Source: Bacteroidales bacterium
Lineage (GTDB): Bacteria > Bacteroidota > Bacteroidia > Bacteroidales > UBA932
Assembly: GCA_016291185.1 (NCBI GenBank)
Contig: JAEFAI010000019.1
Span: 1-41,849, forward strand
Length of the DNA: 41,849 bases
Reading direction: 5' to 3'
The translations under genes and the position numbers were made by a program. The notes beneath the pieces are model-generated. The model did not search any database, was not told the DNA's origin, and saw nothing but the letters and a program-made list of their open reading frames with translations. Within the stretch, counting starts at the first letter, position 1; the number at the start of each line of letters is the position of its first letter. Below, in pieces: positions 1-41,849 of the stretch.

Positions 1-399
1 CTGCCTATTGACTTGAATCCCTATTCCCGTGCCATCCTTGATAAATATAAGGATATGGATACTGTTGGCGACCATGCCCTGCCGGTCATCAGCAACCAAA
101 AGATGAACCAGTATCTGAAGGATCTGGGTGAGCTGTGCGGTTTCAACGAGCCCATCACCCGTGTGTGCTTCCGCGCTGGAGCCAGGGTGGAAGAGACCTA
201 CCCAAAGTATGAGATGCTTTCCACCCATGCAGGCCGCCGTACCTTCATCTGCCTGGCCCTCTCCAGCGGCATCCCGCCGCAGGTGGTGATGAAATGGACC
301 GGCCACTGCGACTACAAGTCCATGAAGCCATATATCGACATCGCCGGCAAGACCAAGTCCGACGCCATGAACACCTTTGCGAATTCCCTTAGCCTGTAA
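1..399 (+). CDS. Tyrosine recombinase (phage-type integrase), C-terminal part
   Basis: The frame is open from base 1, so the N-terminal core-binding domain and most of the catalytic domain lie left of the window. The C-terminal end of a tyrosine recombinase is clear: an H-x-x-R motif (HAGRR, codons at 226-240), then TGHCDYKSM with the conserved His at 304-306, and the nucleophilic Tyr in KPYIDI at 331-333. Such enzymes cut and join DNA at attachment sites through a 3'-phosphotyrosine link, and in Bacteroidales they commonly drive integrative or conjugative elements. The stop is followed 4 bases later by a small HTH gene, so the two are probably co-transcribed. The spacing and sequence of the motifs resemble Bacteroides-type integrases rather than XerC/XerD housekeeping recombinases, but the missing N-terminus prevents a firm choice. 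No attachment site could be identified. Confidence 0.9.
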   Translation: MPIDLNPYSRAILDKYKDMDTVGDHALPVISNQKMNQYLKDLGELCGFNEPITRVCFRAGARVEETYPKYEMLSTHAGRRTFICLALSSGIPPQVVMKWTGHCDYKSMKPYIDIAGKTKSDAMNTFANSLSL

Positions 400-403
400 G
401 CAT

Positions 404-757
404 ATGACACCCAGAAACGAAAGCACCCTGTTGAGAATGCAGGTCGATGTCAACAAGGCATACGACCTGCTCAATATGTTCAAGGAAGCCGGGAAGAACC
501 GGATTGACATCCAGACGATCCTGGACGAAGCGGCACCGAAGATTGTAGGCTATAAGAAGTATCTCGAGAAGTTGGCCGACATTGCCACCCGCAAGGAATC
601 TTGCAACTTCTCCGAGTTTGCCGGCTGGCTGGACGTGAGCCGCCAGACTGTCTATAACTGGAGGGACAACGGCTACCTGGTCCACACCAAGAGCAAGATT
701 GACATCCCCGCTACGGTTCGTCTGTGGGAATCCCTACCGTGGCTCGCAGACAAGTAG
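404..757 (+). CDS. Small helix-turn-helix protein downstream of the integrase
   Basis: I chose the ATG at 404, four bases after the integrase stop, giving 117 residues; an in-frame start at 377 would overlap the integrase. The N-terminal half is helical and charged (NKAYDLLNMFKEAGKNRIDI). Residues about 69-92 (FSEFAGWLDVSRQTVYNWRD) read as a helix-turn-helix of the excisionase/MerR-like kind, with the recognition helix SRQTVYNW. Small DNA-binding proteins like this sit beside integrases in Bacteroidales mobile elements, where they may steer excision or regulate the element; that role is inferred from position only. The 3' end overlaps the oppositely oriented gene at 711-1442 by 47 bases, so the two transcripts would be complementary there. 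The exact family is not recognised. Confidence 0.75.
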   Translation: MTPRNESTLLRMQVDVNKAYDLLNMFKEAGKNRIDIQTILDEAAPKIVGYKKYLEKLADIATRKESCNFSEFAGWLDVSRQTVYNWRDNGYLVHTKSKIDIPATVRLWESLPWLADK

Positions 758-1442
758 AGTACTCCAACTCCTGGCTCCGGTAACCGGTGACGGTATCCAA
801 CAGGACAAACTTCGCGTGGATCTGGTATGCCTCCAGGTCCAGCCCCCAGACAGTAGCATAATTGGGCACGACGATGAGAACGTCGCCGCTACCGCATACC
901 CGGTCTGCAAGGTAATTCTTCAGATGGCCGGGATGTTTTCCTTTCCCCGGGACATCCAGCAGCAGCTTGGCCAGCAGCCGGTACCGGCCAGCTTCCCAGG
1001 CTGAAGGGATTGCCACCGCTGCAGGAATCACCAGATTTTCACCCAGCTTGACAGCATCCGCCAGGCACACAGCAAACGGCGGGAACTTCACGAAGCGCTG
1101 CAGTACCGGAATGTGCTCATTCCCCAGGGTGGCGAAGCCATGATACGCTGATACGAACAGATTCTGGCCGGAGATGTGCGCCTTGCCATCAAACGGCGGC
1201 TTATGGGGCACCGCCTCCTTCCCGTACTCATGCCAGAGCGTCTGCGTGGCCTGGTCCAAGGTCCTCCAGGCGGCCAGCGCCCGGCGATGCACATCCAGGT
1301 GTGACAGCTGGGCCGAGGTGCCGGGGTAATTCCCTGCAGAACGCTTTCTGTAGTAGCATTTGCCACCCCTGTGATAGAAAGTGACATCACCCACGGAACC
1401 GTAGGCGTCACTGATCAGGAGGGATGGTCTAAAACGAGGCAT
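711..1442 (-). CDS. Hypothetical mobile-element cargo protein, possibly DUF6266-like
   Basis: This 243-residue protein has no signal peptide or membrane helix. The N-terminal half (GDVTFYHRGGKCYYRKRS, then AQLSHLDVHRRALAAWRTLD, PPFDGKAHISGQNLFVSAYHGFA) resembles proteins I associate with DUF6266 in Bacteroidetes, often found near integrases; that family name is from memory and tentative. The C-terminal half (about 125-240) looks like a beta-rich domain. No catalytic motif is visible. The start ATG at 1442 is supported by a well-formed promoter upstream (TTG at 1537-1539, TAATTTTG at 1509-1516, both read on the minus strand). It runs convergently into the HTH gene, overlapping it by 47 bases. 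Function unknown; the context suggests cargo or a structural protein of the mobile element. Confidence 0.7.
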   Translation of the reverse strand: MPRFRPSLLISDAYGSVGDVTFYHRGGKCYYRKRSAGNYPGTSAQLSHLDVHRRALAAWRTLDQATQTLWHEYGKEAVPHKPPFDGKAHISGQNLFVSAYHGFATLGNEHIPVLQRFVKFPPFAVCLADAVKLGENLVIPAAVAIPSAWEAGRYRLLAKLLLDVPGKGKHPGHLKNYLADRVCGSGDVLIVVPNYATVWGLDLEAYQIHAKFVLLDTVTGYRSQELEYSTCLRATVGIPTDEP

Positions 1443-1508
1443 CAGGCGTTACAAGTTTTGAACAAGGCAATGGCTCAGAGGGACCTCCAAAGGGTTACAA
1501 CCTCTATA

Positions 1509-1539
1509 CAAAATTACTAAAAATCACTGACATACGCAA
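1509..1539 (-). promoter_or_regulatory. Bacteroidota-type promoter for the gene at 711-1442
   Basis: On the minus strand TTG (1537-1539), 20 bases, then TAATTTTG (1509-1516), an exact match to the -7 consensus TAnnTTTG with ideal spacing. Transcription would begin near 1502, leaving a leader of about 60 bases. Confidence 0.65.
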
Positions 1540-1656
1540 CCCGCAGCGGCCCTGCCGCTGCCCCTTGTTGTATATATATTTACCCTTTTTCTCCCGTTCG
1601 GGCGGGTGATGGCGGTCGATGTGGCACTGACGCCGAAGCGTACGTCAGCTTGGGGG

Positions 1657-1765
1657 CCTTGGTGGTTTGGAGTCTCGAAGGCGGGACGGCCGGGCGGGGG
1701 TTGACGTGGGAATCAGTACTGACACTGATGCGGGAACCCGGCTTTGAGTCTCCAAACCACCAAGG
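1657..1765. repeat. 20-bp inverted repeat pair
   Basis: CCTTGGTGGTTTGGAGTCTC at 1657-1676 is repeated in inverted orientation at 1746-1765 with 19 of 20 bases matching. The arms are 69 bases apart, inside the gene-free region beside the integrase. Confidence 0.75.
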
Positions 1766-2595
1766 ACGCGGAACGCAGTGGAGCGTTGGCCCCGGAGGCG
1801 GTCTGGAAGTGTGGGGCGGCGGGCTCTGGAGCGCCGCGGAAGGGAGACCTTAGGCTCCCTGGAGCAGCGGAAGAGACCGACGGTGTGGGAAGGCAGACGG
1901 CCTCCGGGGCCTGGGCCGGGACGGCCCATCACCCACGGTCGAGTAGCAGCAGGGCGTTGATGGCGAAGCCTGGCACCAACGCTCCGGCGCAGTCTGTGGC
2001 TGGCAGCGCGGATTCTGGGCGGAGGCGAATGCCGGAGAACAGAGCCGTGATGACTGACACTGTCTGCGCCAACGGCCGGGACGGCCGTACCCCGGCTGCC
2101 CGGAACACTTCTGGCGGGATTCATCCCGGCAGAGGTGTGGAGGAATAGCGGCCGGGGATAAACACGCGGAGCGTACCGCGGAGCCGCAGGCTGTTACTCT
2201 TCTTGACGTGGCTTGTCCCGGCAAGAGGAGTAACTGACTGAGGCGACCCAGCACCGGAGGTGCGTAAGGCGGCGGACTGCTCGCACTGCACGGAGGCTGC
2301 CAGCGGGCACCAGGCCTTCGCAGATTGATGACGGTCCTCGTGGTTGCACTTTGCGCCCACGAACACCTCATATCCTCTGATACGAGTATCAAAGCGGAAG
2401 TCGCAGGCGGCCGTGCCGACTGCGGGTGGAGCGCTGCTGGAATTGACACTGACGTTCTCACGAAGGATGCGCAAAGTGCGCGGCCCCCTGACGGGCTTGG
2501 AGGCCGGAAGTCCTTGAAGGGGGCCGCTTGTCCGCCGCCGCCTCACCCGGGAGTTCGAAGGTAGGACCTTTGCACCCCACCGACGGAGCAAACTT

Positions 2596-2730
2596 AACAT
2601 AATCCGGATTGTGTAATCTGACGCCCTGTAGGGCCGTTTTTGCGGGCTTCTGACCCTTCCTAACTGATACCCTCTGAGCGGAGAGATGACGGTGCCGGCG
2701 GCTGTTACACAATCCCGATGGGATTATGTT
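2596..2730. repeat. 21-bp palindromic inverted repeats
   Basis: AACATAATCC/GGATTGTGTAA at 2596-2616 returns in inverted orientation at 2705-2730 as TTACACAATCC, a 5-base insert (CGATG), then GGATTATGTT. Apart from the insert the two are exact reverse complements, and each copy is itself close to a palindrome. They enclose 88 bases. Such nested palindromes suit a recombination or transposition end, but no enzyme can be linked to them here. Confidence 0.75.
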
Positions 2731-3245
2731 ATGATTGCGGATTCAGGGCACTGACGGTGGCGCTGGCACTCCGTCTCCCGGGTGATTGTCTTCCCCTTGG
2801 GGGGCCAGGGGGGATGGACCAGCACGGTGAGCTGGCAGTTGTGGAGCAAGCGGAGCGAGCGGAACAACTGACTGCTGACCGTGACCGCTTTTCCTTATAA
2901 GTGCGGTGGGTGCGAGTCTGCGGGAGCAGTCTCGCTGCGCGGGGGCCAATGGAGCGGAGGGCGTCCGCAAGTCTGTGGCAGGCTTGCCCTGACACAGTCT
3001 TGCAGCGAAGGGTGGCAGTGAAGGTTGCCTTTCTGGGCGGCCTCGCCGTCCCAGAAGGGCAAGTACCGCTTTCCTTATCGGCCCTGGCAAAGCACCGCCG
3101 CCGGAACAGGATACCATCGGCCCGGATCATCGGCATCGACATAATGGGCATATCGGCAAAAAAGTGTAACTTTATCTGCCGCAGTGCAACATTTTTGCTT
3201 CGCACCCGGTCTAACAGGTGTTGAAACAATTAAAATTCATTACCT

Positions 3246-3710
3246 ATGATTTATCGTCTTTTCGGTTTTCTTGAAAGTCTGATTCCTGCGGCAGTTATCC
3301 TGCTGCCCATCCTGTTCTACTATCTTTACAAGCGCAACGTTCTCAAAACCCAAAAAGAGATTCTTCTTAAGGAGATTGAGAAAGGCGGCATCGTTGACCC
3401 CGAGATGCTGGCCAAGTCTCTAACAAATCCGGGAAGCGAAGAACAGCGACTTCAGAACAATCTTCGTAATGGAATCATCTTCAGCATCGCCGGGTTCGTC
3501 ATCGCCGTCGCAACCATCGTCTTCGATGTGTACCTGAACGAAATCTATGCGGAACGCGCCAATGGGTCGACGTACAATGTTGATGACCTGGTTCCTATCG
3601 CTTTGTTGGTCACCCTGGTGTTGGTTGTGGCCGCCATAGCTCTCGGTATTGGAATAGCATTCCTGGTGTCCTACTTCAATCAAAAGAAACGGATGAACAA
3701 GACGGCATAG
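3246..3710 (+). CDS. Small membrane protein, DUF6249-like
   Basis: This 154-residue protein has three probable membrane helices: about 9-27 (LIPAAVILLPILFYYLY), 78-95 (IIFSIAGFVIAVATIVFDV) and 118-143 (IALLVTLVLVVAAIALGIGIAFLVSY). A cytosolic charged stretch between helices 1 and 2 contains KEILLKEIEKGGIVDPEML, the E-K-G-x-x-D/P pattern that I associate with DUF6249-type proteins of Bacteroidetes. It begins an operon with the ECF sigma factor (6-base gap) and its probable anti-sigma factor, so a role in signalling to the sigma factor is plausible but unproven. No catalytic residues are apparent. The start ATG follows an AT-rich leader (ACAATTAAAATTCATTACCT) with no Shine-Dalgarno sequence. 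Confidence 0.75.
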   Translation: MIYRLFGFLESLIPAAVILLPILFYYLYKRNVLKTQKEILLKEIEKGGIVDPEMLAKSLTNPGSEEQRLQNNLRNGIIFSIAGFVIAVATIVFDVYLNEIYAERANGSTYNVDDLVPIALLVTLVLVVAAIALGIGIAFLVSYFNQKKRMNKTA

Positions 3711-3716
3711 CAGCCG

Positions 3717-4205
3717 ATGACCAGAGAGCAATTCATAGCCGAAATCTCCACCCTGCAGGAGCCCCTCAGGAGGTTCCTGCTCGGCATGTGTCACGGTGAT
3801 GTCTTCCTGGCCGATGACATTGCCCAGGACACTTTGCTGAAAGCGTACCTGCACTACGGGACATTCCAGGGACGCTCCTCTTTCAGCACCTGGCTCCTCA
3901 AAATCGGCTACAGTTGCTTCTGCAACCATGTAGGAAAGAAAATCCTGGAAACAGAATCTATTACTGAAAAAGAAAACCTGATCCCTTCGGGGGAAGATCG
4001 TGATAAAGATAGCAGTGCCTTGTATGCTGCCATCAATGGGTTGTCGGCGTTGGAGAAAGCAGCCGTCCTGCTTTTTTATATGGAGGACTATTCCACAAAA
4101 GAAATCTCTGATATACTGGGTATGCCTGCTGTGACGGTGCGGTCACATCTGCACAGGGCGCGGAAACACTTGAAGAAAATCCTTGAACACGATGGTGAAA
4201 GATAA
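3717..4205 (+). CDS. ECF-type RNA polymerase sigma factor (first cassette)
   Basis: At 162 residues this has the size and two-domain plan of an ECF (group 4) sigma-70 factor. Region 2 lies at about 13-75, with the polymerase-binding core DDIAQDTLLKAYLHYGTFQGRSSFSTWLLKIGYS; region 4 lies at about 100-155, with the helix-turn-helix STKEISDILGMPAVTVRSHLHRARKHLKKIL. It redirects RNA polymerase to a small set of promoters when released from an anti-sigma factor. It sits 6 bases after a small membrane protein gene and overlaps the next gene by 14 bases. That gene encodes a one-helix membrane protein, the usual arrangement for a sigma/anti-sigma pair. The thioredoxin-like lipoprotein at 4545 is a possible target. 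Confidence 0.93.
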   Translation: MTREQFIAEISTLQEPLRRFLLGMCHGDVFLADDIAQDTLLKAYLHYGTFQGRSSFSTWLLKIGYSCFCNHVGKKILETESITEKENLIPSGEDRDKDSSALYAAINGLSALEKAAVLLFYMEDYSTKEISDILGMPAVTVRSHLHRARKHLKKILEHDGER

Positions 4206-4491
4206 AGACATTGAGCAGTTCTTCCAGCAGCATAAGCCGGAGTTAAGGAACAGCGGGCCTTTCCTGAAAGAGGTTGTCCGCCAGATCAACGCCATGCCTA
4301 TCCCTGCGGCCATGAACCCGGAACGGCAGAAAGAGGACTGCATCCGCCTTGTTCTCGAAGTATCGCGGAGAGACTTGCGGGCTGTCCGCCTGGCAGTTGG
4401 TGTCATCGTTGCCGTAGTAGTTATTTCTGCCTTGACCATATCCTTGCTGCCTCCCGACTTTTTCCCGACTGAAATCTTTATGTTCAAATAA
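4192..4491 (+). CDS. Probable membrane anti-sigma factor, DUF5056-like
   Basis: I start this at the ATG at 4192 (99 residues), which overlaps the sigma factor end by 14 bases; an upstream TTG at 4183 is less likely. The cytosolic N-terminus (VKDKDIEQFFQQHKPEL, then GPFLKEVVRQINAMP) is followed by a single membrane helix at about 67-87 (LAVGVIVAVVVISALTISLL) and only about 12 residues outside. This resembles the short DUF5056 proteins that follow ECF sigma genes in Bacteroides; the family name is from memory. By position and topology it should hold the upstream sigma factor at the membrane. There is no HxxxCxxC zinc-finger motif of the ZAS class, so the binding mode would differ from classical anti-sigma factors. 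Confidence 0.75.
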   Translation: MVKDKDIEQFFQQHKPELRNSGPFLKEVVRQINAMPIPAAMNPERQKEDCIRLVLEVSRRDLRAVRLAVGVIVAVVVISALTISLLPPDFFPTEIFMFK

Positions 4492-4544
4492 TCCATGTGA
4501 ATATCTTCTCTCTGGTATTATCCTCGTAATACTATATTCGTCCC

Positions 4545-5942
4545 ATGAAACTCATACGCATATTATTCATACTAGCAATTGACTTGACTCTTGCGGCTTG
4601 CTCCAACAAGGCAACAATCATCATCGAAAACGTCAGCGATAATCCGGAGTTGATAATTCGCTATACGGTGCCCACCCGCTACGCCAATCCGATGGTCCTG
4701 ATGGATACGCTGTCCGGGACATCCGAATTGAGATTCCGTGTAGTGGTACGCCAACCATATTTTGTCTCCGTACAGCAGATTCCGGATTTCAAGGGTATGG
4801 TCACATTCCCGGTCAGCAGAGGAGAGACCTATAGACTTCAGTTCGACGGTGAGTTTTTTTCTTTCCCCGCACCCGGTCAGGAAGTGCAGCGTTTTTACGC
4901 TAGTATTCCCGACTACGGTCACACTCAATTGGAAGCTCGCAACTATGCCCAGATAACGGATCTATCACAAGCTCGAGAGAGTCTGGACAGTACTATGAAA
5001 TCTCAGATGGCTCCGTTTGACTCCCTTCTTCAGATCAAGAAAATCTCTCCGGAGATGTATAATCTAATTGCGGCAGACCATGAATGCCATACTTTGGCCG
5101 TCTGGGGACAAGTGGGTGTGCTGCGAAGAGACAACACTATCCGTGATGCCATCTATGAGGCTATGGAACTGGACAATGACCGCCTTGCAGAATCGCCTGA
5201 TTACTACGGTCTGATGGAGGACTATGCCAATTGGAAAATCCGGAAGAATCTTGATAGTCTGCGGCCTCGCATTCAGGCGGGGGAACGATACACTTTGATG
5301 ATGGAGGCATATAAGGAAGTCCTGTCAGGTGGCCGGCTCGAAGCTGTCCATGCCTGGCAATGGTGGTATGCTGCCATCCAGAAACAGTATGAGAAGGAGC
5401 TGATATCACTGTTCGAGGTTTTTGAGCAGGACTATCCCGATAGTCCTTATCTCAGGGCGTTGCGTCCCTATTATCAGGATATCCTGGCATACTACGCGCC
5501 TAAAGAAACAAGTGCAGATGTGCATTTTATGGAAGAAACGGGTGACATTGCCACGTTCAAGGAGTTACTTTCCCGTTTTGCCGGACAGAAGGTTTACGTG
5601 GATGTATGGGCTACCTGGTGCGGCCCATGCAAAGCCGAATTCGCTTTCGAAGACACGCTTCATGAACTGCTGGAGAAAAAGGGCTACAAGATGTTATATC
5701 TCTCCGTGGATGAAGAACGCGATGCGCAGAAGTGGAAGGAGATGGCCGCCTTCTATAACCTGCGCGGCGAGCATGTCCGAGCAGGTGAGAAGCTCACGGA
5801 GGATCTTCGCGAATTATATGGTCAGAATGGTGCGATGGCTATCCCCTGGAATATGATTATTGATGACTCGGGGCACATCGTCAATCTGCGTGCTCCGCGT
5901 CCTTCCGATACTGAAGAACTTTCCAAGGCGCTGGTTCGCTGA
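4545..5942 (+). CDS. Thioredoxin-like thiol-disulfide oxidoreductase lipoprotein
   Basis: This 465-residue protein begins with a lipoprotein signal (MKLIRILFILAIDLTLAAC, lipobox LAAC, lipidated Cys at 19). The N-terminal third is beta-rich and resembles the DUF4369-type domain often placed before thioredoxin domains in Bacteroidetes. The middle (about 120-320) is helical. The C-terminal third is a TlpA/ResA-like thioredoxin fold with active site WCGPC at 358-362 (VYVDVWATWCGPCKAEF) and a probable cis-proline in MAIPWN. It would act on disulfides of exported proteins from the inner or outer membrane. It follows the ECF/anti-sigma pair by 53 bases in the same direction, so it may be a target of that sigma factor, though no shared promoter motif was established. 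AT content is a little higher than in its neighbours. Confidence 0.88.
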   Translation: MKLIRILFILAIDLTLAACSNKATIIIENVSDNPELIIRYTVPTRYANPMVLMDTLSGTSELRFRVVVRQPYFVSVQQIPDFKGMVTFPVSRGETYRLQFDGEFFSFPAPGQEVQRFYASIPDYGHTQLEARNYAQITDLSQARESLDSTMKSQMAPFDSLLQIKKISPEMYNLIAADHECHTLAVWGQVGVLRRDNTIRDAIYEAMELDNDRLAESPDYYGLMEDYANWKIRKNLDSLRPRIQAGERYTLMMEAYKEVLSGGRLEAVHAWQWWYAAIQKQYEKELISLFEVFEQDYPDSPYLRALRPYYQDILAYYAPKETSADVHFMEETGDIATFKELLSRFAGQKVYVDVWATWCGPCKAEFAFEDTLHELLEKKGYKMLYLSVDEERDAQKWKEMAAFYNLRGEHVRAGEKLTEDLRELYGQNGAMAIPWNMIIDDSGHIVNLRAPRPSDTEELSKALVR

Positions 5943-6021
5943 AATTATTCCACAATCAATTTTAGCCGGTCCCGCGGACGTTGATGATGCGGATGTGGGG
6001 ATCTTGGGCGAGGTGGCGGGA

Positions 6022-6082
6022 AGGCGGCAGGGTGCTGGCGGACGGGCATTTTGTTGCCCGGACGTCAGCAGCCCTGCCGCCT
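6022..6082. repeat. Long imperfect hairpin
   Basis: The left arm starts AGGCGGCAGGG at 6022 and ends GGGCA at 6048; the right arm starts TGCCC at 6055 and ends CCCTGCCGCCT at 6082. The arms pair over about 27 positions with a few mismatches around a 6-base loop. No T-tract follows on the plus strand, so it is not a plain terminator. Confidence 0.6.
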
Positions 6083-6091
6083 CCGCCGGAT

Positions 6092-6124
6092 AGAAAAAAG
6101 ATTCGCCGACGGAGGTCGGCGAAT
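6092..6124 (-). terminator. Hairpin with T-rich tail on the minus strand
   Basis: ATTCGCCGAC (6101-6110) pairs perfectly with GTCGGCGAAT (6115-6124) around GGAG. Read on the minus strand the stem is followed by CTTTTTTCTA. It lies 33 bases beyond the stop of the kinase fragment at 6158, so it may be the terminator of the gene that once stood here. Its stem also resembles the ATTCGCCGG palindromes at 16078 and 16450. Confidence 0.55.
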
Positions 6125-6157
6125 AATGGATTACAGGAGGGATGGGCAGGGGAAGAC

Positions 6158-6316
6158 CTACAGCAGCCCGGCTTTGCGGCCGAAGTCGACGATGATGTCT
6201 ACGCAGCCCTTGAGGCCGACGAGCGAGGAGTCGAGGCAGAGGTCGTAGTTCGCGGCGATGCCCCAGTTGCCGAGCGTGAAGAAGTTGTAGTAGTCCCGGC
6301 GCGCACGCTCTTTCTT
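6158..6316 (-). pseudogene. 3' fragment of a cytidylate-kinase-like gene
   Basis: These 159 bases encode the last 52 codons plus the stop of a protein matching residues 153-204 of the intact gene at 9776-10390. The peptide differs at only 5 of 52 positions, and I count about 14 base differences in 159. Upstream of 6316 the similarity stops abruptly and the frame soon meets a TAG without a start codon, so no protein is expected. The stretch is in the same orientation as the intact gene. It lies 107 bases from repeat copy A, whose divergence from copy B (about 13 in 135) is similar, suggesting both arose in one duplication of the kinase 3' end and its flanking repeat. Confidence 0.88.
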
Positions 6317-6320
6317 AATA

Positions 6321-6362
6321 CCCGGGGTCGGCCGGTCGGCTGGTGCCGACTTCGCTTCGCTC
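6321..6362. repeat. 42-base motif shared with 20083-20124
   Basis: Both sites share CCCGGGG, CGGCCGGTC and GACTTCGCTTCGCTC in the same order and near-equal spacing. The second site lies inside the 199-bp element at 19980-20178, so this may be a remnant of a related element. Confidence 0.55.
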
Positions 6363-6423
6363 TAAAGCCACCGGTCGCGGGCCCTCACGCATCCTCCCCG
6401 CCGGCTGCCGCAAAACCGATTCC

Positions 6424-6558
6424 GGACAGGTGTCCACGAAATCGCCATTCTACGCGTTTTTTCTGGACACCTGTCGGCATTTTGGGCTGTTTTCGGCTGT
6501 TTTGCGGGGGAGGTGTCCACTTTTATTGCACCAGAGGCCGATTTTGTGGACACCTGTC
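6424..6558 (+). repeat. Four-box palindromic repeat, copy A (REP-like)
   Basis: Four boxes related to GGACAGGTGTCC lie at 6424-6435, 6465-6475, 6510-6518 and 6548-6558, alternating in orientation. Boxes 1 and 2 are separated by 29 bases, as are boxes 3 and 4, with about 34 bases between the pairs, so box centres lie about 40-43 bases apart. The whole 135 bp recurs in inverted orientation at 9609-9743 without any length difference and about 90 per cent identity by my count. Box 4 ends 12 bases before the -7 element of the second ECF operon, so a protein bound here could affect that promoter. Confidence 0.9.
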
Positions 6559-6570
6559 AAAAATAGTTGT

Positions 6571-6578
6571 TACATTTG
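6571..6578 (+). promoter_or_regulatory. -7 box for the second ECF operon
   Basis: TACATTTG matches TAnnTTTG and lies 28 bases before the ATG at 6606. No good -33 box is seen at the right distance; that position falls in box 4 of repeat copy A. A separate word, GTTATATAGA at 6591-6600, recurs at 15757-15766 before the third ECF operon. Confidence 0.5.
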
Positions 6579-6605
6579 AGTAGCGGCCGTGTTATATAGA
6601 GTAGG

Positions 6606-7085
6606 ATGGCAAACGATTTCCTGACTGATGCATTTATCAGGCTTCGGCAGAAGCTGAAGGGGATCTCCGTGCGCGTGCTGCCCGATCCGACCGGCGCCGA
6701 GGATATCCTGCAGGACAGCTTCGTGCGGCTCTGGCAAAAGCGGTATCCGCTGCAGTCCGAGCAGGAAGCCGAGGCCCTGCTGGCCCGGACGGTCCGGAAC
6801 GCCAGCCTGAATGAGCGGCGACGACGGCGCCCGGTCCCGCTGGAAGCGGATGTCGCGGAGGCGCCGCCCGACGTCGAAGACAGGGAGAAAGCCTACGCCG
6901 CCATGCATCGCAAGATCGAATCGGAACTGACAGAGACGCAGCGATACATCCTGGAAGAGAAGGAATACGGCGGGCGAACCCTGGAAGAAATAGCGCGGGA
7001 GCTCGGCATGGAGCCGGCCGCGGTGAGGATGCAACTCTCCCGCGCCCGCAAAACACTTAGAAACGCACTGAAAGATGACAGATAA
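6606..7085 (+). CDS. ECF-type RNA polymerase sigma factor (second cassette)
   Basis: This is a 159-residue ECF sigma factor. Region 2 (about 5-70) includes DPTGAEDILQDSFVRLWQKRYPLQ; region 4 (about 100-155) includes LTETQRYILEEKEYGGRTLEEIARELGMEPAAVRMQLSRARKTLR, with a clear helix-turn-helix. It would direct polymerase to a small regulon. It is the first gene of a tightly packed operon, with overlaps of 11 and 4 bases and then a 2-base gap: sigma factor, one-helix anti-sigma candidate, secreted protein, outer-membrane protein. The promoter region abuts repeat copy A. G+C content is clearly higher than in the first ECF cassette, closer to the bulk of the window. Confidence 0.93.
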   Translation: MANDFLTDAFIRLRQKLKGISVRVLPDPTGAEDILQDSFVRLWQKRYPLQSEQEAEALLARTVRNASLNERRRRRPVPLEADVAEAPPDVEDREKAYAAMHRKIESELTETQRYILEEKEYGGRTLEEIARELGMEPAAVRMQLSRARKTLRNALKDDR

Positions 7086-7491
7086 AGAGAAATATACAGC
7101 CTTGATGCAGCGCTACTGGGAGGCGGAGACCACGCCGGCCGAGGAGCGCCGGCTCGCCCGGTACGCCGCCCGGACGGACGACCCCGCGTTCGAAGAACTG
7201 CGGGGCGTGCTGGGCTACCTGTCCCTGGGCCGGGCGCAGACGTCCCGCCGGGCCCCGGCCCGCTGGGCGTATTCCTGCGCCGCCGTCGCGGCCGCCCTGG
7301 TCATCCTTCTCTCCGTCGGGTTGTTCCCCCGATTCAAGGGAGCGGAACGCGACGTGTGCGTCCGTTATTCTTACGGAGAGGCTTCTACCGACAGCGAGCA
7401 GATCATGGCGTCTGTGGATGCCTCGCTGGCGGACTTTTTTGCGGGCGAAACGCCCGCTGAAACAACCCTCATAGAAATGTTCCGGCGATGA
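7075..7491 (+). CDS. Probable anti-sigma factor with one membrane helix
   Basis: This 138-residue protein starts at an ATG inside the last codons of the sigma gene (11-base overlap), implying translational coupling. Its N-terminus (KYTALMQRYWEAETTPAEERRLARYAAR) has the RYWEAETTPAEE pattern common at the start of Bacteroidetes anti-sigma-like proteins. A single membrane helix spans about 62-82 (WAYSCAAVAAALVILLSVGLF), followed by a periplasmic tail of about 50 residues. It should bind the upstream ECF factor in the cytosol and sense the envelope. I see no FecR domain and no zinc-finger cysteines. The tail (DSEQIMASVDASLADFFAG) has no known sensor motif, so the signal is unknown. Confidence 0.75.
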   Translation: MTDKEKYTALMQRYWEAETTPAEERRLARYAARTDDPAFEELRGVLGYLSLGRAQTSRRAPARWAYSCAAVAAALVILLSVGLFPRFKGAERDVCVRYSYGEASTDSEQIMASVDASLADFFAGETPAETTLIEMFRR

Positions 7492-7931
7492 AAAAGATAC
7501 TCCTTTGCATACTGGCGCTGCTCCTTTCCTCCGGAGCGGCCTTTGCCCAGCGGGGCCTGAGCTGCAACGCAATCTTTCGCGGGCGGGTCATCTCCTCCGA
7601 CCGCATGATCCGGACGGAAGTCCGCGGCAGCAGCATGACCACGTACAAACTGGATTTCTATCGCAGCGTCCAGTTCCAGGTCGATGAGAAAGAGGCGCTG
7701 GAGGTGGCTGCGTTGGTGAAAGCCGACGCAGATGCGGCGGTGTCCGCCGAGACGGAAGTGATCGGGAAATTGCTGACCTACGCCCTGATCCAGCCCGCCC
7801 AGCGGGGCAAGACCCACCGCTACCTCTGCTACCAGGCCCGTCCGGTCGGGCCTGCCTGGGTCATCACCATCCTGTACCTGGAGGGCACCGCCACCCTGGA
7901 AGATCTCCGTTCCATGTTCGACAAACAATAA
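7488..7931 (+). CDS. Secreted protein, DUF6108-like
   Basis: The 147-residue protein has a clean signal peptide (MKKILLCILALLLSSGAAFA, cleavage before QRGLS) and no lipobox. The mature part is a small alpha/beta domain: NAIFRGRVISSDRMIRTEVRGSSMTTYKLDFYRSVQF, then a helix rich in Ala/Asp/Glu, then HRYLCYQA and WVITILYLEGTATLEDLRSMF. The pattern of a charged R-G-x-x-M strand followed by TTYKLDFYRSV resembles small exported Bacteroidetes proteins that I recall as DUF6108; this label is tentative. It overlaps the anti-sigma gene by 4 bases (ATGA) and precedes the barrel gene by 2 bases, so all four are one transcript. A periplasmic role connected with the sigma system is likely but its nature is not visible. 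Confidence 0.6.
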   Translation: MKKILLCILALLLSSGAAFAQRGLSCNAIFRGRVISSDRMIRTEVRGSSMTTYKLDFYRSVQFQVDEKEALEVAALVKADADAAVSAETEVIGKLLTYALIQPAQRGKTHRYLCYQARPVGPAWVITILYLEGTATLEDLRSMFDKQ

Positions 7932-7933
7932 GC

Positions 7934-8536
7934 ATGATGAAATACTTGATATCGATCCTTTTCGCCCTTATGGTTTTCTTTCCCGCCGTCGCCCAGCAGG
8001 TCGACACGACTTCCACGGTGGTCGGCAATAAACTGGACTTTGAATCGCCCAACTTCGTGGCCAAGGATTATTTCGAGGAGGTCAAGGCGCACCTGTCGGC
8101 CGAGGGCCGCAAAAACTGGAAGCCGGAGTTCAGCGTCCGGGGCGTGGGAATGATTTACCATGAATCGATAACCCTGACCGGAGGCATCCGAACCAGTCCC
8201 AACAAGGTGTTTGGATTGGGCCTGGGACACAGTTTGGTGTTTTACGATGCCAATCCTGCCAAAGCATATAACATAGACTTCTTCCTTTATCACCGGCATT
8301 ACATCCCGCTGGACCGGAAACGCCGCTTTTCTATCTACAGTGACTTGATGGTCGGAGGGTCATATGTCTATAAGGCTTTTGGATATATCATTGACGGTGC
8401 TCCAGTGGCCGGGGTTTGCAGATGGTACTTCTCCTGGGAACCGGGGCTTTCCATCCGGCTATGGGGTAAGTCAAATCTTTTCCTTGGCCCAACTATCGGT
8501 CCGTCCATGGGCTTACACCTCGGCCTGGCGATCTGA
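7934..8536 (+). CDS. Exported outer-membrane beta-barrel-like protein
   Basis: A signal peptide (MMKYLISILFALMVFFPAVAQ) precedes about 180 residues of alternating hydrophobic and aromatic strands: VRGVGMIYHES, GFGL-type turns, HSLVFYDA, NIDFFLYHRHYIP, FSIYSDLMVGGSYV, YFSWEPGLSIRLWG, LFLGPTIGPSMGLHLGLAI. The glycine-rich paired strands and hydrophobic C-terminus suit a small outer-membrane barrel. It may be translated from 7934 or the next ATG at 7937. It is the last gene of the second ECF operon, so it may be an envelope product under that sigma factor. Its TGA stop (8534-8536) directly abuts the stop of the opposing transposase gene (8537-8539), leaving no room for a terminator between them. 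Confidence 0.7.
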   Translation: MMKYLISILFALMVFFPAVAQQVDTTSTVVGNKLDFESPNFVAKDYFEEVKAHLSAEGRKNWKPEFSVRGVGMIYHESITLTGGIRTSPNKVFGLGLGHSLVFYDANPAKAYNIDFFLYHRHYIPLDRKRRFSIYSDLMVGGSYVYKAFGYIIDGAPVAGVCRWYFSWEPGLSIRLWGKSNLFLGPTIGPSMGLHLGLAI

Positions 8537-9484
8537 TCAGAACCCGGCGGGATGATCCGCCAGTGCCAGGCAGCGAAGAAGCTGGGCGGCGGGGGCGTGA
8601 AAGCGCCGGGTCAGATCGCCGGCGATGCGGCGCCGCTGTTCGGCGGTCAGCTGATAGACGGAGATCCTGCCATAACTCCGGACATACTCTCTGTCGATGA
8701 CTTGGCATAGATCCATGTCCGAACGCTGCGACGGAGAATAGTTGTACCCCTTCTCGCTGGCGAGCATTTTCGCGATCGGCTCATATTGCGTGGCCTGCTC
8801 CATCGACTCGAGCGTGATTGGCGCATCGGAAACGCCGTCTTCCCGCTGCTCCCGCTGCCATCCCTCGCCGGACAGGCGACTCATATAATAATCGAAGCAG
8901 CGTGGTGTCCGATAGCAGTGCTCCACCCGCGCCAACTGCTCGAAAGAATTGCGGATCAGCATTCCATGTCGGTCCATCGCGAAGTGATCGGGGAACTCCG
9001 AGCGTCGCGGCAGGTGCCGGGCAATATCCCGCCGGGAGGTGATGACACCTTCCTGGGGAAGTTTTCCAAGTTCTTGGCAAAACAAATGGTTGGCCGAACA
9101 ATGGGGATAGCTGAACGGCGTAGCGCTCTGCCCGTGGTGCAGTCCGTTGCGGAGCACGTAACTGACGGCAGCCAGGATATGATTGCTGCCATCCAAGCGC
9201 AAGAGGAAATGACCGTCGTCAAACAGCGGACCGGTTCCCAGATGGCGATTCCGGTGGTACTTGGTGATGCGCATCTTCAGCGCGCGGCAAAAGCGGGTGA
9301 CCGCAGCCTCCTCGGCGAATGCAATACCGTGGATGTGGGTGGACATGATGGCGTCCGCCCAAAGTTCGACCTGACAAGCGAAGGCTTCGAGCGCCAAAAT
9401 ATTGGTGATGTTGCGGATGTCTTCGTCGTCCCGGAACAGGACCTCATCGTGGCAGGTGATGCAGAAGTGGTAAAGTTGTTTCAT
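8537..9484 (-). CDS. Y1-type (IS200-like/REP-associated) transposase
   Basis: This 315-residue protein carries the Y1 HUH endonuclease core. The HUH motif is HIH at 50-52 (MSTHIHGIAF). Next comes RFCRALKMRITKYHRN, the GTGPLFDDGHFLLRL strand, and the probable catalytic Tyr109 in SYVLRNGLHHG, which corresponds to the Y-x-x-x-N-P-x-x-A-G motif of REP-associated tyrosine transposases (RAYTs). About 180 further residues form a C-terminal extension without a recognised domain. Such enzymes nick single-stranded DNA at hairpin-forming sequences. No flanking IS200 hairpin ends are evident. Instead the paired four-box repeats at 6424-6558 and 9609-9743 lie around it, copy B only 125 bases upstream of its start, the layout expected for a RAYT and its REP substrate. 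The key residues are intact, so activity is possible. Confidence 0.85.
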   Translation of the reverse strand: MKQLYHFCITCHDEVLFRDDEDIRNITNILALEAFACQVELWADAIMSTHIHGIAFAEEAAVTRFCRALKMRITKYHRNRHLGTGPLFDDGHFLLRLDGSNHILAAVSYVLRNGLHHGQSATPFSYPHCSANHLFCQELGKLPQEGVITSRRDIARHLPRRSEFPDHFAMDRHGMLIRNSFEQLARVEHCYRTPRCFDYYMSRLSGEGWQREQREDGVSDAPITLESMEQATQYEPIAKMLASEKGYNYSPSQRSDMDLCQVIDREYVRSYGRISVYQLTAEQRRRIAGDLTRRFHAPAAQLLRCLALADHPAGF

Positions 9485-9608
9485 AGCATATACAATTTAC
9501 CATAAAGATGGGGCCATCCTGCGGGAAGTCCAAGGGATCGTAAGATTTGTCCTGAAGAAATTGTGAAATCTTAATGCCCGGCGGGAAAAGTGCCCGAATC
9601 CCGGGACG

Positions 9609-9743
9609 AACAGGTGTCCAGAAAATCGGCATTTGGTGCAATATAATTGGACACCTCCCCCGCAAATCGGGCGAAAACAGCCCAAAACACCGACAGGTGT
9701 CCAGAAAAAACGCGTAGAATGGCGATTTTGCGGACACCTGTCC
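9609..9743 (-). repeat. Four-box palindromic repeat, copy B (REP-like)
   Basis: This is the inverted counterpart of 6424-6558: boxes at 9611-9619, 9649-9657, 9692-9702 and 9732-9743, same length, about 13 differences in 135. It sits between the start of the Y1 transposase (9484) and the stop of the cytidylate-kinase-like gene (9776). The best conserved part is the 41 bases around the pair at 9692-9743, including the spacer with ACGCGTAGAATGGCGATTTT. The remainder of 9485-9775 shows no other gene. Confidence 0.9.
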
Positions 9744-9775
9744 GAGGTTCCGGGTCAAGCCCGGAATGTCCGGGG

Positions 9776-10390
9776 CTACAGCAGCCCGGCTTTGCGGCCG
9801 AAGTCGATGATGATGTCAACGCAGCCCTCGAGGCCGAGCAGCGAGGAGTCGAGGCAAAGGTCGTAGTTGGAAGCGACACCCCAGTTGCCCAGGGTGAAGA
9901 AGTTGTAGTAGTCCCGGCGCGCCCGCTCTTTCTTGACGATGAACTTCTCCGCTTCCTCGGCGCTCATCCCCGTTCGCGCGCAGACGCGGGCTACACGGTC
10001 CTCCATCGGCGCACAGATGAACACGTCCAGGCACTCCATGTCGCGCAGGACGTAGTTCGAAGCGCGTCCCAGGAAGATGGCGCTGCCCTGCTGCGCGATA
10101 CTGCGGATAGCATCGCTCTGATACTTGAAGAGCTCGGTCTCGTCGATTCCCGAAGGGGCGTACGAGCTGGCACGGTTCAGGCCGAACAGCGATCCGAAGC
10201 GGAAGAGACGGCGCTTCTCGTCATTCTTCCTGAAAAAGGCCGGGCTGAAACCGCTCTCGGCAGCCGCTTTCTGCAGGAGTTCGTTGTCATAGACCGGGAT
10301 GCCCAGGCGCTTGCCGAGCAGGTCGGCGACGCCCTTGCCACCGGCGCCGAACTGGCGCCCGATGTTGATCAGGATGTGCTTCTCGTCCAT
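9776..10390 (-). CDS. Cytidylate-kinase-like family protein
   Basis: I start this at the ATG ending at 10390 (204 residues, MDEKHILINIGRQFGAGGKGVADLLGKRLGIPVYDNELLQKAA). It is typical of the cytidylate-kinase-like family (Cytidylate_kin2): a degenerate P-loop (GRQFGAGGKGVA) replacing the usual GxxGxGKS/T, then FLGRASNYVLRD, DVFICAPMEDRVARV and a C-terminal KKERARRDYYNFFT segment with the LID-like arginines. Members bind nucleotides, but the physiological substrate is not well established, so it should not be called cmk. It is the last gene of a minus-strand operon, 4 bases after the MATE transporter stop. A truncated duplicate of its last 52 codons lies at 6158-6316. Confidence 0.85.
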   Translation of the reverse strand: MDEKHILINIGRQFGAGGKGVADLLGKRLGIPVYDNELLQKAAAESGFSPAFFRKNDEKRRLFRFGSLFGLNRASSYAPSGIDETELFKYQSDAIRSIAQQGSAIFLGRASNYVLRDMECLDVFICAPMEDRVARVCARTGMSAEEAEKFIVKKERARRDYYNFFTLGNWGVASNYDLCLDSSLLGLEGCVDIIIDFGRKAGLL

Positions 10391-10394
10391 ATTG

Positions 10395-11798
10395 CTAGGA
10401 TTGGATGTTACTGCCGAGGATATCGGGATTCTCACCATCCTTGAGCCGGTCGAATTTACGGAAAAGCTGGACAATCAGGATGGCGGAGACAATGACATTG
10501 AGGGTATCCGAGATCGGGAAACTAATCCAGACGCCCGTCTCCTGCAGCCACAGCGGCAAGGTATAGATCAGCGGCAGCAGGAACAGCAGCTGGCGCGACA
10601 ACGACAGGAAGATGGACTTGCGGACCATTCCGAGACACTGGAAGAAGTTGCCCGTGACCATGCCGAAGCCGACCAGGGCGAAGCCGCAGTTCATGATGCG
10701 CAGCCCCCGGGCGGCAAGGTCGATCAGCTGCGGATCGTTCGTGAACAGGCTCACGGCCTGGCGCGGGATCAGCTCCGACATCAGGAAGCAGAGCGTGGTG
10801 ACGAGCACCTCCCACTTGGCCGTGAGGATGAAGATTTCCCGGACGCGGCTGTACTGCCGCGCGCCGTAATTATAGCCGGCAATCGGCTGTAGGCCCTGGC
10901 TGAAGCCCATGTTGACCATCACGAAGAGCATGGTCAGCCGGTTCAGGATGCCATAGGCGCCGATGGCCATGTCGCCACCGTATTTGCCGAGCTGCTGGTT
11001 GATGAAGAGCGCCACCAGGCAGGCGGCCACATTCATCAGGAAGGGCCCGACGCCGATGGCAAGCGACTGCTTCGCGATGCGCCAGTCCAGCTGGAAAAGC
11101 GGACGGGTGAAATGCAGCAGGCGCCGCTTGTCGGACAGGAAGCGGAGCGTATAGGCGAGGGCCGCGAGCTGGCAGAGAATGGTCGCCAGGGCGGCACCGC
11201 GGATGCCCATCCCGAGCACAAAGATGAAGATCGGGTCCAGGATGGCATTGGAAATCACGGTAAAGAGTGTCAGCCCCATGGCCACTTTGGGGTGGCCGGA
11301 CGAGCGGATAAGGCCGTTGAATCCGTGATACAGGTGCGTGAAAACATTACCCGCGAGGATAATGAACATATAGTCCCGCGCGAAGGGCAGGGTGGCATCG
11401 CTGGCCCCAAAGAAACGCAGGATCGAGTCCAGGAATGGCAGGGTGATGGCGGTGAAGACGATGCCGATGATGACGTTGAGCGTCAGGACGTTGGACAGGA
11501 CCTTCTGCGCCGCGCCGTAGTTGCGCTGCCCCAGCAGGACGGAGATGAGCGTCATCGCGCCCACGCCAACCAGCGTACCCATCGCGATGGACAGGTTCAT
11601 CAGGGGGAAGGTGACGGCAAGGCCGCTGATGGCGGCCGAACCCACACCGGGGATATGCCCGATGTAGATGCTGTCCACCATATTGTATAACGAAGCCGCC
11701 GTCTGGGCGATGATGCCCGGGACGGCGTACTGTCTCAGAAGTTTGCCGATTTTCTCGGTTCCGAGCTCGGTCGGAGCTGCACTGGTTGTCTCTGCCAT
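10395..11798 (-). CDS. MATE family multidrug/toxin efflux transporter
   Basis: The 467-residue protein has about 12 membrane helices in two related halves, as in MATE (NorM/DinF/MepA-like) antiporters that export cationic compounds using H+ or Na+ gradients. Recognisable parts are the N-terminal PGIIAQTAASLYNMVDSIYIGHIPG motif, GLAVTFPLMNLSIAMGTLVGVGAM, the second-half GFSQGLQPIAGYNYGARQ motif typical of the MepA/VmrA-type branch, and a short soluble C-terminus (KFDRLKDGENPDIL). It follows the FKBP lipoprotein gene by 3 bases and precedes the kinase-like gene by 4 bases, so it is part of a four-gene minus-strand transcript from the promoter near 13950. Substrate unknown. Confidence 0.92.
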   Translation of the reverse strand: MAETTSAAPTELGTEKIGKLLRQYAVPGIIAQTAASLYNMVDSIYIGHIPGVGSAAISGLAVTFPLMNLSIAMGTLVGVGAMTLISVLLGQRNYGAAQKVLSNVLTLNVIIGIVFTAITLPFLDSILRFFGASDATLPFARDYMFIILAGNVFTHLYHGFNGLIRSSGHPKVAMGLTLFTVISNAILDPIFIFVLGMGIRGAALATILCQLAALAYTLRFLSDKRRLLHFTRPLFQLDWRIAKQSLAIGVGPFLMNVAACLVALFINQQLGKYGGDMAIGAYGILNRLTMLFVMVNMGFSQGLQPIAGYNYGARQYSRVREIFILTAKWEVLVTTLCFLMSELIPRQAVSLFTNDPQLIDLAARGLRIMNCGFALVGFGMVTGNFFQCLGMVRKSIFLSLSRQLLFLLPLIYTLPLWLQETGVWISFPISDTLNVIVSAILIVQLFRKFDRLKDGENPDILGSNIQS

Positions 11799-11801
11799 GC
11801 G

Positions 11802-12878
11802 CTAGGAAGCCGGTTTGTCAACAATCTCCAAATCGAAGCGCAGCGGGGAATAGGCTGGTATCGAAGGGCTGGACCCCTTGGCGCCATAGCCCCAGTTAGA
11901 AATGAAGATAGCCGTGCCTTTTTCGTGCGGGTGCATCTGGTCAAGACCATAGCCAAAGCCGTTGATCACGCTGGAGCTGCTGCTCGATCCGGAAACGGTC
12001 ATGGTGATGCTCGTGTAGTCCTTGTCTGCGCCATACCACTTGATGGAGCAGGGACCATAGGTCCGCGAGGCGGAATAGATGCCGTAATACTTGGCGGTGT
12101 CGGCGATGCTGGTGTCAAACACCGTGCCGTCCAGGCGACGGCCGATATAGTTAATGTAGATCGTCGAGTCGTTCTTGAATGTCTCTGAAGAGGAAGGTGC
12201 TCCGGTCTGGAAATAATAGAATCCAAGCTTGACCGAATCCTTGACGCTCTTGCCGGGGTAGTTGGCCGCAACATAACGTCCGACCGAGTCGATCTGCCAC
12301 TGCTGGATGTCGGGGATGACCTCTCTCAGCGCAATCTCATAGATCAGGGGCGTGGAGCCGGAGACCTTCTGCTCGTAGTACTCGGCCTTACTGTAGAGAA
12401 TCGGAGCGCCAGTGCTGGCGTCCATGCCCAGCAGCCAGCCGGGAATCATGACTTTGCGGCGTCCGCCGACGTTCATCGCCGCCAGGGATTCTTCTACCCC
12501 CGCGGTCTGCCCGCTCGCGCCGCGGACCCAGACGACCGGTCCGTAGTACGGATTCTTGCTGGCATTCTTCTCATAGGTGCCCAATTGCTTGGACAGCGTC
12601 TCGTCTGAGGTGCCCTGGACCGTGCCGTCCAGCGTACGGACCGTATAATCAACCCGCACAAAAGGATAATCCTCCGGGGAGCTGGCGGACGTACCCGTGC
12701 CCGGCGTCTCGTCCAGGACATAGGCGCCCAGCGGCGTGCGGATGGCATCAGGGTGATATACCTGCACCCAGGCTTCCAGGTAGCGTTTGGCGTCATCGTT
12801 CACGCCCACCTTCGGGGACTTGGCGCAGCCGGCGAAGACAAGCGCTGCCAAACTCAAATATAAGATGGTTTTCTTCAT
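11802..12878 (-). CDS. FKBP-type peptidyl-prolyl isomerase lipoprotein, two-domain
   Basis: The 358-residue protein starts with a lipoprotein signal (MKKTILYLSLAALVFAGC, lipidated Cys18). Two FKBP-like domains are visible: one around 70-190 (VRVDYTVRTLDGTVQGTSDE, then NVGGRRKVMIPGWLLGM) and one around 235-355 (INYIGRRLDGTVFDTSIADTAKYYG, INGFGYGLDQMHPHEKGTAIFISNWGYGAKG, SPLRFDLEIVD). The GDGTVFDTS-type strand and the YG..G.IP-type segment mark FKBP folds, though both domains deviate from the consensus. It would assist folding of proteins in the periplasm or at the outer membrane. Bacteroidetes place such proteins near nrnA-type genes; here it follows that gene by 7 bases. The SGSSSSSS run near 298-303 is a low-complexity insert. 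Confidence 0.85.
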   Translation of the reverse strand: MKKTILYLSLAALVFAGCAKSPKVGVNDDAKRYLEAWVQVYHPDAIRTPLGAYVLDETPGTGTSASSPEDYPFVRVDYTVRTLDGTVQGTSDETLSKQLGTYEKNASKNPYYGPVVWVRGASGQTAGVEESLAAMNVGGRRKVMIPGWLLGMDASTGAPILYSKAEYYEQKVSGSTPLIYEIALREVIPDIQQWQIDSVGRYVAANYPGKSVKDSVKLGFYYFQTGAPSSSETFKNDSTIYINYIGRRLDGTVFDTSIADTAKYYGIYSASRTYGPCSIKWYGADKDYTSITMTVSGSSSSSSVINGFGYGLDQMHPHEKGTAIFISNWGYGAKGSSPSIPAYSPLRFDLEIVDKPAS

Positions 12879-12885
12879 AATCGGT

Positions 12886-13926
12886 TCATTGATTCCGCAT
12901 AAATCGTGCCGTCACGTCAGAGACGTATTGCTCCGCATCAGCCGGCGTTGAAATGTCTTGCGGGAAGAAAAGCTTCCCGCCTGCCGCTTGCTCGTGGCCG
13001 CCGCCATGGAAAGCCTCCGTGGCCAGCCGGTTGGCAGAAACGCCTGCCTTGGAACGGATGGACACGCGGAAGTGCCCTTCGTCCTCGCGAAGCACCAGGC
13101 TGATGCGCACGCTGCCGATGCCCAGCGGCAGGTTGACAAATCCTTCGGATTCGCCTTCCTGCATGCCGAAGCGCTGCATGAATGCCCGGTCCAGGATGAC
13201 GTACGCAACGCCGTCCGGCCGCACGACCATACGCTCGGCGAGGACGGCGCCCATGGCCCGGAAGCGGTTCTCGCGATAATTCTGATAAAGTTGTCCCAGC
13301 AACGCATCCCGGTCCACGCCGGCGGCCAGCAATTCGGAGGCCATTTGCAGGGTGGAGGGGAAAACGGAGTTGGCGAAGTTGTTGGTATCGGTGGTCATGC
13401 CCGTCATCAGGGACGTGAGCACCTGCATAGGGAGCTTCGAAGCCTTGCCGATGCCCGGCAGGGCAAGCAGTACCCAGTATAGCAATTCGCAGGTGGAGGA
13501 AATCTCCATCTCGCTGAAAATCAGGTCAAAGATCTCCCGATTCGGATTCAGGTGGTGGTCGATCAGGATTTTGCGAGCCGTTGAGGCCGTCAGGGCTGGG
13601 GCCAGCGATTCCGCACGGTTGAACGCGTTCATGTCCTGACAGATGATCAGGTCGCTCCCGGCAATCCAGGCCGCTGCGGCCTCCGATTCGCGGGAAGCGA
13701 CGATCCAGCCATCGGCGGGCAGCGCAAAATTGAGCGATGCGGGAGCGGCATCCGGCAGGAGCAGGCGGGCCTCCAGTCCGCGGCACTCGCGCAGATAGGT
13801 AAGCATGGCTGTACCGCTCCCGATTGCATCTCCGTCGGGATGTACGTGAACGACAATGGAAACGCGCCTCGCTGCCGCGAAGCAAGCCTCCAGCTGCTGG
13901 ATATCCGTGGGTATGAGCGCCTGCAT
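12886..13926 (-). CDS. nrnA: DHH-family phosphoesterase, NrnA-type oligoribonuclease/pAp phosphatase
   Basis: I prefer the ATG at 13926 (346 residues); a TTG three codons upstream is the alternative. DHH motifs appear in order: VVHVHPDGDAIGS near the N-terminus, CQDMNAFNR, the IDHHLNP signature, and ISSTCELLYW. The DHHA1 domain ends with FHGGGHEQAAGGKLFF, whose GGGH is the substrate-binding motif. NrnA-type proteins degrade short RNAs and cyclic-dinucleotide breakdown products and dephosphorylate pAp to AMP in the cytosol, using Mn2+. The gene leads a four-gene minus-strand operon and is divergent from the gene at 14030; both promoters lie in the 103-base gap. Length and motifs are complete. 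Specificity among DHH enzymes cannot be read from sequence alone. Confidence 0.88.
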   Translation of the reverse strand: MQALIPTDIQQLEACFAAARRVSIVVHVHPDGDAIGSGTAMLTYLRECRGLEARLLLPDAAPASLNFALPADGWIVASRESEAAAAWIAGSDLIICQDMNAFNRAESLAPALTASTARKILIDHHLNPNREIFDLIFSEMEISSTCELLYWVLLALPGIGKASKLPMQVLTSLMTGMTTDTNNFANSVFPSTLQMASELLAAGVDRDALLGQLYQNYRENRFRAMGAVLAERMVVRPDGVAYVILDRAFMQRFGMQEGESEGFVNLPLGIGSVRISLVLREDEGHFRVSIRSKAGVSANRLATEAFHGGGHEQAAGGKLFFPQDISTPADAEQYVSDVTARFMRNQ

Positions 13927-13945
13927 GTCTTCCAAAAAAACTGTG

Positions 13946-13976
13946 CAAATTTAATAAGAATATTGCATTTGATAAA
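13946..13976 (-). promoter_or_regulatory. Promoter of the nrnA operon
   Basis: On the minus strand TTT (13974-13976), 20 bases, then TAAATTTG (13946-13953), an exact -7 match. It lies 19 bases before the ATG at 13926 and interleaves with the divergent promoter at 13963-13993. Confidence 0.65.
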
Positions 13977-13993
13977 TCAATTTCATAACTTTG
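13963..13993 (+). promoter_or_regulatory. Promoter of the 14030-15722 operon
   Basis: TTG (13963-13965), 20 bases, then TAACTTTG (13986-13993), an exact match to TAnnTTTG with ideal spacing. The start ATG is at 14030. It overlaps the minus-strand nrnA promoter by about 14 bases. Confidence 0.7.
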
Positions 13994-14029
13994 TGGGACT
14001 TTGGATATCAAATAAAATTAACCCATACA

Positions 14030-14731
14030 ATGAACAAAGTAACAAAGATTATTTTTGAAGTCGCCCTGCTGGCGCTCATCTGCGGCCTTGTTTATGTGCT
14101 GTACAGCAACATCATGAAGCCGGTCAACTTCAACAAAGAGAAGGAAACCCGGCAGGCCGTTGCCGTGCAGCGTCTGAAGGACATCCGCACCCTGCAGGTC
14201 GCCTTCAAGTCCGTCACCGGTAAGTTCAACTCCTCGATCGATTCCCTTAAGCAGTTCTACGAGTCCGGCCAGATGGAAATCGTGATGCAGATCGGTTCCA
14301 ATGACGACTCCCTCGCCGTGATGAACACCGAGGCTATCAAGAAAGCTAACAAGAACCTCAAGCCCGAGCAGCTCACCGCGAAGCTTCAGGAGGCTTATGC
14401 CGCTGGCCAGAAGGTCGTGTTCTCCACCGTCACCAAGGTTCCGGTGCGCGACACCCTCTTCAACAACCGTCCTGACTTCTGCGCCGACTCCCTTAAATAC
14501 ATCCCGTTCTCCGGCAAGCAGCCTGTCGAGATGGAGTCCGCCATCAAGATGGTGTCCGGTGTTCCCGTGCCCCTCTTTGAGGCCCGCATCCCCTGGAAGG
14601 CCCTCCTCCACGGTATGGATCGTCAGCTGATCATCAACCTGAACGCGGAGAGCCGTGACCTCAACCGCTACGAAGGTCTGCAGGTCGGTTCCGTCACCGC
14701 CCCGAACAACAACGCAGGTAACTGGGAGTAG
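14030..14731 (+). CDS. Conserved Bacteroidales membrane-anchored protein
   Basis: The ATG at 14030 (233 residues) fits the promoter just upstream; an in-frame start at 13991 would fall inside that promoter. One N-terminal membrane helix (about 7-26, IFEVALLALICGLVYVLYSNIM) anchors a soluble domain predicted outside the cytosol. The stretch FNKEKETRQAVAVQRLKDIRTLQVAFKSVTGKF suggests a long helix; the end (LIINLNAESRDLNRYEGLQVGSVTAPNNNAGNWE) is highly reminiscent of a conserved Bacteroidales hypothetical protein usually placed just before DUF3822 and rsmD, as here. The overall plan of a membrane helix followed by a long amphipathic helix is pilin-like, but that is only a topological likeness. 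Function unknown. Confidence 0.82.
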   Translation: MNKVTKIIFEVALLALICGLVYVLYSNIMKPVNFNKEKETRQAVAVQRLKDIRTLQVAFKSVTGKFNSSIDSLKQFYESGQMEIVMQIGSNDDSLAVMNTEAIKKANKNLKPEQLTAKLQEAYAAGQKVVFSTVTKVPVRDTLFNNRPDFCADSLKYIPFSGKQPVEMESAIKMVSGVPVPLFEARIPWKALLHGMDRQLIINLNAESRDLNRYEGLQVGSVTAPNNNAGNWE

Positions 14732-15192
14732 TGTTTACGCTTGTTCCCTCCCGTTTCTTTGATCCCGCGACGGCGCGTCAGGCGCTGGCCGAAGTGATCG
14801 ACTTGAAGGAGGAGGACACCGTCGAGCACCTCGAAATACCGCCATATGACGCTGTCCTTGTCTACTCCGTAGGCGAGGACAGTGTCGTTGTGGACGGCAC
14901 ACCTGAAATCTATAAATTGCTGATGCGTCTGCCCGACTGCCCGGAATACAACAAGATTCTCTGCAGTTTCAGCGAAGACCATCTTTTCCTGGCCATTGCA
15001 CAGGGCGATAACCTGATGCTGGCCAACAGTTACCCGGTCCAGGATTTCACCACGGCAGAGTATTACATCTTCCTGGCTCTGAAGTCGCTCCAGCTTAACC
15101 CGGTGATTTCTACCATCTGCTGGCGTACGCCGCTGGACGCCGAGGACGAAATGTCCCTGTACCGGTATTTCAAGGCCGTCATCACCCTATGA
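14731..15192 (+). CDS. DUF3822 family protein, short form
   Basis: It starts with GTG at 14731, overlapping the previous stop (TAGTG) by one base, and ends by overlapping the rsmD start by 4 bases (ATGA). The sequence FTLVPSRFFDPATARQALAEVI, then EIPPYDAVLVYSV, and a late strand-rich part (LFLAIAQGDNLMLANSYPVQDFTTAEYYIFLALKSLQLNP) match DUF3822, a Bacteroidetes family with an ASKHA-like fold regularly found next to rsmD. At 153 residues it is shorter than the roughly 250 I expect for the family; the missing part would be N-terminal to FTLVP. Either the annotated family members have longer N-termini or this lineage has trimmed it. No function is established. Confidence 0.8.
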   Translation: MFTLVPSRFFDPATARQALAEVIDLKEEDTVEHLEIPPYDAVLVYSVGEDSVVVDGTPEIYKLLMRLPDCPEYNKILCSFSEDHLFLAIAQGDNLMLANSYPVQDFTTAEYYIFLALKSLQLNPVISTICWRTPLDAEDEMSLYRYFKAVITL

Positions 15193-15722
15193 GGATCATC
15201 GGCGGCCGTCTCAAAGGCAAACCCATCCAGCCTCCCATGGGCTATGGGGCCAGACCTACCACGGATTTCGCCCGGGAAGGCCTGTTCAACATCCTGAACA
15301 ACGAATACGAATTCGAAGACCTACAGGTGCTCGACCTCTTCGGCGGCACCGGCGCGGTGTCGTACGAATTCGCCTCACGCGGCGCGCGACGCATATATTG
15401 TGTGGAGATGAATCGCGACCATGCCGCCTTCATCCGCCGCGAAGCTGCCCGGCTCGGCCTGCCGGCCGTGACCGCCGTCCACGCCAACGTCTTCGACTTC
15501 CTGCCCATCTGCCATGAGAAGTTCGATCTCATCTTCGCCGACCCACCCTATGCGCTGGAAGGGCTGGATACCCTCCCCGACAAGGTGCTGAGCCGGGACC
15601 TGCTACACCCGGGCTGCTATTTCATTCTGGAGCACGGCGATGAATATTCCTTCACCGGCCACCCGAATTTCAAGAAGGAAAAGACCTACGGGCGCGTACA
15701 TTTCTCCTTTTTTGAAAAATAA
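15189..15722 (+). CDS. rsmD: 16S rRNA (guanine966-N2)-methyltransferase RsmD
   Basis: The 177-residue protein begins MRIIGGRLKGKPIQPP, the RsmD signature, followed by RPTTDFAREGLFNILNN. The SAM-binding motif is VLDLFGGTGAVSYEFASRGA (about 48-67) and the catalytic DPPY motif lies near 118-121 (FDLIFADPPYAL). The enzyme methylates N2 of G966 in 16S rRNA in the small ribosomal subunit, using S-adenosylmethionine. It ends the operon that starts at 14030 and is followed by a hairpin at 15722-15752. Length and motifs are complete. Confidence 0.95.
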   Translation: MRIIGGRLKGKPIQPPMGYGARPTTDFAREGLFNILNNEYEFEDLQVLDLFGGTGAVSYEFASRGARRIYCVEMNRDHAAFIRREAARLGLPAVTAVHANVFDFLPICHEKFDLIFADPPYALEGLDTLPDKVLSRDLLHPGCYFILEHGDEYSFTGHPNFKKEKTYGRVHFSFFEK

Positions 15723-15752
15723 ACGAACCGGACTGCAACAATCCGGTTCGTT
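15722..15752. terminator. Hairpin after rsmD
   Basis: AACGAACCGGA (15722-15732) pairs perfectly with TCCGGTTCGTT (15742-15752) around a 9-base loop. The plus-strand side lacks a long T-tract, so termination strength is uncertain. It separates rsmD from the third ECF operon. Confidence 0.6.
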
Positions 15753-15781
15753 CTGCGTTATATAGACAGAGCAAGCAAGAA

Positions 15782-16306
15782 ATGACACGACAGGAGATCA
15801 CGGAATTCTATCAGGAGCACCACCGGCGACTGTACAACATCAGCCTGCGGATTCTCCGGGATTCCGACGAGGCGGAAGAGGTGATGCAGGACACCATCCT
15901 GAAATTCGTCACCGTGCCGGGAACCTTCTCCTCGCCCGAGCAGGTATCGGCCTGGCTGGCCCGCACTTGCATCCGCGCTTCCATCGACCGCTTGCGCCGC
16001 CGCGAACGCCGCGAGGCCTTCCTGGAGGAATTCGCCCGGGACGAAGCAGATTCGTCATTCGCCGGCCCCTCATCGTCATTCGCCGGCTTGACCGGCGAAT
16101 CTCCCGCCCTCCCGTCCGTCGGCGAAGTCAAAGCCGCGATGGAACGCCTGCCCGAGCCCTACGGTCTCATCCTCGACCTCGTGCTCATCGAGGGGCTGGA
16201 CTACGGCGAGATCGCCGGCCTGACCGGAAAGAAAGAAACCACGCTTCGCTCCCTGTACTCCCGTGGACGGAGCAAACTGATTGACATGCTGAATCACAAG
16301 ATATGA
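15782..16306 (+). CDS. ECF-type sigma factor (third cassette) with repeat-encoded linker
   Basis: This 174-residue ECF factor has region 2 at about 5-75 (YQEHHRRLYNISLRILRDSDEAEEVMQDTILKF, then WLARTCIRASIDRLRRRERREAF) and region 4 at about 115-170 (MERLPEPYGLILDLVLIEGLDYGEIAGLTGKKETTLRSLYSRGRSKL). The linker between them, SSFAGPSSSFAGLTGESP, is encoded by one and a half copies of a palindromic repeat (16053-16104) also present at 16446, 17807 and 22483. The insertion is in frame and falls in the flexible linker, so the factor should still work. It overlaps the next gene by 4 bases. The upstream word GTTATATAGA (15757-15766) also precedes the second ECF operon. Confidence 0.9.
   Translation: MTRQEITEFYQEHHRRLYNISLRILRDSDEAEEVMQDTILKFVTVPGTFSSPEQVSAWLARTCIRASIDRLRRRERREAFLEEFARDEADSSFAGPSSSFAGLTGESPALPSVGEVKAAMERLPEPYGLILDLVLIEGLDYGEIAGLTGKKETTLRSLYSRGRSKLIDMLNHKI
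16053..16104. repeat. Intragenic palindromic repeat, one and a half copies
   Basis: A half copy, CGTCATTCGCCGGCCCC at 16053-16069, is followed by a full copy at 16074-16104. The full copy pairs ATTCGCCGG (16078-16086) with CCGGCGAAT (16092-16100) around a 5-base loop and ends CTCC. It lies in frame inside the third ECF sigma gene. Confidence 0.85.
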
Positions 16307-16806
16307 AGGATTTAGAAAAATACATCCGCGTCCATGCGGCTGAATTTGATACGGCGGAACCCGCCGGCGGCCACGAGGCGCGTTTTCTCGCCCGGCTGGA
16401 CGTCACGCCCGGCGTGCTGAGCAATGCCGAAGGATCCCATCCTTCCGTCATTCGCCGGCCCCGACCGGCGAATCTCCTCCGCAACGCCTTCGCGCGAAAA
16501 GCCTGGGGCCCTGTCCTTGCGCTGGTCTGTGCGCTGCTGCTGGTGCTCATTATCCGCCCCGGCGATCCGCTCCACGGCCTGACCCGCAGCCCGGAGGCCG
16601 TCTATGTGGCCTACATGGACCAGGTCGCAGACCTCTACCGTGAGCTCCCGATGCAGGACGAGGTCCTGCGCGAAATCACCGACGAGGCGGAGTCCCTCTT
16701 CGAGCAGATGCCCGAAGGCCTCTCCGACCGGCAGCGCGCCCGCATTCTGCAAAACCATTACGGCGAACTCCTCGCCGCAGCCCGACAACTCAAAAAATAT
16801 CAATAA
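16303..16806 (+). CDS. Probable anti-sigma factor with repeat-encoded insertion
   Basis: This 167-residue protein starts inside the sigma gene end (ATGA overlap). Its N-terminus (KDLEKYIRVHAAEFDTAEPAGGHEARFLARLD) resembles the short cytosolic part of Bacteroidetes anti-sigma-like proteins. The segment SHPSVIRRPRPANLLRNAF is encoded by the palindromic repeat at 16446-16477. A single membrane helix follows at about 67-85 (WGPVLALVCALLLVLIIRP). The outer part is helical (AYMDQVADLYRELPMQDEVLREITDEAESLF, then ARILQNHYGELLAAARQLKKY). It should control the adjacent sigma factor from the membrane. Having the same repeat inserted in both partners of one regulatory pair is unusual. Confidence 0.75.
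   Translation: MKDLEKYIRVHAAEFDTAEPAGGHEARFLARLDVTPGVLSNAEGSHPSVIRRPRPANLLRNAFARKAWGPVLALVCALLLVLIIRPGDPLHGLTRSPEAVYVAYMDQVADLYRELPMQDEVLREITDEAESLFEQMPEGLSDRQRARILQNHYGELLAAARQLKKYQ
16446..16477. repeat. Intragenic palindromic repeat in the anti-sigma gene
   Basis: CGTC, then ATTCGCCGG (16450-16458), a 6-base loop, CCGGCGAAT (16465-16473) and CTCC. Same consensus as 16074-16104 but read in a different frame (SVIRRPRPANL instead of SSFAGLTGES). Confidence 0.85.
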
Positions 16807-16807
16807 A

Positions 16808-17731
16808 ATGAAAAAGTTCTTTATCCTGCTTGCGACGGCCTTGATCGCCGTCCTGCCCCTCTCCGCCCGGACGGTCTCTGAACCGGATCTCAGCGCCAAA
16901 ACCGAGACCAAGGAATACCAGCTCAACAACTTTACGGGACTGGATGTCTCCTGGATCTACCAGGTCGATCTCGTCCAGGCGTCACGCCACGCCGTGCGTG
17001 TGGATGCGCCGGACTACCTGATGCCCTACGTGCGTGTCGAGGTCCGCGGCGGCATCTTGACGCTCGCCGTCGGTGATCTGCCGCGGGACATCCGCCGCCG
17101 GGTCGAGAATGGTGGCCGCAACCAGGTGCACGTCTTTGTCAGTATGCCGAACCTGACGGTCCTGAGGATGTCCGGCGCATCGGTAATCTCCGCCAAAGGC
17201 GACTTCTCCAGCCACAAAGATTTCGAGATGCGGCTCAGCGGTGCTACCTTTGTTCAGGACCTCTCCGTGCGTGCTTCCGACGCCGACATCGAAGTGTCGG
17301 GTGCCGCGAAATTCGACCTGACAGGCAAGTATGACAACCTGTCCGTCCGGGGGTCCGGCAGCGTAAATGCTTCCATCTCCGCCGATGCCAAGACGGCCGA
17401 CCTGGTCCTCTCCGGTGCCACCAAGCTGTTTCTTAATGGTAAATACGGCGACGTGTCCCTGCGGGGCTCCGGAGCCGCCAATACCGAGATCATCGGTGCC
17501 GTGGATGTGCTCGAAGCCGAGTGCTCCGGTGCCGCCAAGCTGGGCGCAAGCCAGGCACCTGCCCGCCGCGCCAAAATCATCTTCTCCGGTGCGGCAGGCG
17601 GCATGATTGAGGTGCGTGACGAGCTGAGTATCACCCTCTCCGGTGCGTCGAAACTCAGTTATCACCCGGGCCCCTCGCTCCGCATCAAGAGCCAGTCCAT
17701 CTCCCGCGCGTCCACGCTCTCCAGCTATTAG
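16808..17731 (+). CDS. Exported DUF2807 (GIN-domain) adhesin-like protein
   Basis: I start this at the ATG at 16808, directly after the anti-sigma stop, because it opens with a signal peptide (MKKFFILLATALIAVLPLSA; 307 residues in all); the longer open frame from 16604 lies inside the previous gene. The mature protein carries YQLNNFTGLDVSWIYQVDLVQ and then a right-handed repeat of SGA(A/S/T) turns (MSGASVIS, LSGATFVQ, VSGAAKFD, LSGATKLF, CSGAAKLG, FSGAAGGM, LSGASKLS), the hallmark of DUF2807/head-GIN domains. The repeats predict a beta-solenoid in the periplasm or on the cell surface. It is the probable output of the third ECF cassette. Ligand unknown. Confidence 0.87.
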   Translation: MKKFFILLATALIAVLPLSARTVSEPDLSAKTETKEYQLNNFTGLDVSWIYQVDLVQASRHAVRVDAPDYLMPYVRVEVRGGILTLAVGDLPRDIRRRVENGGRNQVHVFVSMPNLTVLRMSGASVISAKGDFSSHKDFEMRLSGATFVQDLSVRASDADIEVSGAAKFDLTGKYDNLSVRGSGSVNASISADAKTADLVLSGATKLFLNGKYGDVSLRGSGAANTEIIGAVDVLEAECSGAAKLGASQAPARRAKIIFSGAAGGMIEVRDELSITLSGASKLSYHPGPSLRIKSQSISRASTLSSY

Positions 17732-17771
17732 CCGGATCCTTCGTCAAGCCCGCTTGCGACCGGGCAACAGC

Positions 17772-17804
17772 AAAGCGGCCTGCCGGATTCCGGCAGGCCG
17801 CTTT
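17772..17804. terminator. Bidirectional terminator between convergent genes
   Basis: AAAGCGGCCTGCCGG (17772-17786) pairs perfectly over 15 bp with CCGGCAGGCCGCTTT (17790-17804) around ATT. It lies between the DUF2807 gene and the oppositely oriented CoA-transferase gene and can serve both strands. Confidence 0.85.
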
Positions 17805-17806
17805 GT

Positions 17807-17834
17807 CGTCATTCCCGACCTGATCGGGAATCTC
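17807..17834. repeat. Palindromic repeat at a gene end
   Basis: CGTC, ATTCCCGA (17811-17818), 5-base loop, TCGGGAAT (17824-17831), CTC. It has the same plan as the copies at 16074 and 16446 but a compensated stem, and abuts the stop codon of the CoA-transferase gene at 17835. Confidence 0.75.
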
Positions 17835-19136
17835 TTAGATGCTGAAATTGTGGTAGTGCGGGCCGAAGCGCTCGAAGGCGGCGCGGTCCAGCATTTCCCG
17901 GTCGTCCGGGTGCGCGATGCTGATCATCAGCTTGGCGCGCTCCTGCAGGCTCTTGCCGTAGAGGTCCACGGCGCCGTACTCGGTCACGATCCAGTGCGCA
18001 TCCGCGCGGGGCGTGACCACGCCGGCGCCCGGATTCAGCTCCGCGACGATCTTGTTCTTGCCTTTCAGCGTGCGGGATGCGAAGGCGGTGATGCTCTTGC
18101 CGCCCGCGGACATCGTGGCGCCCTTGACGAACTCGAGCTGGCCGCCGGTGCCGCTGAAGATGCGCGTGCCGATGGAGTCGGCGCTGATCTGGCCCGTGAA
18201 GTCCACCTCCGTGGCGGAGTTGATGGCTTTCATGTGCGGGTTCTGGGCGATGACCCAGGGATCGTTGGTGTATTTGATGTCGCGCATCAGCACGTCCGGG
18301 TTATGGTCGATGAAGGAATAGACCTCCTGCGAGCCGAGCAGGAAGGAGGCCACGACCTTGCCGGTGTCGATCTTCTTGTTGGCGCCGTCGATCACGCCCG
18401 CCTTGATCAGGCGGAGCAGGCCGTCGGCGAACATCTCCGTGTGCAGGCCCAGGTGCTTATGCCCGCCGAGCTGCGCTGCGAGGGCATTCGGCAGGGCGCC
18501 GATGCCCATCTGGATGCAGTCGCCGTCCTCCACGAGCGCCGCGCAGTTCTTGCCGATCAGTACTTCGGTCGGGGTGGGCTCGGCGAACGCGGCCGTCACC
18601 AGCGGCGTGTCGTCCTGCACGAGGTAGTCGAACTGGTCCACGGACAGCAGGTCGCCGTAGGCAAACGGGACATTGGGATTCACCACGCCGATCACCACCT
18701 GCGCGCTCTCGACGGCTGCCACGGAGCAGTCCACGGAAGTGCCGAGGCTGACGCGGCCCTGCTCGTCGGGCAGGGACACGTTCACCAGGGCGGCGCCGAG
18801 GGGAATGTAACCCTCACGGTAGAGTTTCTGGCTCTCGCCCAGGTGCACGGGCAGGTAGTCGGCGTAGCCGGCGTTCACGTTGGCGCGCACGTTCGGCCCG
18901 ACGAAGAAGCCCTGCTCGAAGAAGATTCCTTCATAGCGCGGCTCGCTGTACGGGGCGGGGCCTTCCGTATGGAAATGGTGGAAATGCAGGTCGCACACAT
19001 CGCCCGCGTCGGCGCGTCGGCACAGGGCCTGGATGAGGCAGTGCGGCACGCTGGCAACGCTGCTCAGGTGGACGTGGCAATGGGAGGGGATATGGCTGAC
19101 CGCCTCGTCGGCGGAAACGTATTGGATCGGCTTCAT
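17835..19136 (-). CDS. Acetyl-CoA hydrolase/CoA-transferase family enzyme
   Basis: The ATG at 19136 gives 433 residues (MKPIQYVSADEAVSHIPSHCHVHL), the usual length. The family transfers CoA between carboxylic acids through a glutamyl-CoA intermediate. The catalytic Glu is E234 in GLHTEMFADG, and the CoA-binding loops GIGALPNALAAQL (211-223) and FSGTGGQLEFVKGA are present. The sequence is closest in my reading to 4-hydroxybutyrate/butyrate-type CoA-transferases or acetate:succinate-type enzymes, which in gut Bacteroidales handle acetate, succinate or butyrate; the substrate cannot be decided from motifs. It is transcribed alone from a promoter at 19166-19197 that shares the 49-base intergenic gap with mazG. 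Confidence 0.88.
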   Translation of the reverse strand: MKPIQYVSADEAVSHIPSHCHVHLSSVASVPHCLIQALCRRADAGDVCDLHFHHFHTEGPAPYSEPRYEGIFFEQGFFVGPNVRANVNAGYADYLPVHLGESQKLYREGYIPLGAALVNVSLPDEQGRVSLGTSVDCSVAAVESAQVVIGVVNPNVPFAYGDLLSVDQFDYLVQDDTPLVTAAFAEPTPTEVLIGKNCAALVEDGDCIQMGIGALPNALAAQLGGHKHLGLHTEMFADGLLRLIKAGVIDGANKKIDTGKVVASFLLGSQEVYSFIDHNPDVLMRDIKYTNDPWVIAQNPHMKAINSATEVDFTGQISADSIGTRIFSGTGGQLEFVKGATMSAGGKSITAFASRTLKGKNKIVAELNPGAGVVTPRADAHWIVTEYGAVDLYGKSLQERAKLMISIAHPDDREMLDRAAFERFGPHYHNFSI

Positions 19137-19151
19137 GTCGAAGATTATTGT

Positions 19152-19159
19152 TATTTTTG
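19152..19159 (+). promoter_or_regulatory. -7 box for mazG
   Basis: TATTTTTG matches TAnnTTTG and lies 27 bases before the mazG ATG at 19186. No convincing -33 box was found. It faces the divergent CoA-transferase promoter. Confidence 0.5.
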
Positions 19160-19165
19160 CAAGCG

Positions 19166-19197
19166 CAAATGTAGCAAATAATTCCATGCATACCAAA
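19166..19197 (-). promoter_or_regulatory. Promoter of the CoA-transferase gene
   Basis: On the minus strand TTTG (19194-19197), 20 bases, then TACATTTG (19166-19173): both boxes match the Bacteroidota consensus exactly. The -33 box lies inside the first codons of mazG, so the two transcripts share control DNA. Confidence 0.75.
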
Positions 19198-19977
19198 GAA
19201 GAAAAACTCGCCGCCTTCGGGCGGCTGCTCGATACGATGGACGCCCTGCGGGAGAAGTGTCCCTGGAACGCCGCCCAGACGATGGAGACCATTCGGCCGA
19301 TGACGGAGGAGGAGGTCTATGAACTCAGCGACGCCATCCTGAAGGGAGACCGTCCCGGCACGGCCAAAGAGATCGGCGACCTGCTCTACCACCTTGTATT
19401 CTATGCGCGCATCGCGCAGGAGGAGGGGAGTTTCGACATCGCCGATTCGCTCGACAAGGTCGTCGATAAGATGGTCTTTCGCCACCCGCACGTCTTCGGA
19501 CCGGAGGCCGGCAAGCCCACTTCTGCCAAGGAGATTGCCGACACCTGGGAGCTCGTCAAGGCCAAGGAGAAAGACGGCAACAAGACGGTCCTGTCCGGCA
19601 TTCCGGACGCGATGCCGGCCATCCTCAAAGCCCTCTCGATGCAGGAAAAGGCCCGCGGCTGCGGCTTCGACTGGGAGCAGCGCGAGGATGTCTGGGACAA
19701 GGTCCACGAGGAGCTGGGCGAGGCGCGTGAGGCCTGCGACGAGCAGGATCCCCGCCACATGGAGGAGGAATTCGGCGACCTGCTCTTCGCCGTCATCAAC
19801 GCTGCGCGCCTGTACGGCGTCGATCCCGAGGCAGCCCTCAGCGGCACCTGCTCCAAGTTCCGCCGCCGCTTCACCTACCTCGAAGAGCAAACCCTCAAGA
19901 AAGGCCGCAAACTCACCGACCTCACCCTCGCCGAGATGGACGCCATTTGGGACGAGGGAAAATCCAAAGGACTATGA
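19186..19977 (+). CDS. mazG: Nucleoside triphosphate pyrophosphohydrolase MazG
   Basis: The ATG at 19186 follows a -7 box and gives 263 residues, the length of full two-domain MazG. Domain 1 (about 15-115) has CPWNAAQTMETIRPMTEEEVYELSDAI and KEIGDLLYHLVFYARIA; domain 2 (about 165-250) has VHEELGEAREA and EEEFGDLLFAVINAARL. The paired EExxE...E/ExxD motifs bind Mg2+ and hydrolyse NTPs or dNTPs to monophosphate and pyrophosphate. It cleans nucleotide pools in the cytosol and in some bacteria lowers ppGpp. It is divergent from the CoA-transferase gene, and a 199-bp repeat element begins three bases after its stop. Confidence 0.93.
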   Translation: MHTKEEKLAAFGRLLDTMDALREKCPWNAAQTMETIRPMTEEEVYELSDAILKGDRPGTAKEIGDLLYHLVFYARIAQEEGSFDIADSLDKVVDKMVFRHPHVFGPEAGKPTSAKEIADTWELVKAKEKDGNKTVLSGIPDAMPAILKALSMQEKARGCGFDWEQREDVWDKVHEELGEAREACDEQDPRHMEEEFGDLLFAVINAARLYGVDPEAALSGTCSKFRRRFTYLEEQTLKKGRKLTDLTLAEMDAIWDEGKSKGL

Positions 19978-19979
19978 TA

Positions 19980-20178
19980 GGCCGGTGCCGGTTTGCCTGA
20001 CGGCGAAGCCTATCTATACGGGGGCATATCCCCCGAACCCCCTGCGGCCTCAAGCCCCTTTCCAACTTTGCTGTTGCAAAGTCCCGGGGCCGGCCGGTCC
20101 ACTGATGCGGACTTCGCTTCGCTCGAACTGCCACGAGGCAACAATGGAAGGCGAGCCGCAGGCAAACCGGCACCGGCC
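19980..20178. mobile_element. 199-bp MITE-like element with 20-bp terminal inverted repeats
   Basis: GGCCGGTGCCGGTTTGCCTG at 19980-19999 and its perfect reverse complement at 20159-20178 enclose 159 bases without a gene. The inside contains a small hairpin (CTTTGCTGTTGCAAAG), a stretch shared with 6321-6362 (at 20083-20124), and a C-rich part resembling 22518-22560. Perfect terminal repeats and small size suggest a non-autonomous transposable element. No clear target-site duplication is visible at its ends. It fills most of the gap between mazG and the next gene. Confidence 0.7.
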
Positions 20179-20199
20179 AATAATCTCAGATAATTTGAT

Positions 20200-20207
20200 T
20201 ATCTTTG
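20200..20207 (+). promoter_or_regulatory. -7 box with palindrome upstream of the 20227 gene
   Basis: TATCTTTG matches TAnnTTTG. It overlaps a perfect palindrome, AGATAAT-TTG-ATTATCT (20188-20204). The ATG at 20227 follows 19 bases later. Confidence 0.55.
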
Positions 20208-20226
20208 CAAGTTGTTTGTAACGAAG

Positions 20227-21345
20227 ATGTCCAGCTACCAGATACGTGAAGTGCAGTCCCGCAAGGACCTGATGCGGTTTGTCCGATTCCCGGACGAGCT
20301 GTACCGGGACTGTCCGCAGTACGTCCCGGCCCTGCACTACGACCAGGTACGCTCCCTGACCAGTGTAGCGCCGCTCAAATACTGCAGCCACAAACTCTGG
20401 CTGGCCCTCGAGCGCGACCGGGTGGTCGGACGCATCTGTGGGATGATCAATCCCCGTTACAATGAGCGCTACGGCACCAAGCGCGCCCGTTTCGGCTGGT
20501 TCGACTGCATCCGGGACATCGAAGTGGCCCGCCTGCTGATCGGCACCGCCGAGGCCTGGGCCAAAGAGCAGGGGATGAACGAAATCCACGGCCCGCTCTA
20601 CTACAACACCTTCGGCAAACAGGGTATGCTCGTTGAAGGCTACGACCACATCCCGCCCTTCAACTGCCTCTACAACTTCCCGTACTACAACGACTTCGTC
20701 CGGGAGCTCGGCTATGAAAAGGAATGCGACTGGATCCAGTACAAGGTGGTGGCTAACCACGGCGTCCCCGAGAAGGCCCGCCGCGTCTCGAAGATGGTCC
20801 AGGAACGTTACAACCTGCACTTCGGCAGCATCGAAAAGCTCAAGCGCGACAAAGCGCTGGTGCGCAAGTTCTTTCAGGTTTATAACGACAGCTTCGCTTC
20901 GTCCGTGACCAACTTCATCCCCCTGACGGACGAGGAGATCGACGAAGAAGCCGCCACCGTGCTGCCCTATGTTTCGGACAAGGTCAGCTGCATCCTGCTG
21001 GACGAGCACGACGAGATCGTCGCCTTCGGCATCTCCTTTCCGACCCTCTCGCCGGCCCTGCAGAAGGCGAAGGGCAAGCTCTTCCCCTTCGGCTGGTGGT
21101 ACCTCTGGCGGGCGATGCACAACTTTGAAGTGACGGACCTGATGGTCAACGGCGCCGCCCCGGAGTGGCAGAACAAGGGCGTGTCGTCCGTTTATTACGA
21201 GGAGATGGCGGACAAGGCCATCAAGGTGGGCAACCGCTGGGCCATCTCCAACCCGCAGATAGAAACCAACAGCGCGGTGAACATCTGGAACAGCTACGAA
21301 CGCGAGCCGTTCATGCGTCGCCGCTGCTACCTTAAGAAGATTTGA
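20227..21345 (+). CDS. Acetyltransferase-like (GNAT-fold) conserved protein
   Basis: I use the ATG at 20227 (372 residues) rather than the upstream TTG at 20212. The protein is soluble. KLWLALERDRVVGRICGMINPRYNERYGTKRARFGWFDCIRDIEVARLLIGTAEAWAKEQGMNEIHGPL resembles a GNAT half-domain (strand, G-R-I-x-G turn, then the helix of the acetyl-CoA site), and the second half (LLDEHDEIVAFGISFPTLS ... EWQNKGVSSVYYEEM) has another GNAT-like pattern. This fits a family of large bacterial GNAT-like proteins annotated only as hypothetical. It ends 4 bases before prfA, so the two are co-transcribed. Acetyl-group transfer is inferred from fold-like patterns; the substrate is unknown. Confidence 0.7.
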   Translation: MSSYQIREVQSRKDLMRFVRFPDELYRDCPQYVPALHYDQVRSLTSVAPLKYCSHKLWLALERDRVVGRICGMINPRYNERYGTKRARFGWFDCIRDIEVARLLIGTAEAWAKEQGMNEIHGPLYYNTFGKQGMLVEGYDHIPPFNCLYNFPYYNDFVRELGYEKECDWIQYKVVANHGVPEKARRVSKMVQERYNLHFGSIEKLKRDKALVRKFFQVYNDSFASSVTNFIPLTDEEIDEEAATVLPYVSDKVSCILLDEHDEIVAFGISFPTLSPALQKAKGKLFPFGWWYLWRAMHNFEVTDLMVNGAAPEWQNKGVSSVYYEEMADKAIKVGNRWAISNPQIETNSAVNIWNSYEREPFMRRRCYLKKI

Positions 21346-21349
21346 TCCC

Positions 21350-22441
21350 ATGGCAGACAACAATACTTTACTCGACAAAGTCCTTTCCCTCGAGGGGAAG
21401 TTCCATTCGCTCCAGGAGCAGCTTTCGAGCCCGGAGGCGATGGCGGACATGAAGAAATATGTCCAGCTGAATAAGGACTACAAAGAACTGGAGCCGATCA
21501 TCAAGACCGGCAAGCAATACGAAAAGATGGTGGAGGACCTCGCCGCCGCCAAGGACATCCTCGTCAACGAAAAGGACGAAGAGCTGCGCGAAATGGCGCG
21601 CATGGAAATCGCCGAGATCGAGCCGAAGATCCCTGAGATGGAGCAGCAGATCAAGCTCCTGCTCATTCCGGCCGACCCGGACGACGGCAAGAATGCCATG
21701 GTTGAAATCCGTGGTGGCACCGGCGGTGATGAGGCGGCGATCTTCGCCGGCGACCTCTTCCGTATGTACCAGCATTTCGCGGAGAACCGCGGCTGGAAGC
21801 TCGAGGTCACGGACCAGGCGCCCGGCACCTCCGGCGGCTTCAAGCAGATCGTCTTCAAACTGTCCGGTAGCGACGGTGTCTATGGCGTGATGAAATACGA
21901 ATCCGGCGTGCACCGCGTCCAGCGCGTGCCGCAGACGGAGACCCAGGGCCGCATCCAGACCTCCGCTGCTTCCGTGGCGGTCTTCCCGGAAGCGGGCGAG
22001 TTTGACGTGGACCTGAACTGGGACGACATCCGCCTCGACCTCTTCTGCGCGTCCGGCCCGGGCGGCCAGGGCGTCAATACGACCTACTCCGCCGTGCGCC
22101 TCACGCACATCCCCACCGGCCTGGTCGTCCAGTGCCAGGAAGAGCGCTCCCAGCTGAAGAACAAGGATCGCGCCTTCGAGGAGTTGCGTACCCGCCTCTA
22201 CAACCTGGAGCACCAGAAGTACCTGGACGGCATCGCCGCCAAGCGTAAGACGATGGTCTCCACGGGCGACCGCTCCGCCAAGATCCGCACCTACAACTAC
22301 CCGCAGGGCCGCGTCACGGATCACCGCATCAACTGGAGCATGTACAACCTGCCCGTCTTTATGGACGGCGACATTCAGGAGTGCATCGACCAGCTGCAGA
22401 TCGCCGAGAACGCCGAGCGCCTCAAGGAAGCAGGAGATTAA
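21350..22441 (+). CDS. prfA: Peptide chain release factor 1
   Basis: The 363-residue protein is a complete class I release factor. The GGQ motif that triggers peptidyl-tRNA hydrolysis is at 238-240 (ASGPGGQGVNTTYSAVRLTH). The codon-reading tripeptide of the RF1 type is PQT at 194-196 (QRVPQTETQGRIQTSAASVAV), where RF2 would have SPF, so it recognises UAA and UAG. The N-terminal helical domain (1-110) and C-terminal domain (GRVTDHRINWSMYNLPVFMDGD) are present. It follows the GNAT-like gene by 4 bases and ends at a strong bidirectional terminator. Confidence 0.97.
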   Translation: MADNNTLLDKVLSLEGKFHSLQEQLSSPEAMADMKKYVQLNKDYKELEPIIKTGKQYEKMVEDLAAAKDILVNEKDEELREMARMEIAEIEPKIPEMEQQIKLLLIPADPDDGKNAMVEIRGGTGGDEAAIFAGDLFRMYQHFAENRGWKLEVTDQAPGTSGGFKQIVFKLSGSDGVYGVMKYESGVHRVQRVPQTETQGRIQTSAASVAVFPEAGEFDVDLNWDDIRLDLFCASGPGGQGVNTTYSAVRLTHIPTGLVVQCQEERSQLKNKDRAFEELRTRLYNLEHQKYLDGIAAKRKTMVSTGDRSAKIRTYNYPQGRVTDHRINWSMYNLPVFMDGDIQECIDQLQIAENAERLKEAGD

Positions 22442-22480
22442 AACAAGAAAGCCCAGCCGACCGGCTGGGCTTTCTTGTTT
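22441..22480. terminator. Bidirectional terminator between prfA and fabF
   Basis: A perfect 19-bp stem: 22441-22459 (starting AAACAAGAAAG) pairs with 22462-22480 (ending CTTTCTTGTTT) around AC. A-rich and T-rich flanks inside the stem serve both strands of these convergent genes. Confidence 0.9.
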
Positions 22481-22482
22481 AT

Positions 22483-22512
22483 CGTCATTCACCGGCTCCG
22501 ACCGGCGAATCT
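22483..22512. repeat. Palindromic repeat after prfA
   Basis: CGTC, ATTCACCGG (22487-22495), 6-base loop, CCGGCGAAT (22502-22510), CT. It has one mismatch in the stem relative to 16450-16473. A C-rich tail (22518-22560) resembles part of the element at 19980-20178. Confidence 0.75.
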
Positions 22513-22564
22513 TATGGCCGGTGGGCTAACCCCCCGGACCCCTGCGTCGCAAAGCTCCAATCCC

Positions 22565-23809
22565 TTAGTATTTGCGGAACGCGAGGCAAGCGTTATGTCC
22601 ACCGAAGCCGAAGGAATCGGACAGGCCCAGGTTCACGTCGGCTTTGACGGCCTTGTTGGGTGTGTAGTCCAGGTCGCACTCGGGATCGGGCGTGTCCAGG
22701 TGGACCGTCGGCGGGACGATGCCCTCCTGCAGGGCCAGCACCGTGGCGATGGCCTCGACGGCACCCGTGGCGCCGAACATATGGCCGTGCATCGACTTGG
22801 TGCTGCTGATGTGGCACTTGTAGGCGAAATCACCCATCGCGATCTTATAGGCCTTGGTCTCGGCCACGTCGTTGAGGAGCGTACCCGTGCCGTGGGCGTT
22901 GATATAGACATTGTCCTTAGCGGCATCGAATCCGGACTCTTCCAGCGCGAGGCGGATGCACTCGGCCTGGGTGGTACCGTCCGGGCGCGGTGCCGTGGCG
23001 TGGTGGGCGTCGCAGGTGCTGCCGTAGCCCGTGACCTCGGCGTAGATGTGGGCGCCGCGGGCCTTGGCGTGCTCCAGCTCCTCAAGCACGAGGATGGCGG
23101 AGCCGTCGGCCATCACGAAGCCGCTGCGGTTGGCGTTGAACGGCAGGGAGGCGTACTGCGGATCCGTGGCGCGGGTCAGTGCCTTGGCGTTCGCGAAACC
23201 GGCGATGCCGATCGGGATGGTGCAGCGGTCGGTGCCGCCGGCAATGACGGCGTCAGCATAGCCGTGCTTGATGGCACGGAACGCCTCGCCGATGGAATGC
23301 GTCGAAGTGGCGCAGGCCGTGACGATGTCGATGCAGGAGCCCTGGGCGCCGAACTTGATGGCGATCTGGCCGCCGGCCATGTCGCTGATCATCGTCGGGA
23401 CGAAGTTGGGGGACACCCACTGGCCGGACTGGTCTTCGAAGAACTTCTCCAGCTCGCGCTGGATGGTCGTGAAGCCGCCGATGCCGGAACCGACATAGGT
23501 TGCCAGGCGCTTCGGGTCAATGTTCTCGCCGGACACGAGGCCGGCGTCCTTCATGGCCTGCCAGGCGGAAGCCATGGCATAGACGGTGAAAGGATCCTGC
23601 TTGCGGATGAACGGTTTGTCCATCCCGTATTCTTCCGGATTGAAATTCCGGACCATGCCGCCGATCTTGACGGCCAGATTGTCAGTAGGGAATTCTGTGA
23701 TATAATCAATTCCGCACACACCGTTGACGAGGTTGTCCCAGAAAGTCTTGACATCGTTTCCGATGCAGGACAGGACACCCAGGCCGGTTACTACTACTCT
23801 TTTCTCCAT
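22565..23809 (-). CDS. fabF: 3-oxoacyl-[acyl-carrier-protein] synthase II
   Basis: The 414-residue protein is a thiolase-fold condensing enzyme of fatty acid elongation. It has the acyl-binding Cys166 (DIVTACATSTHSIG), His306 (NAHGTGTLLND) and His343 (SSTKSMHGHMFGATGAVE). It opens with MEKRVVVTGLGVLSCIGNDV and ends with SFGFGGHNACLAF, the standard KAS II tail. The active-site segment reads KSMHGHMFGA where FabF proteins usually have KSMTGHLLGA; the catalytic His is kept but its neighbourhood differs. It is alone here, without acpP, fabD or rnc beside it. It is transcribed from a -7 box at 23833-23840 in the gap shared with the LytTR gene. A second, more typical fabF elsewhere in the genome cannot be excluded. 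Confidence 0.92.
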   Translation of the reverse strand: MEKRVVVTGLGVLSCIGNDVKTFWDNLVNGVCGIDYITEFPTDNLAVKIGGMVRNFNPEEYGMDKPFIRKQDPFTVYAMASAWQAMKDAGLVSGENIDPKRLATYVGSGIGGFTTIQRELEKFFEDQSGQWVSPNFVPTMISDMAGGQIAIKFGAQGSCIDIVTACATSTHSIGEAFRAIKHGYADAVIAGGTDRCTIPIGIAGFANAKALTRATDPQYASLPFNANRSGFVMADGSAILVLEELEHAKARGAHIYAEVTGYGSTCDAHHATAPRPDGTTQAECIRLALEESGFDAAKDNVYINAHGTGTLLNDVAETKAYKIAMGDFAYKCHISSTKSMHGHMFGATGAVEAIATVLALQEGIVPPTVHLDTPDPECDLDYTPNKAVKADVNLGLSDSFGFGGHNACLAFRKY

Positions 23810-23832
23810 AAAAGAATCATTTTTATCCGGCG

Positions 23833-23840
23833 CAAAGGTA
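23833..23840 (-). promoter_or_regulatory. -7 box for fabF
   Basis: On the minus strand TACCTTTG, an exact TAnnTTTG match 23 bases before the ATG at 23809. CTG replaces TTG 20 bases upstream. Confidence 0.55.
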
Positions 23841-23852
23841 GTAAATTATTCT

Positions 23853-23860
23853 TATATTTG
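23853..23860 (+). promoter_or_regulatory. -7 box for the LytTR regulator gene
   Basis: TATATTTG matches TAnnTTTG and lies 24 bases before the ATG at 23885. The divergent fabF box is only 12 bases away, so the two promoters overlap. Confidence 0.5.
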
Positions 23861-23884
23861 CAGTTCATAGGATTGTGGAAGACG

Positions 23885-24763
23885 ATGATCGCATTGAATG
23901 ACAGGCTGCCCCGCTATCTGCTCGAGAAAGAACAGATTTGGACCACTGTGGTCTATACGGCCCTGTTTTCCCTGGTTTTCATCCTCGTCAGCATCCCTTT
24001 CTCCGGCTCCGCCTGGTTCGCCCTCGGCGAGAGCGAAGCCTTCATCTACACCCTCGCCTTCGTGCTGCTTTCCGCCCTGCTCATCATCCTGAGCCGCTCG
24101 CTGATGCACCGCTGCCGGGACCTCAAGGGTTTCACCCTGCTCGGGTACATCGGCTGGAATGTGGCGGAGGTGGTCGTCGTGGCACTGCTGTACACGGTAT
24201 TCACGCGCCGCGGCATGGAGGTCGGCATGATTGCGGGTGAGCGCGAAACCGGGGAGATCTTCCTTAGCGCCCTGGTCTATACGGCGGTGTGCCTGTGCGT
24301 GCCGTTCGCGTTCTGCGCCCTGCATTTCGCCCTGCAGGACCGGGACAACACCATCCGCCTGATGAACTACGGCAATGTCGTTTCCGACAAGCCTGCCAAG
24401 CCCTATTCGGACAAGCGCATCACCCTGTTTGACAACAACGGCGTGCTCAAATTCTCCATCAGCTCGGACAACCTCTATTTCATCGAGTCTGACGACAACT
24501 ACATCAAGGCATGGTACATGGACAGCGCCGGGGAGATGAAGCAGTACATGCTGCGCTGCCGGCTTAAGACGGTGGAGGACAGCTTCGCGGACAGCGAGCT
24601 GGTCCGCTGCCACCGCAAGTACATCGTCAACATCCGAAAAATATCGATCTTGAAGTCCGAGAAAGAGGGCTACAAGGTCGATTTCGATATCGATTCCATC
24701 GACCCCATTCCGATTTCAAAAACCTACGAGCAGGCCGTGCTGGCCCGCTTCAATTCGCGATAG
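23885..24763 (+). CDS. Membrane-anchored LytTR-type DNA-binding regulator
   Basis: The ATG at 23885 gives 292 residues; the much longer open frame upstream runs antisense through fabF and is not real. Four membrane helices fill the first half (about 19-42, 52-74, 84-105, 122-147). The second half is a LytTR domain (about 190-290): ITLFDNNGVLKFSISSDNLYFIESDDNYIKAWY, MLRCRLKTVEDSF, LVRCHRKYIVNIRKI. LytTR domains bind direct repeats in DNA through beta-strands. Membrane-bound LytTR proteins without a receiver domain are common in Bacteroidetes and probably respond to a membrane signal. It precedes DUF4293 by 3 bases. Target genes are unknown. Confidence 0.88.
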   Translation: MIALNDRLPRYLLEKEQIWTTVVYTALFSLVFILVSIPFSGSAWFALGESEAFIYTLAFVLLSALLIILSRSLMHRCRDLKGFTLLGYIGWNVAEVVVVALLYTVFTRRGMEVGMIAGERETGEIFLSALVYTAVCLCVPFAFCALHFALQDRDNTIRLMNYGNVVSDKPAKPYSDKRITLFDNNGVLKFSISSDNLYFIESDDNYIKAWYMDSAGEMKQYMLRCRLKTVEDSFADSELVRCHRKYIVNIRKISILKSEKEGYKVDFDIDSIDPIPISKTYEQAVLARFNSR

Positions 24764-24766
24764 ATT

Positions 24767-25171
24767 ATGTGGCAAAGAGTTCAAACCCTGTATCTTCTCC
24801 TGGCGACGGGCCTCGTCGCCTCCCTTTTATTCTGTACCAAGGCGGGTGACGTCCCGTACATGGAATACTGGCCCTACGCCGTGCTCATCATCCTGACGAC
24901 CTTCCTGCAGGTGATGGCCCTGACGACCTACAAGCACCGCATTTTCCAGATGCGCACCTCCGTGCTGGCCGCCATCATCCTGGTCGGCCTGCAGATCTGG
25001 CTGGTCGTCGATTTCATCAAGACGCACAACGATCCCGTTTTCCACGTGACCGCGGTCTTCCCGATCGTCGCCACGATCCTTGATTTCCTCGCCGCCCGGG
25101 GCATCCTGGCGGACGAACTGCTGGTGCGCAGCGCCGACCGTCTGCGTGCCGCCAAGCGCAAGAAGAAATAA
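24767..25171 (+). CDS. DUF4293 family membrane protein
   Basis: This 134-residue protein starts MWQRVQTLYLLLATGLVASLLFC, the characteristic DUF4293 opening (M-x-Q-R-x-Q-T-x-Y-L-L-L), and has four membrane helices with very short loops, then a Lys/Arg-rich cytosolic tail (DRLRAAKRKKK). The family is widespread in Bacteroidetes without known function. Its 3-base distance from the LytTR gene suggests co-transcription, and it precedes the nucleoside phosphorylase by 21 bases. Confidence 0.87.
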   Translation: MWQRVQTLYLLLATGLVASLLFCTKAGDVPYMEYWPYAVLIILTTFLQVMALTTYKHRIFQMRTSVLAAIILVGLQIWLVVDFIKTHNDPVFHVTAVFPIVATILDFLAARGILADELLVRSADRLRAAKRKKK

Positions 25172-25192
25172 CTAACCACCAATCACATAGTT

Positions 25193-26062
25193 ATGAGAAT
25201 TCCTGAATCTGAATTGATTATCAATAGCGACGGCTCCGTGTTCCACCTCCACCTCCGTCCGGAGCAGCTGGCCGACAACGTCATCCTCGTGGGTGATCCC
25301 GGCCGTGTGGCCATGATCAAGGCCCATCTGTCCTCCATCGAGGCGGAAGGCGCTTCGCGCGAATTTGTGTGGGCCACGGGCCGCAGCCATGGCAACCGTT
25401 ATACGATCCTGTCCACCGGCATCGGCGCGGACAACATCGACATCGTGATGACGGAACTGGATGCCCTCGCCAATGTTGACTTCCATACCCGCGAGATTAA
25501 GCCGGAGCACCGCACGCTGGATATCCTTCGCATCGGCACCTGCGGTGCCATCCAGCCGGAAATCCCCCTCGGCGGCTTTGTCTTTTCGCATATCTCCATC
25601 GGCTGCGACGGCATGCTCAACTGGTATGCCGACCGCGACAAGGTCTGCCTGCTCGATTTCGAGGAGGCCTTCAAGAAGCACGCCCATTGGGGCAAGCACC
25701 TGCCGGATCCGTACTTCGTGCGCGCCAGCCAGAAGCTGATTGACCGCTTCGCGGACTGCACCGTGAAGGGAATGACCGTCTGCGCCGGCGGATTCTACGG
25801 CCCGCAGGGACGCGTCGTCCGCGAGGGCCTCGCGCTGCCGAACATGCTCGAAGACTTCGAGAGCTTCGAGTACCAGGGCTATAAGATCACGAATTTCGAG
25901 ATGGAAGGCTCTGCCCTCGCCGGCATGGCCGCCATGCTCGGCCACCACGCCGGCACGGTCTGCTGCGCCGTCGCGCACCGCTACCTGAAGGGTGCCAATC
26001 CCGACTACAAGGCGCGGGTTGCGGAACTCGTCGAGCTGTCGATCGAGCGGCTGGCTAAGTAG
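25193..26062 (+). CDS. Nucleoside phosphorylase (uridine phosphorylase-like)
   Basis: The 289-residue protein belongs to the PNP/UDP family of phosphorylases that split nucleosides with phosphate into base and ribose-1-phosphate. Visible motifs are the phosphate-binding loop NVILVGDPGRVAMI (about 29-42), the GRSHGNRYTILSTGIGADNIDIVMTEL segment, DILRIGTCGAIQPEIPLGGFVFS, and ITNFEMEGSALAGMAAMLGHHAGTVCCAV, where the Glu of FEMEG contacts the ribose. It matches the longer Bacteroidetes group usually annotated as uridine phosphorylase; base specificity is not certain. It ends directly against the opposing esterase (stop TAG, then CTA at 26063), so no terminator separates them. Confidence 0.88.
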   Translation: MRIPESELIINSDGSVFHLHLRPEQLADNVILVGDPGRVAMIKAHLSSIEAEGASREFVWATGRSHGNRYTILSTGIGADNIDIVMTELDALANVDFHTREIKPEHRTLDILRIGTCGAIQPEIPLGGFVFSHISIGCDGMLNWYADRDKVCLLDFEEAFKKHAHWGKHLPDPYFVRASQKLIDRFADCTVKGMTVCAGGFYGPQGRVVREGLALPNMLEDFESFEYQGYKITNFEMEGSALAGMAAMLGHHAGTVCCAVAHRYLKGANPDYKARVAELVELSIERLAK

Positions 26063-27034
26063 CTATTTCTTCGGATACAGATCCCGGACGGAGTATTTGC
26101 GCCAGCCCGGATCGGGGATGGCCGCGTCCGTAACGAGCGCGTCCAGGGGCCGATATACACCCTTGACGACGTTTTCCTCCAGGAAGCGAATCTCCTCGGG
26201 GAGGTTGCGCTGCATTGAGATGGAGATCTCGTGGCCCGCGTCGCGGAAACGGTAAATCTGGAAATTACATCCCGCGTCCTCCAGCTTCCTGGCCAGGGCG
26301 TCGCTGCCCGCGAACTGGTTTCCCGGCAGGGTGATGGCTTTGTAGGGGACGATGCGGTCGGCCGTGCCGTGCAGCAGCAGGACGGGGCAGGGTTTCTGTG
26401 CGAAACGCACGGAACCGTCCCGCGAGAAAACGGCACCTGAGAAGGCCATCACGCCGGCGTAGTTGAACCAGCCGGGCAGCACCTTCGCTTCCTGCTTGGC
26501 GTTGCAGATTTCCCATTCGGCCTGCAGAACTGTGATGGCGCCCGCCGACGAGCCGCTGATCACGATCCGGTCGGGGTCGATGCCCAGCTCGGCGGCGTGC
26601 TCGATCAGGTAGTTGGTGGCGGCGAAAAGGTCATCCACGGCCGCCTGGATGGCATCCCACAGGGTGGGCAGGGAGGAGAAACTGGTCTTGAGCGTCTTTC
26701 CCTTCAATCCCAGGCGATAATCAATGGCGGCTACGTGGTAGCCCGCGTCGGAGAGCCTCCGGAACCAGACCCGGTCGTCCGGATGGTTGCGCACGCCGGT
26801 GACGAAGGCGCCGCCGAAGACGTGGATGATCACCGGCTTGCGCAGCGTGTCGGCGCAGGGACCGGCCCCGGGTGCGGCGGTGTAGAAATCCAGAAAAAGA
26901 TCGCAAGTATCGCGTTGGGCAAAGCATTCGGTCCGGTCGGGCTGCGGCGTGCCGGGCCTTTCGATGATCGGCCGCACCTGCGCCCGGACAAGACCGCAGG
27001 AGCAGACTAACAGAAGAAGGATCAGGCGTTTCAT
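26063..27034 (-). CDS. Secreted alpha/beta-hydrolase (carboxylesterase-like)
   Basis: A signal peptide (MKRLILLLLVCSCGLVRA) precedes a 300-residue alpha/beta-hydrolase. The oxyanion segment is VFGGAFVTG, analogous to HGGG; the nucleophile elbow is GSSAG near 177-181 (VISGSSAGAITVLQ); the acid and His are likely in HGTADRIVPY and RFRDAGHEIS. Such enzymes hydrolyse small acyl esters, in gut Bacteroidales often acetyl or feruloyl groups on plant polysaccharides; that substrate is inference. The Cys in the possible cleavage region (CSC-G) could also allow lipidation, but the context is not a good lipobox. It follows the Clp-N gene by one base, so the two form an operon. Confidence 0.82.
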   Translation of the reverse strand: MKRLILLLLVCSCGLVRAQVRPIIERPGTPQPDRTECFAQRDTCDLFLDFYTAAPGAGPCADTLRKPVIIHVFGGAFVTGVRNHPDDRVWFRRLSDAGYHVAAIDYRLGLKGKTLKTSFSSLPTLWDAIQAAVDDLFAATNYLIEHAAELGIDPDRIVISGSSAGAITVLQAEWEICNAKQEAKVLPGWFNYAGVMAFSGAVFSRDGSVRFAQKPCPVLLLHGTADRIVPYKAITLPGNQFAGSDALARKLEDAGCNFQIYRFRDAGHEISISMQRNLPEEIRFLEENVVKGVYRPLDALVTDAAIPDPGWRKYSVRDLYPKK

Positions 27035-27035
27035 T

Positions 27036-27590
27036 TTAACTCAAATAACTGGTTTCAGAAGCGGTATTCGCATAGAGGCGGGTCAACTGCTCGCCGAGCG
27101 GTCCCAGCAGATCCTCCAGGCGGGGCGGGACCAGCTCCCCGTGGGGGAAGATGTAGTTCTTTTCGCGCATCAGCGCGTACAGCCGGTCGTAGTCGAAATC
27201 GCGACCGCGGAGCAGCTCCGCGGCGGTGCTCTTCTCGTGCCGGATCAGTGCCAGCAGCAGGTGCGCCGGGAAGATCTCGTGCCCGCCCTGTTTGAGCGCC
27301 TCGTACGCTGCGCCGCCCACCAGCGCTGCCGCACCGCGCGTCGGGCGGATCCGGGCCTGGTCCTGCCAGGGGACGGATTGCTCGCCGAGCACCTGCGCGT
27401 CAATGTCGCGCTTGAAGGCGTCCAAATCCACGCCGCAGGCGGTCAGGATGCGGCATGCATCGTTGTCCCGATGGCGCAGCAGGCCCAGTACGACGTGGTC
27501 GGCGCCGACGCCGTAACTCCCTGTGCGCGCAGCTTCTTCGCGAGCGTAGCAGAGGATGGTCTGCAGGTCTGTTGAAAACTTGATCTCCAT
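27036..27590 (-). CDS. Free-standing Clp N-terminal domain protein
   Basis: The 184-residue protein consists of two Clp-N repeats without any AAA+ ATPase domain. The first (about 5-75) reads FSTDLQTILCYAREEAARTGSYGVGADHVVLGLLRHRDNDACRIL; the second (about 90-160) reads YEALKQGGHEIFPAHLLLALIRHEKSTAAELL. In ClpA/ClpC this domain binds adaptors and substrates. Alone it could act as an adaptor or decoy for ClpC, or as a substrate recogniser, but this is inference. The Bacteroidales arrangement of a Clp-N protein divergent from gyrA is seen here: 81 bases separate the two ATGs, with opposing -7 boxes. It is co-transcribed with the esterase. Confidence 0.87.
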   Translation of the reverse strand: MEIKFSTDLQTILCYAREEAARTGSYGVGADHVVLGLLRHRDNDACRILTACGVDLDAFKRDIDAQVLGEQSVPWQDQARIRPTRGAAALVGGAAYEALKQGGHEIFPAHLLLALIRHEKSTAAELLRGRDFDYDRLYALMREKNYIFPHGELVPPRLEDLLGPLGEQLTRLYANTASETSYLS

Positions 27591-27606
27591 CGGGTTATTT
27601 TATGGA

Positions 27607-27614
27607 CAAAAATA
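27607..27614 (-). promoter_or_regulatory. -7 box for the Clp-N gene
   Basis: On the minus strand TATTTTTG, an exact TAnnTTTG match, 16 bases before the ATG at 27590. No clear -33 box. Confidence 0.5.
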
Positions 27615-27637
27615 GCAAATTAATCGGAATTTTTAGT

Positions 27638-27645
27638 TATTTTTG
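27638..27645 (+). promoter_or_regulatory. -7 box for gyrA
   Basis: TATTTTTG matches TAnnTTTG and lies 26 bases before the ATG at 27672. No clear -33 box. It is 23 bases from the divergent box of the Clp-N gene. Confidence 0.55.
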
Positions 27646-27671
27646 CATGTTTAGAACTATAGTGTATTTTT

Positions 27672-30215
27672 ATGGACGAGGTAAAGAATCCCGAAGAAAT
27701 TCAGGAAGAAGTGAAAGGTATCATCGAACCGGTTGAAATCGACCACGAGATGCGCACCGCGTACATCGATTACTCGATGTCCGTGATCGTGTCCCGCGCC
27801 CTCCCGGATGCCCGGGACGGCCTGAAGCCGGTGCAGCGCCGCGTGCTCTTCGGCATGGACGGCCTGGGCCTGAACTACGGCGGCCAGACCAAGAAATCTG
27901 CCCGTATCGTCGGTGAGGTGCTTGGTAAGTTCCACCCGCACGGAGACTCCAGCGTTTACGACGCGATGGCGCGTCTGGCGCAGCCCTGGAACCAGCGTTA
28001 TCCGCTGGTCTTTGGTCAGGGTAACTTCGGTTCGATGGACGGCGACCCTGTGGCCGCCATGCGATATACGGAAGCCAAACTCGAGAAGATGACGGAGGAC
28101 GTCCTGGCCGATCTGGACAAGGACACCGTCGATATGACGCTCAACTTCGACGACTCCCTCCAGGAGCCGACGGTGCTGCCGACCAAGCTCCCGCTCCTGC
28201 TGCTCAACGGCTCGGCGGGTATCGCGGTCGGTATGGCCACGAACATGGCCCCGCACAACCTGGGCGAGGTCTGCGACGCCATCTGCGCCTACATCGACAA
28301 CCCGGACATCACGACCGAAGGTCTGATGGAATACATCCAAGGCCCGGACTTCCCGACCGGCGGCATCATCATGGGCCGCCAGGGCATCATCGACGCGTAC
28401 AACACCGGCCGCGGCCGCGTGGTGATCCGCGCCAAGGCTGAGATCGAAGAAAGCGACAACGGCCGCGAAACCATCGTCGTGACCGAGGTCCCGTACATGG
28501 TCAACAAGGCCGACATGCTCGCCCGCATCAGCGAGATGGTGCATGAAAAGAAGATCGAGGGGATCTCCGACATCCGCGAACTGTCCAACCGCGAGGGACT
28601 CCGCATCGAGTTCCAGGTGAAGAAGGAAGCCAACGCGAACGTCGTCCTGAACACCCTCTTCAAATACACGGCGCTGCAGAGCAGCTTCTCCATCAACAAC
28701 GTGGCCCTCGTGGGCGGTCGTCCCCGGACGCTCTCCCTCAAGGATATGCTGGCCAACTTCGTCGATTTCCGCCACGAAGTGGTGGTCCGCCGCACGAAGT
28801 TCGACCTGGACAAGGCCCTCAAGCGCGCCCACATCCTCGAAGGTCTGCTCAAGGCCATCGACGTGATCGACGAGATCATCGCCATCATCCGGGCTTCCCG
28901 CAGTGTCGATGACGCCAAGGCCACCCTCATGGAGACCTTCGGCTTCGACGACATCCAGGCTTCGGCCATCGTGGAGATGCGCCTGCGTCAGCTCACCGGA
29001 CTGGAGAAAGACCGCCTGCAGGCGGAGTACGACGAGCTCGAGCGCTTCATCGCCCGCTGCCGCGAAATCCTCGCCAGCGACGCCGAGCAGCTCGCGATCG
29101 TCAAGGAGGAAACCCAGGACCTCAAGGCCCGCTACGGCGATCCCCGCCGCACGGAGATCACCCTCTCCGACGATGAATTCAACCCGGAAGACTTCTATGC
29201 CGACGAGGACGTCGTCATTACGATTTCCCACCTCGGCTACATCAAGCGCACCGCCCTCACGGAGTTCCGTACGCAGGCCCGTGGCGGCGTGGGCAAGAAG
29301 GCCAGCGCCACGCGCGACGAGGACTTCATCGAGCACATCTACGTGGCCAACATGCACTCCACGATGCTCTTCTTTACCGACAAGGGCATGTGCTACCGCC
29401 TCAAGGTCTATGAGCTGCCGGAAGGCACCCGCACCTCCAAGGGTCGCGCGGTGCAGAACCTGCTCTCCATCGACCCGGAGGACTGCATCCGCACGTATCT
29501 GAACGTCCGCTCGATCGAGAATCCGGAGTACACGGACAACCATTTCGTGATCCTCATCACGAAGCGCGGCGTGGTCAAGAAGACCAACCTGACGGAATAT
29601 TCCAACAAGCGCAGCCGCAACAAGGGCATCATCGCCATCGGCATCCGCGAAGGGGACGAGCTCCTCGACGCGCTGCTGACCGACGGCGCCCACGAGATCA
29701 TGATCGCCGCCCGCAAGGGTCGTTGCTGCCGCTTCAATGAAGAAGAAGTCCGAGCCATCGGACGTAGCGGATCGGGTGTCCGCGGAATCAATATAGACGA
29801 GGACGACGAGGTGATCGGAGCCATCTCGGCCAACCCGAACGCAGAGGATGCAGCTGCCCATACCGTGCTGGTAGTCAGCGAGAACGGTTACGGTAAGCGG
29901 TCCGACCCTGACGAGTACCGCCTGACCTCTCGCGGTGCCAAGGGTGTCAAGACCATCAACATCACTGATAAGACTGGCCCGCTTGTTGCAATCAAGAGCG
30001 TGACGGAAGAGAATGATCTGATGATCATCACGAAGTCCGGCCTGACCATCAGAATGGCTGCATCCGACATCCGGGTCGCCGGCAGGGCTACCCAGGGTGT
30101 GAGACTGATTAACATCCGGGAAGGAGATGCAATCGCTGCGGTGTCACCGGTCGCCAAGGCGGAGGAAGAACTCCCGGAGGAGAATCCGGAAGCGGAAACG
30201 GAAGTGACCGAATAA
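27672..30215 (+). CDS. gyrA: DNA gyrase subunit A
   Basis: The 847-residue protein is a full gyrase A subunit, which with GyrB introduces negative supercoils. The catalytic Tyr132 lies in [10 protein letters not shown]. The quinolone-resistance region reads [18 protein letters not shown] with Ser93 and Asp97 in place, so no classical quinolone-resistance substitution is seen there. The C-terminal beta-pinwheel begins after about 500; the GyrA-box is [14 protein letters not shown], close to the Q-R-R-G-G-K-G consensus but with A and V substitutions, as in related Bacteroidetes. The acidic C-terminal tail ([17 protein letters not shown]) is typical. Start ATG follows an AT-rich leader. It is followed by a TPR protein after 39 bases. 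Confidence 0.97.
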
Positions 30216-30254
30216 GAAGAATTTGAATTATTTTAATTATTAACGAATAACCCA

Positions 30255-31568
30255 ATGAAAAAGTTTGTAGCAATCCTCGCACTCGCTGCCACGCTGTTCG
30301 CAGTGAATGCTCAGGCCCAGAACAAAGAAGTGGCCGCCGCCAAGGCCGCCCTTGAGAAGGCTCAGGCAGCTGCCGAGAACCCGAAACAGAACACGAAACT
30401 TGCCACCTGGCTCAAATATGGTGAGACGTTGGTGAAGGCTTATGCCGCACCGTCCGGCGCCGCCTGGGTGGGCATGTCCATGCAGGAATTCCAGATGCTG
30501 GCCGGTGAGCGCGCCCTGAGCGAAAGCCAGGTCGTGATCGGTGGCGAGCAGATGACCAAGCGTGCTTTCGCCAACAAGAACATCTACTTCAACGAGGCTG
30601 GTCAGGTGGCCATCATCGAGGTCACCGAGCCCATCGTGGCTGACCCGCTCGACAAGGCTGTCGAGGCTTATGCCAAGGCTGCTGAGCTCGATCCGAAGGG
30701 CACCAAGACCAAGGATATCAAGGCCGCTCTCGAGGACATCGCCTCCAAGTACTCCGACGAGGCTTACAACGCCTACAACCTGGGCAACATGAAGGCCGCT
30801 TCCGAGTATTTCGAGAAGTCCGCCAAGGCTTCCGCCACCGCTCCGCTGAGCACCGTGGACACCTCCGCCCTCTACAATGCCGGTTTCGTGGCCTGGGCTT
30901 CCCAGGATTGGAACCGCGCCAACTCCTTCCTCGGTCAGTGCGAGAAGTACGGCTACTTCGAGAAAGGTGAGGTCTATGCCAAGCTCGCCGACGTGGCCAC
31001 CGGCCTCGGCGATGCCGCTGCCGCCAAGAAGTACCTCGAGACGGGTATGACCAAGTTCCCGGAGAACCAGAGCGTGCTGATCGGCCTGATCAACTATTAC
31101 CTTAACAGCGGTGACGACACCGCCCGTCTGTTCGAACTCTTCGAGGACGCCAAGAGGAACGAGCCGGACAACGCTTCCCTCTACTATGTGGAAGGCAACG
31201 CCCGCAAGAAGCTCGGCCAGAACGAGGAGGCTCTCGCCGCCTACGACAAGGCCACCGAGGTCAACCCGAACTACGAGTGGGGTTACATCGGCAAGGGTAT
31301 TCAGCTCTACGACATGGCTGTCGAGCTCCAGGACAAGGCCAACGCCGAGATGGACAACGACAAGTACATGGCGCTGATGGGTGAGTTCGAGAAGTGCCTG
31401 AAGGGCTGCATCGAGCCGTTCGAGAAGGCTTTCGAGATGGTCAAGGACGATGAGATCAAGGCCAACCTCGCCGAGTACCTTAAGAACGCCTGCTTCCGCT
31501 TCCGCAACGAGGGTGCTGAGTTCCAGGCCAAGTACGACAAGTACAACGCCGTCGCTGCCCAGCGCTAA
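30255..31568 (+). CDS. Exported tetratricopeptide-repeat protein
   Basis: The 437-residue protein has a signal peptide (MKKFVAILALAATLFAVNAQA) and about five to seven TPR-like helical pairs. Examples are LDKAVEAYAKAAELDPKG, AYNLGNMKAASEYFEKSAKAS, ALYNAGFVAWASQDWNRANSFLGQC, YVEGNARKKLGQNEEALAAYDKATEVNPNY. TPRs make superhelical protein-binding surfaces, here in the periplasm. Bacteroides genomes place a similar protein after gyrA, and 39 bases separate them here. Codon use is strongly biased (for example AAG for Lys and GAG for Glu), suggesting high expression. It ends directly against the opposing CapA-like gene. The partner is unknown. Confidence 0.87.
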   Translation: MKKFVAILALAATLFAVNAQAQNKEVAAAKAALEKAQAAAENPKQNTKLATWLKYGETLVKAYAAPSGAAWVGMSMQEFQMLAGERALSESQVVIGGEQMTKRAFANKNIYFNEAGQVAIIEVTEPIVADPLDKAVEAYAKAAELDPKGTKTKDIKAALEDIASKYSDEAYNAYNLGNMKAASEYFEKSAKASATAPLSTVDTSALYNAGFVAWASQDWNRANSFLGQCEKYGYFEKGEVYAKLADVATGLGDAAAAKKYLETGMTKFPENQSVLIGLINYYLNSGDDTARLFELFEDAKRNEPDNASLYYVEGNARKKLGQNEEALAAYDKATEVNPNYEWGYIGKGIQLYDMAVELQDKANAEMDNDKYMALMGEFEKCLKGCIEPFEKAFEMVKDDEIKANLAEYLKNACFRFRNEGAEFQAKYDKYNAVAAQR

Positions 31569-32687
31569 TTAATCTTCGATCCCGCACGTGTTTTTAACAC
31601 GTTCCCAGGTCGAGATCATATTATCATAATCTGAAGGAGTGAGCCAATCGTTTCGACGGTTGGCCCATTCTTTTATGAAGATGGTGGCGTAGCTGTCGGG
31701 CAGGAGCCGCTCCGGCAGCGTGCACCACAGGAAGCGGAGCTGCGGCTCCAGCATCCGCTTTTCGCCCGTGATCGGGTCGCGGGTGAAGCGGAGCGTGGCG
31801 GCGAGGCCCAGCCGTGAATTGATGATGCTCATATTGGAAATGGCATTGCCCAGCGAATAGATCACGGGCACGCCCTTGATGTGCGTGGTGTCCTGCACCA
31901 CGTGCGGGTGCGAACCCACGATGGCATCCACGCCCTGCGAGACGAGCCATTGGGCCCAGGACACCTCCGAAGCGTCCGGATTCAGCATGTATTCCGTGCC
32001 CCAGTGGGGCAGGGCCACGACAAAGTCGGCCCCGCGCTCGCGGGCGGTCCGGATGGCTTTGCTGATATCTTCCTTGTTCATCCGGTTGGCCTTGGGCCAT
32101 TCCGCGTCGGCGCCGGTGTTGGTGCCATAGGTGAAATTGACCAGTGCGATGTTCACCCCGTGACGGGAGAGCATCAGGGGATAGGTCTCCTCCAGCTCCT
32201 TGCGGTTGCGGGCGGCGCCGGTCTGGCGGACGCCGAGCGAATCGCGTATCTTCTCATACACGTCCAGGGTGCGCTGCAGTCCGCGTACGCCGCGGTCCAG
32301 GACGTGGTTGTTGCCCGTCAGGAACACGTCGATGCCACAGTCCTGCGCCAGATACCAGGCGTAGTAGTCCGGGGTGGAGAAAATCGGGTAGCCGGTATAG
32401 GGCGCTCCGCCCAGCGGGAACTCCAGGTTGGCCACTGCGAAGTCTGCCGCGCGAAGCGCCGGCGTGATCTTCTGCAGGAAGGTGTGGTGGTCGCGCTCCA
32501 GCTGCTTGGCGTGCATCATAACGTCGCCGATGATGATCACGCTTACGGTGTCCGGCGCGTTGATCATCGCTTTCGGGAACGGGATTTGATATTGATTGGC
32601 AAAGCAGGGGTAATCGCGACGCTGGGCCCGTGCGTTCAGGGCGCAGAAAAGCGTCAGGAGAAGGAGTATGAAGCGGGTCGTTTTCAT
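31569..32687 (-). CDS. CapA-like metallophosphoesterase-fold protein
   Basis: I start this at the ATG at 32687 (372 residues, signal MKTTRFILLLLTLFCALNARA) rather than at the upstream TTG. The calcineurin-like CapA/PgsA fold is shown by VSVIIIGDVMMHAKQ (metal-binding GD), FAVANLEFPLGG, VFLTGNNHVLDRG, HWGTEYML and GSHPHVVQ with the distal metal histidines, in the usual order and spacing. Founding members take part in poly-gamma-glutamate capsule synthesis, but most members, including this stand-alone exported one, have no proven role. It is divergent from the SPOR lipoprotein gene; a small hairpin (31586-31602) lies near its 3' end inside the coding sequence. Confidence 0.88.
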   Translation of the reverse strand: MKTTRFILLLLTLFCALNARAQRRDYPCFANQYQIPFPKAMINAPDTVSVIIIGDVMMHAKQLERDHHTFLQKITPALRAADFAVANLEFPLGGAPYTGYPIFSTPDYYAWYLAQDCGIDVFLTGNNHVLDRGVRGLQRTLDVYEKIRDSLGVRQTGAARNRKELEETYPLMLSRHGVNIALVNFTYGTNTGADAEWPKANRMNKEDISKAIRTARERGADFVVALPHWGTEYMLNPDASEVSWAQWLVSQGVDAIVGSHPHVVQDTTHIKGVPVIYSLGNAISNMSIINSRLGLAATLRFTRDPITGEKRMLEPQLRFLWCTLPERLLPDSYATIFIKEWANRRNDWLTPSDYDNMISTWERVKNTCGIED

Positions 32688-32691
32688 AAAA

Positions 32692-32722
32692 TTGTGCAAA
32701 TATAAGACTTTTTGTATTTTTG
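32692..32722 (+). promoter_or_regulatory. Promoter of the SPOR lipoprotein operon
   Basis: TTG (32692-32694), 20 bases, then TATTTTTG (32715-32722). Both match the consensus with ideal spacing. The ATG follows at 32733. It interleaves with the divergent capA-like -7 box. Confidence 0.7.
32697..32704 (-). promoter_or_regulatory. -7 box for the CapA-like gene
   Basis: On the minus strand TATATTTG matches TAnnTTTG, 9 bases before the ATG at 32687, so the transcript would have almost no leader. It lies within the divergent promoter at 32692-32722. Confidence 0.5.
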
Positions 32723-32732
32723 TAGTTTAAAT

Positions 32733-33299
32733 ATGAGAAAAGCTAGAATTATCATGGCGTTTGCCCTTTCGGCCAGCCTGTTGCACGGGTGCGACTTCTT
32801 GCGCATTCTGGCCGGCCGGCCCACCTCGCGTGAGATCGAGGAGAAGCGCAGGGCCATCCTCTTGTTGGAGTCTGCCCCGGTGCAGGAGCAGGCGGATACC
32901 GTCGTGCTCGAAACGCTGCTGGAGCCGGAAACCCTGCCGGTGACGGAACCGGCCTCGGAGCCGGAGACGAAGCAGGAAGTCAAGCAGGAGGTCAAGCAGA
33001 CCGCTGCTTCGGGCGGAATCCGCGTCACGACGCGGAAGGCAGATACGTTCAACGACCCCAAACCCGCTTACCGATACTATGTGATGATCGGCACCTTCGG
33101 GAGCCGCGACAACGCCGTCCGGCTGTCCAGCAAGGCTGGCGAGGCTGGTTATCCGGTCACGCTGCTGCCGTTCGGCAACGACATGACGACGGTGGGTGTC
33201 TGCCCGACCAACGATTTCGGCGACGTGTGCGCCTCGCTGGAAAAGCTTCGCAAGGAGGCCTTCTGCCCGAAGGACGCCTGTATCCTCAAGATTGAGTAG
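32733..33299 (+). CDS. SPOR-domain lipoprotein
   Basis: The ATG at 32733 fits the promoter above and gives 188 residues. A lipoprotein signal (MRKARIIMAFALSASLLHGC) is followed by a Glu/Pro/Val-rich linker (LEPETLPVTEPASEPETKQEVKQEVKQ) and a SPOR domain at about 110-187 (RYYVMIGTFGSRDNAVRLSSKAGEAGYPVTLLPFGNDMTTVGVC). SPOR domains bind glycan strands lacking stem peptides at the division septum. The three-fold KQEV repeat is a short low-complexity run. It is followed after two bases by the M28-like/TonB fusion gene, so they are co-transcribed. A role in envelope or division processes is likely. Confidence 0.88.
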   Translation: MRKARIIMAFALSASLLHGCDFLRILAGRPTSREIEEKRRAILLLESAPVQEQADTVVLETLLEPETLPVTEPASEPETKQEVKQEVKQTAASGGIRVTTRKADTFNDPKPAYRYYVMIGTFGSRDNAVRLSSKAGEAGYPVTLLPFGNDMTTVGVCPTNDFGDVCASLEKLRKEAFCPKDACILKIE

Positions 33300-33301
33300 C
33301 C

Positions 33302-34618
33302 ATGAGACGGATCCTGACCGGCCTGTTGCTCTTCCTGCCCCTGCTCGCTGCCGCCCAGCTCCGCCCGTCTTACGGGGCGCTGGAGGACAGTGAAGCCGTG
33401 GCTGCTATGAAAGAGCACGTCAGTTTCCTCTCTTCCGCAGCCCTGGAAGGCCGCAAGGCCGGCTCGGAAGGGGAGCGGGAAGCGGCCGCGTACGTCTCCG
33501 AAGTGCTCGAATCCTACGGCCTGGACCTGCTGAGCGGCAAGGACGGCGATGTATTCGGCCTGAAACGGGAGAACGGCGACACGCTCACCTGCCGCAACGT
33601 CCTGGCCTGCATCCCCGGTTATGACCCGGCCCAGCGCGAGCACTACATCGTGCTCGGCGCCCGCCTGGACAACCTCGGGCTGATGTCTTACAACGAGAAC
33701 GGGACGACGCGCGAGCGGATTTACTACGGCGCGAACGGCAACGCTTCCGGTCTTGCCGTCCTGCTCGAGCTCGCCCGGATGCTTTCGCGCAACAGTGTGC
33801 TGCTCAAGCGCTCCGTGATCATCGCCGCCTTCGGCTCCTCGCTGGAGTCGGGCGCGGGCGCCTGGTATTTCCTGAACCGCTCCTTCCCGCAGCCGGAGCG
33901 GATCGACGCGATGATCAACCTCGACATGCTCGGCACAGGCTCGAACGGATTCTACGCCTACACGGCGTCCAACCCCGATCTGAACGTCCTGCTGGAGCAG
34001 GTGAACGCCACGCTGGAGCCCGTTCTGCCGCAGCTGGTGTCGATGGAGCCCGTGAGTTCCGACCACCGTATCTTCTACGACAAGGAGATCCCCTCCGTCT
34101 TCTTCACGACGGGCCGCTACCCCGAATACAATACCGACCGCGACACCGCCTCCATCCTCGAATACGACGGCATGGAGCGCGAGCTGGAATACCTCTACAA
34201 CTTCACAGTCGCCCTGGTGAACGGCCGCAAGCCCGAGTTCCGCCGCGACGCCTCGGACGCGGACGTGCCCTCGGGCGTGGTGTCCTTCTTCGACTGCGAC
34301 GTCAAGCCCACCTTCTTCCGGTCCAACGATCCGGCCGATTTCCTGCAGCGCTGGGTCTATACCTACCTGCGCTACCCCCAGAGCGCGATTGACGAGGGGG
34401 TGCAGGGACGTGTGCTCGTGGACTTCGTCATCGACGAGAAGGGCAAGGTCGGGCAGGTGAAAGTGGCCCGCGGGGTGGATCCCCGCCTGGACGACGAGGC
34501 CGTGCGCGTGATCGCCGCCTCGCCGGACTGGAAGCCGGGCATGGTGCGCGGCAAGAAAGTAAAGACCGCCCTGTCGGTCTATGTAGAATTCAGATTGGAG
34601 AGAAAGAAGAAAAGATAG
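33302..34618 (+). CDS. M28 peptidase-like domain fused to TonB C-terminal domain; metal site degenerate
   Basis: The 438-residue protein has a signal peptide ([18 protein letters not shown]), an M28 aminopeptidase-like domain (about 35-310) and a TonB C-terminal domain (about 345-434: [34 protein letters not shown]). Against the usual M28 motifs, AHYDHLG reads ARLDNLG (His to Arg121), ADDNASG reads ANGNASG (Asn145, Gly146), GAEEEG reads GSSLES (Ser180, Leu181 for the Glu pair), NLDMIG keeps Asp208, and Y-H-T-x-x-D reads YNTDRDT (Asn277). Four of five expected metal or catalytic positions are thus lost, and the domain is probably not a peptidase. It may bind peptides or act as a scaffold. The gene sits between the SPOR lipoprotein and leuS, with 2- and 1-base gaps. 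Confidence 0.85.
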
Positions 34619-34619
34619 T

Positions 34620-37355
34620 ATGGATTACGATTTCAAATCGATTGAGAGCAAGTGGCAGGCCCGCTGGGCCGCGAACAAGACTTTCCGCGTGGTGGAAGAT
34701 CCCGCGAAGCCGAAATTTTATGTGTTGGACATGTTCCCCTATCCGTCCGGCGCCGGACTGCACGTGGGACACCCGCTGGGCTACATCGCCAGCGATATCT
34801 TCTCGCGCTACAAGCGCCTGAAGGGCTTCAATGTGCTGCACCCGATGGGCTACGACGCCTTCGGTCTGCCGGCCGAGCAGTACGCCATCCAGACGGGCCA
34901 GCACCCGGAGGTGACGACGGAGAAAAACGTGACCCGCTACCGCGAGCAGCTGGACCGCATCGGCTTCTCCTACGACTGGGACCGCGAAGTCCGCACCTGC
35001 GACCCTGCGTTCTACAAGTGGACGCAGTGGGCTTTCCTGCAGATGTTTGAGAGCTGGTATGACCCGACGCTGGACAAGGCGCGCCCCATCTCTGAGCTGA
35101 TTGCGAAATTCGAGACCACCGGCTACGAGGATGTGACCCCCGCACAGTGGAAAGCCGCTTCCGACAAGGAGAAATCGGACATCCTGATGCGCTACCGCAT
35201 TGCCTACCAGGGCGAGACCTCCGTCAACTGGTGCGAGGGTCTCGGCACCGTGCTGGCCAACGACGAGGTCAAGGACGGCCTGAGCGTGCGCGGCGGCTAT
35301 CCCGTGGAGCAGAAGAAGATGACGCAGTGGCAACTGCGCGTGTCGGCCTACGCCGGGCGCCTGCTGGACTCGCTCGAGAAGCTCGACTGGTCCGACTCCC
35401 TGAAGGAGATGCAGCGCAACTGGATCGGCCGTTCCGAAGGTACGGAGATGGTGTTCAACACGATCTGCGACGGTCGCGAGATGCCTGTGACCATCTTCAC
35501 CACCCGCGCCGACACGATCTACGGCGTGACCTTCATGGTCCTTGCCCCGGAGAGTGAACTGGTGGAGTCGCTGACCGCCGCCGACCGCAAGGCCGAGGTG
35601 GCGGAGTACCTCAAATACGTGAAGAAGAAGACGGAGCGCGAGCGCATCGCCGAGACCAAGACGGTCACGGGTGTGTTCTCCGGCTCCTACGGCATCAATC
35701 CCGTGACCGGCGAGAAGGTCCCCATCTGGATCTCCGAATACGTCCTCGCGGGCTACGGCACCGGCGCCATCATGGCCGTCCCGGCCCACGACAGCCGCGA
35801 CTACGCTTTCGCGAAGAAATTCAACCTGCCGATCATCCCGCTCATCGAGGGTTGTGATGTCTCGGAGGAGAGCTTCGACGCCAAGGACGGCATCATGTGC
35901 AACTCCGGCTTCCTGAACGGCATGACCGTCAAGCAGGCCATCGAGGCCGCCAAGGACTACGTCGAGGCGAAGGGCCTGGGCCGCCGCAAGACCAACTACC
36001 GTCTGCGCGACGCCATTTTCTCGCGCCAGCGCTACTGGGGCGAGCCTTTCCCGATCTGCTACAAGGACGGCATTCCGACCCCGCTGCCGCTCTCTGCGCT
36101 GCCGCTGCGCCTGCCGGAGATCGACTCCTACAAACCTTCGCCGGACGGCGAACCGCCGCTCGCCCGCGCCAAGGACTGGACCTGGGACGGCTGCCCGCTC
36201 GAGAAGAGCACGATGCCGGGCTTTGCCGGCTCCAGCGCCTACTATCTCCGCTACATGGATCCGCACAACGACGGCGCCCTCGTGAGCCGCGAGGCTGACG
36301 AGTACTGGCGCAACGTCGATCTATATATCGGCGGCACCGAGCACGCCACGGGCCACCTCATCTATTCCCGATTCTGGAACAAGTTCCTCTTCGACCTCGG
36401 CTATGTCTGCGAGGACGAGCCGTTCAAGAAGCTCATCAACCAGGGCATGATCCAGGGCCGGTCCAACTTCGTCTATCGGGTGGTGGGTACCAACACCTTC
36501 GTCTCCCTGGGCCTCAAGGACCAGTACGAGACCACCGAGATCCACGTGGACATCAACATCGTTCGCAATGACCGCCTCGACCTGGAGGCCTTCCGTGCCT
36601 GGCGTCCCGAATTCGCCGACGCGCAGTTCATCCTCGAGGACGGCGAATACATCTGCGGCTGGGCCGTGGAGAAGATGAGCAAGTCGATGTTCAACGTCGT
36701 CAACCCGGACATGATCTGCGATACCTACGGTGCCGACACGCTCCGCCTCTACGAGATGTTCCTCGGCCCGCTCGAGCAGAGCAAGCCCTGGGACACCAAG
36801 GGCATCGACGGCGTGTCCCGCTTCCTCAAGAAATTCTGGCGCCTCTACACCGACCGCGACGGTTTCGCCGTCACGGACGAGAAGGCCTCGCCCGCTGAGC
36901 TGAAGGTCCTGCACCGCCTGATCGGCAAGGAGCAGGAGGACATCGAGAACTTCTCCTTCAACACGACCATCAGCGCCTTCATGATCGCCGTCAACGAGCT
37001 GTCGGCCCTCAATTGCCGCAAGCGCGAGATCCTCGAGCCGCTTTGTGTGCTCCTCTCGCCGTTCGCTCCGCATATCGCCGAGGAGCTCTGGGAGCAGCTC
37101 GGCCACGCCGAGAGCATCACTTCCGCGAGCTTCCCGACCTTCAATGCCGCCTATACGGTGGAAGACAGCGTGACCTATCCGGTCCAGTTCAACGGCAAGA
37201 TGCGCTTCACCGTGGACCTGCCGAAGAGCGCCGCACCCGCCGAAGTTGAGGCGGCCGTGCGCGGGATGGAACAGACCGCCAAGTGGGTGGGCGACCAGCA
37301 GATTGCCAAGGTCGTGGTCGTGCCCGGACGTATCATCAACATCGTTGTGAAATGA
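34620..37355 (+). CDS. leuS: Leucyl-tRNA synthetase
   Basis: The 911-residue protein is a class I aminoacyl-tRNA synthetase charging tRNA-Leu. The HIGH motif is HVGH at 48-51 ([14 protein letters not shown]) and KMSKS lies at 685-689 ([13 protein letters not shown]). The CP1 editing domain has [21 protein letters not shown] and [23 protein letters not shown], so proofreading of mischarged tRNA is expected. The anticodon-binding domain (about 740-870) and C-terminal domain ([24 protein letters not shown]) are present. A Bacteroidetes-type insertion (about 640-670, [18 protein letters not shown]) precedes KMSKS. The start lies 1 base after the TonB-fusion stop, and its TGA overlaps the next ATG (ATGA), making it the core of a four- or five-gene transcript. 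Confidence 0.97.
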
Positions 37356-38281
37356 CGCGCAAGGCCGTTCTCCATACTGTCTGGGAGTATCTCATCCTGA
37401 CCGTCGCGTGCTTCATCTTCGCGATGGCCTGGGAGTGCTTCATGATCCCCAACGGGATGTCGGCCGGCGGCCTGATGGGCCTTTCGACCATCATCCAGTA
37501 TGCGACCGGCGGTGTGGTTCCGGCCCAATATACCTATTTCGCCATCAATGCCGTGCTGATCATCGTCGCCGTGTGGGCGATGGGGATCGGCTTCGGCTTC
37601 AAGACCATCTGGTGTATCATCTTCTCCAGTATCGCGATGCATATCGTGGCCGGCCTGCCGGTCATGCACGCCATCCCCGGCTCCTTCTTCAATATGGAAG
37701 AGCGCCTGCTGATCCCGGTCGTGGCCGGCGTGTTCGAATCGGTCGGTCTGGGGCTCGTGCTCCGCTACGGCGGCAGTACGGGCGGTACGGACATCATCGC
37801 CCTGATGGTCAATAAATACTGGCCCGTCTCGCTCGGGACCGTCTTCCTGGTGTCCGACGTGGTGGTCTGCGCCCTGTTGCTCTGTCTGCCGGAGAAGAAT
37901 TTCTCCGACATGTGCTACGGTCTGACGGAAGTGGTCATCTTCTCGATGGTCATCGACCTGGTCGTGGGCGGCAAGCGCTCGTCCTACCAGCTGCTGGTCT
38001 TCTCGGAGCACTATGACAAGATCGCCGACCACATCATCAACAAGATGGATCGCGGCGTGACGGTGCTCAAGGCCCAGGGCTGGTTCACCAAGGCCGACAA
38101 GAACGTGCTGCTGATCCTGATCAACCAGACGCAGCTCTCCGGTCTTTCGCAGGTTATCAAGGAGATCGATCCCCGTGCCTTCATGTCCATTTCCCCGACG
38201 CACAACGTTTACGGCGAGGGCTTTGAGGAGATCAAGACGGGCGTTCATCTGAAAAAGAAACATAAACATAAACATGAATAG
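37352..38281 (+). CDS. YitT family membrane protein (first of two)
   Basis: I start this at the ATG at 37352, which overlaps the leuS stop by 4 bases (309 residues); the longer frame upstream is within leuS. Five to six membrane helices include [28 protein letters not shown], the YitT motif (F-x-x-P-x-x-x-x-x-G-G-x-x-G), and [23 protein letters not shown], the second conserved loop. A C-terminal DUF2179 domain (about 205-290, [43 protein letters not shown]) folds like an ACT/PII-type domain. It ends in a His/Lys tail (KKKHKHKHE). The family's transport substrate is unknown. It is one of a tandem pair with the next gene, which it overlaps by 8 bases. Confidence 0.9.
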
Positions 38282-39206
38282 CAAGCAATTCTGGGTCGGG
38301 GTGAAGGAGTACTTCCTGATCACCCTCGGCGTGACGATGTACGTGATGGGATGGATCATCTTCCTGATCCCGAACAATATGATCGGCGGTGGCGTGACGG
38401 GTCTCGGCTCCATCGTCCAGTACGCAACCAACGGCGTTGTCAAGATCGGTTACACCTATTTCGTGGTCAACGCGGGCCTGCTCGTCGCGGCGCTCTTCAC
38501 GCTGGGGCGCAGTTTCGGCGCCAAGTCGATCTACGCCATTCTGCTGACTTCGGTCCTGCTCAATGCCGCGCAGGGCATTTTCCCCGAGCAGATCATCCAG
38601 ACCCTCGCGCTGGACAACGGCAAGCTCATGTGTACCATCATGGGCGGCATCATGGTCGGTATCGGCATCGGCATTTCGATGTCGCAAGGCGGCAGTACGG
38701 GCGGCACGGACATCATCGCCCTGATCGTGAACAAATACCGGAATGTCTCGCCGGGGCGCATGATTCTCATCCTGGACGCCGTCATCATCCTGTCCTCGCT
38801 GCTCGTGCCTTCCTATATGGCGGACGGCACGCTGATGAGCTGGCCGGACAAGATTACGACCGTTGTCTATGGTTTCATCCTGATCACGATCGTGAGCACG
38901 GTGCTGGACCTTTACCTGACGGGTTCCCGGCAGTCCGTGCAGATTTTTGTCCTCTCGCCGAAGTTCGCCGAGATCGCGGATGCGATTACCAACGAGTTGC
39001 ATCGCGGCGTGACCGTCTTCAACGGCAAGGGTTGGTACACCAAGCACGACACCGAAGTGGTGATGGTCATCACCCGCAAGGCAGACTTGAACGTCTTCCT
39101 GAAATGCATCAATTCCATCGATCCGAACGCTTTTATCTCCGTTTCCTCGGTTACAGGCGTTTATGGACAGGGTTTTGATAAGTTCAAATCAAGCAATAAA
39201 AAATAA
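38274..39206 (+). CDS. YitT family membrane protein (second of two)
   Basis: This 310-residue protein is a paralogue of its upstream neighbour, with the same order of helices and a DUF2179 domain. The first conserved loop reads FLIPNNMIGGGVTGLGSIVQYATNG and the second [25 protein letters not shown]; the C-terminal domain contains VFNGKGWYTKHDTEVVMVITRKADLNVFLKCINSIDPNAFISV. It differs by lacking the His/Lys tail and by a longer loop near 180 (VPSYMADGTLMSWPDK). The start overlaps the upstream gene by 8 bases, indicating coupled translation and possibly a hetero-oligomer. A strong terminator follows at 39239-39274. Confidence 0.9.
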   Translation: MNSKQFWVGVKEYFLITLGVTMYVMGWIIFLIPNNMIGGGVTGLGSIVQYATNGVVKIGYTYFVVNAGLLVAALFTLGRSFGAKSIYAILLTSVLLNAAQGIFPEQIIQTLALDNGKLMCTIMGGIMVGIGIGISMSQGGSTGGTDIIALIVNKYRNVSPGRMILILDAVIILSSLLVPSYMADGTLMSWPDKITTVVYGFILITIVSTVLDLYLTGSRQSVQIFVLSPKFAEIADAITNELHRGVTVFNGKGWYTKHDTEVVMVITRKADLNVFLKCINSIDPNAFISVSSVTGVYGQGFDKFKSSNKK

Positions 39207-39238
39207 TTTCAAATCAAAAATCACAATAATTACGATTA

Positions 39239-39274
39239 CCCCCGGACTGCCCCTCAAAAGTCCGGGGGCTTTTT
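39239..39274 (+). terminator. Rho-independent terminator after the YitT pair
   Basis: CCCCCGGACT (39239-39248) pairs perfectly with AGTCCGGGGG (39259-39268) around a 10-base loop, followed by CTTTTTA. It ends the long operon that starts near 32733. Confidence 0.92.
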
Positions 39275-39275
39275 A

Positions 39276-39283
39276 TACTTTTG
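39276..39283 (+). promoter_or_regulatory. -7 box for the AraC-type regulator
   Basis: TACTTTTG matches TAnnTTTG and directly follows the terminator; the ATG is at 39306. No -33 box stands out because the terminator stem occupies that position. Confidence 0.5.
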
Positions 39284-39305
39284 TGGCCCGAAATACCGCG
39301 TTCCA

Positions 39306-40331
39306 ATGAAACACAAGCCGTTTTTATCCTTTTATCGGGTCATCTGCGTCATCTCTTTTCTCTGCCTGATTGTCCCGCCCCTGTTGCGCTCGCTCCTGAC
39401 CGGCACTTTCGTCGGACCCGCCTGGCTTGCGGGCGCGACGCTGGCGGGCAGTGCCGTACTTCTCCTGCTGCCCATCTTCGACGAGTATGTCCGCCCTTCC
39501 GTGAGATATGCCGTCATGATCCTGTGCATTTCCGTGTGCGTTGCGCTGACGGGGCTGCCGCTGCGCCTCTGGGCGCTCTCTGTCCTGCTGGTGCTCGGGA
39601 CCAGTCTGCTGTTCCGCTGCATCGCCCATTATGCGCAGCTGCAGCCACTTTTCCGGAATATGGCCGTGTGGTACGGCGTCGAGAACCAGGCTCGCAACAC
39701 GTATGCGCTGGCGCTGTTTATGCTGGTGGCGCTGTTGCCGAGCCCCGGGGCGCCGGCCTGGACCGGCTGGGCGCTGCTGCCGCTGACGCTGGTCCTGTAC
39801 GCGCTGCTGCTGATTCGGGTCTATACCGGCCGGACCTGTTTTCTGCGGCGGGTGCGGGAGCTGGAGATCAAGGAGCTGATTCGCGGCAACTTGCGGACCT
39901 CCCCGGTCCAGGCGGAGGAGAAGACGGAAGAAATGGCCCGGATGTCGCGCCTGTACGCACGTGTGGTAACCATGATGGAGCAGAAACGCCCCTTTCTCGA
40001 CGAAGGATTCGGGCTGGGCGACCTGGCTGGGGCCGTGTTCACGAACCGCGCCTACCTGTCACGGACCATCAACATCCTGTCAGGGCGCAACTTCCGCCAG
40101 TTTGTCAATTATTTCCGGGTGCGCTATGGGGCAGAGCTGCTCCGCAAGGATCCCAATCTGCGGCTGATCAGCGTGGCGCAGATGTGCGGCTTCCATTCCA
40201 GCCCGTCGTTCAACGCCGCCTTCAAGGTGAATATGGGCGAGACGCCCTCGGACTACCAGGAGCGTCTCCGTCGTGAGAAATTCGAACAGGGAATCAAACC
40301 CCTTTCCAAGAGTCCGGTACCGGCGCCGTGA
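39306..40331 (+). CDS. Membrane-anchored AraC-family transcriptional regulator
   Basis: The 341-residue protein has about six membrane helices in the first 180 residues and an AraC/XylS double helix-turn-helix at about 230-330: FGLGDLAGAVFTNRAYLSRTINILSGRNFRQFVNYFRVRYGAELL is the first HTH and linker, LRLISVAQMCGFHSSPSFNAAFKVNMGETPSDYQERLR the second, with the conserved G-F-x-S-x-x-x-F-x-x-x-F-K pattern. Membrane-bound AraC proteins of this form occur in Bacteroidetes and may couple an envelope signal to transcription; no ligand site is recognisable. Its end overlaps the opposing pseudouridine synthase gene by 38 bases. Confidence 0.88.
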   Translation: MKHKPFLSFYRVICVISFLCLIVPPLLRSLLTGTFVGPAWLAGATLAGSAVLLLLPIFDEYVRPSVRYAVMILCISVCVALTGLPLRLWALSVLLVLGTSLLFRCIAHYAQLQPLFRNMAVWYGVENQARNTYALALFMLVALLPSPGAPAWTGWALLPLTLVLYALLLIRVYTGRTCFLRRVRELEIKELIRGNLRTSPVQAEEKTEEMARMSRLYARVVTMMEQKRPFLDEGFGLGDLAGAVFTNRAYLSRTINILSGRNFRQFVNYFRVRYGAELLRKDPNLRLISVAQMCGFHSSPSFNAAFKVNMGETPSDYQERLRREKFEQGIKPLSKSPVPAP

Positions 40332-41016
40332 TCTCCATCTCCTCCTTCCGGACCGGATGAATGAAGCGGATGTTCCTGGCCAGCAGACAGATGCCCCCGT
40401 CTGGATTGGAGCGCGGCGCGCCGTACTTCAGGTCGCCCTTGATCGGGCAGCCCAGGTGGGCGAGCTGGCAGCGGATCTGGTGGTGGCGGCCGGTCAGCAG
40501 TTCCACCTCCACGAGATGATAGCGGTCGGTGCTGCGCAGATAGCGGTAGTTGAGTTTCGCGAGTTTGGCCTCGGGATAGCGGCCGGGCTTCGGCGCGCTG
40601 CCATCCTCCACGATGTAGGATTTGTTTTGCTGTTCATTGCGGTTCATCCAGCCTTCCAGGTGGCCCTCCGCCGGTTCCGGCTTGGCGCAGCACAGGGCCC
40701 AGTAGGTCTTGTGCACGCTTCCGTCGCGGAAGGCGGCCGTCAGGCGCTCCAGCGCCTTGGAGGTCTTGGCCAGCAGGCAGATGCCGCTCACCGGGCGATC
40801 CAGCCGGTGGGGGAGGCCCAGGAAGACCTTGCCGGGCTTAGCGTCGCGCTGCGCGATGAAAGCCTTGTAGGTCTCCGTCAGCGGTTCGTCCCCCGTCTTG
40901 TCACCCTGCGTGATTTCGCCCACGCGCTTGCACACCACCAGCAGGTGGTTGTCCTCATACAGGATCCGCCCCTGCAGATCCTCGAATTCTTCTTTTGACA
41001 GCTGCCGATATTCCAT
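40294..41016 (-). CDS. RluA-type RNA pseudouridine synthase
   Basis: The ATG at 41016, six bases after a -7 box, gives 240 residues (MEYRQLSKEEFEDLQGRILYEDNHLLVVCKRVGEI); the longer frame starting at 41103 precedes the promoter. The catalytic Asp is D73 in LGLPHRLDRPVSGICLLAKT, the RluA signature H-R-L-D-x-x-x-S-G. The later conserved parts LLTGRHHQIRCQLAHLGCPIKGDLKYGA and ICLLARNIRFIHPV are intact. There is no S4 domain. The enzyme isomerises uridine to pseudouridine in rRNA or tRNA; which position cannot be read from this sequence. It overlaps the AraC gene end by 38 bases in the convergent direction. Confidence 0.92.
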   Translation of the reverse strand: MEYRQLSKEEFEDLQGRILYEDNHLLVVCKRVGEITQGDKTGDEPLTETYKAFIAQRDAKPGKVFLGLPHRLDRPVSGICLLAKTSKALERLTAAFRDGSVHKTYWALCCAKPEPAEGHLEGWMNRNEQQNKSYIVEDGSAPKPGRYPEAKLAKLNYRYLRSTDRYHLVEVELLTGRHHQIRCQLAHLGCPIKGDLKYGAPRSNPDGGICLLARNIRFIHPVRKEEMEITAPVPDSWKGV

Positions 41017-41020
41017 GTCG

Positions 41021-41028
41021 CAAAGATA
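41021..41028 (-). promoter_or_regulatory. -7 box for the pseudouridine synthase gene
   Basis: On the minus strand TATCTTTG matches TAnnTTTG, 4 bases before the ATG at 41016, giving a nearly leaderless mRNA. No clear -33 box. Confidence 0.5.
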
Positions 41029-41116
41029 ACAAAAAAGCCCGCCTAAATTGCAGCGAGGCTTGGCCGAGTCGTGAAAAAGCGGTAAATTAGCAGGATTTTT
41101 CAAAACAATAACTATA

Positions 41117-41242
41117 ATGAAGATGCGTGAGAAAAAGGAGTCTTACGAGGCTCCAGAGGTGGAAGTCCTTGAAATGCAGGTGGAAGGCGTTGTTTGCGCC
41201 AGCACCAAATACAACGGATTTGGTGAAGAAGAAGTTTGGTAG
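41117..41242 (+). CDS. 41-residue peptide of a common Bacteroidales small-protein type
   Basis: ATG at 41117 to TAG at 41240-41242. The sequence opens MKMREKKESYEAPEVEVLEM, continues QVEGVVCAS and ends TKYNGFGEEEVW. It has no signal peptide or membrane helix. The pattern Lys-rich start, Y-x-x-P-x-x-E-V, then an amphipathic V-x-E-G-V-x-C-A-S and a Gly/acidic/aromatic tail recurs, to my knowledge, in very many short unannotated Bacteroidales genes next to secreted lipoproteins. A conserved leader-like half followed by a variable tail resembles ribosomally made modified peptides, but no modifying enzyme is visible here. It lies 12 bases before a fimbrillin-like lipoprotein gene and is probably co-transcribed. 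Confidence 0.7.
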   Translation: MKMREKKESYEAPEVEVLEMQVEGVVCASTKYNGFGEEEVW

Positions 41243-41254
41243 CGGGAGGATAAA

Positions 41255-41849
41255 ATGATGAAAAAAGCTTTATTGTTGGTTTGCGCCGCGCTGGCCGCGC
41301 TTGTTTCCTGTGAAATACAATCTGTAAAACCGGATAACGTGCCGGTCACATTCGACCTTCAGGCCTCCTACCCGGGCGGGGCGGAGACGAAATCGGTCAA
41401 GTCCGGCTGGGAGGATGGAGACGTCATCTATGTCGTCTTCTCCGGTGTGGAAAGCCCGCAGTATCTGAAGATGAAATACGAAAGTGGCATCTGGGTCGAG
41501 ACGCAGATGTCCTCCAAATACGAGCAGGCCCTGCCCCTGAACGAAGGTAACGAAGGCACGATGACGGCCATCTTCCTGCCTTTCGCGGCGGAAGAGACCT
41601 ATATCTACGACGCCGGAGGGTCCTTCACGTTCAGTGAGATCTATATGTCCTACTACCTGACGGACAAACAGTCTTATACCGTGGTTGACGGAAAGGTTAC
41701 CGCCCAGTTCGACATGAAGATTCCCGATGGCTTCGTCCAGTTCTATATGGACGCCGAGGATGCCGCCGACGGCAAGGCGATGCTCTGGGAGCCGAACGTG
41801 ATGCCGTATGCCGCGACCGGCGTGGCTCCCGAAGGCGTCATGGTCAATT
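41255..41849 (+). CDS. Fimbrillin-like lipoprotein, N-terminal part
   Basis: The gene starts at 41255 (or the next ATG at 41258) after a good Shine-Dalgarno sequence (GGGAGGATAAA) and runs off the right edge with no stop. A lipoprotein signal (MMKKALLLVCAALAALVSC) is followed by VTFDLQASYPGGAETKSVKSGWEDGDVIYVVFSG. The pattern of a first strand, a T-K segment and then W-x-x-G-D-x-I/V is typical of the fimbrillin/Mfa-type superfamily of Bacteroidales, whose members build or decorate surface fimbriae or act as surface lipoproteins. About 198 residues are visible. The strong Shine-Dalgarno is unusual for this window. A role in fimbriae is inferred from family pattern only. Confidence 0.8.
   Translation, partial: MMKKALLLVCAALAALVSCEIQSVKPDNVPVTFDLQASYPGGAETKSVKSGWEDGDVIYVVFSGVESPQYLKMKYESGIWVETQMSSKYEQALPLNEGNEGTMTAIFLPFAAEETYIYDAGGSFTFSEIYMSYYLTDKQSYTVVDGKVTAQFDMKIPDGFVQFYMDAEDAADGKAMLWEPNVMPYAATGVAPEGVMVN

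What the first reader, a model, noticed from the sequence alone, without database searches (positions are those of the whole stretch)
6424..9743. Two inverted copies of a four-box palindromic repeat around a Y1 transposase gene
A 135-bp repeat occurs at 6424-6558 and, inverted, at 9609-9743. Each copy has four near-palindromic boxes (GGACAGGTGTCC type) in alternating orientation, arranged as two identical modules (box, 29 bases, inverted box) with about 34 bases between. The copies keep exactly the same length despite about 10 per cent divergence, and box centres are about 40-43 bases apart, close to four helical turns. The only transposase in the window, a Y1 HUH enzyme with intact HIH and Tyr, lies between them, 125 bases from copy B. 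RAYT transposases are known to mobilise REP/REPIN hairpins in other phyla. A doubled REPIN with phased boxes tied to a Bacteroidales Y1 enzyme could be a new REP system, or a protein-binding array that the transposase gene happens to adjoin.
Basis: partly seen in the sequence, partly recalled or inferred. Interest (0 to 1): 0.72.

Follow-up and report, generated by a model that had tools for sequence, protein, structure and literature searches.

The report
Helically phased repeat arrays beside transposase
A gut Bacteroidales bacterium carries a four-box DNA repeat on both sides of a transposase-like gene; relatives carry the same layout with different box sequences, and the spacing comes in whole turns of the DNA helix, which points to an undescribed branch of the REP/RAYT mobile-repeat systems.

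Summary
In detail: two inverted 135-bp copies (123/135 identical), each with four rigidly spaced boxes, enclose an ECF-sigma operon and a RAYT-like Y1 HUH gene. It is one case of a large family. A scan blind to box sequence found such arrays within 600 bp of the RAYT in 64 of 80 Bacteroidales loci, at 24 times the density farther away. Boxes differ between lineages and track RAYT similarity (Mantel rho 0.48). The whole 134-bp array is the dispersed unit: about 42 copies in six relatives with close RAYTs; the exact module is absent from the other 148 genomes of a family sample. Module-to-module distance is quantised to whole turns of B-DNA (5, 7-12 x 10.4 bp, zero phase; p = 3.5e-5 with 7 RAYT clusters). 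I read it as a REPtron/REPIN-like system whose RAYT reads its own box, assembles on a helically phased four-site array and can mobilise it. Recognition and phasing rest on comparison; mobilisation is inferred, and no clean empty site was found. GTAG tag, inverted flanking orientation and the published Y/HUH motif sets are not met, so I file it as a new variant, not a member of a named subclass.

The parts
6423..6557 (+). array A: four-box array, module 1 (boxes 6424-6435, 6465-6476), centre, module 2 (boxes 6507-6518, 6548-6559)
   Evidence: ungapped alignment with 40 other arrays
9610..9744 (-). array B: inverted copy of array A (boxes 9608-9619, 9649-9660, 9691-9702, 9732-9743), 125 bp upstream of the RAYT gene
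   Evidence: same position relative to the RAYT in L001 and L002
8537..9484 (-). RAYT-like Y1 HUH transposase gene, 315 aa
9329..9337 (-). HUH motif codons H50-I51-H52 (context STHIHG)
   Evidence: sequence; H50 and H52 invariant in 32 homologues
9158..9160 (-). catalytic tyrosine codon Y109 (context YVLRNGLHHG)
   Evidence: sequence; invariant in 32 homologues
8540..8821 (-). C-terminal helical region (residues 222-315), candidate helix-turn-helix at residues 281-310
6606..8536 (+). ECF sigma factor (6606-7085), a 138-aa ORF, DUF6108 protein, a 200-aa ORF: accessory operon enclosed with the RAYT between the two arrays
   Evidence: same place in G002 at 98%, no match in G001

Best explanation
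The two arrays and the Y1 gene form a REPtron-like system. A RAYT-type HUH enzyme recognises its own ~12-13 bp box. Four boxes, arranged as two inverted pairs and separated by whole turns of the helix, present the binding sites on one face of double-stranded DNA, so that several RAYT subunits can assemble into one complex. The C-terminal helix-turn-helix-like region and the helix around residues 71-75 are candidate box readers. When the array becomes single-stranded (cruciform or lagging strand), the inverted pairs fold into hairpins and the HUH tyrosine can cut and rejoin, which copies or moves the whole 134-bp array within the genome; the array upstream of the RAYT gene may also regulate it. 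Steps shown here by comparison: association, box-RAYT co-diversification, whole array as unit of dispersal in the window's lineage, rigid spacing, helical quantisation, RAYT fold. Steps inferred: direct binding, multimeric assembly on dsDNA, cleavage, transposition, autoregulation.
Against: No clean empty site or target duplication: of four G001 arrays queried in five genomes, one (L157) lacks its counterpart in G002 and G004, but as part of a ~915-bp difference, and the two flanks of another (L142) lie on different contigs of G002. Several arrays are shared at the same site by G001 and G002, so movement is slow. Copy numbers are low; two other exact box patterns gave 3 and 1 copies in their own genome, of which only one lies away from the RAYT. 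Base-pair covariation within arrays is weak. Sixteen of 80 loci gave no near array; 15 of these were re-examined by BLAST of the two flanks and 11 have shared repeats of 57-141 bp, 4 have none. The C-terminal match to DNA-binding folds is weak. Near-RAYT periods off the series: 35 (L262), 96 and 116 (2.4 and 1.6 bp off). Farther arrays off it: 75, 80, 80, 85 and 106; the first four do not bear the RAYT's box, the 106 one does. In distant Y1 relatives only 9 of 20 loci, and in a third set 11 of 20, gave arrays. The six array-rich genomes are relatives, so presence alone is confounded with descent. The tree has 47 of 131 inner branches under 80% support, and two of the 14 changes rest on arrays I distrust (L043, L262).
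Confidence: 0.66

Rival explanations
1. Ordinary ssDNA REPIN system: the arrays act only as folded single strands, and the spacing series is an accident of descent from a few founder arrays.
For: Of 31 distinct arrays, 19 fold as one long hairpin and 11 as two hairpins with DNA energies, 1 otherwise. Known TnpA_REP enzymes act on single-stranded REP hairpins (PMC8266576: abstract, and part 1 of 2 of the discussion). In Pseudomonas REPINs the length of the intervening sequence is also described as critical (PMC3116915, passages).
Against: Period is quantised with zero phase at about 10.4 bp in RAYT clusters as low as 45% identity, with repeated class changes on the tree; hairpin folding gives no reason for this. 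Compensatory changes are scarce.
Confidence: 0.2
2. Regulatory or structural protein-binding arrays (operator of the RAYT, or sites of a host nucleoid protein or terminator complex) that are not mobilised by the RAYT; the RAYT is a domesticated DNA-binding protein.
For: An array lies upstream of the RAYT in many loci; phasing suits a dsDNA-binding protein; several arrays are inherited at one site in G001 and G002.
Against: A host protein would not be expected to change its box with the RAYT. Copies occur at unrelated sites with sharp edges, and the RAYT neighbourhood is mosaic, so something spreads them.
Confidence: 0.13
3. Terminal inverted repeats of one 3.3-kb transposon (TIRtron-like) that carries the sigma-factor operon as cargo.
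For: In the window and G002 inverted arrays enclose operon plus RAYT; the operon is 98% identical to G002 while neighbouring genes are 79-93%.
Against: Across the family flanking copies are direct in 49 of 52. G001 has array-RAYT-array without the operon, and G004 has the operon on a contig without array matches. Only one copy of the operon was found in G002.
Confidence: 0.06

Closest known systems
REPtron / REPIN-RAYT systems (TnpA_REP of E. coli, Pseudomonas; PMC3116915, PMC8266576)
   Same: RAYT/TnpA_REP fold; inverted repeat units flank the gene and are dispersed elsewhere; each RAYT has its own repeat type; unit has conserved length and can form a hairpin.
   Different: Four boxes instead of two REPs; no conserved GTAG foot; enzyme about twice as long as E. 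coli TnpA_REP (165 residues in 4er8) with an extra helical C-terminus; period quantised to helical turns; copy number 2-13 full arrays per genome here against hundreds of REPs in Pseudomonas.
TIRtron / TIRYT (PMC3733652; subclass 2.1 in PMC6006769)
   Same: Y1 HUH enzyme flanked by long repeats unrelated to REPs, some double-palindromic, that form moderate repeat families; C-terminal helix-turn-helix reported for subclass 2.1.
   Different: Here flanking copies are direct in 49 of 52 loci; Y motif YVLRNG instead of YIELNP / Y[IV]HLNP; no Bac_DnaA_C or HTH Pfam hit.
TnpA_Y1 subclass 2.6 (Bertels group 5, Bacteroidetes; PMC6006769)
   Same: Bacteroidetes; atypical secondary structures next to the gene with copies elsewhere in the genome.
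   Different: Its table gives length 179, NH[LIV]H, YIH[QN]NP; here mostly 304-315 aa, THxH, YVLRNGLHH.
TnpA_Y1 subclass 1.2 (Cyanobacteria, Bacteroidetes; PMC6006769)
   Same: Y motif with two histidines at +7 and +8 (YIKNQKEHH there, YVLRNGLHH here); a subclass-specific C-terminal domain.
   Different: Length 148 and DH[IV]H there; no REP reported; N instead of Q at +4 in 30 of 32 homologues here.
IS200/IS605 (IS608, ISDra2)
   Different: Fold is closer to TnpA_REP (14.1); repeats are dispersed independently of the gene.

Membership tests
REPtron / REPIN-RAYT | Y1 HUH transposase of the RAYT (TnpA_REP) type | tested here: met
REPtron / REPIN-RAYT | Repeat units flank the transposase gene | tested here: met
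   64 of 80 loci; both sides in 52 of 78.
REPtron / REPIN-RAYT | Same repeat dispersed elsewhere in the genome, specific to the RAYT | tested here: met
   for the window's lineage; 21 of 26 farther arrays bear their locus's own box; but low exact counts in two other lineages.
REPtron / REPIN-RAYT | REP with GTAG-type tetranucleotide foot | tested here: not met
   GTAG/CTAC anywhere in 26 of 41 arrays of the window's lineage and 40 of 86 RAYT-near arrays, i.e. not conserved.
REPtron / REPIN-RAYT | Movement of the repeat (excision or insertion) by the RAYT | tested here: inconclusive
   No clean empty site for four arrays.
TnpA_Y1 class 2 subclasses of PMC6006769 | [ND]HxH and Y-x-x-x-N-P motifs | tested here: not met
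   Window: THIH and YVLRNG. Of 32 homologues, 31 have TH and 1 NH; positions +4/+5 of the Y motif are NG 24, NA 5, QG 2, NP 1; compared with the table text.
TnpA_Y1 subclass 1.2 | DH[IV]H and Y---Q--HH, about 148 aa | tested here: not met
   HH at +7/+8 is shared (31 of 32, one gap), but TH not DH, N not Q in 30 of 32, and length 315.
TIRtron / TIRYT | Flanking repeats in inverted orientation | tested here: not met
   49 direct, 3 inverted of 52; the window itself is of the inverted kind. Arrays are partly self-complementary, so orientation is that of the best hit.
TIRtron / TIRYT | GGGGWSAS motif in the repeats | not tested
   A GGGGGAGG stretch precedes box 3 in many arrays, not compared statistically.
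IS200/IS605 | Self-contained element with subterminal LE/RE hairpins and near-identical copies | tested here: inconclusive
   G001 has one RAYT 95% identical to the window's and 3 further weaker matches; element ends beyond the arrays not defined.

The most novel reading that the evidence does not exclude
A widespread, so far undescribed branch of RAYT-like HUH enzymes in Bacteroidales couples recognition of duplex DNA to single-strand chemistry: subunits assemble on four boxes set at whole helical turns, and box specificity diversifies quickly while the layout and the whole-turn rule (5 to 12 turns per module) are preserved.
Probability: 0.5. Interest if true: 0.78.

Novelty: new variant of a known kind. 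Interest (0 to 1): 0.66.

Why it matters
In the papers I saw, RAYTs are understood through single-stranded REP hairpins, mostly of Proteobacteria. Here some 60 box-enzyme pairs with one layout give a direct way to read the recognition code of a RAYT, and helical quantisation predicts a duplex-DNA assembly step that can be tested by half-turn insertions. It also explains a class of rigid intergenic repeats in uncultured gut and rumen Bacteroidales.

Tried and rejected
Palindromic box as the essential unit: rejected, relatives have non-palindromic boxes.

Base-pair covariation to choose between one long hairpin and two hairpins: little signal; the clearest columns are box 2 against box 3, and other axes do as well by count.

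Empty sites: flanks of four G001 arrays searched in five genomes; no clean site.

Viral contigs: 10 stretches matched a pattern, none a relative. Plasmids: one chance DNA hit, no protein hit. Rfam: nothing near a gathering score in 6000-10200. PADLOC: no hit for the RAYT; a weak one for the sigma factor.

Rows dropped before counts: L025, L041, L048, L051 left out of the box-RAYT comparison and of the module-span table; one RAYT under 250 aa left out of the tree (149 of 150); of 44 full arrays (42 in six genomes and 2 in the window) three whose centre could not be oriented (L143, L145, L152) are not in the 41, nor are partial arrays. L043's 83-bp array looks AT-rich and spurious but was kept; the 35-bp L262 case was kept. 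Some loci occur twice through two collections (identical rows); the clusters merge them, the counts do not.
Full report
WHAT IS THERE. Two copies of a 135-bp sequence lie at 6423-6557 and 9610-9744, inverted, 123 of 135 bases identical, without indels. Each has four boxes at fixed places (AGGTGTCC at +0, GGACACCT at +37, AGGTGTCC at +83, GGACACCT at +120). The module did not occur in 200 order-1 random versions of the window. Between them lie an ECF sigma-factor operon (6606-8536) and, on the other strand, a 315-aa Y1 HUH gene (8537-9484). The window reads as an ordinary bacterial chromosome segment (gyrase A, leucyl-tRNA synthetase, release factor); no whole genome is held for it.

THE SAME LAYOUT ELSEWHERE. 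A homologue search gave 94 proteins; a scan of genome contigs kept the best 80 of 159 relatives, titled Bacteroidales, Bacteroidia, Bacteroidaceae or, for two, Candidatus Colenecus, many from rumen and gut. L001-L005 (95, 91, 76, 72, 69% identity) carry the same box beside the RAYT; L006 (71%) has AGGTCTCC, L007 AGATTTACA and L008 AGGTGAACA in the same frame. I therefore scanned without assuming any box sequence: two inverted 9-mer pairs with similar boxes. This found 88 arrays within 600 bp of the RAYT in 64 of 80 loci, 0.93 per kb, against 28 arrays farther away, 0.039 per kb, and 1 in 0.89 Mb of shuffled sequence. Of the 28 farther arrays 26 are in loci with a near array, and 21 of these bear the same box as the near one. 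BLAST of upstream against downstream flank found a shared repeat in 52 of 78 loci (49 direct, 3 inverted), against 1 of 114 control pairs. Of the 16 loci that the scan missed, 15 were looked at again: 11 have flanking repeats of 57-141 bp, 4 do not. Further sets gave arrays in 22 of 29 and 11 of 20 RAYT loci, and in 9 of 20 loci of Y1 relatives only 22-31% identical.

BOX AND ENZYME CHANGE TOGETHER. For 61 loci, box similarity correlates with RAYT identity (Mantel rho 0.48, p 0.002, the minimum for 500 permutations). Pairs of RAYTs under 50% identical have unrelated boxes (mean similarity 0.46-0.50), 50-80% give 0.65-0.73, over 80% give 0.92 from 19 pairs. Residues whose identity best goes with box identity after removing overall identity are R161, R151, F164, R72, C196, S243, M71; this is a lead, not a mapping. 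At genome level the exact module occurs in 6 of 50 RAYT-bearing genomes, with 13, 10, 4, 4, 9 and 1 copies, all in the genomes of L001-L006; the single match in G006 is a lone module, its two arrays having another box. In a sample of 149 genomes of the family it occurs only in G001, although 73 of the 149 have some RAYT relative. Two other box patterns were each confined to one of 50 genomes, but with only 3 and 1 exact copies, of which one lies away from the RAYT.

THE ARRAY IS THE UNIT. By my count from the table and the sequences there are 42 full arrays in G001-G006 (13, 6, 5, 4, 12, 2) and a few partial ones. With the window's two that makes 44; three could not be oriented, and the remaining 41 align with no indel at all. 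Among 12 arrays in G001, identity is near 1.0 in the outer boxes and drops to about 0.25, the chance level, at both edges. In G005 some 10 bases of the left flank and patches of the right flank are shared as well. Several arrays lie at the same site in G001 and G002.

HELICAL PHASING. The scan of 298 RAYT flanks (149 loci, 180 kb) with module distances of 25-150 bp allowed gave 141 arrays with distances 51-53 (12), 71-74 (44), 82-84 (72), 93-96 (5), 104 (4), 114, 116, 126, and one at 35; three shuffled sets gave one hit. The 51-53 class comes from the distant Y1 relatives. A zero-phase fit is best at 10.35-10.40 bp whether RAYTs are clustered at 45, 50, 60 or 70% identity (7, 19, 40, 54 clusters); against uniform periods of 45-130 bp p is 3.5e-5 for 7 clusters, and no simulation of 200,000 was as high for the others. 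Parsimony on a quick RAYT tree needs 14 changes of turn class, so the series is not one ancestral length; the tree is partly unresolved (47 of 131 inner branches under 80), and two of the changes rest on arrays I distrust. Relative to the 8-turn arrays, 7-turn arrays have a module shorter by about 11 bp with the same centre (55 and 24 arrays), and 9-turn arrays a centre longer by about 10 bp (4 arrays), so the steps arose in different parts. Exceptions near RAYTs: 35 bp (L262), and 96 and 116 bp, 2.4 and 1.6 bp off. Farther from RAYTs 75, 80, 80, 85 and 106 bp occur; the first four do not bear the RAYT's box.

MECHANISM. The most economical account is a RAYT that reads duplex boxes on one face of the DNA as a multimer and acts with its HUH tyrosine on hairpins of the same array when single-stranded. 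Predicted folds of 31 distinct arrays give one long hairpin in 19 and two hairpins in 11; covariation hardly discriminates. Binding, cleavage and movement were not tested and could not be.

THE WINDOW'S OWN CASE. Relative to L001 the window's RAYT is 94.9% and the stretch between RAYT and array B 99.2% identical, while neighbouring genes are 78-92%; relative to L002 the operon is 97.8%, the RAYT 88.5%, and array A matches L002's RAYT-proximal array at 98.5% over 131 bases. G001 has array-RAYT-array with no match to the operon, G004 has an operon relative (69%) elsewhere. In L003 and L006 the RAYT lies at the other end of the conserved block window 11.9-17.7 kb. The locus is therefore a mosaic, compatible with local movement or with recombination between arrays; the sigma operon looks like a bystander.

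COMPARISON WITH PRINT. Searches for REPIN+RAYT, tyrosine transposase+REP+Bacteroidetes, TIRYT, REP-associated tyrosine transposase+Bacteroid+inverted repeat, RAYT+Bacteroides, tyrosine transposase+helical turn (no paper) and TnpAREP+Bacteroid gave, in the listings and in the passages I read, no description of four-box or helically phased arrays. Read: PMC3733652 section 16 and passages; PMC6006769 passages; PMC8266576 abstract and part 1 of 2 of the discussion; PMC3116915 passages; the rest as search listings. Figures and supplements, where TIR and subclass 2.6 structures are drawn, were not seen, so a resemblance there is not excluded. Subscription papers, among them the 2017 RAYT classification cited in PMC6006769, were not available to me.

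VERDICT. A real and widespread system, a new variant of REPtron/REPIN-RAYT; the helical series is the surprising part.

Noticed in passing
window 6158-6316 and 9776-9934: A 159-bp copy of the 3' end of the cytidylate-kinase-like gene lies left of array A, direct orientation, 91% identical to the window's own gene but, with its downstream part (6060-6316), 97% to L001.
   Followed up: partly
window 6012-6124: A GC-rich hairpin-like intergenic repeat that also lies beyond the arrays in L001 and L002; similar 60-90 bp stretches recur beside several arrays of G001, G002 and G006.
   Followed up: no
window 6606-8536: Accessory ECF sigma factor/DUF6108 operon, 98% identical to G002 while nearby genes are 79-93%; no match in G001, G005, G006; at an unlinked place in G004 (69%).
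   Followed up: partly
L230-L249 (distant Y1 relatives): 9 of 20 have compact arrays with 51-53 bp period, five helical turns, with yet other boxes.
   Followed up: partly
L040 / L175, downstream of the RAYT: Clusters of GCCGCGATTGCA arrays with 83- and 106-bp periods over more than 1 kb.
   Followed up: no
L136, L138, L139, L146, L153, L160 (G005): Arrays of G005 share 80-270 bp of flank beyond the array and an ATCCCATTCC-like stretch at the left edge, as if a longer unit had spread there.
   Followed up: no
L140, right flank: A further inverted pair with another box (GGTAGACGGTCC type) adjoins a G001 array, perhaps the array of another RAYT in that genome.
   Followed up: no
window 37283-38281 and 38274-39206: Two adjacent ORFs with the same YitT-family membrane and DUF2179 domains, overlapping by 8 bp.
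   Followed up: no
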